NCBI GenBank assembly: GCA_937944395.1
Contig: CALDYW010000131.1
Location: forward strand, 1 to 36,332
Direction of reading: 5' to 3'
Origin: an uncultured Paracoccaceae bacterium
GTDB taxonomy: Bacteria; Pseudomonadota; Alphaproteobacteria; Rhodobacterales; Rhodobacteraceae
Length of the DNA: 36,332 nucleotides
This document shows, in pieces, positions 1-36,332 of this stretch. Under the pieces are notes generated by a model. The model had not been told where the DNA came from and ran no database searches. It was given only the letters and a program-made list of their open reading frames with translations. Every line of letters begins with the position of its first letter. Position 1 is the stretch's first letter. Position numbers and translations under genes: made by a program.

Positions 1-261
1 GTCTGTCCACGGAAAGGGGAGATCCGTCTGTCACCAGATTTGTGCAACAGAGCCATCCGGGTCGCATCACCGACTTGGCCACCGGTATCGCAGTGTTCAG
101 CTCACGGTGACGTTTTAACGGACGAAATCAATATCTTGAAAAGAATTGACCGAAACTGCGCAGTCGAGAGGTGCGGAGAATATCGGTCCTGAGAGACCGC
201 TTCCGGGCCTCCCGGCAGCAGGGCCAGTGCTCAGCCCCACCAGCATAACCCCCGAAAACAA
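1..261. other. Non-coding leader region, lower GC patch
   Basis: No gene is supported here. Positions about 100-145 are visibly A/T richer than the rest of the window, which fits foreign or intergenic DNA. The only recognisable signal is a possible insertion-sequence end at 38-54. Open frames through this stretch are short or are shadows of the tRNA-Ser region. Confidence 0.5.
38..54. mobile_element. Possible insertion-sequence terminal repeat
   Basis: Read on the minus strand this is GGCTCTGTTGCACAAAT. That closely resembles the terminal inverted repeats of several IS5- and IS6-family elements, which begin GG-CTGTTGCA-AA. No transposase and no partner repeat lie inside the window, so it would be the edge of an element extending left of position 1, or a relic. 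It sits about 260 bp beyond the 3' end of a tRNA-Ser gene, a common neighbourhood for inserted DNA. Confidence 0.35.
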
Positions 262-285
262 GGGAAAATCCGGCCGCAGCCGGAT
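262..285 (-). terminator. Intrinsic terminator after tRNA-Ser
   Basis: On the minus strand a 7-bp stem ATCCGGC/GCCGGAT with a TGCG loop (plus-strand arms 268-274 and 279-285) runs directly into TTTTCCC. It lies 27 bp downstream of the tRNA-Ser 3' end in the right orientation. The U-run is short but the geometry is that of a rho-independent terminator. Confidence 0.7.
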
Positions 286-311
286 CGGGAGACCGCTTTC
301 TCAACGGCAAG

Positions 312-399
312 TGGCGGATGGGGTGGGATTCGAACCCACGGATGCCTGCGCATCGGCGGTTTTCAAGACCGCTGCAATCGACCGCTCTGCCACCCATCC
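312..399 (-). tRNA. tRNA-Ser (anticodon UGA)
   Basis: The minus strand folds into a class II tRNA. The acceptor stem is GGATGGG/CCCATCC, with discriminator G and an encoded CCA (plus 312-314). The anticodon arm GCGGTCTTGAAAACCGC has anticodon TGA. A long variable arm follows (CCGATGCGCAGGCATCCG), then the T arm GTGGGTTCGAATCCCAC. The long variable arm plus UGA identifies serine, reading UCN-type codons. A terminator lies just downstream. Plus-strand open frames across it give the spurious peptide G-W-D-S-N-P-R, which is familiar from mis-translated tRNA genes. Confidence 0.96.
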
Positions 400-646
400 G
401 GCCGGTGCCCGGCCCGGCCCCCGCGCTGGGCGGAAGGGCGAAGCTCACGGCCGGGGATAGTGGCCGCGGCGCGATTCGGCCAGCGCGTCGTGCCCCGCGC
501 GGACCAGGACCTCCGGACTTTCCTTGCCGCAAGGTTGCGGGTAGGATGGCGAAGTGCGGGCCATCGACCCGCACGGGCGAGCAAGGCGCAGGGCAAAGGC
601 GCCGGACGCGGCAACGGACCGCAGGGCAGGATCGGGGGCAGATGCG

Positions 647-1642
647 ATGGCGTATCGTGGGCTCGGGCGCGCCTCCCTGGCACTCGGGATGGTGCTGGCA
701 CTCGCCGCCTGCGAGGAGGGCGGCCTGAACGGCGCGGGCGCAAGCGGCGATGCGGCCTTGCGCCCCTCGAGCCGGATCGTCGAACGCGACGTCGAGGCGC
801 CGCAGGTGTTCCAGACCAACGAGCCGGGCCTCTGGGACGGCCGCCCCTCGCTCGGCGGGGTCTGGGTGGCCTATCCCGGCGTGCGGAACCCCGAACGGGT
901 GATCATCGTCAATGAATCGAACGGACGGTCGGTGATCGGTGCGCTGTTCCGCCGCGAACGCGAGATTCCCGGGCCGCGGCTGCAGGTTTCCTCGGACGCG
1001 GCCGAGGCGCTCGGGCTGCTTGCCGGCCAGCCGACCCCCCTCAGGGTCACCGCGCTCCGCCGCGAGGAATCGACCGAGGCGGTTCCCGCCGAAGAGGAGC
1101 CGCCGCCCGCCGCAGGGCCTGCCGCCGCGGCGGCGGCCGTTCCTGCGGCCGAGGCGATCGCTGCGGCACCGATCGACGCCGGCGCCGCGCCGGACGCGGC
1201 GGCGGATACGGCAGCGGCCGCGCCCGAGGGCAAGCGCCGGGGTCTGTTCGCCGGAATGGCGGAGCGCCGCGCCGCCCGCGAAGCCGCGCGTGCCGCCGCC
1301 GCCGAGGCGGAAGACGCCCGCGCAGCCGAGCCGGCCGCGGCCGCGGCCGCGCCGGCCGCTGCCCCGGCGGCTGCGCCTGCCCCCGCGCCCGCAGCCCCGG
1401 CGGCCAGCATCAGCCAGCCCTGGATCCAGATCGGGATCTTCAGCGTCGAGGCCAATGCCGAGCGCGCCGCGGCGCAGATGCGCGCGGCCGGGCTCCGCGT
1501 GACGATCCGCCGGCAGGAGAGCCAGGGCAAGGTGTTCTGGCGGGTTCTGGTCGGCCCGGCGGCAACCCTGGCGGAACGCGATGCCGCTCTCGCGAAGGTG
1601 AAGGGGCTCGGCTATCGCGACGCCTACGCCGTGCGTAACTGA
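647..1642 (+). CDS. SPOR-domain lipoprotein
   Basis: Predicted outer-membrane lipoprotein of 331 aa. The ATG at 647 is preferred because it gives a clean lipoprotein signal (MAYRGLGR, hydrophobic stretch, LALAAC lipobox, Cys22) and has a G-rich ribosome site just upstream. The longer frame from 554 has only a basic, non-signal N-terminus. Residues about 55-138 form a compact domain whose strand pattern (RVIIVNESNGRSV, then LQVSSDAAEALGL) recalls the RlpA double-psi barrel; that is an inference. Residues about 140-253 are a very Ala/Pro/Glu-rich linker. Residues 254-331 are a SPOR domain (WIQIGIFSVEANAERAA, FWRVLVGP), which in this family binds denuded septal peptidoglycan. It sits 26 bp upstream of a D,D-carboxypeptidase, so a joint role in cell-wall maturation at division is likely. 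Confidence 0.85.
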   Translation: MAYRGLGRASLALGMVLALAACEEGGLNGAGASGDAALRPSSRIVERDVEAPQVFQTNEPGLWDGRPSLGGVWVAYPGVRNPERVIIVNESNGRSVIGALFRREREIPGPRLQVSSDAAEALGLLAGQPTPLRVTALRREESTEAVPAEEEPPPAAGPAAAAAAVPAAEAIAAAPIDAGAAPDAAADTAAAAPEGKRRGLFAGMAERRAAREAARAAAAEAEDARAAEPAAAAAAPAAAPAAAPAPAPAAPAASISQPWIQIGIFSVEANAERAAAQMRAAGLRVTIRRQESQGKVFWRVLVGPAATLAERDAALAKVKGLGYRDAYAVRN

Positions 1643-1668
1643 CCCGGCCACCGGGACGGGAGGATGCC

Positions 1669-2847
1669 ATGGGCAGCATGATCCGGAAGTCTGCAATGAT
1701 CGCGGTCGCGGTTCTCGCAGCCGCGCTCTGGGCCGCGCATCCGGCCCGTGCGGCCTTCGAGACCCGCGCGACCGCCGCCTGGATCTACGACCTGACCACC
1801 GGCACCGTGCTTCTGGCCAAGAACGCCGACGTGCCCCTGCCGCCGGCCTCGATGTCGAAGATCATGACGCTCTACATGCTGTTCGAGGCGATCCGCGACG
1901 GCCGCGTCACGCTCGAGACGCGCTTCACCGTCTCGTCCAACGCGAGCGCGATGCAGGGCTCGACGATGTATCTCGACCCGCGCGACCGGCCGACGGTCGA
2001 GGAGCTCATCAAGGGCATCATCGTCCAGTCCGGCAACGATGCCTGCGTGGTGGTGGCGGAGAACCTGGCCGGGACCGAGGAGGCCTTCTCGCGGCTGATG
2101 ACCGAGCGCGGCCGGGCCCTGGGCCTGAGGCACTCGACCTTCGCCAACTCGACCGGCTGGCCGCATCCCGAACACCGGATGAGCCTGCACGACCTCGGCA
2201 TCGTCGCCGAACGGATCATCGTCGATTTCCCCGAGTTCTACCCCTATTTCGCGATGACCGAGTTCCCCTTCGACGGCCGCGCGCCCTCGAACCACCGCAA
2301 CCGCAACCCCCTGCTCGGGCGGGTCGAGGGGGCGGACGGGCTGAAGACCGGGCACACCTCGGAGGCGGGCTACGGCCTGGTCGGCTCGGCGGTGCAGGGC
2401 GACCGCCGGATCATCTTCGTGATCACGGGCCTTGCCAACGAGGCCGAACGCGCCGAGGAGAGCGAGCGCATCGTCAACTGGGCCTTCCGGCAGTTCGTGG
2501 CGCGCAAGGTGGCGGCGGCCGGAACGCGGATGGGCGAGGCCGAGGTGTTCCTCGGGGCCGAGCGGCGGGTCGGGCTGGTGCCGATGCAGGATCTGACGCT
2601 TCTGGTTCCGGCGGTCGGCGCCGAGGAGGTTGCGGCCGAAATCGTCTATGCCGGGCCGGTGCCGGCGCCCGTCGCGGCAGGCCAGCCGATCGGCGCGCTC
2701 GAGATCCGCATCCCCGGTATGGAAACCCGCCGCGTGCCGCTGGTGGCGGAATCCGCGGTGGCGCGCGGCGGCGTCCTGCGCCGGATGATCACCGCGGCCG
2801 CGGCGCTGTGGGGCCGGGCGCTGGGGATGGCGGCCGGCACGGGGTGA
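1669..2847 (+). CDS. D-alanyl-D-alanine carboxypeptidase (PBP5/6 type)
   Basis: Serine-type D,D-carboxypeptidase (peptidase S11, DacA/DacF-like; 392 aa) that trims the terminal D-Ala of periplasmic peptidoglycan stem peptides. A Sec signal occupies residues 1-28 (MIRKSAMIAVAVLAAALWAAHPARA). All three penicillin-binding motifs are present: S61-M-S-K64 with nucleophile Ser61, S121-G-N123, and K226-T-G228. The C-terminal 130 residues hold the beta-rich PBP5 C-terminal domain (ERRVGLVPMQDLTLLVP) and an amphipathic end. The ATG at 1669 follows GGGAGG at good spacing; Met4 is a possible alternative. It is the second gene of the SPOR/dac/tmk/holB/tatD run, an order conserved in Rhodobacterales. It is intact and of usual length. 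Confidence 0.93.
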   Translation: MGSMIRKSAMIAVAVLAAALWAAHPARAAFETRATAAWIYDLTTGTVLLAKNADVPLPPASMSKIMTLYMLFEAIRDGRVTLETRFTVSSNASAMQGSTMYLDPRDRPTVEELIKGIIVQSGNDACVVVAENLAGTEEAFSRLMTERGRALGLRHSTFANSTGWPHPEHRMSLHDLGIVAERIIVDFPEFYPYFAMTEFPFDGRAPSNHRNRNPLLGRVEGADGLKTGHTSEAGYGLVGSAVQGDRRIIFVITGLANEAERAEESERIVNWAFRQFVARKVAAAGTRMGEAEVFLGAERRVGLVPMQDLTLLVPAVGAEEVAAEIVYAGPVPAPVAAGQPIGALEIRIPGMETRRVPLVAESAVARGGVLRRMITAAAALWGRALGMAAGTG

Positions 2848-2903
2848 GGGTCTGCTTGCACGCAGGGCGGAACACCGATCGCGGTTCCAAGGCGCGGCGT
2901 CCG

Positions 2904-2937
2904 GCGGCCCGCGCGGATCGGCGCAGGCGCGGGCCGC
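2904..2937. other. GC-rich hairpin between dac and tmk
   Basis: A perfect 11-bp inverted repeat (arms 2904-2914 and 2927-2937, 12-nt loop) lies in the 179-bp gap between the carboxypeptidase and tmk. No U-run follows on the plus strand, so it is a weak candidate for a terminator. It may instead modulate read-through or transcript stability between the cell-wall genes and the replication genes. Confidence 0.4.
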
Positions 2938-3026
2938 AACCGCCCTTTCCCCGGGCCGGCGCGTCCCTGCCCGCCCGGCGTGGCCGGCACCCCGGCACAA
3001 CCGCGATTGCAGACGGGTTCTGAGCG

Positions 3027-3650
3027 GTGGCCGGCGGCCTGTTCCTGAGCTTCGAGGGCATCGACGGCGCCGGCAAGTCCACCCAGGCGCGGCGCCTTGC
3101 CGCGACGCTCGAGGCCGAAGGACGCAACGTGCTGCTGACGCGCGAGCCCGGCGGCTCGCCGGGGGCCGAGGCGATCCGGCGGCTCTTGGTCGAGGGCGAG
3201 CCGGGGCGCTGGTCGGGCGAGACCGAGACGCTGCTGTTCACCGCTGCCCGGCGCGACCACCTCGAGCGCACGATCGGCCCCGCGCTCGCGGCCGGCCGGA
3301 TCGTGATCTGCGACCGTTTCGCCGATTCCACCCGCGTCTATCAGGGTGCCGCGCGGGGCGACCTGCGCGGGCTGGTGGACCGGCTGCACGCCGAGGTGAT
3401 CGGGGTCGAACCCGATCTGACGCTCATCATCGACATGGACCCTCGGCTCGCGCTCGGCCGCGGGCTCGCGCGGGCTTCGGGCGAGGACCGGTTCGAGCAC
3501 ATGGGGGCCGGCTTCCAGTCGCGCCTGCGCGACGGTTTCCGCGCCCTTGCCGGCGAGTTCCCCAACCGCTGCCGCCTGATCGACGGTGCGAGGCCCGAGC
3601 CCGAGGTCGCCGCCGAGGTGCTGGCGCTGGTGCGCCCGCGGCTGGCGTGA
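3027..3650 (+). CDS. tmk: Thymidylate kinase
   Basis: Phosphorylates dTMP to dTDP with ATP, the essential step shared by de novo and salvage dTTP synthesis (cytoplasmic; 207 aa, the usual length). The P-loop is G11-IDGAGKS18 and is preceded by the typical FLSFEG strand. The DR(F/Y) nucleotide-binding motif is CDRFADSTRVYQG. The LID segment (LARASGEDRFE) carries basic residues as in the E. coli type. The GTG start at 3027 begins exactly at the conserved N-terminal strand, and no upstream ATG is available in frame. Its TGA overlaps the GTG of holB (GTGA), indicating translational coupling, a common tmk-holB arrangement. Confidence 0.95.
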   Translation: MAGGLFLSFEGIDGAGKSTQARRLAATLEAEGRNVLLTREPGGSPGAEAIRRLLVEGEPGRWSGETETLLFTAARRDHLERTIGPALAAGRIVICDRFADSTRVYQGAARGDLRGLVDRLHAEVIGVEPDLTLIIDMDPRLALGRGLARASGEDRFEHMGAGFQSRLRDGFRALAGEFPNRCRLIDGARPEPEVAAEVLALVRPRLA

Positions 3651-4771
3651 CCGAGGCCGCGGAAATCCCCGAAGCCGACCGGGTGGAAGGTGCGCCCCAC
3701 CCGCGCGAGACCTCTGCCCTGTTCGGTCACGACGCGGCCGAAGCGGCGGTACTGGCGGCCCGTGCCGGCGGGCGGATGCCCCACGCCTGGCTGATCGCCG
3801 GCCCGCGCGGGATCGGCAAGGCAACCCTCGCCTGGCGGATCGCGCGGTTTCTGCTGACCGCCCCCGAAGCCGGTGGGGACGCGGGGCTGTTCGGAACTGC
3901 GCCCCAGCCCCGGACGCTCGACACCGATCCCGCCCATCCGGTCGGGCGGCGGATCGCGGCGATGTCCGAGCCGCGCCTGCACCTCGTCCGCCGCGGCTGG
4001 GACGACGAGCGCAAGGCCTTCCGCACCCAGATCGGAATCGACGAGGTGCGCGCCCTGCGCAGCTTCTTCCAGCTCAGCGCCGCCGACGGCGGCACCCGCG
4101 TGGCGATCCTCGATGCCGCCGACGAGATGACGGCCGCCGCCGCGAACGGGCTGCTGAAGCTACTCGAGGAGCCGCCGCCGCAGGCGGTGCTGCTCATCGT
4201 CTGCCACCGGCCGGCGGCGCTGCTGCCGACGATCCGCTCGCGCTGCCGCATGCTGCGGCTCCGGCCCCTTGGCGCGAAAGACCTGGCCGCCGCGCTCGCC
4301 GCCACCGGAACCGACGCCGCGGCCACGGCGACGCTTGCCGAGCTCGCGGCGGGATCGGTCGGCGAGGCGGTGCGGCTTCAGGCCGAGGACGGACCCGCGC
4401 TCTACGCCGCCCTGGTCGGGCTCTGGCGAGAGCGGCTCGACCGGCCGGCGGCGATCCGGCTGGCCGAAGGCAGCGCCGGCAGGGGGCGCGAGGGCCGGCT
4501 CGATACGCTGGTGCGGCTGATCGAGGTCTTCCTCGCACGGCTTGCCCTGACCGGCGCCGGCGCCGCGCCGGCCGAGGCGGTTCCGGGCGAGGCTGCCGTT
4601 GCGGCGCGCCTGGCCCCCGACCTCCGGGCGGGGCAGGTCTGGGCCGAGCTTGCCGCAGGGCTGGCCGCGCGGTCGCGACGGGCGCGGGCGGTGAACCTTG
4701 ACCCGCCGGCGCTGATCCTCGATATGCTCGTGGCCATCGACCGGACGGCGGCGGAGATCTCCGCCCGGTGA
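3647..4771 (+). CDS. holB: DNA polymerase III subunit delta'
   Basis: Clamp-loader delta' subunit (374 aa), which with delta and tau/gamma opens the beta sliding clamp. It has an AAA+ fold with a Walker-A-like segment G52-PRGIGK58 after the strand PHAWLIAG. The sensor-type motif RSRCRMLRL is clear (SRC, the arginine finger of clamp-loader subunits). The AAA+ lid (IRSRCRMLRLRPLGAKDLAAAL) and a C-terminal helical collar follow. The four-cysteine zinc module of some delta' proteins is not evident. The GTG start overlaps the tmk stop by 4 bp, and tatD follows after 19 bp. The order tmk-holB-tatD is widespread in proteobacteria and supports the assignment. Confidence 0.93.
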   Translation: MTEAAEIPEADRVEGAPHPRETSALFGHDAAEAAVLAARAGGRMPHAWLIAGPRGIGKATLAWRIARFLLTAPEAGGDAGLFGTAPQPRTLDTDPAHPVGRRIAAMSEPRLHLVRRGWDDERKAFRTQIGIDEVRALRSFFQLSAADGGTRVAILDAADEMTAAAANGLLKLLEEPPPQAVLLIVCHRPAALLPTIRSRCRMLRLRPLGAKDLAAALAATGTDAAATATLAELAAGSVGEAVRLQAEDGPALYAALVGLWRERLDRPAAIRLAEGSAGRGREGRLDTLVRLIEVFLARLALTGAGAAPAEAVPGEAAVAARLAPDLRAGQVWAELAAGLAARSRRARAVNLDPPALILDMLVAIDRTAAEISAR

Positions 4772-4790
4772 GGCACGCGGAGTCCCCGGA

Positions 4791-5648
4791 ATGACCGAGC
4801 CCAACCCGACCGCCGCGGGCGCCGAGGCGCCTCCGGGAAACGTGCCCGAGATCGTGGACAGCCACTGCCACCTCGACTTTCCCGAACTCGCCGCAGACCT
4901 GCCCGCGGTGATCGCCCGCGCCCGGGCCGCAGGCGTCACCCGGATGGTGACGATCTGCACGCGGCTGGCCGACGAACCCGCGGTCCGCGCCCTCGCCGAG
5001 GGCCACGAGGGCGTGTTCTACGCCGCCGGCGTCCATCCGATGCACGCCCACGAGGATCCTCCGGCCACGGTCGCGGCGCTGGTCGCGCTCGCCCGCCACC
5101 CCCGTTTCGTCGGCATCGGCGAGACCGGGCTCGACTTCCACTACACCGCCGGCACCGCCGCCGCGCAGGAGGCGAGCCTGCGCGTCCACATCGAGGCGGC
5201 GCGGCAGACCGGCCTGCCGCTGATCGTGCACGCCCGCGACGCCGACGCGGCCATGGCCGGCATCCTCGCCGAGGAACACCGTGCCGGCGCCTTTTCGGCC
5301 GTGATGCATTGCTTCACCTCGGGCCCGGCCCTGGCCGAGGCGGCGCTGGATCTCGGCTTCTATCTGTCGATGTCGGGAATCGCTGCCTTTCCGAAATCGG
5401 CCGACCTGCGCGCGATCTTCGCCGCCGCCCCGCCCGAGCGCATCCTGGTCGAGACCGATGCGCCCTATCTCGCCCCGCCGCCGCACCGCGGGCAACGCAA
5501 CGAACCGGCCTTCACCGTGCATACGGCGCGCGCCGGGGCCGCGCTGTTCGGCATGGACTACGCCGATTTCGCGCGGCTCACCTCGGCCAACTTCGACCGG
5601 CTGTTCTCCCGTGCCGCCGCTGCCGCCGGGCGCGAGGCCGCCGCCTGA
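4791..5648 (+). CDS. TatD-family metal-dependent hydrolase
   Basis: TatD-type TIM-barrel hydrolase (285 aa; the family acts as a 3'-5' exonuclease/DNase with divalent metals, and the physiological role of individual members varies). Metal ligands are visible: H25-x-H27 in DSHCHLDF, Glu in GIGETGLDFHY, His in LPLIVHARDAD and VMHCFTSG, and Asp in ETDAPYLAP. The first about 20 residues precede the conserved core, so a slightly later start is possible. The ATG at 4791 has a reasonable upstream G-rich site. The stop overlaps the start of the next metallo-hydrolase (TGATG), so the two are co-translated. Confidence 0.92.
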   Translation: MTEPNPTAAGAEAPPGNVPEIVDSHCHLDFPELAADLPAVIARARAAGVTRMVTICTRLADEPAVRALAEGHEGVFYAAGVHPMHAHEDPPATVAALVALARHPRFVGIGETGLDFHYTAGTAAAQEASLRVHIEAARQTGLPLIVHARDADAAMAGILAEEHRAGAFSAVMHCFTSGPALAEAALDLGFYLSMSGIAAFPKSADLRAIFAAAPPERILVETDAPYLAPPPHRGQRNEPAFTVHTARAGAALFGMDYADFARLTSANFDRLFSRAAAAAGREAAA

Positions 5649-6445
5649 TGGCGCGGCTTGTCTTCACCATCCTCGGCTGCGGATCCTCGGGCGGGGTGCC
5701 GAGGCTCGGCAACGACTGGGGCGCCTGCGACCCGACCGATCCGCGCAACCTGCGGCGGCGCTGCTCGCTTCTGGTCGAAAGGCACGACGGCGATGGCGCG
5801 ACGCGGGTGCTGATCGACACCTCGCCCGACATGCGCGCGCAGCTTCTCGACGCCGGGGTGGGGGTGCTCGATGCCGTGGCCTGGACCCACGCCCATGCCG
5901 ACCATGTGCACGGCCTCGACGACCTGCGGCAGATCGTGTTCAACCGCCGGCGCCGGCTGCCGGTCTGGGCCGACGGACCGACGCAGGAGGCGCTGTTGGC
6001 CCGCTTCGGCTATGCCTTCGTCCAGCCCGCGGACAGCCCCTACCCGCCGATCCTCGAGATGCACACGATCCGCGGCCCCTTCGCCGTGCCCGGGCCCGGC
6101 GGCGAGATCGCGCTGACGCCCTTTGCCGTGCGCCATGGCTCGATCGATTCGCTCGGCTTCCGCATCGGCCCGGTGGCCTACCTGCCCGACGTGGCCGAGA
6201 TCCCCGACGAGGTCTGGCCCCTGCTCGAGGGGCTCGACTGCTGGGTGCTCGACGCCCTGCGCCGCACCCCCCACCCCACCCATGCGCACCTCGCCCGGTC
6301 GCTGGAGTGGATCGAGCGGGCACGCCCCGCGCGGGCGATCCTGACCAACATGCACGTCGATCTCGACTATGCCACCGTCGATGCCGAGACGCCGCCGCAC
6401 GTCAACCCCGCGCACGACGGTCTGAGGCTGGTCTACGAGCTGTGA
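5648..6445 (+). CDS. MBL-fold metallo-hydrolase, PhnP-like
   Basis: Metallo-beta-lactamase-fold phosphodiesterase-like protein of 265 aa, most like the PhnP/RNase Z-related group. It begins with the typical FTILGCGSSGGVPRLG strand-turn and has the di-metal motif HAHADHVHGLDD. Later ligands are in FAVRHGSIDSLGFRI, the LPDVAEIPDE segment and NMHVDLDYAT. The ATG at 5648 overlaps the tatD stop; a longer frame upstream simply reads through tatD out of frame. In Rhodobacterales this gene usually follows tatD, and its exact substrate is not established. PhnP proper acts on cyclic phosphodiesters in phosphonate breakdown, but no phn genes are present here. Confidence 0.88.
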   Translation: MARLVFTILGCGSSGGVPRLGNDWGACDPTDPRNLRRRCSLLVERHDGDGATRVLIDTSPDMRAQLLDAGVGVLDAVAWTHAHADHVHGLDDLRQIVFNRRRRLPVWADGPTQEALLARFGYAFVQPADSPYPPILEMHTIRGPFAVPGPGGEIALTPFAVRHGSIDSLGFRIGPVAYLPDVAEIPDEVWPLLEGLDCWVLDALRRTPHPTHAHLARSLEWIERARPARAILTNMHVDLDYATVDAETPPHVNPAHDGLRLVYEL

Positions 6446-6446
6446 G

Positions 6447-7376
6447 GTGACCGCGCTTCTCGAGGTCATCCTTCCCGTCTTCCTGGTGATCGGCGCGGGG
6501 GCGCTCTGCCGCTGGAGGGGCTGGATCGGAGAGTCCGGGATCGACGGCCTGATGGCCTTCACCCAGGGCTTCGCCATCCCCTGCCTGCTGTTTCGCGCGA
6601 TGGTCGATCTCGACCTCGCGGCCACCTTCCACCCCGCGCTGTTCCTCAGCTTCTACGGCGGGGCGACCGCGGGGTTCCTGGCCGGGCTGTTCGGCGCGCG
6701 CGTCCTGTTCGGCCGGCCGTGGGAGGACAGCGTGGCGGTGGGCTTCTGCGGTCTGTTCTCGAACTCGCTGCTGCTCGGCCTGCCGATCACCGAACGCGCC
6801 TACGGGCCCGGGGCGCTCGATGCGAACTTCGCCATAATCGCGCTGCACGCGCCCTTCTGCTACGTCCTCGGCATCGGCGCGATGGAAGTGGTGCGCGCCC
6901 GCGGGCGCGGGGTCGCCGCGGCGGCGCGGGCGATCGGCGCCGCTCTCGGGCGCAACGCCCTGGTGATCGGCATCCTGCTCGGGCTGGCCGCGAACCTGAC
7001 CGGGTTGCCGCTGCCGGGGGCGTTTGCCGAGGCGGTCGATCTGGTCGTGCACGCCGCCCTGCCGGCCGCCCTGTTCGGGCTGGGCGGCGTGCTCTACCGC
7101 TACCGCCCCGAGGGCGACCTGCGCCTGATCCTCTTCGTGGTCGCGGTCTCGCTGCTCCTGCACCCGGCGCTGGTCTGGCTGATCGGCCGCGCCGCCGGCC
7201 TGACGCTCGAGCAGTTCCGCTCGGCGGTGCTGACCGCGGCGATGGCGCCGGGCGTCAATGCCTATGTCTTCGCCAACCTCTACGGCGTCGCCCGGCGCGT
7301 CGCCGCCTCGGCGGTGCTGATCGGCACGCTGGGCGCGATCCTGACCGTCTGGGGCTGGCTTGCGCTTCTGCCCTGA
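6447..7376 (+). CDS. AEC-family carrier (auxin efflux carrier-like)
   Basis: Integral membrane transporter of the AEC family (309 aa, about ten transmembrane helices). The protein opens with a helix (LLEVILPVFLVIGAGALC). It contains the paired five-helix halves typical of AEC permeases, including SNSLLLGLPITERAYG in the first half and TAAMAPGVNAYVFANLYG in the second, both with helix-breaking Pro/Gly/Asn. Bacterial members move organic acids such as malate or malonate; the substrate here is unknown. A GTG start at 6447 follows the preceding stop by one base, so it is the last gene of the operon. A convergent ABC operon lies beyond. Confidence 0.88.
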   Translation: MTALLEVILPVFLVIGAGALCRWRGWIGESGIDGLMAFTQGFAIPCLLFRAMVDLDLAATFHPALFLSFYGGATAGFLAGLFGARVLFGRPWEDSVAVGFCGLFSNSLLLGLPITERAYGPGALDANFAIIALHAPFCYVLGIGAMEVVRARGRGVAAAARAIGAALGRNALVIGILLGLAANLTGLPLPGAFAEAVDLVVHAALPAALFGLGGVLYRYRPEGDLRLILFVVAVSLLLHPALVWLIGRAAGLTLEQFRSAVLTAAMAPGVNAYVFANLYGVARRVAASAVLIGTLGAILTVWGWLALLP

Positions 7377-7388
7377 CCCTCACCGGGT

Positions 7389-7441
7389 CGGTTCCCGGCC
7401 GCAATGGCCGGAAGCAGCCCACGGGCCGGGCTCGGGAACCG
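7389..7441. terminator. Bidirectional hairpin between convergent operons
   Basis: A nested inverted repeat lies in the 159-bp gap between the convergent AEC carrier and potC-like genes. The outer arms CGGTTCCCG (7389-7397) and CGGGAACCG (7433-7441) can pair, and an inner CGGCC/GGCCG hairpin (7396-7410, GCAAT loop) competes. There is no U-run, so termination here would be weak or factor-aided. Position and symmetry are the main evidence. Confidence 0.4.
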
Positions 7442-7450
7442 CCCCGCCCC

Positions 7451-7492
7451 GTTCCATTCCCCCCGTTCCATTCCCCCCGTTCCACTCCCGGG
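7451..7492. repeat. 14-bp direct repeat, three copies
   Basis: GTTCCATTCCCCCC occurs twice head to tail (7451-7464, 7465-7478), followed by the variant GTTCCACTCCCGGG (7479-7492). It lies between the ends of two convergent genes. It is too short and has no spacers, so it is not CRISPR. Slippage of a simple unit is the likeliest origin. Confidence 0.85.
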
Positions 7493-7535
7493 GCGCCGGC
7501 GACGTCGCCCGGAGACCGGCGGGTCCGCCCCGGCA

Positions 7536-8447
7536 TCACGACGGGCTCAGGCCGCGCAGCCGCTCGGATCGCCGGCGCAGGAGTTCGATCGCCGTCAGCA
7601 GCCCGACCGAGACCATCACAAGGATCGTCGCCACCGCCAGGATCGCCGGGCTCAGCTGCTCGCGGATGCCGTTCCACATCTGCCGCGGGATGGTCTGCTG
7701 GTCGAAGGCAGCGATGAACAGCACCACCACCACCTCGTCGAACGAGGTGACGAAGGCGAAGAGCGCCCCCGAGATCACACCGGGCAGGATCAGCGGCAGC
7801 GTGACCTTGAAGAAGGTGCGCGCGGGCGAGGCGCCAAGGCTCGCCGCGGCGCGGTTCAGCGACTGGTCGAATCCGACCAGCGTTGCGGTGACGGTGATGA
7901 TGACGAAGGGGATGCCGAGCGTGGCATGGGCGAGGACGATGCCGAGGTAGGATCCCGTCAGCCCGGCCGAGGAATAGAAGAAGAACAGCCCCGTCGCGGT
8001 GATGATGATCGGCACGATCATCGGCGAGATCAGGATCGCCATCACCGCGCGGCGGAAGGGCATCTCGGGACGGGCCAGGCCGAGGGCGGCGAGCGTGCCG
8101 AGGACGGTGGCGACGGCGGTGCTGGCGATCCCGATGATCAGCGAGTTCTTCGCCGCCCGGATCCAGTGGGCATTCTTCCAGGCGTCGCGCCACCAGGCGG
8201 CGTCGCGCGGCGCCTCGGGGGCCTGCATCCCGAAGGTCAGGAGCGTGTCGTACCAGCGCAGCGAATAGCCTTCGGGGTCGAGCGCGAGCATCCTCGGCGT
8301 GAAGGTGAAATAGGGCTCGGCGTTGAAGCTGAGCGGGATGACGACGAGGATGGGCGCGATCAGGAAGAGCAGGACGAGCGCGCAGAGCGCGCGGTAGGCC
8401 CAGGCCCAGAGCCGCTCGAGCGGCGTCGCATGGGGGGGGATCCTCAT
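7536..8447 (-). CDS. ABC transporter permease, PotC-like
   Basis: Inner-membrane permease (303 aa) of a polyamine/opine-type (PotABCD) ABC importer. The N-terminal transmembrane helix is ALCALVLLFLIAPILVVIPLSF, and the following FNAEPYFTFTP segment is typical of PotC/YdcV proteins. The cytoplasmic EAA-type coupling loop is RAAASLGASPARTFFKVTLPL. About six helices are predicted. It is the last gene of the minus-strand operon and pairs with the PotB-like subunit at 8634-9911. Polyamine is the family default; related systems also carry other organic cations or small acids. Confidence 0.88.
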   Translation of the reverse strand: MRIPPHATPLERLWAWAYRALCALVLLFLIAPILVVIPLSFNAEPYFTFTPRMLALDPEGYSLRWYDTLLTFGMQAPEAPRDAAWWRDAWKNAHWIRAAKNSLIIGIASTAVATVLGTLAALGLARPEMPFRRAVMAILISPMIVPIIITATGLFFFYSSAGLTGSYLGIVLAHATLGIPFVIITVTATLVGFDQSLNRAAASLGASPARTFFKVTLPLILPGVISGALFAFVTSFDEVVVVLFIAAFDQQTIPRQMWNGIREQLSPAILAVATILVMVSVGLLTAIELLRRRSERLRGLSPS

Positions 8448-8629
8448 CGCGCCCCTCCGGCCGGGCGCCGGCGGGGGGCGCCGCCTCTCTCGGGCTGCGC
8501 CCGCTCCCCCCGGGGTGGTTCGGCGCCGAAGAGGCGGCGGCGCGCGCGCGGGGCGCTGCCCCCTGCCGCCGTCGCGGGGCCTGCCCGGTGGACGGTCCGG
8601 CCAGGAAGATCAAGCGCAAACAGGGTCAT
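8444..8629 (-). CDS. Candidate small ORF between the two permeases
   Basis: A 61-codon frame (MTLFALDLPGR, then Arg/Pro/Gly-rich) fills the gap between the permease genes. Its ATG is 4 bp after the potB-like stop and its TGA overlaps the potC-like ATG (ATGA). The spacing is what a coupled gene would have, and without it the permeases would be 186 bp apart. Against it, only the first ten residues look protein-like. The rest is low-complexity Arg-rich sequence typical of GC-rich intergenic DNA, and a perfect 12-bp palindrome sits inside (8519-8530). It may be a non-coding spacer or a leader-type ORF. No family recognised. Confidence 0.22.
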   Translation of the reverse strand: MTLFALDLPGRTVHRAGPATAAGGSAPRARRRLFGAEPPRGERAQPERGGAPRRRPAGGAR

Positions 8630-8633
8630 GTCC

Positions 8634-9911
8634 TCAGCCGAGCTTCAGGTTGTCGATGCCGATCAGCCGGTCGTAGAGCCAGTAGAGCAGCAGCACCGCA
8701 GCCAGCAGGATCGCCGCCAGCGCCGCGGCGAGCGACCAGTTGAGCGAACTCGACATGTGGAAGGCGATCAGGTTCGAGATCAGCTGACCCGAGGCGCCGC
8801 CGACCAGTGCGGGCGTGATGTAGTAGCCGACCGCCAGGATGAAGACGAGCAGCCCCCCCGCCGCGATGCCGGGCAGGGTCAGCGGGAAATAGATCCGCCG
8901 GAACGCCGTCCAGGACGAGGCGCCGAGCGAGCGGGCGGCGCGCGTGTAGGACGGCGGGATCGGCCGCATCACCGAGTAGAGCGGCAGGATCATGAACGGC
9001 AGCAGGATGTGTGTCATGGCGATGATCGTGCCGGTCTGGTTGTAGATCAGCGACAGCCGGCCGCTGTCGGGCACGATCCCGAGCGCGACCAGCACGTTGT
9101 TCACCACCCCCTGTCCCTGCAGCAGCACGATCCAGGCCGTCGTGCGCACCAGCAGCGAGGTCCAGAACGGCAGCAGCACGAAGATCATCAGAAGATTCGA
9201 CCACCTCAGCGGCAGCGTGGCCAGGAGATGCGCGACCGGATAACCGAGCAGGAGCGTCAGCGCCGTGATCACGCCGGCGACCAGGAAGGTGCGTTCGAAC
9301 AGCAGGACGTAGATCCGCCGCTCCGGCGGGGCGCGGACGACGGCGCCGGTCTCGTCGCGGGCGCGGTCGAGGGCGGCGAGGTAGAAGTTGGGCGTGATCG
9401 CCCGCGACGCGTCGCGCATCACCGCCCAGAGCCTGGGGTCGCCCCAGGCCGGGTCGGCGGCCAGCAGCGCCTCGCGGTAGGGCGGGGCCAGGGCTTCGGC
9501 GTTGCGCGCTGTCGCGGTGAACAGCGACCGCGTGCCCGAAAACTCGTAGTTCACGCGCGTGCCGACCTCGCCCGCCGTGCGGTTGGCGCGCAGGCCCTTG
9601 AGGTCGGCGGCCAGCGCCGCGAAGGCGTCCTCGCCGGGTTCGGTGCCGCGCGGATTGGCCGAGAACCAGGCCGTCAGCGCCGGCATGTTGCGCGGAAAGG
9701 CGTCGTTGTGGACGGACCGCAACAGCATCTGTCCGATCGGCAGCACGAAGGTGACAAGGATGAAGGCCAGAAGCGGCAGCACCAGCAGGAAGGCGCGCCG
9801 CCGCGCCCGCGCCGAGGCTCGGGCGAGCGCGGCCGCAAGCGGCCGGCCGTCGGCGGTGGTCAGGGCACCGGCCGTCTCCGGGCCGGGGCTCGAAGCCTCG
9901 CTCTGCGCCAC
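8634..9911 (-). CDS. ABC transporter permease, PotB-like
   Basis: Inner-membrane permease of 425 aa, longer than typical PotB (about 280-300). After a cytoplasmic N-terminus of about 40 residues comes helix 1 (FLLVLPLLAFILVTFVLPIG). A periplasmic insert of roughly 140 residues follows (DAFPRNMPALTAWF to PERRIYVLLFERTF) before the remaining helices. That large first loop is seen in one subgroup of PotB-like proteins and accounts for the extra length. The EAA coupling loop is RAARSLGASSWTAFRRIYFP. It partners with the PotC-like subunit downstream, and the binding protein gene lies 65 bp upstream. Confidence 0.88.
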   Translation of the reverse strand: MAQSEASSPGPETAGALTTADGRPLAAALARASARARRRAFLLVLPLLAFILVTFVLPIGQMLLRSVHNDAFPRNMPALTAWFSANPRGTEPGEDAFAALAADLKGLRANRTAGEVGTRVNYEFSGTRSLFTATARNAEALAPPYREALLAADPAWGDPRLWAVMRDASRAITPNFYLAALDRARDETGAVVRAPPERRIYVLLFERTFLVAGVITALTLLLGYPVAHLLATLPLRWSNLLMIFVLLPFWTSLLVRTTAWIVLLQGQGVVNNVLVALGIVPDSGRLSLIYNQTGTIIAMTHILLPFMILPLYSVMRPIPPSYTRAARSLGASSWTAFRRIYFPLTLPGIAAGGLLVFILAVGYYITPALVGGASGQLISNLIAFHMSSSLNWSLAAALAAILLAAVLLLYWLYDRLIGIDNLKLG

Positions 9912-9976
9912 GGGCGCTGCCTCCGACTGGGGCGCGGGGGGCCCGGGGCTCCCCGCGCTCGGGTGGCGTCAGACGC

Positions 9977-11056
9977 TCAGTTGGCGGCGAGCCAGGCGTT
10001 GAAGCGCTCGTTCAGTTCGGCGTCGCGGTCCACCCAGAACTCGTAGTCCGACAGCAGCGCATTCGCGAGGTTCTCGGGCGAGGTCGGCAGGTGCGGCGCC
10101 ATGGGCGTGACCCCGTCGCCCTTGAAGACGCCGACGAGCGGCGCCGAGGAGGCGCGGGTCGGGCCGTAGCTGATCCAGGTCGCGGCGTTGGCCAGGGGCT
10201 CGGTCGAGGTGGCGAAGGCCACGAACTGCAGCGCGGCGTCGAGGTTCGGGGCGCCCTTCGGGATCACGAACCCCTCGGGCTCGTAGACCTGGCCGTCCCA
10301 GATGATCTGGAACGGCTGGCCCTCGGCCACCGCGGCGTTGAAGATGCGCCCGTTCCAGGCGATGCTCATCGTCACCTCGCCGTCGGCCAGAAGCTGCGGC
10401 GGCTGCGATCCGGTCTGCCACCAGACGATGTCGCCCTTGATCGAGTCGAGCTTGGCGAAGGCGCGATCGACGCCCTCGGGGGTGGCGAGCACCGAATAGA
10501 CCTCCTCGGCGGGCACGCCGTCGGCCATAAGCGCCATCTCCAGCGTCGCCTTGGCGCCGCGGCGCACGCCGCGCTTGCCCGGAAAGGTCTCGGTGTCGAA
10601 GAAGTCGGCGATCGTGGTCGGCGGATTGTCGGGGAAGGCGGTGGTGTTGTAGGCGACGATCGTGGCAAACACGTCGGTGCCCACCATGCAGTCGGTCACC
10701 ATGCCGGGCAGGAAGTCCTCCATCGCCGGGGTGCCGTCGGGGGCGGGGGGCAGGATCGCGTGGTCGATGACCTCGAGCATCCCCTCGTCGCAGAGCCGCA
10801 CGGCATCGGCGTATTCGACCACCGCGACATCGATGGTGACGTTGTTGGCCTCGACCATGGCCGGGATCGGGGTGGCCGGGTTGTCGCTGTCCACCGAGAT
10901 CACGGTGATGCCGGTCGCCGCCGTGAAGGGCTTGTGATAGGCCTCGACCTGGCTCTGGGTATAGGCGCCGCCCCAGCCGAGCACGGTGATGCTCTGCGCC
11001 GATGCCATGCCGGCGGCGCCGGCGAGGGCGGTGGTCAGGATCAGCAGTCTGGTCAT
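9977..11056 (-). CDS. ABC transporter substrate-binding protein, PotD-like
   Basis: Periplasmic binding protein (359 aa) of the spermidine/putrescine-type family. A Sec signal (MTRLLILTTALAGAAGMASAQ) ends in an AQ cleavage site and there is no lipobox. The mature start SITVLGWGGAYTQSQVEAYHKPF is characteristic. The hinge and lobe motifs DVAVVEYADAVRLCDEGML, IVWWQTGSQPPQLLADGEV and MSIAWNGRI match this class. The ligand cannot be assigned from sequence; the acidic pocket of true PotD cannot be confirmed by eye. It lies between the ATPase and permease genes on the same strand. Confidence 0.9.
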   Translation of the reverse strand: MTRLLILTTALAGAAGMASAQSITVLGWGGAYTQSQVEAYHKPFTAATGITVISVDSDNPATPIPAMVEANNVTIDVAVVEYADAVRLCDEGMLEVIDHAILPPAPDGTPAMEDFLPGMVTDCMVGTDVFATIVAYNTTAFPDNPPTTIADFFDTETFPGKRGVRRGAKATLEMALMADGVPAEEVYSVLATPEGVDRAFAKLDSIKGDIVWWQTGSQPPQLLADGEVTMSIAWNGRIFNAAVAEGQPFQIIWDGQVYEPEGFVIPKGAPNLDAALQFVAFATSTEPLANAATWISYGPTRASSAPLVGVFKGDGVTPMAPHLPTSPENLANALLSDYEFWVDRDAELNERFNAWLAAN

Positions 11057-11104
11057 CGGTCAGTCTCCCTGTCGTTGGCTTCGGGTTTCCGTTCGGGTGC
11101 AGTC

Positions 11105-12208
11105 TCAGGGCATATCGAGCGCGCGGGCATCGGCCGGCGACCAGCCGATGGTGACGCGCTCGCCCGGTTCAAGCCGCCGCTGCCCCGCGGCATTGCGGTA
11201 TTTCATGATGAAATCGTCCGATCCCGCAACCCTCAGCCGGGTGCGGAAACTGTCGCCCATGTAGATGAACTCGAGCACCTCGGCCTCGATCGTGTGAGCA
11301 TCGGCGGGGATCTGGTCGGGCTTGAACTCGACCCGCTCGGGGCGGATCGACACCAGCGTGCGCGCGCCCGGGCCCGTGACGTTGACCGGCGTCGCGTCGA
11401 TCAGCTCGCCGGTGTCCAGCCGCACCAGCGCGCGCCCGCCCTCGACGCTCTCGATCCGGCCGGGAAGCCTGTTGTTCTCGCCGATGAACTGGGCGACGAA
11501 GCTGTTCGCCGGGCGCTCGTAAAGCTCGTCGGGGGGGGCGAGCTGCTGGATCATGCCGTCGTTGAACACCGCGACGCGGTCAGACATCGTCAGCGCCTCG
11601 GACTGGTCGTGGGTGACATAGACCACCGTGATCCCGAGGCGTTCGTGCAGGTGCTTGATCTCGAACTGCATGCGCTCGCGCAGCTGCTTGTCGAGCGCGC
11701 CGAGGGGTTCGTCCATCAGCACCAGCTCGGGCTCGAACACCAGCGCCCGCGCCAGCGCGATGCGCTGCTGCTGCCCGCCCGAAAGCTGCGCCGGCCTCCG
11801 GCCGCCGAAGCCGGCCATCTGCACCATGTCGAGCGCGCGGCGCACCTTCTCCTCCCGCGCCGCCCTGCCGATCCCGCGCACCTCGAGCGGGAAGGCGAGG
11901 TTCTCGGCCACCGTCATGTGCGGAAACAGCGCGTAGTTCTGGAACACCATGCCGATGCCGCGCCGGTGCGGCGGCACCTGGGTGATCGGGCGCCCGTCCA
12001 GCCGGATCTCGCCGTGGGTCGCCGTCTCGAACCCTGCGAGCATCATCAGGCAGGTGGTCTTGCCCGAGCCCGAGGGGCCGAGGAGCGTGAGGAACTCGCC
12101 CTTCGGCATGGCGAGGTTCAGATCCTTCACGACCAGCGTGACGCCGTCATAGCTTTTCTGCACGCGGTCGAACTCGACGAATCCTCGCGCCTGTCCCGAT
12201 CCGTCCAA
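11105..12208 (-). CDS. ABC transporter ATP-binding protein, PotA-like
   Basis: ATPase subunit (367 aa from the chosen start) energising the Pot-type importer. Motifs in order: Walker A GPSGSGKTT, Q-loop QNYALFPHMT, signature LSGGQQQR, Walker B LVLMDEPLGALD and H-loop VTHDQSEALTMSDR. A C-terminal TOBE domain follows (LVSIRPERVEF, GERVTIGWSPADARAL). The start is taken as TTG at 12208, which has GGAG six bases upstream and leads straight into GFVEFDRVQKSYDG. A GTG at 12226 is a second choice; the frame continuing to 12493 runs through repeats and is not protein-like. First gene of the operon. Confidence 0.9.
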   Translation of the reverse strand: MDGSGQARGFVEFDRVQKSYDGVTLVVKDLNLAMPKGEFLTLLGPSGSGKTTCLMMLAGFETATHGEIRLDGRPITQVPPHRRGIGMVFQNYALFPHMTVAENLAFPLEVRGIGRAAREEKVRRALDMVQMAGFGGRRPAQLSGGQQQRIALARALVFEPELVLMDEPLGALDKQLRERMQFEIKHLHERLGITVVYVTHDQSEALTMSDRVAVFNDGMIQQLAPPDELYERPANSFVAQFIGENNRLPGRIESVEGGRALVRLDTGELIDATPVNVTGPGARTLVSIRPERVEFKPDQIPADAHTIEAEVLEFIYMGDSFRTRLRVAGSDDFIMKYRNAAGQRRLEPGERVTIGWSPADARALDMP

Positions 12209-12247
12209 CAGCCGCTCCTCCGGCACCGTCCAGACTGCCGCACCGGC

Positions 12248-12277
12248 GAGATAAGCCGAGCAGACGCCTGAATGCAA
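12248..12277 (-). promoter_or_regulatory. Candidate promoter of the Pot-type operon
   Basis: On the minus strand TTGCAT (12277-12272), an 18-bp spacer and TATCTC (12253-12248) resemble a sigma-70 promoter. Transcription would begin near 12241, leaving about 33 nt before the TTG start of the ATPase gene and only about 15 nt before the GTG alternative. This favours the TTG start. Confidence 0.35.
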
Positions 12278-12331
12278 TCCGCCCGCGGCGCGCGGGAAGG
12301 CAGTTGCCACAGTTGCGGGCAGAACGCCCCT

Positions 12332-12373
12332 GGCAGGCGCCCCGTGGCAGGCGCCCCGTGGCAGGCGACCCGC
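12332..12373. repeat. 14-bp direct repeat upstream of Pot operon, three copies
   Basis: GGCAGGCGCCCCGT occurs twice in tandem (12332-12345, 12346-12359), followed by the variant GGCAGGCGACCCGC (12360-12373). It lies upstream of the Pot-type operon promoter. The unit length and copy number match the repeat at the other end of the operon (7451-7492), but the sequences are unrelated. Confidence 0.85.
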
Positions 12374-12483
12374 GGGCAGGCCCCGCCGCCTGTGCGGCAC
12401 CGACGGCGACCAACTCCTTCCGGACGACCGGGTGCGGACCGGCCCCCACCCCGGCGACCAGTGCCGCGTCGCGCGCTTTTCCC

Positions 12484-12513
12484 TTGAAGGCACGGCGCGC
12501 GGGGTGCTATCCG
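12484..12513 (+). promoter_or_regulatory. Promoter of tRNA-Gly
   Basis: TTGAAG (12484-12489), an 18-bp spacer and TATCCG (12508-12513) precede a GC-rich discriminator. The predicted start lies within a few bases of the tRNA 5' end at 12523. Position and spacing are those expected of a stable-RNA promoter. Confidence 0.5.
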
Positions 12514-12522
12514 ACCAGCCGC

Positions 12523-12596
12523 GCGGGTATGATGTAATGGTAGCCTGTCAGCTTCCCAAGCTGAACGCGCGGGTTCGATTCCCGCTACCCGCTCCA
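12523..12596 (+). tRNA. tRNA-Gly (anticodon CCC)
   Basis: Cloverleaf with acceptor GCGGGTA/TACCCGC, discriminator T and an encoded CCA (12594-12596). The D arm contains the TAATGGTAGC consensus. The anticodon arm CAGCTTCCCAAGCTG has anticodon CCC, reading GGG. The T arm is CGGGTTCGATTCCCG with a standard T loop. It lies between the Pot-type operon and ridA and has its own promoter. Confidence 0.96.
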
Positions 12597-12662
12597 GCCC
12601 CTGCCCCGCCGATCCCCTGCCCGACCCCGGGTTGCGGAAAGGCCCGACCGAAAGGACTACGG

Positions 12663-13013
12663 ATGCCCGCGATCACGCGCCTCGAATCCGGCCCGAGGAT
12701 GAGCCAGGCCGTGGTGCACGGCGGCCTCGTCTATCTCGCCGGCCAGGTGGCCCTGCCGGGCCGCCCGGTGGCCGAGCAGACGGCCGGCGTTCTGGCCGAG
12801 ATCGACCGGCTGCTGGCCCTTGCCGGAACCGACAAGACACGCATCCTCACCGCTCAGGTCTGGCTGGCCGACATGGGCAGTTTCGCCGAGATGAATGCGG
12901 TCTGGGACGCCTGGGTGCCGGCCGGCCACACGCCGGCCCGGGCGACCGGCGAGGCGAAGCTGGCCACGCCGGATTACCTCGTCGAGATCATCGTCACGGC
13001 CGCGCTTCCCTGA
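12663..13013 (+). CDS. RidA/YjgF family protein
   Basis: Small cytosolic protein (116 aa) of the Rid family. RidA proper hydrolyses reactive enamine/imine intermediates from PLP enzymes such as threonine dehydratase. The ATG at 12663 has AAAGGA upstream and begins at the conserved core MPAITRLES. Family features: LVYLAGQVALPG, the helix EQTAGVLAEIDRLLALAGTDKTRILTAQVWL, and the HTPARATGEAKLATPDYLVEIIVTA segment. That segment carries the conserved Arg (PAR) used to bind the substrate carboxylate. The terminal Glu pairing of archetypal RidA is less clear, so another Rid subgroup is possible. Its 3' end overlaps the convergent holin gene by 20 bp. Confidence 0.88.
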   Translation: MPAITRLESGPRMSQAVVHGGLVYLAGQVALPGRPVAEQTAGVLAEIDRLLALAGTDKTRILTAQVWLADMGSFAEMNAVWDAWVPAGHTPARATGEAKLATPDYLVEIIVTAALP

Positions 13014-13578
13014 TCCGCGCCCCGGCACCCGCCCGGGCCCTCGGGGCGGACGTCCGCGCCTTTCCCTGCGCGCTCCGGCTGCCGCGCTCCGTCCGGGCGG
13101 CATCCTTCGCTTCCTCTTCCGGGGCCGGATCCTGCAGCACCGCCGCGGGCGTCGGCGGCAGCGGCAGCGGCAGCGGCGCCGGCAACGGCCCCGGCGCCTC
13201 GGCCGTGACGCGCCCTTCGCGGAAGTGGTGCAGTTCGCGCGCGCCGAAATAGAACCCGACGACACCGCCCAGCAGCCACCAGAGCGGCTCGGGCACGGAG
13301 GCGAAGGCCGCCATCCGCTCGGCGAAGCCTGCCGGGTCCACGACCCCGAAGCCGAACAGCGCGAGCGCGCCGAGCGCGAAGGCCGGGCGCGGAAGGCGGT
13401 TCAGGGCATCGATGGTGCGGTCGAAGCGGCCGCAGCCACCGGCGCGGGGCGCGGCCGACCCATCGCCGGCCTGCGCCGCGCCGGGAAGGGCGCCTGCCGC
13501 CGTCCGCGCGGCGGCGGAACCGCCCGCCAGCCGCACCAGCCGCGCCGCCGTGTCCGCGATGCCCGTTGCGCCGGCCAT
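12994..13578 (-). CDS. GTA-type 3TM holin
   Basis: Holin-like membrane protein (194 aa) of the family described as a holin of three transmembrane segments for gene-transfer-agent release. Diagnostic core: FDRTIDALNRLPRPAFALG, a membrane segment ALGALALFGFGVVDP, then AGFAERMAAFASVPEPLWWLLG and GGVVGFYFGARELHHFR. ATG 13578 is chosen over the longer frame because GGGGGAGG lies just upstream. The C-terminal about 65 residues are Pro/Ala/Arg-rich and unlike the core. In Rhodobacter capsulatus the GTA holin works with an adjacent endolysin; no endolysin gene is visible here, since the flanks are ridA and decayed DNA. The family match is strong, the activity is inferred. Confidence 0.85.
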   Translation of the reverse strand: MAGATGIADTAARLVRLAGGSAAARTAAGALPGAAQAGDGSAAPRAGGCGRFDRTIDALNRLPRPAFALGALALFGFGVVDPAGFAERMAAFASVPEPLWWLLGGVVGFYFGARELHHFREGRVTAEAPGPLPAPLPLPLPPTPAAVLQDPAPEEEAKDAARTERGSRSAQGKARTSAPRARAGAGARIREARP

Positions 13579-13820
13579 GCCCGCCTCCCCCGCCAGAACC
13601 GGAGCGACCCTGCGCCGGAACCGGTTAAAGGGGCAGTAAGCAAGCGTGCGCGGCCCGTGCCGGCAGAGGCGCGGGATCTCGGGGCGCCGCCGCCGCTGCC
13701 GGAACCGCAATCGCTAAGGGGCGGGCCTGCCCTCGGACCTTTGCCAGGAAAGTTTCGCCCGACCAGAGAAAGCCTTCGGCGCGTTGTCGCTGCGGGCGAC
13801 AGGGCCACCCCCGCCGGCAC

Positions 13821-14375
13821 CTGCGCGGCGATGCGCCCGCCCGCGATCAGGGCCACGCGGTCGGGCCGGCGCGCCGGAAGGCCCGGATCGTGGCTGACCG
13901 GCCGCACCGCGCGCTGCCCGTCGCGCAGGCAGGCGACCGTGGCCCCGGCGGCGTCGGCTTCAAGCGCCGAGGTCGGCTCGTCCGCCACGATCAGCGGCGG
14001 GTCGAGGGCGGCGGCCGCCGCGACCTTGGCGCGCTGGAGCATCCCCCCGACCATCGGTGCGGGTGAAGCGCAAGCGCCGCCGGGTCTGGGCCGAGCCCGC
14101 CGGCCAGCGCCGCCAGACGCGCCGGGTCGGGGGCAAGGCCGCGGGCGCGCCGGGCTCCATTCCACATGCGCCCGCACGGTCCGGTGCGCGGCGCAGGCGT
14201 CGAAGGGAGTCTTCGCGACAGAGCCGATCCGCTGCCCCAGCCGCGCCCGCAGCGCATGCCGGTCGGCCAGCTCGGTGCGGCCCTCGGGCATGTCGAGCGC
14301 GCCCGCAACCCGGGCCGACGGCGGCAGGAGGCCCGGAAGCGCGCGCAGATGCTCCGCAGGCTTGCTGACCGGACC
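13821..14375 (-). pseudogene. Decayed OppD/DppD-like ABC ATPase
   Basis: Remnant of an oligopeptide/dipeptide-type ABC transporter ATPase. Recognisable stretches are LRALPGLLPPSARVAG, ALRARLGQRIGSV, then in another frame APDPARLAALAGGLG, and back in the first frame MVGGMLQRAKVAAAA, ADEPTSALEADAAG and VSHDPGLPARRPDRVALIAGGRI. At least two frame changes are needed (near 14150 and 14055). The Walker A is degraded (GPVSKP where GSGKS is expected) and the signature begins VGG rather than SGG. The end at 13821 is where similarity fades. No partner permease or binding-protein gene remains. Confidence 0.7.
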
Positions 14376-14837
14376 GCGCGCCATCAGACCGGGACCGGGG
14401 CGGCGGCGTTCGAGGGGGCGCGGGGGCTGCGGGGCCCGGACGAAGCGTTCAGAGCGGGCGCAGGTCAGCCGGGGCCGGACAATCCGGTTCACGATCTCGA
14501 GCCATTGTCCGCCATCGGATCGGCGGCAACGGCGAGGAGCCGGGGACGCAGTCGGGTTCCTCGGTCATCTTTTCTCCGTTCCGTTGCAGGCGGCCACTGC
14601 AGTCGGCGCAGGCGTCGCCACCGGGCGTCGGTTCCCCTGCCAGCCGCGGGTCACGCGCCGGGATCGGGCGGCACTTGGGTTCGTCCCTCTCCTCGATGTC
14701 CGGGCACTTCATCCGGGCCGGCATCGCGGCGGCGGCGATCTCGCCGGTCGCAAGCGCCGGTTGCAGCTGTTCCGCCGTCTCGGAAGGGGCCCCGAACGGG
14801 TGCGACCGCCGAGACCGGCAAGCTGATGGCGCCTTTG
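14376..14837. other. Unassigned decayed stretch
   Basis: No gene supported. Minus-strand frames here include a short Cys-containing segment (KCPDIEERDEPKCRP, then GDACADCSGRL, about 14600-14710) whose origin I do not recognise. No ribosome site or family match supports it as an intact gene. Base use lacks the steady codon pattern of the flanking genes. Confidence 0.4.
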
Positions 14838-15484
14838 GCGACTCGATCCGTCCACCGGACGGCTCGAATTCGGGCTGTTCTCCGGCGCGCTCGCGGTGCT
14901 GGCGACGGGGCTGGTGGACCGGATCGGCCGAGGGGGCGCGCTGCGCCTGCGCGGGGCCAATGGCGCCGACCTGCCCCTGCCTGACGGACTGACGGCGCGC
15001 TTCGGCGACCACGGGCAGGCGATGGACACCGTTCTTGCGGCGCTGGCCGAGCTGGTCCCCGGTCGCGACATCGGTGCGGTCGGCCACCGCGTGGTGCACG
15101 GCGGGCCCGACCACGACCGGCCGGTGCGGCGGCACGCGCGCCTGCTGGCGGCGCTCGACCGGCTGTCGCCCTTCGCCCCCCTGCACCAGCCGCACAATCT
15201 GGCCGGCATCCGCGCCGCCGGGGCGACCTTTCCGGGTGCGGTGCAGGTGGCCTGCTTCGACGCCGCGTTCCACCGCGGGCACCCGTTCGTGAACGACACC
15301 TTCGCGCGGCCCCGCGCCCTCTACGACAAGGGCATGCGGCGCTACGGCTTCCACGGGTTGTCCTACGACTGCATTGCCGGCGCGCTGGCCGAGACCGCGC
15401 CCGACCTTGCCCGGGCGGGGCCGGGTGATCGTGGCGCATCTTGCCAACGGCGCGTCCATGTGCGCGCTGCGCGGCGGTCGGTGA
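14838..15484 (+). pseudogene. ackA: Truncated acetate kinase
   Basis: N-terminal half of an acetate kinase gene (acetate + ATP to acetyl phosphate). Clear family blocks in one frame are RLEFGLFSGALAVLATGLVDRIG, GHRVVHGG, APLHQPHNLAGIRAAG, VACFDAAFHRGHP and RRYGFHGLSYDCI. Near 15418 an extra G shifts the frame; in the next frame the expected RVIVAHLANGASMCALRGGR continues and then meets a TGA at 15482. The second half of the protein (about 200 residues) is absent and the N-terminal N-x-GSSS substrate motif is blurred to DPSTG. No phosphotransacetylase or phosphoketolase partner is seen nearby. Confidence 0.85.
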
Positions 15485-15939
15485 GCGGACCGAGGAGGGC
15501 CAGCAGAAAGCCCGGCGGACTGTTGGCCCGACGACGGTGCAGGCACCGCGGGGCCGGACGCGGGCCTTGGCCGGGGTGGCCCTCGCCGCGCCGCCGGGGC
15601 TGATGGTGTTCTGCATCCCGCGCCCCGACCCCGACGGCGCCGTCCGGCCCGCCACGCCCTTGTCCAGCCGGATGCCGGGCAGGTCGGGCCCGACCGCGCA
15701 AGGGGGGGCCGAAGGCGCGCCCCGGTCCGGGAAGGCGATGTGGCGCGCGAGCTCGACGCTCGCACCGCCGTCCGCCCGAAGCCCGACCGCGGTGACGCAG
15801 CCGGCCCCGGGCCAGACCTCATGCGCGCCGGTCGCGGAACCCTGCCGCAGCGCTCGCCGGCCGATGCTGCCCAGCCGGACGGGCCTTTCGCCCACGACAT
15901 CGGCGGCGGGAGCGATCGGGCGCGCGGTCAAGCCATGCC
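15485..15939. other. Unassigned decayed stretch before the sugar operon
   Basis: Nothing intact is supported. A long minus-strand frame (start near 15931, beginning MTARPIAPAADVVGERPV) runs across the region, and its first 90 residues look more protein-like than the rest. I recognise no family, and it continues antisense through the ackA remnant, so it is not called as a gene. Confidence 0.35.
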
Positions 15940-15960
15940 TTCCTGCCAGCTTGACAGGAA
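15940..15960 (+). promoter_or_regulatory. Dyad upstream of sugar-operon regulator
   Basis: Inverted repeat with arms TTCCTG (15940-15945) and CAGGAA (15955-15960), 9-bp spacer, overlapping the -35 element. Its CCTG/CAGG core is shared with the stronger dyad at 15993-16009, whose centre lies 51 bp away, close to five helical turns. It is a plausible second operator for the regulator encoded downstream. Confidence 0.4.
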
Positions 15961-15980
15961 CGTCACGACGCCCCTATCAA
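15951..15980 (+). promoter_or_regulatory. Promoter of the sugar operon regulator
   Basis: A perfect TTGACA (15951-15956), 18-bp spacer and TATCAA (15975-15980). Transcription would start near 15987, 13 nt before the ATG at 16000 or 31 nt before the in-frame ATG at 16018. It is the best sigma-70-like promoter in the window. Confidence 0.6.
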
Positions 15981-15992
15981 CGTCTGAAGCCG

Positions 15993-16009
15993 AACCTGTA
16001 TGACAGGTT
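15993..16009 (+). promoter_or_regulatory. Candidate autoregulatory operator
   Basis: AACCTGTATGACAGGTT is a perfect 7+3+7 dyad just downstream of the predicted transcription start, overlapping the first possible start codon of the regulator. FadR/GntR-family proteins bind short dyads of this size, and the location suits repression of the gene's own transcription. Family knowledge plus position is the basis; binding is not shown. Confidence 0.6.
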
Positions 16010-16728
16010 TGCCGAAGATGTGGAGCGATCCGGTGGATCAGGGTGTTGGGCTGGTGTCGAGCACGATCGGGGCGATCACCCGCCTGATCCGCGAGCAGGA
16101 TCTGATGCCGGGTGACCGGCTGCCGTCGGAGGCGACGCTGGCGCGCGATCTGCAGGTCTCGCGCACGGTCGTGCGCGAGGCCTTCCGCTCGCTCGCGGCG
16201 ATGCGGATCATCGAGCTTGCCAGCGGCAGGCGCGCCGCCGTGGCCCCGATCGATCACGGGGCGATGTCGCTGATCATCGAACACGGCGTGCACACCGACC
16301 AGATCAGCATCCAGCAGATCTACGACGTGCGCCGCACCATCGAGAGCCGCATCGTGACGCTGGCCGCCCTGCGGCGCAACGAGGGGGAGGCGCAGGCGAT
16401 CCGCGCCGAGGCCGCAGCGATGCGCGCGGCAATCGACGATCCCCCCGCGCTCATGCGCCATGATCTGGCCTTCCACATGGGCCTTGCCCGCGCCTCGCGC
16501 AATCCGGTCTTCGCGCTGATCATGGGGGCCTTCCAGGGCATCACCGCGCAGACCTGGCCGGTGGGCTGGCGCAGCCGGACGAGCGCCGCAGCGCGCGAGG
16601 CCATGATCGCCAACCACGAGAACATCGCCGCCGCGGTCGCCGAAGGCGACCCCGAGCGTGCCGCCGCCGCCATGTCGCAGCACTTCGACGACAGCGTGCG
16701 GGCGCTGATCTCGGCCGGACTGACCTGA
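16000..16728 (+). CDS. FadR-family (GntR/FCD) transcriptional regulator
   Basis: GntR-superfamily regulator of the FadR/FCD subfamily (242 aa), predicted to control the following sugar operon. The N-terminal winged helix-turn-helix spans about residues 18-83 (ITRLIREQDLMPGDRLPSE, LARDLQVSRTVVREAFRSL). The C-terminal FCD domain keeps the metal/ligand residues: Asp and His in HDLAFHMGLAR, His in ANHENIAA and His in SQHFDDSV. Such domains typically sense small organic or sugar acids. Two starts are possible: ATG 16000, which lies inside the operator dyad, or ATG 16018 (MWSDPV). The dehydratase gene follows after 7 bp, so the regulator is probably the first gene of the operon it controls. Confidence 0.88.
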   Translation: MTGLPKMWSDPVDQGVGLVSSTIGAITRLIREQDLMPGDRLPSEATLARDLQVSRTVVREAFRSLAAMRIIELASGRRAAVAPIDHGAMSLIIEHGVHTDQISIQQIYDVRRTIESRIVTLAALRRNEGEAQAIRAEAAAMRAAIDDPPALMRHDLAFHMGLARASRNPVFALIMGAFQGITAQTWPVGWRSRTSAAAREAMIANHENIAAAVAEGDPERAAAAMSQHFDDSVRALISAGLT

Positions 16729-16735
16729 GGAGACC

Positions 16736-17941
16736 ATGAAGATCGCCTGGATCGAGACCATCCGGATCGCCGAACGGCCGAACCTCCTCTGGGTCGAGGT
16801 CGGCACCGACGAGGGGATCAAGGGCCTCGGCGAGACCTTCTTCGGCGCGGCGACGGTCGAGGCGCATGTGCACGAGTGGATCGCGCCCCGGGTGATCGGG
16901 CGCGATCCGCTGCAGATCGACCGGCTCGCGGGCGAGCTTGTGGGCTATCTGGGCTTCCGCTCCTCCGGGGCGGAGGTGCGGGGCAACTCGGCCTTCGACA
17001 TCGCGCTGTGGGACATCTTCGGCAAGGCCACGGGCCAGCCGGTGGCGCAGCTTCTGGGCGGCTTCTCGCGGCAGTCGATCCGCACCTACAACACCTGCGC
17101 GGGCACCGACTACATCAAGGAGGCCACCGGCCAGACGACCGCCAACTACGCGCTCTCGGGCGGGGGGAAGGATTATAACGATCTCGACGCCTTCCTCCAC
17201 CGGGCCGACGAGCTTGCGCAGTCCCTCCTCGAGGAGGGGATCACCGCGATGAAGATCTGGCCCTTCGACATCGCGGCCGAACGGACGCGCGGCCACTACA
17301 TCTCGGCGCCCGATCTCAGGGAGGCGCTGAAGCCCTTCGAGAAGATCCGCGCCGCGGTCGGCGACCGGATGGACATCATGGTCGAGTTCCATTCGATGTG
17401 GCAGCTCCTGCCCGCGATCCAGATCGCCAGGGCGCTCGCGCCCTTCGCCACCTTCTGGCACGAGGATCCGGTCCGCATGGACAGCCTCGCGACCCTCAGG
17501 CGCTATGCCGAGGCGAGCCCCGCGCCGATCTGCGCCTCGGAGACGCTGGGCTCGCGCTGGGCCTTCCGCGACCTGCTCGAGACCGGGGCGGCGGGCATCG
17601 TGATGCTCGACATCAGCTGGTGCGGCGGGCTGTCGGAGGCGCGAAAGATCGCCGCCATGGCCGAGGCCTGGCATCTGCCCGTCGCGCCCCACGACTGCAC
17701 CGGGCCGGTGGTGCTCTGTGCCTCGACGCATCTGGCGCTCAACGCCCCGAACGCCCTCGTGCAGGAGAGCGTGCGGGCCTTCTACCGGACCTGGTACCGC
17801 GACCTCGTGACCGCCCTTCCCGAGGTGAAGGACGGCATGATCACGGTGCCGCCCGGACCGGGCCTCGGGACGGAGCTCGATCCCGATCTCGGCCGGGCCT
17901 ACACGGTGTCGCGCAAGAGGTCGGACGCGACCACGATCTGA
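16736..17941 (+). CDS. Enolase-superfamily sugar-acid dehydratase (MR/MLE type)
   Basis: Mandelate racemase/muconate lactonizing enzyme family protein (401 aa). Members related to this one mostly dehydrate aldonic acids to 2-keto-3-deoxy acids. The capping domain (residues 1 to about 120) ends with NSAFDIALWDIFGKATGQPVAQLLGG. In the barrel, the predicted Mg ligands are Glu217 (VEFHSMW), Glu243 (HEDPV) and Glu269 (ASET). His319 in PHDCTGP is a likely acid/base, and Lys173 (MKIWPF) may act on the opposite face. The residue pattern is compatible with acid-sugar dehydratases, but the specific substrate is not deducible. It sits between the regulator and the ABC importer, as expected for the first catabolic step on the imported compound. 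Confidence 0.85.
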   Translation: MKIAWIETIRIAERPNLLWVEVGTDEGIKGLGETFFGAATVEAHVHEWIAPRVIGRDPLQIDRLAGELVGYLGFRSSGAEVRGNSAFDIALWDIFGKATGQPVAQLLGGFSRQSIRTYNTCAGTDYIKEATGQTTANYALSGGGKDYNDLDAFLHRADELAQSLLEEGITAMKIWPFDIAAERTRGHYISAPDLREALKPFEKIRAAVGDRMDIMVEFHSMWQLLPAIQIARALAPFATFWHEDPVRMDSLATLRRYAEASPAPICASETLGSRWAFRDLLETGAAGIVMLDISWCGGLSEARKIAAMAEAWHLPVAPHDCTGPVVLCASTHLALNAPNALVQESVRAFYRTWYRDLVTALPEVKDGMITVPPGPGLGTELDPDLGRAYTVSRKRSDATTI

Positions 17942-17965
17942 GACCAACCCCGAGGGAGGATCCCA

Positions 17966-18946
17966 ATGAGACGGACCCAAGGACTGCTCGCGGCCACGGC
18001 CGCCGTGATGATGACGGTGGCCCTGCCTGCCAAGGCGCAGGACACGCTGGAGGTCATCTTCACGCATCACTCGTCGGCCTCCAACACCTTCTGGCAGGCG
18101 GTGAAGAAGGGCTTCGACGACGCCTGCGGCAAGGTGGGGGCGAGCTGCCAGATGCTGTTCACCCAGACCGAGGGCTCGATCCAGGAGCAGATCGCCAACA
18201 TCGAGGCCGCGATCGCCCGCCAGCCCGACGCGCTGCTGACCTCGATCGTGGACAACAACGCGCTCGACGAGGTGCTGCAGCGCGCCCGCGACGCCGGCAT
18301 CGTGGTGATCGGCGTCAACGTGGATGACACCGAAGGAGCCGCTGGCAACCCCCGTCAGGCCTTCGTGGGCCAGGGCTTCCTCGGCGCGGGCTATGCGCTG
18401 GGCAAGGCGCAGTCGGCCAACTTCCCCGCCGAGGGGCCGATCAAGGTGCTGGTCGGCATCTCCGCCCCCGGCCAGAACTGGTCGGAGCAGCGCGGGCAGG
18501 GCATCATCAACTTCCTCGAGGAGTACAGGGCGACCACCGGCCGCGACATCACCTGGGAGCGGATCGACAGCGGCACCGACCTTGCGATCACCGCCGACCG
18601 CGTGGGCGCCTATCTCGCCGCCAACCCCGACACCACGGCCTATTTCGACACGGGGTTCTGGCATGCGGCGGTGGCACGGGTGCTGGCCGATCGCGGCGTG
18701 CCCCCGGGGCAGGTGCTGCTCGGCGGCTTCGACCTCGTGCCCGAGGTCGTGGAGGAAATGGAAAAGGGCTACGTCCAGGTGCAGGTCGACCAGCAACCCT
18801 ACATGCAGGGGTTCATGCCGGTGATGATGGCCTATCTGAACAAGACGGTGGGGCTGGCGCCCGCCGACATCGACACCGGGCAGGGTATCGTCACCCCGGC
18901 TGACGCGCCCGCGATCCGCGATCTCGCGGCGCAGGGCCTGCGCTGA
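17966..18946 (+). CDS. CUT2-type sugar ABC substrate-binding protein
   Basis: Periplasmic sugar-binding protein (326 aa) of the RbsB/FrcB class. Signal peptide residues 1-25 (GLLAATAAVMMTVALPAKAQ). The mature protein starts DTLEVIFTHHSSASNTFWQAVKKGF. Hallmarks are the segment QEQIANIEAAIARQPDALLTSI, GVNVDDTEG in the hinge region and QVQVDQQPYMQGFMP near the end. The ATG is preceded by a strong GAGGGAGG. A 13-bp hairpin follows the stop, consistent with higher expression than the permease. Ligand is probably a monosaccharide or sugar acid, given the neighbouring aldose epimerase and dehydratase. Confidence 0.92.
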   Translation: MRRTQGLLAATAAVMMTVALPAKAQDTLEVIFTHHSSASNTFWQAVKKGFDDACGKVGASCQMLFTQTEGSIQEQIANIEAAIARQPDALLTSIVDNNALDEVLQRARDAGIVVIGVNVDDTEGAAGNPRQAFVGQGFLGAGYALGKAQSANFPAEGPIKVLVGISAPGQNWSEQRGQGIINFLEEYRATTGRDITWERIDSGTDLAITADRVGAYLAANPDTTAYFDTGFWHAAVARVLADRGVPPGQVLLGGFDLVPEVVEEMEKGYVQVQVDQQPYMQGFMPVMMAYLNKTVGLAPADIDTGQGIVTPADAPAIRDLAAQGLR

Positions 18947-18953
18947 GGACGAC

Positions 18954-18983
18954 GCCGCCGGGCCCGACCGCGGGCCCGGCGGC
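18954..18983 (+). other. Strong intercistronic hairpin
   Basis: A perfect 13-bp stem (18954-18966 with 18971-18983) closed by an ACCG loop lies in the 59-bp gap between the binding protein and permease genes. No U-run follows. Hairpins in this position in other ABC operons protect the upstream mRNA from 3' decay, so binding protein outnumbers membrane subunits. That role is inferred here. Confidence 0.65.
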
Positions 18984-19005
18984 CCCAACCGCAAAGGACG
19001 CGCAG

Positions 19006-19986
19006 GTGCGGCGGCTCCTCAAGACCTTCCTGCAGAAACCCGAGCTCGCCGCGGCGCTCCTGCTCGTGCTGCTCGTGGTGCTGTTCCAGTGGCAGTCGAA
19101 CGGCGTGTTCCTGTCGCAGGCCAATCTGCGCGGTGTGCTCGGGCTCCTGCCCGAGATGGCGCTGGTCGCGGTCGGCGTGACGCTGTTGATGATCTGCGGC
19201 GAGTTCGACCTCTCGGTCGGCTCGGTCTTTGCGCTGATGCCGATGAGCATGGCGGTGCTGATGACCCAGGGCTGGCCCTTCCTGCCGGCGATGGCCGCGG
19301 GGCTCCTCGTCTGCGCGCTGATCGGCCTTCTCAACGGCTGGGTCACCATACGCTTCGCCATCCCCTCGTTCATCGTCACGCTGGGGATGCTGTTCATGGC
19401 GCGCTCGCTCACGGTGGTGATCTCGGGCGGCTTCCCGCCGCGGCTCGACATGGCGCGCATCCCCGAGGAGATCTTCATCGGCTTCGTCGGCCCGGGCGGG
19501 ATCCTCCGCGCTTCCTTCCTGTGGTTCCTCGGCATCGCGATCCTTGTCAGCCTGCTGCTGTCGCGCACCAACTTCGGCAACTGGGTGCGGGCGACAGGAG
19601 GCTTCCTGCCGGCGGCGCAGGCGATGGGCATCCCCACCGCACGGGTCAAGATCGCCTGCTTCATGATCTGCTCGATCCTTGCGGGCTTTGCGGGCATGAT
19701 CCAGGTGCTGCGCGTGGGCTCGCCGTTGCCCTCGATGGGCGAGGGGCTCGAGCTTGCCGCCGTCGCCGCCGCGGTGATCGGGGGCACGGCGCTTACGGGC
19801 GGCATCGGCTCGATCCTCGGCGGCGTGATCGGGGCGACACTGATCCGCGTGATCGACAACGGGCTGGTGCTCAGCCGGGTCGATTCCAACTGGTTCAAGT
19901 TTGCCATCGGCGCGCTGACGATCCTTGCCGTGGTCGGCAACGCCTGGCTGCGCAAGCGCGGCCGTGCGATGAAGGTGGAGGGCTGA
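19006..19986 (+). CDS. CUT2-type sugar ABC permease
   Basis: Inner-membrane permease (326 aa) of the RbsC/FrcC family. Several hydrophobic helices are clear: AALLLVLLVVLFQW, MALVAVGVTLLMIC and FLPAMAAGLLVCALIG. The family motif GEFDLSVGSVFALMPMSMAVL is the conserved early loop of RbsC-like proteins, and the C-terminal GGTALTGGIGSILGGVIGATLIRVIDNGLVL is also diagnostic. GTG start at 19006 with AAAGGA upstream; no ATG fits better. It forms a homodimeric channel in this family. The ATPase gene follows after 3 bp. Confidence 0.92.
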   Translation: MRRLLKTFLQKPELAAALLLVLLVVLFQWQSNGVFLSQANLRGVLGLLPEMALVAVGVTLLMICGEFDLSVGSVFALMPMSMAVLMTQGWPFLPAMAAGLLVCALIGLLNGWVTIRFAIPSFIVTLGMLFMARSLTVVISGGFPPRLDMARIPEEIFIGFVGPGGILRASFLWFLGIAILVSLLLSRTNFGNWVRATGGFLPAAQAMGIPTARVKIACFMICSILAGFAGMIQVLRVGSPLPSMGEGLELAAVAAAVIGGTALTGGIGSILGGVIGATLIRVIDNGLVLSRVDSNWFKFAIGALTILAVVGNAWLRKRGRAMKVEG

Positions 19987-19989
19987 GCG

Positions 19990-20742
19990 ATGACCACGGA
20001 GTTCCGCACGGCCACCGATCCCGTCATCTCGGTGCGCAACCTGCACAAGTGGTATTCGGGCGTCCACGCCCTTCGCGGCGTCAGCCTCGACTTCGCGCGC
20101 AACGAGGCCGTGGGGCTTGTGGGTGACAACGGGGCGGGCAAGTCCACCCTGATCTCGATCCTCTCGGGACTGAACCAGCCCGACGAGGGCGAGCTCTTCG
20201 TCGATGGCCGGCCGGTGCGGATGCGCGGCCCCCGCGACGCGATGGATCTGGGGATCGAGACCATCTACCAGTACAACTCGATGGTCCCCAGCATGTCGAT
20301 CGCCCGGAACCTCTTCATCGGGCGCGAGCCCCTGAAGGCCTCGCTGTTCGGCATCGGCGTCCTTGACGAGGCGCGGATGCGGGCCGAGAGCGTGGCCGCC
20401 ATCGCCGATGTGGACCTGCATCTGCGCTCGCCCGATGCGCTGGTGGGCGAGCTTTCGGGCGGCCAGCGGCAGGGGGTGGCGATCGCGCGGGCGATGCACT
20501 TCAAGTCGAAGGTCCTGATCCTCGACGAGCCGACGAACCACCTCTCGGTCAAGGAAACCAACAAGGTCATCGGTTTCGTGCGGTCGCTCGCGGCGCAGGG
20601 CGTCACCGGCATCTTCATCAGCCACAACATGCACCATGTCTTCGCCTGCTGCGACCGGGTGGTGGCGATGGCGCACGGGCGCGTGGTGCTCGACAAGCCG
20701 ATCGGGGAGACCTCGATCGAGGAAGTCCACGAAGTGCTCTGA
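19990..20742 (+). CDS. Sugar ABC ATP-binding protein, single domain
   Basis: ATPase for the CUT2 importer (250 aa). Walker A is VGDNGAGKST (about residues 44-53). The signature is ELSGGQRQGVAIARAM, Walker B LILDEPTNHLSVKE and the H-loop ISHNMHHVFACCDRV. RbsA, XylG and MglA are tandem two-domain proteins of about 500 aa. This one has a single domain, like FrcA of rhizobial fructose importers, and must act as a homodimer. The ATG follows the permease stop by 3 bp and the GAGAGGGGGGGAC after its stop serves the next gene. Confidence 0.92.
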   Translation: MTTEFRTATDPVISVRNLHKWYSGVHALRGVSLDFARNEAVGLVGDNGAGKSTLISILSGLNQPDEGELFVDGRPVRMRGPRDAMDLGIETIYQYNSMVPSMSIARNLFIGREPLKASLFGIGVLDEARMRAESVAAIADVDLHLRSPDALVGELSGGQRQGVAIARAMHFKSKVLILDEPTNHLSVKETNKVIGFVRSLAAQGVTGIFISHNMHHVFACCDRVVAMAHGRVVLDKPIGETSIEEVHEVL

Positions 20743-20753
20743 GAGGGGGGGAC

Positions 20754-21980
20754 ATGGGCAACGGCGTTCTGCGCGTCTATCAGGAGGACTGGTTTCCGTT
20801 CCGGGCCCTGCCCGAGGCGTTGCGCGCCTTCACGCGCGCAACCGGCATCCGCGCCGAGCTCGCCTGGGACACGGTCGGCGTGGGCACCATCGAGCACATG
20901 TTCGACACGATGGTGGGTTCCTTCACGGCCGAACGGCCCGCCTTCGACGTGGTCTGCTGCGACGAGATCATCCTGCGGAAGATGCACCGCCTGGGCGGGG
21001 TGACCGATCTCGCGCCCCGGATGCGGCACGAGGGCATGTCGCTGGTCCATGTGACCGAGGCGACGCGCCAGGCGGTGACCCTTGGCGACGCGGTCCTCGG
21101 CCTGCCCTGCGTCAACGTCTCATCGATGCTTCTCTGCCGGCGCGACCTGCTCGGGCGCCACGGCCTGCCCGTGCCACGCGACTGGGCCGAGCTGCGCAGC
21201 GTCGCCCTCGCGCTGCAGGAGGCAGTGCGGCGCGACGAGGGGCGGGAGTTCTGGGGGTTCGAGACGCGCGGCGCCGGCGGGGGCGGCCATGCCGTCTGGA
21301 CGGTGGGCAGCTTCACGGGCTCGCACGGCGTCCGCTGGCTCGACGACGCGGGGGCACCGCTGCCGCAGGGCGAGGGCCACCGTGCCGCGCTGGAAACCTA
21401 TCTCGACATCATCCGCACGGTCTGCCCGCCGGATCAGGCGCAGATCAGCTTCGTCGAGATGCGGCGCGACTACGCCGCGGGGCGGGTGGGCATGATCATG
21501 GATGTGGGCATGGAATACGCCCATGTGCTCGCCAGCACCCCGCGCCTCGCCGAAGCCTCGGTGGCGGCGATGGTGCCCGCCGGGCCCGCAGGCCGGGCGC
21601 CCAACCTCTACTGCCCGGCCTGGGCGATCCCCGCGCGCACCGACATGGCCGACGAGGCCTGGGAGCTCGTGAAATTCCTTGCTTCGGATGCCCGCCTCCT
21701 CGCCGACGGGCTCGAGGCGAATGCGGTCGAGACCGCCTCGCTTCCCGTCCTCTACAGCGCGGAGTTCGACCGGCATTTCCGGCCCGACCTGCTGTCGGCG
21801 GTGCGCGCCTCGCGCGCGGTGGCGCGCGAGGAGCGGCCCTTCGGCCCCCACGGGATCGAGGCCTGTGCCGTCGTCGGCGATGCCGTCGAGGCCGCCATCC
21901 GCGGGCAGGAGACGGTGGACTCCGCGCTTGCCAGAATCGACCGCGGACTGGCCGCGCTCGCCGAAGGAGAGGCGCGATGA
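20754..21980 (+). CDS. MalE-like solute-binding protein lacking a signal peptide
   Basis: Protein of 408 aa with the fold signature of CUT1 (family 1, MalE/UgpB-like) extracellular binding proteins. Blocks include LPEALRAFTRATGIRAELAWDTV, FDVVCCDEIILRKMHRLGGVTDLAP, PVPRDWAELRSVALALQ, YAAGRVGMIMDVGMEYAHVLAS, and DEAWELVKFLASDARL with AWAIPARTD. The N-terminus MGNGVLRVYQEDWFPFRALP starts directly at the mature first strand, and no hydrophobic leader or lipobox exists. The strong G-rich ribosome site supports this start. No CUT1 permease accompanies it and the operon already has its own CUT2 binding protein. It may be cytoplasmic: a sugar-binding accessory, sensor or enzyme-like derivative. The start could also be mis-set, but the upstream in-frame sequence overlaps the ATPase gene and offers no signal peptide. 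Confidence 0.75.
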   Translation: MGNGVLRVYQEDWFPFRALPEALRAFTRATGIRAELAWDTVGVGTIEHMFDTMVGSFTAERPAFDVVCCDEIILRKMHRLGGVTDLAPRMRHEGMSLVHVTEATRQAVTLGDAVLGLPCVNVSSMLLCRRDLLGRHGLPVPRDWAELRSVALALQEAVRRDEGREFWGFETRGAGGGGHAVWTVGSFTGSHGVRWLDDAGAPLPQGEGHRAALETYLDIIRTVCPPDQAQISFVEMRRDYAAGRVGMIMDVGMEYAHVLASTPRLAEASVAAMVPAGPAGRAPNLYCPAWAIPARTDMADEAWELVKFLASDARLLADGLEANAVETASLPVLYSAEFDRHFRPDLLSAVRASRAVAREERPFGPHGIEACAVVGDAVEAAIRGQETVDSALARIDRGLAALAEGEAR

Positions 21981-22696
21981 CCACGGGGACAAGCCCCCGC
22001 CATGTCCTGGTCACCGGCGGTCTCGGCACCATCGGCCGGGCGATGGCCGCGGCCTTCGCCGCGGCGGGGCACCGGGTGACGGTGCTCGACCGCCCCGGCG
22101 GCGCCGCGCCCGACGGCATGGGCTGGCTCGGCGTGGACCTCAACGATCTCGCCGCCACGCGCGAGGCCGCGGCCGGGCTTGCCGCGCGCGACCCCGTGCA
22201 GGTGCTGATCAACAACGCGGCGCTCATCATCAACAAGCCGCATGATGCCTTCAGCATCGCCGAATACGAGGACCAGATCCGCGTCAATTCCTCGGCCGCC
22301 TTCGTGCTGACGGCCGCGCTTGCGCCCGGCATGAAGGCCGCCGGCTGGGGCCGGGTGATCAACCTCACCTCGATCACGCTCAACGGCCAGTGGGACGGCT
22401 ATGTGCCCTATGTCGCCTCCAAGGGCGCGATGCTCGGGCTCACCAAGGGCTTCGCGCGCGAACTCGGGCCGCATGGCATCACGGTGAACGCGATCTCGCC
22501 CGGCGCCGTGGTGTCCGAGGCCGAGAACCGCGTCTTCGCCGACCGGCTTGAGCAGTACAACGCCTGGGTGCTCGAGCGGCAGTGCATCAAGTCGCGGATC
22601 CAGCCGGAGGATGTGGCGAACCTCGCGCTCTTCCTGTGCTCGGATGCGGCGCGGATGATCTCGGGGCAGAACATCGCCATCGACGGCGGGTGGTGA
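21977..22696 (+). CDS. SDR-family oxidoreductase
   Basis: Short-chain dehydrogenase/reductase (239 aa, classical type). The cofactor motif is TGGLGTIG at the N-terminus, then NNAAL. The catalytic Ser is in INLTSITLNG, and Tyr-x3-Lys is YVASK; the end GQNIAIDGGW is typical. The start overlaps the preceding stop (ATGA). Placed with an aldose 1-epimerase and an acid-sugar dehydratase, the likely role is oxidation of an aldose or of a hydroxyl of the sugar acid. It could equally be a 2-keto-3-deoxy-acid dehydrogenase; the sequence does not decide. Confidence 0.88.
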   Translation: MTTGTSPRHVLVTGGLGTIGRAMAAAFAAAGHRVTVLDRPGGAAPDGMGWLGVDLNDLAATREAAAGLAARDPVQVLINNAALIINKPHDAFSIAEYEDQIRVNSSAAFVLTAALAPGMKAAGWGRVINLTSITLNGQWDGYVPYVASKGAMLGLTKGFARELGPHGITVNAISPGAVVSEAENRVFADRLEQYNAWVLERQCIKSRIQPEDVANLALFLCSDAARMISGQNIAIDGGW

Positions 22697-22708
22697 GGGG
22701 GCGCGGCG

Positions 22709-23584
22709 GTGATCGAATTGTGCGCAGGGTCCGCCCGGGCGCAGATCGGTCCCCGGCATGGCGCGGCGGTCGCAATGCTCGAGACCGGGGGGCTGCCGAT
22801 CCTCCGCCCCCTGGCCCCGGGGCGGGAAGATGAGCCCTTCGCCTGGGCGATGAACATTCTCGCCCCGTTCTCGAACCGCGTCTCGGTGCCGATCCCGGCC
22901 GGGGGCGTGTCCGTGCCCCTTGCCCCGAACCTCGCCGGTGAGCCGTTTCCGATCCACGGCGATGCCTTCCAGCGGCCCTGGACGGTGACGGGCCGGACAC
23001 CCGATGCCCTGCGGCTCGACCTGGCGGACGGCTGCTTCGGCCCCCTCCGCTATGCCGCGGCGCTGACCTACCAGCTGTCGCCCGGGGCCTTCACGGCGCG
23101 GCTCGTCCTGCGCAACCGCGCCGCCTGCGTGCTGCCCTTCGGCGGCGGCTTCCATCCGTGGTTCCCGCGCGATGCGGGAACCCGGGTCGCCTTCGCCGCC
23201 ACCGGCTGGTGGCCCGAGGACGCCCGCCACCTGCCGCGCACGACCGCGCCCGAGCCGCTGCCCGAAGACCTGCGCTTCGAGACGCCCCGCCCCCTGCCCG
23301 GGGGCTGGATCAACGCGGGCTTCGCGGGCTGGCCCGGCGAGGCCCGGATCCGGCAGGCGGGCACGGGCCTTGCCCTGCGCCTGATCGCGCGCGAGATGTC
23401 CACGCTCCTCCTCTTCTCGCCGGGGCGCGAGGCCGACTTCTTCTGCCTCGAGCCCGTGTCGCATCCGGTCGATGCCCATGCCCTGCCGGGGCATCCGGGC
23501 CTGCGTTTCCTCGCGCCGGGCGAGGAGATGACCCTGTCGATGACCCTGGAATGGAGCGGCGAGGGCGCGCAGCCCGCCCCCTGA
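22709..23584 (+). CDS. Aldose 1-epimerase family protein
   Basis: Galactose mutarotase-like enzyme (291 aa) that interconverts alpha and beta anomers of aldoses. Family blocks: NILAPFSNRV, the catalytic-His segment PIHGDAFQRPW, GGFHPWFPRD with the second conserved His, and CLEPVSHPVDAH containing the catalytic-Glu position. Start is GTG at 22709, 12 bp after the SDR stop, with GGGGGCGCGGCGG upstream. It is the last gene of the operon. An anomer-specific oxidation of a free aldose, as in oxidative non-phosphorylating sugar pathways, would explain its presence beside an SDR and a dehydratase. Confidence 0.88.
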   Translation: MIELCAGSARAQIGPRHGAAVAMLETGGLPILRPLAPGREDEPFAWAMNILAPFSNRVSVPIPAGGVSVPLAPNLAGEPFPIHGDAFQRPWTVTGRTPDALRLDLADGCFGPLRYAAALTYQLSPGAFTARLVLRNRAACVLPFGGGFHPWFPRDAGTRVAFAATGWWPEDARHLPRTTAPEPLPEDLRFETPRPLPGGWINAGFAGWPGEARIRQAGTGLALRLIAREMSTLLLFSPGREADFFCLEPVSHPVDAHALPGHPGLRFLAPGEEMTLSMTLEWSGEGAQPAP

Positions 23585-23842
23585 CGCCCTGCTTGGGCGG
23601 CGTGGCCAGACCCTGCTGCGGGCGGGCCGGCGGTGGCGGCGTTCCGCGCGGGGCAGGTCGTGGACAGCTCCGGCCGCGCGGCGCGCACGGGGCGCGACTT
23701 CCGCAACAGGGCGGATCCCCGGGCCCCCGTCCGCCGCAGCCCGGAACGCCCGCCGGCCTGCTCGCGGCGGTGAGGGCCGCGCCGGCGGACGCTGCGGCCG
23801 TCGCCGATCCGCTCGCGCCCCAGGCTCAAGACCCATTGAGAG
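23585..23842. other. Unassigned intergenic stretch
   Basis: No gene recognised. Short frames such as VAAFRAGQVVDSSG (plus strand, about 23630) look vaguely protein-like but end quickly and match no family I know. The stretch separates the aldose epimerase from insertion-sequence debris. Confidence 0.4.
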
Positions 23843-23946
23843 TCATAGCCAGAACCTGACGGTTGCGGCGAGGGCGACCGCGGGGAGGACGACCTCGGGG
23901 CATCTGTCCGGGCGGCTGGCGACCCGCCGCCGGCCCTTGAGCCGGC
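23843..23946 (-). pseudogene. IS5-family (IS427-like) transposase C-terminal remnant
   Basis: On the minus strand the reading RLKGRRRVASRPD and then VVLPAVALAATVRFWL followed by TGA matches the usual end of IS427-type IS5 transposases (RLKxWRRxATRYD, then xFLxAxxLAAxVxFWL). About 33 residues survive. Substitutions such as Trp to Arg and Tyr to Pro show decay. The upstream part of the gene is missing and the frame abuts IS3-like debris. Confidence 0.7.
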
Positions 23947-23999
23947 CCCGTCGCCTTGGCCGCTCGGTCGGGCTGGGCGGTGACCGGGACGGTCGCAAG

Positions 24000-24280
24000 C
24001 TGGTGTTGGCGGCCGAGGGTGTGCGGGCCGGGGTGGCCGTTCTGCGCGATCAGCCGCTCCGAGGTGTCGCGGGCGATGAAGGCTCGGACGGCGTCGCGGA
24101 GGACTTGCAGGGTTTCGAAGACGCGGCCATGGACGACCTGCTCGGTGCGGGTGCGGAAGAACCGCCCGACGGCGCCGTCGGTCCGGGGCCGGCCGACGAA
24201 GGCGAAGCTCGGCGTCATGCCCCGGGCCCTGCTCCGGGTCTGGAAGTCCTCGGCCGTGAAGCAGCGAGCTGGGCCCTGCG
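24000..24280 (-). pseudogene. IS3-like transposase integrase-core remnant
   Basis: About 90 residues in one frame match the second half of an rve integrase core: FTAEDFQTRSRARGMTPSF, AFVGRPRTDGAVGRFFRT, EQVVHGRVFETL and RDAVRAFIARDTSERLIAQNG. Where the family has NGxxERFFRTLKEQ, this copy reads DGAVGRFFRTRTEQ, so the catalytic Glu of the DDE triad is replaced by Gly. The N-terminal domain and first catalytic Asp are absent. The fragment is dead and joins an IS110 fragment of opposite orientation near 24285. Confidence 0.75.
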
Positions 24281-24287
24281 CCATGGC

Positions 24288-24440
24288 GCACCGCAAAATC
24301 GCTGGCTTGAGCGCATGCTGGAACGCAAGTTGACGACGGTCGCGGCCTTCGCGCCGGCCGACAAGATGGCGCGCGGCATCTGGGCGATGCTCACGCGCGG
24401 CGCGGACCATCGCGATCCGGTGATCGCCAGCGCTGCCTGA
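24288..24440 (+). pseudogene. IS110-family transposase C-terminal remnant
   Basis: Fifty codons and a stop match the C-terminus of IS110-type transposases: NRWLERMLERKLTTVAAFA, ADKMARGIWAMLTRG, then HRDPVIASAA. In active copies this tail follows the Tnp_IS116/IS110/IS902 domain. Here the DEDD catalytic domain and the rest are missing, cut at the junction with the IS3-like fragment. The 3' non-coding DNA that normally follows such genes seems to be retained downstream. Confidence 0.72.
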
Positions 24441-24660
24441 TCCGGCGGCAAAGCGCGAAAACCGGACCGCCGAGTTGTGGGGAAGGCAGGATCGGAATGG
24501 GCAGATGATCGACAGGATACGGGTTGGGCAGACCAGAAACCTTTTCAGAGCTTCGCGCGCGCTCTTCGAGATGTGGCCCCGCTCCGCGCATCACCCACCG
24601 GCCAGCGGCATCCATCGGGCCCGCTAACAGGCATGACAAGAGTCCGCACTCGATCGCATG
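24441..24660 (+). mobile_element. Retained 3' non-coding end of an IS110-type element
   Basis: The 220 bp after the transposase stop lack coding character and differ in base composition from their surroundings. The layout (GGCCAGCGGC block near 24600, GACAAGAGTCCGCACTC near 24637) resembles the downstream non-coding ends of many alphaproteobacterial IS110/IS1111-type elements. In IS1111-group elements that end encodes the bridge-type RNA. The resemblance is from memory, not alignment. Confidence 0.45.
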
Positions 24661-24921
24661 TCTAAGGTTCAGAAATACCTTGCAAATGAGAGCGGCATCC
24701 CCAGAAGCGGGCGGAATGTCGGGCCCATCCCATCCGCGAGCCTCCGATGCGTCCCTGCCGGGCTGCGCCTTCGGCACGCCGCGCGCCGCGTCGACGGGTT
24801 GGCCTCCGGCAGACACCGGACAGCCCCGACCTTGCGTCGCGTCCGCCCCCCTGCCCTTCCCCGCGCGGAATGCCGGCGCATCCGCCGCAACGCAGGCTCG
24901 GGCAGGCCGGGTGCACCCGCA
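24661..24921. other. Unassigned stretch inside the insertion-sequence graveyard
   Basis: I see no gene. Frames are Arg/Pro-rich and match nothing. It may be the eroded upstream part of the IS256-like gene that becomes recognisable at 24922. Confidence 0.35.
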
Positions 24922-25203
24922 GACGCCGCCCGCATCGACGTGCTGGCCTGCAAGGGCTTCCGCAGCGCGCAGCGGACCCGCATCGACGGCACGGATCCGT
25001 GCGTGCGCGTCGACCGCGAGACCAGCCGCCGCGCCGACATCGTCGGGACCTTCCCCGACGATGACGCCACCGCCGGTCGCGCGATCGCGCCGAGGGTCGG
25101 CACGCTCATGCCCGAGACCGAGGACGAAGGGGCGGTCGCGCGGCGCGCCATGGCGCCCGGTCTCGGGCCGACCCTGCCGCTCCGCCCCATCGCCGCGGCC
25201 GGG
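24922..25203 (+). pseudogene. IS256-family transposase C-terminal remnant
   Basis: One frame reads IDVLACKGFRSAQRTRIDGTDP, RETSRRADIVGTFPDDDAT, VGTLMPETEDEGAVARRAM, which tracks the end of IS256 transposases (DVLAYxxFPxxHRTKIxSTNP, EIKRRTDVVGIFPNxxA, VGALLxExNDEWAVxRRYM). Conserved aromatic and charged residues are lost (for example EW to EG), so it is degenerate. The catalytic N-terminal two thirds are not recognisable upstream. Confidence 0.72.
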
Positions 25204-25256
25204 GTCCGGCGCGGGCGCGGGATCGGCCGGGGTCCGGCGCGGGCGGGGGATCGGCC
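25201..25256. repeat. 28-bp tandem repeat, two copies
   Basis: Two adjacent 28-bp units (25201-25228 and 25229-25256) differ at a single base and are followed by a partial third start. They lie at the end of the IS256-like remnant. A recent slippage or duplication in decaying, GC-rich DNA is the simplest reading. Confidence 0.8.
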
Positions 25257-25478
25257 GGGCGCCCGGCCTGCCGCTGCTCCGCGGCATCCCGGGCCGCTTT
25301 CCGCCGACCCTGCTCGCCACCATCCTCCGCGGTCGCGCCCGCGATCCTCGCCATGCCCGAGCCGACGGGCCGATCGCGGGCTTCGCCCGGCTCCGCCTCG
25401 GCAGGGCCTGGTTGCTGCGCCGGACCTGAGGGAACCGGGCCGACGCGGGGCGCCGGACAGCCCGCAGCCGCCGCGCCC

Positions 25479-26246
25479 TCAGTACATCAGGAAGCCGCCG
25501 GACACGTTGAGCGTCGCACCGGTGATGTAGCGCGCCATCTCCGAGGCGAGGAAGACGGTCGCGCCCGCCAGATCTTCGGGCCGGCCGATGCGCCCGAGGG
25601 GGATCTGCGCGGCGAGCGCGTCGATCTCGGCGGGGCTGATCGCGGGGCCGCGCAGCATGGCGCTGTCCACGATACCGGGAGCCACGGCGTTGACCCGGAT
25701 GCCGTGGCGCGCCCAGCTGCGGGCGAGGCCGCGGGTGAGCGTTGTCACCCCGCCCTTGGCGGCGCTGTAGACGACCGAGCCCGCCATGCCGCCGGTCATC
25801 CAGCTCTGCGAGCTGTAGTTGACGACGGCGCCGCCCTGCCCGCGCGCGATCATGCCGCGCGCCACCGCCTGGGCCAGGAAGAAGGCGGCCTTGAGGTTGA
25901 CGTCGAACTGGGCGTCCCAGTCCGCCTCGCCCACGGCAAGGAGATCGGCGCTGCGCCGGATCACGCCGGCGGCGTTGACGAGCACGCCCACCGGACCCAG
26001 ACGCGCCTCGACCGCGGCGACGAGCGCGGGCAGCGCCGCGATCTGCCCGAGGTCGGCGCCGAAGCCCGCATGGTCCGACCCGAGCTGGGCGGCAACGGCG
26101 GCGGCCGCCGCCGCATCGAGATCGACCACGGCCACGCGGCAGCCCGCTTCGGCAAAGGCCTCGGTCACCGCCCGGCCGATCGCCCCGGCCCCGCCGGTGA
26201 CCATGGCCGTCCGGCCCTCGAGCCCCCAGGCGAGATGCCGCGTCAC
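25479..26246 (-). CDS. SDR-family oxidoreductase
   Basis: Classical short-chain dehydrogenase (255 aa). Cofactor motif TGGAGAIG, Asp in VAVVDLDAA suggesting NAD preference, NAAGV, catalytic Ser in VNYSSQSWMTGG and Tyr-x3-Lys in YSAAK; the C-terminus is TGATLNVSGGFLMY. GTG 26246 is chosen because it overlaps the stop of the upstream dehydrogenase gene (GTGA) and opens directly into LEGRTAMVTGG; an extended frame to 26354 is the antisense-like overlap of that gene. It is the last gene of the minus-strand arm of the divergent cluster. Substrate unknown, probably a hydroxy or keto sugar acid by context. Confidence 0.88.
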   Translation of the reverse strand: MTRHLAWGLEGRTAMVTGGAGAIGRAVTEAFAEAGCRVAVVDLDAAAAAAVAAQLGSDHAGFGADLGQIAALPALVAAVEARLGPVGVLVNAAGVIRRSADLLAVGEADWDAQFDVNLKAAFFLAQAVARGMIARGQGGAVVNYSSQSWMTGGMAGSVVYSAAKGGVTTLTRGLARSWARHGIRVNAVAPGIVDSAMLRGPAISPAEIDALAAQIPLGRIGRPEDLAGATVFLASEMARYITGATLNVSGGFLMY

Positions 26247-27211
26247 GGGGCCGTCCCCGGCACGGGGCAGCGCGGCGGATCGCCGCGAAGGGCGCGGGCG
26301 ATCTCCTCGGCGACCAGCGCCTGGAGGCGCGCCACGGCGCTGTCGGAATACCACGCGGCATGGGGCGTCATCAGGAGGTTCGGCACCGCCCGCAGGGGGG
26401 ATTCCGGCGGCAAAGGCTCGGTCGCGAAGACGTCGAGCGCCGCCCCGGCAAGCCGCCCCGTTGCCAGCGCCTCGGCGAGCGCCCCCTCGTCGATCAGGTC
26501 GCCGCGAGCGGTGTTCACCACCACCGCCGTCGGCTTCATCAGCGCGATCGTCCGGCGCGACAGGATCCCGAGCGTCTCGGGCGTCGCCGGGGCGTGCAGC
26601 GACAGGCAGTCGGCACGGGCGAAGAGCGTCTCGAGGGCGGCCATCTCGGCGGGCGGGTCGCCGGGCCCCGGGCGGTGGAAGGGGTCATGCGCCATCAGCC
26701 GGAAGCCGAAGGGCAGAAGCCGCCGCGCCACCGACCGCGCGATGCGCCCGTAGCCCAGGAAGCCGACCACCGTGTCCGTGAAGGGCGGCAGCGGCGCGGC
26801 GACGGCCTGCGGCTCCCACCGCCCCGAACGGAGCGAAGCGTCGAGCGCCACGAGCTTGCGCAGGAGCGCAAGGATCATCGCCGCGGTGTGGTCGGCCACC
26901 TCCTCGGTGCAGTAGTCGGGCACATAGGCCGCGCGCAGCCCCGCCGCGCGGATCGCCGCGAGGTCGAGGTTGTTGTAGCCCACCCCGTAGCGGATCACCG
27001 TGCCGCCGGGGGCCATCGCCCGCGCAGCCGCGGCGCCGAAGGGGGCGAATTGCACCACCGCCACCTGGGCGCCGGCCACCGCGGCCGCGACCTCCTCGGC
27101 GCTGCCGCAGGCGGCGCGGACGAACTCGGCTCCCGCGGCGCGCGCGGCGGCCTCCTCGGCCGCAAGCGAGGGAAAGCCTGCGTCGGTGACGACGACGCGC
27201 GGGGGGCTCAT
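26243..27211 (-). CDS. D-2-hydroxyacid dehydrogenase
   Basis: NAD(P)-dependent D-2-hydroxyacid dehydrogenase (322 aa), a family that reduces glyoxylate, hydroxypyruvate or related 2-keto acids or runs in reverse. The N-terminal half has RYGVGYNNLDLAAIRAAG and VPDYCTEEVADHTAAMILALLR. The Rossmann motif is GFLGYGRIARSVA. The catalytic trio is visible: Arg in NTARGDLID, Glu in LDVFATEPLP, His in MTPHAAWYSD. YCTEEVADH is typical of the branch related to C-terminal-binding-protein-like dehydrogenases. It overlaps both neighbours by 4 bp, so translation is coupled. Confidence 0.9.
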   Translation of the reverse strand: MSPPRVVVTDAGFPSLAAEEAAARAAGAEFVRAACGSAEEVAAAVAGAQVAVVQFAPFGAAAARAMAPGGTVIRYGVGYNNLDLAAIRAAGLRAAYVPDYCTEEVADHTAAMILALLRKLVALDASLRSGRWEPQAVAAPLPPFTDTVVGFLGYGRIARSVARRLLPFGFRLMAHDPFHRPGPGDPPAEMAALETLFARADCLSLHAPATPETLGILSRRTIALMKPTAVVVNTARGDLIDEGALAEALATGRLAGAALDVFATEPLPPESPLRAVPNLLMTPHAAWYSDSAVARLQALVAEEIARALRGDPPRCPVPGTAP

Positions 27212-27975
27212 GGTCTCGCCCCGAGGCCGGCGGCGCGCCGGACCTCCTCGCTGCGGATGTCGATCTCGCGCCCGGCGAAGCGGTCGGCCGCCGGCGTGCA
27301 GAGCCAGGCGATGGCGCGCGCGGCGTCCTCGGGTGGGGCGAGATCCTCCCGCCGGAGCCGCGCGACCGGGTTGAGCCCGCTCGCGCGGATCTCTGCCTGC
27401 ATCCCGGTGTCCACGACACCGGGCGCGAAGCCGAAAACGCGGATGCCCTGCGCGCCGAACTCCTCATGCACGCAGGCGGTGAGCATCGCGAGCCCCGCCT
27501 TGGCGGAGCAGTAGGCGCTCCAGCCCTCCATCGGGCGATGCGCCGCCCCCGAGGAGAGATTGACAATCCGCCCGCCTCCGCGAGCCAGCATCGCCGGCAG
27601 CGCGAGCCGGATCGCGATGAAGGCCGACAGCAGGTTGACCTCGAGGCTGCGCGCCCACTCGGCGATGTCGACATCGGGGATCCGGCCGATCGGGGCGATC
27701 TGGCCCACGTTGTTGATCAGGATGTCGAAGCCCCCGGCCATGACCTCGGCCATTCCGGCAGGGTCGGTGGCCTCGCAGAGCCGGCCCGTCGCGCCCGTAC
27801 CGGCAAGCGCGGCGGACGCCTCGGCCAAGGCCTCCGGCCTCCGCGCGGTGAAGGTCACCCGTGCCCCGGCCGCGGCGAGACCCCGGACGGTCGCGAGCCC
27901 GATGCCACGGTTGCCGCCGGTGACGAGCGCGGCCATGCCCGCCAGCGGACGCGGAGCAGCCTCAGGCGCGGCCAT
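27208..27975 (-). CDS. SDR-family oxidoreductase
   Basis: Classical short-chain dehydrogenase (255 aa). TGGNRGIG cofactor motif, with Arg residues after the second strand (FTARRPEAL) that favour NADP(H). Also NNVGQIAP, Ser in VNLSSGAAHRPMEGW and Tyr-x3-Lys in YCSAK. The C-terminus is odd: after the usual APPEDAARAIAWLCTP it ends ADRFAGREIDIRSEEVRRAAGL rather than the common DGG motif. ATG 27975 follows GGAGG at five bases. Its stop overlaps the D-2-hydroxyacid dehydrogenase start (ATGA). Confidence 0.88.
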   Translation of the reverse strand: MAAPEAAPRPLAGMAALVTGGNRGIGLATVRGLAAAGARVTFTARRPEALAEASAALAGTGATGRLCEATDPAGMAEVMAGGFDILINNVGQIAPIGRIPDVDIAEWARSLEVNLLSAFIAIRLALPAMLARGGGRIVNLSSGAAHRPMEGWSAYCSAKAGLAMLTACVHEEFGAQGIRVFGFAPGVVDTGMQAEIRASGLNPVARLRREDLAPPEDAARAIAWLCTPAADRFAGREIDIRSEEVRRAAGLGARP

Positions 27976-28002
27976 CGCCGCCTCCGCCGGGGAAAGCTGC
28001 AG

Positions 28003-28770
28003 TCATGATCGGTCCTCCGCGAGGTAGTCGTGCAGCACGACGCCGGGCACGAGCGTGAAGTCGGCGCGCCAGAAGAAACCGTCCTCCTCCGCGCGCACGG
28101 GGAGTCGGTAAACAGGCGCCTGGGCGTTCGGCCGCAGCTCCACCGTGCAGGGGCCGCGCCAGCATTCATGCACCACGAGATCGGCGAGCCGGCGCGAGGT
28201 GAGCTGGCGGATCGCGGGCGTGCCGTCGATATGGTCCACGGCCTTGAGGTTGAGGTTGGTCGCGAAGGGAAACAGAGCGGCCAGCTCCTCCACCCGGCCA
28301 CGGCGCTGCTTGTAGGCCATGGTGCCGGTGATCACCTCGATCCCGTTGCGCCGCAGCGTGCCGACGATCAGGTCGCCGCGGAACTCGATCCGCGGTGTGC
28401 CGAGCTTCTTGGGCTGGCCATGCAGCTCGCGCCCATGCGCCACCCCGACGTCGGAGGAGAGGAAGAGCCAGGGGGAATAGGCCCCCTCGGCCGCGCCGAG
28501 CCGCGCGCCCACCATCACGTTGACCTCGTGATAGGGCCCGAGCCAGTCGGTGTCGTTCATGCGGTAGATGTGGATCATCACCGCGTCTCCCGTCGGCTCG
28601 AGCGGCTCGGGCAGGAGTGCGGCGATCGCCCCGGGATCGGTGCGGTAGCACAGGGTCAGGATCTCGGCGTTGCGGAAGCCGAAGGGAAAGGGCGGGACCA
28701 TCGGCGCATCGAGCGGGGTCGAGAAGCCCCCGCGCAGGATCTCGGCCCTCGTCCGCGGCCAGCGTCGCAT
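28003..28770 (-). CDS. Acetoacetate decarboxylase-like protein
   Basis: Member of the acetoacetate decarboxylase (ADC) superfamily (255 aa). The Schiff-base motif is intact: GRELHGQPKKLGTP, where Lys121 and Lys122 match Lys115/Lys116 of the clostridial enzyme. The pocket strand EVNVMVGARL and the AYSPWLFLSSDVGVAHG segment are also family-like. True ADCs decarboxylate acetoacetate; many relatives in catabolic operons act on other keto acids as decarboxylases, aldolases or dehydratases. Its position between the regulator and dehydrogenases suggests it handles a keto-acid intermediate. A GGGGGGAGG site precedes ATG 28770. Confidence 0.87.
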   Translation of the reverse strand: MRRWPRTRAEILRGGFSTPLDAPMVPPFPFGFRNAEILTLCYRTDPGAIAALLPEPLEPTGDAVMIHIYRMNDTDWLGPYHEVNVMVGARLGAAEGAYSPWLFLSSDVGVAHGRELHGQPKKLGTPRIEFRGDLIVGTLRRNGIEVITGTMAYKQRRGRVEELAALFPFATNLNLKAVDHIDGTPAIRQLTSRRLADLVVHECWRGPCTVELRPNAQAPVYRLPVRAEEDGFFWRADFTLVPGVVLHDYLAEDRS

Positions 28771-28854
28771 CCCTAGGCCTCCCCCCCTGCCCCAACCGCA
28801 CGCCGGCCGTCGTGCCCGCCCTTGCCGGGGCCTTGCGGCGCGGAGGCGGCCGCC

Positions 28855-29589
28855 TCAGGCACCCAAGACCTCGCGCAGCGCATTGCGGACATTGACCATG
28901 TGCTGGCGCATCGCACGCCCCGCGATCTCGGGATCGCGCGAGCGCAGCGCCTCGAGGATCGCCTCGTGGTCGCGGATCGACTGAAGGCGGATCGACTTGC
29001 GCTTCTGGAATGCACGGCGCGCGGGATCCCCGAGAAGCTGGAGGATGCGCCCGATCCGGGTGAGAAAGAAGTTGTCCGAGGCCTCGAGGATGAGCTTGTG
29101 CAGCTCCACATCGGTGTCGTGGAAGAGCTCGGCATCCTCCGGCCGCGCGAGCTGGGCGGCGACAAGCCCGGCGATTTGGGCGAGCGTCTCCTCGCCCATC
29201 CGCTCGGCGGCGAGCGCGGCGATGGCGGGCTCGTAGACGATCCGGGCGTCGAAGAGCTCCGACATGTTCCGCGCGTTGAGCGAGACCAGGAAGTCGAGCG
29301 GCTCGAGCAGCGCGGAAGGTTCGAGCGAGGTGACGAAGACGCCCCCGCCATGGCGGATCTCGATCACGCCGAGGATCGCAAGCGCGCGCAGCGCCTCGCG
29401 CACGGTGGGGCGGCTCACCTCGAACTGCTGCGCGAGGTCGCGCTCGGGCGGCAGCCGGTCGCCGGGCGCGAGGCTGCCCGAGCGCACGAGGTCCAGGATC
29501 CGGCGGACCATGAGCTCGGAGACCGGCCGGCGCTCGTCCCCCTCGTCGGAGAGGGGGGAGAGGCCGACGCCCACGGGAAACGTCCGCAT
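28855..29589 (-). CDS. FadR-family (GntR/FCD) transcriptional regulator
   Basis: Second FadR-type regulator (244 aa), first gene of the minus arm and divergent from the molybdenum-hydroxylase arm. The winged HTH covers about residues 20-88 (LVRSGSLAPGDRLPPERDLAQ, FEVSRPTVREALRAL, GVIEIRHGGGVFV). The FCD domain keeps Asp and His in HDTDVELHKLI, His in IRDHEAILEAL and His in AMRQHMVNVRNAL, the usual metal/effector set. Effectors of such regulators are commonly small carboxylic acids. ATG 29589 lies just after a G-rich site; the frame extends upstream to 29676 but with non-conserved sequence. It probably controls both arms. Confidence 0.9.
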   Translation of the reverse strand: MRTFPVGVGLSPLSDEGDERRPVSELMVRRILDLVRSGSLAPGDRLPPERDLAQQFEVSRPTVREALRALAILGVIEIRHGGGVFVTSLEPSALLEPLDFLVSLNARNMSELFDARIVYEPAIAALAAERMGEETLAQIAGLVAAQLARPEDAELFHDTDVELHKLILEASDNFFLTRIGRILQLLGDPARRAFQKRKSIRLQSIRDHEAILEALRSRDPEIAGRAMRQHMVNVRNALREVLGA

Positions 29590-29753
29590 CCTCAGCCCCT
29601 TTTCGCCCGCGCGGTCGGCACCTCGGGGGTCCTGCGCCGCGTCCGGCCCGCGCGGCCCGTCCTGCAGCGACGGCACGCGGCCGTGCTTTTCGCCCCCATC
29701 GCCTGCCCCCGATCACCACCACCCCGCGGCCGACATCGGGCCGCCTGCCGGAA

Positions 29754-29783
29754 AGCATTGGCCTGTCCAATTCGGCCTGTCAA
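29754..29783 (-). promoter_or_regulatory. Promoter and operator of the second regulator
   Basis: On the minus strand TTGACA (29783-29778), an 18-bp spacer and a weaker AATGCT -10 lead toward the regulator gene. The perfect 15-bp dyad ATTGGCCTGTCCAAT (29757-29771) overlaps the -10 end of the spacer. A direct repeat GGCCTGTC occurs at 29760-29767 and 29774-29781. The arrangement suits autoregulation by the FadR-type protein. Confidence 0.5.
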
Positions 29784-29840
29784 CGGCCTAATCCCGCTTC
29801 TGCCTGACACCATAGCGCCGATAACGCCAGAAGATTCTGC

Positions 29841-29887
29841 TTGACCGGGTTCTGCGGCCGGACGTAACTCATATTGGCCTGACCACT
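29841..29887 (+). promoter_or_regulatory. Promoter and operator of the plus arm
   Basis: TTGACC (29841-29846) with a weak -10 GTAACT after 17 bp could drive the plus arm. ATTGGCCTGACCACT (29873-29887) matches the dyad at 29757-29771 in 13 of 15 positions and lies just past the predicted start of transcription. The two site centres are 116 bp apart, about eleven helical turns, so they would face the same side of the DNA. Confidence 0.4.
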
Positions 29888-30093
29888 CGGGCGTCCACGG
29901 TGGAGGGAGGGCGCGGCGTGACCCCAGTTGGCGCTTCGGTCCGTCCGGCGGCATCGGCGGTGGCAAGGCCCGCGCCATGCGGCGCGGCGACCAGGGCGCC
30001 CGCCTGCGGCGCGGGGCGCCGGGGGGCGGGGTGGCGAGGGTCGGGGACGGGGGCGGAGCCCGGCCCCGACACGTGCATCCGGGACGCGCGGGC

Positions 30094-31101
30094 ATGACCC
30101 TCGCCGCTGCCCCTGCGGACTCCCGCACGCGGCCCGTGGTGGTGGCGGGCTGCGGCCAGATCGGGGCCTCGGCGGCACTCCTCTGCGCGATGAGCGGCTA
30201 CCGCGTGACCGTCCTTGCCCGCTCGGCGGCCGCGCGGGCGCGGGCGGAGGCGCTGCTGCCGGGCTTTGCCCGCGAGCTCGCCGGGCTGCGCCCTGCGCCG
30301 GCCCGCGCCGATGACTGGCCGGAGCGCATAACCTGGGCAGCGGATGCGGCCGCCGCCCCCGCGCTCGCCGACTGCGGGGTCGTGCTCGAGGCGATCCGCG
30401 AGGACGCCGCGGAGAAGGCCGCGCTCCTCGCCGCGCTCGAGGCGCTCTGCCCCGGCGATGCGATCATCGCCAGCTCGACCTCGGGCCTGCCCGTGGCGGC
30501 GATCGCCGCCGCCTGCCGCGACCCCGGGCGCGTGGCGGTGGCCCATTTCGCCAACCCGCCCCATCTGATGCCGCTCGTCGAGGTGGTGCCGGGCCCCGCG
30601 ACCCGGCCCGAGACGCTCGCGCGGCTACAGGCCTTCCTCTCGAGCCTCGGCAAGGAGACGGTGGCGCTGACGCAGGATCTGCCGGGGCATCTCTTCAACC
30701 GGCTGCAGTTCGCGCTGCTGCGCGAGGCCATGGCGCTCGTCGCGCGCGGGGTCGCGACCCCGGCCGAGATCGACCGGGTGGTCAAGCGCGGCCTGGCGCT
30801 GCGCCTTGCCGAGGAAGGCCCGCTGGAGAAGATGGACCTCGCCGGACTCGAGCTCGTGCGGGACGTGGCGCGCTACCTCTTTCCGGACCTCGACCGCTCG
30901 ACCGCGCCGGAACTCCTCGACCGGCTCCTTGCCGAGGGTCGGCGCGGGGCCGACTGGGGGCGGGGTTTCTACGACTGGACGCCGGAGGCGGCCGAGGCGC
31001 TGCGCCTGCGACGCAACGCCGAGGTTGTCCGGCAGCTCACGAAGCCGCCACCGGCGGCCGGCACGCCGCTGCCGACATCCGGCGGTGGCAAGCGCACCTG
31101 A
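30094..31101 (+). CDS. 3-hydroxyacyl-CoA dehydrogenase-family protein (3-hydroxy acid dehydrogenase)
   Basis: NAD-dependent dehydrogenase (335 aa) of the 3-hydroxyacyl-CoA dehydrogenase superfamily, in the stand-alone branch that includes L-gulonate 3-dehydrogenase and L-carnitine dehydrogenase. Dinucleotide motif VVVAGCGQIGASAALLCAMSG; then IIASSTSGLPV, and the catalytic His in AHFANPPHLMPLVEVVPG. The C-terminal helical domain includes GHLFNRLQFALLREAMALV and DWGRGFYDW. Its product would be a 3-keto acid. ATG 30094 begins close to the cofactor domain; an in-frame ATG at 29977 adds only Arg/Gly-rich sequence. First gene of the plus arm, 15 bp before the Mo-hydroxylase FAD subunit. Confidence 0.85.
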   Translation: MTLAAAPADSRTRPVVVAGCGQIGASAALLCAMSGYRVTVLARSAAARARAEALLPGFARELAGLRPAPARADDWPERITWAADAAAAPALADCGVVLEAIREDAAEKAALLAALEALCPGDAIIASSTSGLPVAAIAAACRDPGRVAVAHFANPPHLMPLVEVVPGPATRPETLARLQAFLSSLGKETVALTQDLPGHLFNRLQFALLREAMALVARGVATPAEIDRVVKRGLALRLAEEGPLEKMDLAGLELVRDVARYLFPDLDRSTAPELLDRLLAEGRRGADWGRGFYDWTPEAAEALRLRRNAEVVRQLTKPPPAAGTPLPTSGGGKRT

Positions 31102-31116
31102 GAAGGGGGGAGAAGC

Positions 31117-31998
31117 GTGTATCCAAGACCAATCGGGGAATACCACCGGCCCGCGAGCCTTCATGAGGCGCTGCAGCTTGCGGGCTCGGGCAGGGGCGGA
31201 GCGATCTACATCGCCGGCGGCATGAGCCTCATGCAGGCGCTCAAGTCGCGCGTGGCGGAGGCGGAGCGGCTCATCGACCTCAACCACATCGCGGAGCTGC
31301 GGGGGATCGCCGAGGAGGACGGCGGCCTCACGATCGGGGCGATGACACGCCACCGTGACCTCGCCGCGCAGGCCGGCCGCCTTGGCGCCTACGAGGCGAT
31401 CGCGGACGCCGCGGCCCACGTCGGTGACCGGCAGGTGCGCAACCGCGGCACGATCGGGGGCAGCCTGTCGTGGAACTATGTCGCCGCCTGCCTGCCGACC
31501 GTGGCGCTCGGCTGCGGGGCGGTCGTGCGCTCGGTCGGGACCTCGGGCGAACGGGTCGAGACGCCGATCGATGCCTTCCAGAAGGGGGCGCTTACCACCG
31601 CGCTCGAAGAGGGCGAGATCGTCACCGCGATCCATTTCCCGCGCGCTCCGGCCGGGGCAGGCAGCGCCTATCGCAAATGGGGCATCGTCCATGACGCGCT
31701 GCCGGTGATCGGCGTCTGCGTCCATGTCCAGACCGCGGACGGGCGCATCACCGGCGGCCGCTTCGCCGTCACGGGCCTTGCCGACGGGCCGGCACGTTCC
31801 GCCCGCGCCGAGGCGCAGATGGCGCAGGGCTTTGCCGCGACGGACGCGGCCGCGATCTCGGCCTGCGCGGCGGCCGCGGCCGAGGAGCTGTCACCACCCG
31901 GGGATGCCTGGGTGTCGGCCGACTACAAGAAGGAACTCATTGCGCAGCTCGGCCGCGAGATGCTCGCCCTGGCCGCGGCACGGGCGACGGGAGGCTGA
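31117..31998 (+). CDS. Molybdenum hydroxylase FAD-binding subunit
   Basis: FAD (medium) subunit of a xanthine dehydrogenase/CO dehydrogenase-type enzyme (293 aa), which passes electrons from the 2Fe-2S subunit to an acceptor. The first FAD motif is [16 protein letters not shown] (family AGGTxL) and the second is [21 protein letters not shown], near the typical TIGGxx block. The Asp-Leu segment [11 protein letters not shown] is also conserved. GTG 31117 follows GAAGGGGGGAG. In the family order medium-small-large, the 2Fe-2S gene starts one base after its stop. Confidence 0.92.
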
Positions 31999-31999
31999 G

Positions 32000-32485
<486 letters not shown>

Positions 32486-32497
32486 GGGGGAAACGCG

Positions 32498-34885
32498 ATG
32501 ACCACGATGCACAAGCCGCTCATCGGCACGAGCTACCGGCGCCGGGAGGATGCCCGCCTGACGACGGGGTTCGGCCAGTTCATTGCCGACATCCCGGTGG
32601 CCAACGCCCTGCACGCGAAGTTCGTCCGCAGCGACCGCGCCCATGCCCGGATCCGGCGGATCGATGTCGCGAGGGCGCGCGCGCTGCCCGGCGTCGCGGC
32701 CGTCCTCACCGGCGAGGACATCCGGGAGGTGATCCCGTCGCTGCCCAACAGGTCCACCCAGCCGCTGCTGCCCGCGCATTATCCGCGGCACTGGCCGCTC
32801 GCGGTGGGCAAGGTGCGCTTCCACGGCGAGCCGGTGGCGGTGGTGGTCGCCGAGGACAAGTATGTCGCCGCCGATGCCGCCGAGCTCGTCGAGATCGACT
32901 ACGAGGATCTTCCCGTCGTCACCGACCCCGAGGCGGCGCTGAAGCCCGACGCCCCGATCCTGCACGAGGGGATGGAGAACAACATCATCTTCGAGATGAC
33001 GCTGACGGGCGGCTTCACCCCCGAGGAGCAGGCCGCCAACGCGCGGGAGGTGGACGCGATCTTCGCCGCCGCGCCCCATACCCTGTCGCGGCGCTTCCGC
33101 GTCCACCGCTGCGGGGTCACGCCGCTCGAGACCCGCGGGGTGGTCGCCGACTGGACGCGCAGCGGCCTCAGGGTGTGGATGTCCACCCAACGGCCGCACA
33201 TCGACCGGCTGGTGTTCTCCGATCTCTTCGCGATCCCGCAGAACATGGTGCATGTCAGCGCGCCGCAGGACCAGGGGGGCGCCTTCGGCGTCAAGGCGCC
33301 GGTCTATCGCGAGCCGATCATGATCGTGCACCTCACCCGCCTGCTCGGCCGGCCCGTGCGGTGGATCGAGAGTCGCGAGGAGCATCTGATGGCGGTGAGC
33401 CAGGAGCGCGACCAGATCCACGACCTCGAGATCGCCGCCGACGACGAGGGGCGGATCCTTGCGCTCCGCGACCGGATCCTCGCCGACAACGGCGACAGCT
33501 GCGAGGGGGTCTTCTGGGGCTTCGTGATGCCCTTCTACGGCGCGGCGATGGTGCCGAACGGCTACGCCATCCCCAAATGCGACATCCATGTGCGCGCGGT
33601 GGCCACCAACAAGTCGGCGCTGTCGCCCGCGCGCGCCTTCGGCACCCTGCCCGGCCGCTTCGCCGTGGACCGGATGATCGACATCCTCGCGCGCAAGCTC
33701 GGGAAGGATCCGGCCGAGGTGCGCCGCCTCAACATCCTGCGCGAGCTGCCGCATGTCAGCCCGACGGGGGTGCACTACGACTACAGCGACTATCTCAAGG
33801 TCTGGGACAAGCTGATCGAGACGGTCGATCTCGCAGGCTTCCGCCGCGAGCAGGCCGCCGCGCGTGCCGAGGGGCGCCACATCGGCATCGGCTTCGGCAC
33901 CTCGGTGCACGCCTCGGGCGTGGCCTCGGTCGCGCTCGTGCCGATGGAGGGTCAGCCTGGCTACGGCTCGGCGACGGTGAAGATCGACTCGCGCGGGACG
34001 GTGACGGTGCTCGAGGGCGACGCGCCGCAGGGCCAGGGGCACGAGACCGCGATGTCGCAGGTCGTGGCCGACATGCTCGGCGTCGATCCCGAGGCGGTGA
34101 TCGTCCGGGTCGGGGACTCGGTCGCCACACCCTTCGCCTCGGGCACCTTCGGAGCGCGCGGGGGCTCGTACACGGCGAGCGCGGTGGCCCTGGCCGCGAA
34201 GGCGCTGCGCAGCAAGCTCGCCCGCATCGCGCTGCACGATGCCCGGCGCAACGAGGAGCCGGACTCGGTCACCTTCGCGGGGGGAAAGCTCATCGCCGGT
34301 GACGGAAACCCCCTCACGACCTTCGCCGACATCGCCGAGCGGGTCATCATGCGGCCGCTGGACCTGCCCGAGGGAATGGATGCGAGCCTCGAGCACACCG
34401 CCTTCTTCGAGGCCGACTTTCCGATGATGTCCTACGACGCGGTCGCGGTGAAGGTGGAGGCCGACCCCGAGACGGGCCGCTTCCGCATCCTCGATGTCAC
34501 CGTCGCGGCCGATGTGGGCAACATCATCAATCCCCAGATCGTCGAGGGGCAGACGCACGGGGGCATCGTCCAGGGGCTGTCGAACGCGATGTTCGAGGAG
34601 TTCGTGTACGATGCGAACGGCATCCAGCTGTCGAGCACGCTCGAGGCCTACAAGATCGCCAACGCCGCCGACGTGCCCCCGATGCATGTCGTTCACGCCA
34701 ACACGCCCTGCCGGCACACGCCGCTCGGCACGCGGGGGATGGGCGAGGGCACGCCGGGGCCGGTGCCCGGCGCGCTCGTCAACGCGATCTGCGACGCGCT
34801 CGCCCCCTTCGCCGTCGAGATCGACAGCCTGCCGATCCGGCCCGACCGGCTCTGGCAGGCGCTGCGCGCGGCCAGCGCGGGCTGA
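32498..34885 (+). CDS. Molybdenum hydroxylase large (Mo-cofactor) subunit
   Basis: Catalytic subunit (795 aa) of the CoxL/XdhB-like family. Domain 1 (RREDARLTTGFGQFIADIP, FHGEPVAVVVAED) is followed by the Mo-pterin domains: QDQGGAFGVKAPVYREP, APQGQGHETAMSQ and TFGARGGSYTASA. The active-site Glu lies in TRGMGEGTPGPVPGALVNA. The loop that reads AYRCSFR in true CO dehydrogenase, and AYRGAGR in the common form II, is SPARAFGTLPGRF here. So it is not a CO dehydrogenase and is a divergent hydroxylase. Candidate substrates are aldehydes, sugars or heterocycles. Cytoplasmic, with no signal peptide. Cofactor insertion genes are not in the window. Confidence 0.9.
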   Translation: MTTMHKPLIGTSYRRREDARLTTGFGQFIADIPVANALHAKFVRSDRAHARIRRIDVARARALPGVAAVLTGEDIREVIPSLPNRSTQPLLPAHYPRHWPLAVGKVRFHGEPVAVVVAEDKYVAADAAELVEIDYEDLPVVTDPEAALKPDAPILHEGMENNIIFEMTLTGGFTPEEQAANAREVDAIFAAAPHTLSRRFRVHRCGVTPLETRGVVADWTRSGLRVWMSTQRPHIDRLVFSDLFAIPQNMVHVSAPQDQGGAFGVKAPVYREPIMIVHLTRLLGRPVRWIESREEHLMAVSQERDQIHDLEIAADDEGRILALRDRILADNGDSCEGVFWGFVMPFYGAAMVPNGYAIPKCDIHVRAVATNKSALSPARAFGTLPGRFAVDRMIDILARKLGKDPAEVRRLNILRELPHVSPTGVHYDYSDYLKVWDKLIETVDLAGFRREQAAARAEGRHIGIGFGTSVHASGVASVALVPMEGQPGYGSATVKIDSRGTVTVLEGDAPQGQGHETAMSQVVADMLGVDPEAVIVRVGDSVATPFASGTFGARGGSYTASAVALAAKALRSKLARIALHDARRNEEPDSVTFAGGKLIAGDGNPLTTFADIAERVIMRPLDLPEGMDASLEHTAFFEADFPMMSYDAVAVKVEADPETGRFRILDVTVAADVGNIINPQIVEGQTHGGIVQGLSNAMFEEFVYDANGIQLSSTLEAYKIANAADVPPMHVVHANTPCRHTPLGTRGMGEGTPGPVPGALVNAICDALAPFAVEIDSLPIRPDRLWQALRAASAG

Positions 34886-34895
34886 TCCGCCCTGC

Positions 34896-34926
34896 GGGGC
34901 CGCCTGCGCGCGCCGCGCGCGGCCCC
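34896..34926 (+). other. Hairpin after the Mo-hydroxylase operon part
   Basis: Arms GGGGCCGC (34896-34903) and GCGGCCCC (34919-34926) with further inner GCGCG/CGCGC pairing fill the 69-bp gap between the large-subunit and isomerase genes. No U-run follows. It may be an mRNA-stabilising or attenuating hairpin rather than a terminator, since the next gene is close and on the same strand. Confidence 0.5.
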
Positions 34927-34954
34927 GTTCCACCCCAAGCGACGGAGACATCCC

Positions 34955-35860
34955 ATGCGGCTCGGCATTCCCTGCTGGAGTTTCGGCATCCAGCATCTGC
35001 AGGGCTACCTGCCCTTCGAGGGCGCGGCGAAGATCGTGGCCGCGCTCGGCTTCGACACCACCGCCATCGGCTGGGCGCACATCGACTGGCCGCGGGTCCG
35101 CGCCGACCCGGTGGCGGCGGGCGACGATGTGCTGCGCGTGATCGAGCCGCTCGGGCTTGAGATCGACGACAGCTTCATCTGGTTCCGCAACCGCTACATC
35201 AGCGAGCTGAAGCAGGAGCTGAAATGCACCCTGACCCAGCCCGACCCGGCCGCGCGCGAGGACAACTTCGAGATGCTGAAGTCCTTCGTCGCCTTCTGCA
35301 ACCGGATCGGCTGCCCGGGCATCACGCTGAGCTCGGGCGTGAAATACGAGGAGGAGGGCTTCAGCTACGAGGAGATCTACCGCATCGCCCGCACCGAGCT
35401 CAGGCGCATGGTGGACTATGCCGGCGAGCGGGGGGTGGAGATCCGGCCCGAACCGCACCGCGAGTCGGTGATGGGCACGATCCAGAACTGCCTGAGGATG
35501 CTCGAGGATGTCCCGGGGCTCAGGATCAGCCTCGACTATTCGCACTTCATGCCGCAGGGCCACAGCCTCGAGGACGTGCATGTGCTGATCCCCTACGCCG
35601 GCCACGTCCACGCCCGCCAGGCCAACCGCGAGCGGCTGCAGGTGCGCTACGAGGAGGGGATCCTCGACTTCGAGGAGATCATCAGGGCGCTCGTCGCGCG
35701 CGGCTACAAGGGCAACATCGCGCTCGAATATGTCTGCGTGAACTACCGCGGCTGCAACGACATCGACGTGATCACCGAGAGCCTCAAGCTGCGCGAGGAT
35801 CTCGTCCGCTTCCTCGCGAAGCATGATCCCGCCTATGTCCCCGCCCGCGCGGCCCGATGA
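34955..35860 (+). CDS. TIM-barrel sugar isomerase/epimerase family protein
   Basis: Xylose-isomerase-like TIM-barrel protein (301 aa) of the sugar phosphate isomerase/epimerase (AP endonuclease 2) family. Barrel features: LGIPCWSFGIQHL, LGFDTTAIGWAHIDW, ITLSSGVKY. Probable divalent-metal ligands are Glu in IRPEPHRES, Asp in RISLDYSHF, His in AGHVHARQANRE and Glu in NIALEYVCVNYRG. Family members act as sugar or keto-inositol isomerases, epimerases and dehydratases, so the precise reaction is open. The ATG follows GACGGAGAC. Its stop overlaps the start of the enolase-superfamily gene (ATGA), so they are co-translated. Confidence 0.85.
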   Translation: MRLGIPCWSFGIQHLQGYLPFEGAAKIVAALGFDTTAIGWAHIDWPRVRADPVAAGDDVLRVIEPLGLEIDDSFIWFRNRYISELKQELKCTLTQPDPAAREDNFEMLKSFVAFCNRIGCPGITLSSGVKYEEEGFSYEEIYRIARTELRRMVDYAGERGVEIRPEPHRESVMGTIQNCLRMLEDVPGLRISLDYSHFMPQGHSLEDVHVLIPYAGHVHARQANRERLQVRYEEGILDFEEIIRALVARGYKGNIALEYVCVNYRGCNDIDVITESLKLREDLVRFLAKHDPAYVPARAAR

Positions 35861-36332
35861 GCGCGGCGCCCGTCGTCGCCGGGGTGGACTGCATGACGGT
35901 GCGGCTGCCCCTCGGCCGTCCGCTCTGGGCTGCGGGCCTCGAGATCCGAGCCCGCGACTTCTTCGTCGTCCGGGTGCGGACGGCCTGCGGGCGGGCGGGA
36001 CACGGCTTCGTCAAGAGCCGGGGGGTGCGGCTGGACGCGATCGTGGCCGAGACGCTCGCGCCGCTGCTGCTCGGGCAGGATCCCCGCCGGACAGAGGCGC
36101 TCTGGCGGTCGATGATGGCGGCCACCCAGCTCGCCGGCCGGCACGGGGCGGTGCTGCGGGCGATCGGCTGCCTCGACATCGCGCTGTGGGACCTCAAGGG
36201 CCAGCTCTGCGGCGAACCGGTGTTCCGGCTGCTCGGCGGGGGGCGGGAACGGGTGCGCGCGATGGCCGTGGCGGGCTACTACGAAAGGGACCCGGACGAC
36301 ACGGGGCCCATGCACGAGGATCTCGCGGCGCT
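35857..36332 (+). CDS. Enolase-superfamily protein (MR/MLE type), partial
   Basis: Second mandelate racemase/muconate lactonizing enzyme-type protein in the window, truncated by the end of the sequence (158 codons visible, no stop reached). The N-terminal capping domain is seen: VVAGVDCMTVRLPLGRP, RDFFVVRVRTACGRAGHGF, and the diagnostic AIGCLDIALWDLKGQLCGEPVFRLLGGG. The barrel with metal ligands lies beyond the window, so the reaction cannot be judged. It overlaps the preceding isomerase gene by 4 bp. Likely a dehydratase or racemase working on the same acid as the upstream enzymes. Confidence 0.85.
   Translation, partial: MSAAPVVAGVDCMTVRLPLGRPLWAAGLEIRARDFFVVRVRTACGRAGHGFVKSRGVRLDAIVAETLAPLLLGQDPRRTEALWRSMMAATQLAGRHGAVLRAIGCLDIALWDLKGQLCGEPVFRLLGGGRERVRAMAVAGYYERDPDDTGPMHEDLAA

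Follow-up and report, generated by a model that had tools for sequence, protein, structure and literature searches.

A leaderless CUT1-type solute-binding protein family associated with CUT2 sugar-oxidation clusters of Alphaproteobacteria

Introduction

Sugar-specific solute-binding proteins (SBPs) of the CUT1 type are exported and serve partner permeases, and proteins of the SBP_bac_1 family are routinely labelled "extracellular solute-binding protein". The SBP fold is also found in enzymes, among them the chorismate dehydratase MqnA, Thi5 and porphobilinogen deaminase. AmiC, whose adjacent partner is AmiR, belongs to an SBP class different from the CUT1 type. In a survey of SBPs, about 1% of the proteins found with SBP profiles were predicted to be cytosolic, and some were single-domain proteins with other functions, for which AmiC-AmiR is cited (PMC9602780, reference 28 therein). 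As cited in that survey, AmiC of Pseudomonas aeruginosa is a cytosolic, single-domain protein of SBP fold which acts on a catabolic operon. Cytosolic SBP-fold proteins are thus a known kind. The open-licence papers searched contained no account of a leaderless CUT1-type family linked to an oxidative CUT2 operon.

The window analysed here, i.e. the whole stretch of 36,332 nucleotides, encodes such a protein on the plus strand at positions 20754–21980 (stop codon included). It consists of 408 amino acids, shares the single-domain SBP-fold architecture with AmiC and forms, together with eight orthologues from other Alphaproteobacteria (57–83% identity), a family of nine members.

Results and Discussion

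Overall fold and family assignment

The predicted protein matches the Pfam family SBP_bac_1 (PF01547) with an E-value of 3.3e-13 over residues 52–313. Its PDB matches in a phmmer search are CUT1-type sugar SBPs, the best being 4RYA (1.9e-13), and a profile built from six family members finds 4RYA at 6.6e-30. By fold and by sequence the protein is therefore of the SBP_bac_1 type that characterizes SBPs of CUT1 importers. Residue 81 pairs with residue 81 of 4RYA, and the numbering runs 1:1 with that of a mature SBP, the protein accordingly being full length, with its N-terminus coinciding with the first strand of a mature SBP. Foldseek comparison of a structure model of the Devosia orthologue, which is of moderate quality (mean pLDDT 65.7), likewise yielded matches to CUT1-type SBPs that span the full length (best E-value 1.1e-17); an earlier prediction was too poor (pLDDT 54.7) and was set aside. 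These matches and the open reading frame bear out the earlier note, which had described a MalE-like protein without a leader, beginning at the mature fold, inside a complete CUT2 operon.

Full-length two-domain fold and sequence homology are shared with the CUT1-type sugar SBPs 4RYA of Agrobacterium vitis, SmoF and MalE3. Unlike these, the protein lacks both a leader and a permease and contains four to nine cysteines in the different family members, the SBP relatives compared being poor in cysteine.

Absence of an export signal

In the window, the reading frame contains no ATG, GTG or TTG codon across the 130 codons back to the preceding stop. The first 35 residues are devoid of a hydrophobic core (best 11-mer 0.52 on the Kyte-Doolittle scale), in contrast to the N-terminus of the operon's own CUT2 SBP (17966–18946, plus strand; MRRTQGLLAATAAVMMTVALPAKAQ), which reaches 1.98 by the same measure and carries a normal signal peptide, as had been noted before. 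Applied to all members, this screen found a leader-like N-terminus in none of the nine leaderless proteins and in six out of seven CUT2 SBPs. The start position without a leader is the same in all eight orthologues, and several members display a good ribosome-binding site directly in front of it.

Inspection of the upstream in-frame starts, as proposed in the earlier note, yielded nothing leader-like (Sec, Tat or lipobox) from any plausible start, neither in the window nor in the orthologues. Upstream starts are missing altogether in the window and at loci L005, L006, L007, L028 and L029; moreover, a stop codon precedes the start by 4 codons in L005 and by 5 in L006, which makes a leader impossible there. 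A single ATG 11 codons upstream in L004 and several starts 26–81 codons upstream in L027 are not followed by leader-like sequences, and in L003 upstream starts occur only from 243 codons up, within the ATPase gene. A hidden upstream start was accordingly rejected. The same applies to a frameshift fusion with the preceding ATPase, since the frame relation between the two genes varies from locus to locus and such a fusion would not be conserved.

A cognate CUT1 permease (BPD_transp_1) is absent from the window operon, and none of the nine family members has one of its own, in agreement with the earlier claim that a partner permease is lacking. At two loci, L028 and L029, a CUT1 ATPase gene is convergent to the leaderless gene. 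In L028 it belongs to a complete CUT1 transporter (10427–15809) with its own signal-bearing SBP; in L029 a similar ABC ATPase occupies the same place, the scan for the full CUT1 set having covered L028.

Export in the service of a CUT1 or the CUT2 permease, whether from a non-canonical start, through a frameshift fusion or by a leaderless route, would fit the full SBP fold and the transporter found next to the gene in L028. However, this transporter is already equipped with a leadered SBP, neither a usable start nor a conserved fusion is at hand, and the cysteine content differs from that of other SBPs, so that export appears very improbable.

Cysteine content and putative ligand-binding cleft

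Within the family, Cys68 and Cys119 are invariant among the four to nine cysteines per member. Nine other SBP_bac_1 proteins, eight from genomes carrying the leaderless protein and one from Shinella, have zero to two cysteines, counted in the aligned region, which is shorter than the full length. The high cysteine content fits a reducing compartment and, in combination with the missing leader, suggests a location in the cytosol. The label "extracellular solute-binding protein" is very probably wrong for this conserved family.

The most conserved segments are YQEDWFPF, WDxVGVGT, CDE, GLPCVN, RGAxGGGHAV, ISFVE, the stretch from GRVGM through VGMEYA, PAGPAGR and NLY. Judging from the SBP fold, these segments may line the cleft, a region in which the structure model is weak; the invariant residues assigned to the putative cleft are Cys68, Asp70, Glu71, Cys119, His179 and Glu254. 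Such strong conservation points to a small-molecule ligand and argues against a pure scaffold; the suggestion that the protein is a scaffold for the SDR and the dehydratase found no support.

The gene cluster of the window

The cluster, encoded on the plus strand, opens with a GntR/FCD transcriptional regulator (16000–16728; PF07729, PF00392) and a mandelate-racemase (MR)-type sugar-acid dehydratase of the enolase superfamily (16736–17941; phmmer E-value 9.7e-230 to 4DX3). The CUT2 SBP is followed by the permease (19006–19986; PF02653) and the 250-residue ATPase (19990–20742), which ends 11 nt before the leaderless gene. Downstream lie an SDR dehydrogenase (21977–22696), whose start codon overlaps the stop codon of the leaderless gene, and an aldose 1-epimerase-like protein (22709–23584; PF01263). 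The immediate neighbors are thus the CUT2 ATPase and the SDR, and the dehydratase gene, earlier described as adjacent, comes second in the cluster. With regard to the substrate of the operon, all NCBIfam matches listed fall below their cut-offs.

The CUT2 ATPase comprises a single nucleotide-binding domain, the usual fused CUT2 ATPases of about 500 amino acids (NCBIfam models) being twice as long; the short form also occurs in the related operons examined. Upstream of the cluster, a truncated acetate kinase frame (14896–15934; Pfam 2.6e-28, profile positions 29–191 of 392) directly adjoins what remains of an SMP-30 lactonase gene, its N-terminal part, on the minus strand (15473–15931, about 37% identity). 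In L003, L004 and L006 the lactonase is intact at this place, and the junction in the window probably stems from a deletion or from the joining of sequences during assembly.

Genomic context across the family

At seven of the nine loci the leaderless gene is part of a GntR/MR dehydratase/CUT2/SDR/SMP-30 lactonase cluster, which is found in three arrangements. In the window, L003, L004 and L006 it is flanked by the CUT2 ATPase gene upstream and the SDR gene downstream, and at all four loci its stop codon overlaps the SDR start as ATGA, a usual sign of translational coupling. The cluster of L003 has no dehydratase gene; a copy with 62% identity is present on another contig of that genome. In L028 and L029 the gene follows that of the SMP-30 lactonase, the latter being divergent from GntR-MR-CUT2-SDR-aldose epimerase, and in the reshuffled cluster of L007 it follows the MR dehydratase gene. 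Outside of the cluster are L005, where the gene is solitary near nadABC, and L027, where it lies downstream of an IlvD/Edd dehydratase gene. Both genomes still encode an MR dehydratase (71% identity) elsewhere, along with a CUT2 set 71–77% identical to that of L007. The earlier expectation of a leaderless clade always beside SDR/enolase genes therefore holds for the missing leader (nine of nine), whereas "always" is too strong for the cluster (seven of nine).

In the sample of 397 genomes, the dehydratase is present in only 33, among them all five that carry the leaderless protein. By hand calculation, the chance of this co-occurrence is about 3e-6, or 4e-4 without the two genomes already known for the protein, values which are indicative only since G769 and G929 are near relatives.

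Comparison with operons lacking the leaderless protein

Plasmids of Ensifer, Sinorhizobium meliloti and Shinella carry an operon of the order GntR-MR-(GntR)-SBP-permease-ATPase-SDR-aldose epimerase with a divergent SMP-30 gene, i.e. the same genes as the window in nearly the same order. It differs in that the leaderless gene is missing between ATPase and SDR, which identifies this gene as an add-on. By gene content, the core pathway would consist of sugar import, oxidation to a lactone by the SDR, hydrolysis by SMP-30 and dehydration by the MR-type enzyme. As the operon looks complete without the leaderless protein, the latter is not needed for this core pathway. The two forms of the operon offer a clean natural comparison.

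It has to be considered whether the protein is itself an enzyme, built on an SBP fold and active in the cytosol, which contributes an auxiliary step, e.g. isomerization or hydrolysis of a sugar, lactone or acid. Most of its neighbors are sugar-oxidation enzymes (SDR, SMP-30, MR dehydratase, IlvD/Edd), enzymes with SBP fold exist, and many polar residues as well as two cysteines are invariant in the expected cleft segments. However, plain binding would explain the same conservation, and the apparent pathway is complete without the protein. A simple substitute for the lactonase was rejected because the SMP-30 gene is retained at five loci with the leaderless gene. An enzymatic role is thus rather unlikely, although it is better placed than the other alternatives.

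A GntR/FCD regulator is encoded in the window cluster and at six other cluster loci, which could point to an AmiC-like sensor that gates a regulator such as this one. GntR/FCD proteins have a ligand domain of their own, though, and the same kind of GntR is kept in the operons without the leaderless gene. Unlike AmiC with its adjacent AmiR, the protein has no such partner, no regulator gene adjoining it at the seven cluster loci, and its role is putative. AmiC, which the SBP survey (PMC9602780) names as a single-domain protein of the cytosol that bears an SBP signature but has another function, is a precedent; a sensor of this type is nevertheless unlikely.

Proposed role of the leaderless protein

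The missing export signal, in combination with a context of mostly sugar-oxidation genes, makes it most likely that the protein binds a compound of the pathway inside the cell. Since it travels with sugar-oxidizing enzymes, we infer a pathway sugar, lactone or acid as the ligand class. With moderate confidence, and judging from sequence data, the protein is considered to bind a ligand in the cytosol, without a part in transport, and to be dedicated to the sugar-oxidation pathway; the ranking of roles reflects our own judgement. Its ancestor would have been an exported CUT1 sugar-binding protein which lost its leader and now acts in the cytosol independently of transport. Sugar admitted by the CUT2 importer would be oxidized and dehydrated by SDR, SMP-30 lactonase and the enolase-superfamily dehydratase, while the leaderless protein, apparently translationally coupled to the SDR at four loci, may hold the sugar, lactone or acid in its cleft. 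Its most likely role would be that of an intracellular metabolite receptor or buffer which aids the SDR, lactonase or dehydratase steps. Against a dedicated binder stand the observations that it has no constant partner besides the pathway as a whole and that two members are located outside the cluster.

Tentatively, the family could represent the first recognized CUT1-type SBPs turned into a cytosolic enzyme or metabolite receptor and added on to a sugar-oxidation pathway, and their invariant cleft might harbor new chemistry or sensing. Owing to the defined genomic context, ligand binding or catalysis in the cytosol can be tested directly.

Distribution and sequence constraint of the family

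A single search of 84,980 species genomes for exact 8-residue patterns retrieved five relatives, 60–83% identical over the whole length, and three more were detected among 397 sampled genomes from the order of one of the five. Samples from the window's family (296 genomes, 1e-40), class (385 genomes, 1e-25) and phylum (398 genomes, 1e-40) yielded no member besides the window's own protein, nor did plasmids yield a copy at 1e-20. The family is hence rare, scattered and observed in Alphaproteobacteria only. Its members score about 640–800 bits with the family profile, whereas no other SBP encoded in these genomes exceeds 95 bits. Phylogenetic analysis groups the nine members in one fully supported clade, the stem of which measures 1.9 changes per column and whose placement among the outgroups is uncertain.

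Compared with the 83% identical orthologue, pN/pS amounts to 0.235, similar to the neighboring ATPase, SBP and SDR; the value was read from this closest orthologue, synonymous change being near saturation in more distant comparisons. Replacement changes are thus suppressed. The sporadic distribution and the truncated SMP-30 gene next to the window cluster might suggest a remnant of an exported SBP that is undergoing decay. However, nine intact reading frames with suppressed replacement changes and a conserved start and ATGA coupling speak against decay, and conservation across distant genomes largely refutes this barely plausible explanation.

Shinella (L022, 14694–15839) encodes another SBP-fold protein without a leader (PF13416, 9e-10), the gene of which overlaps that of a CaiB/BaiF CoA-transferase. 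Similarity between this protein and the family described here is undetectable, and leaderless SBPs may have had more than one origin.
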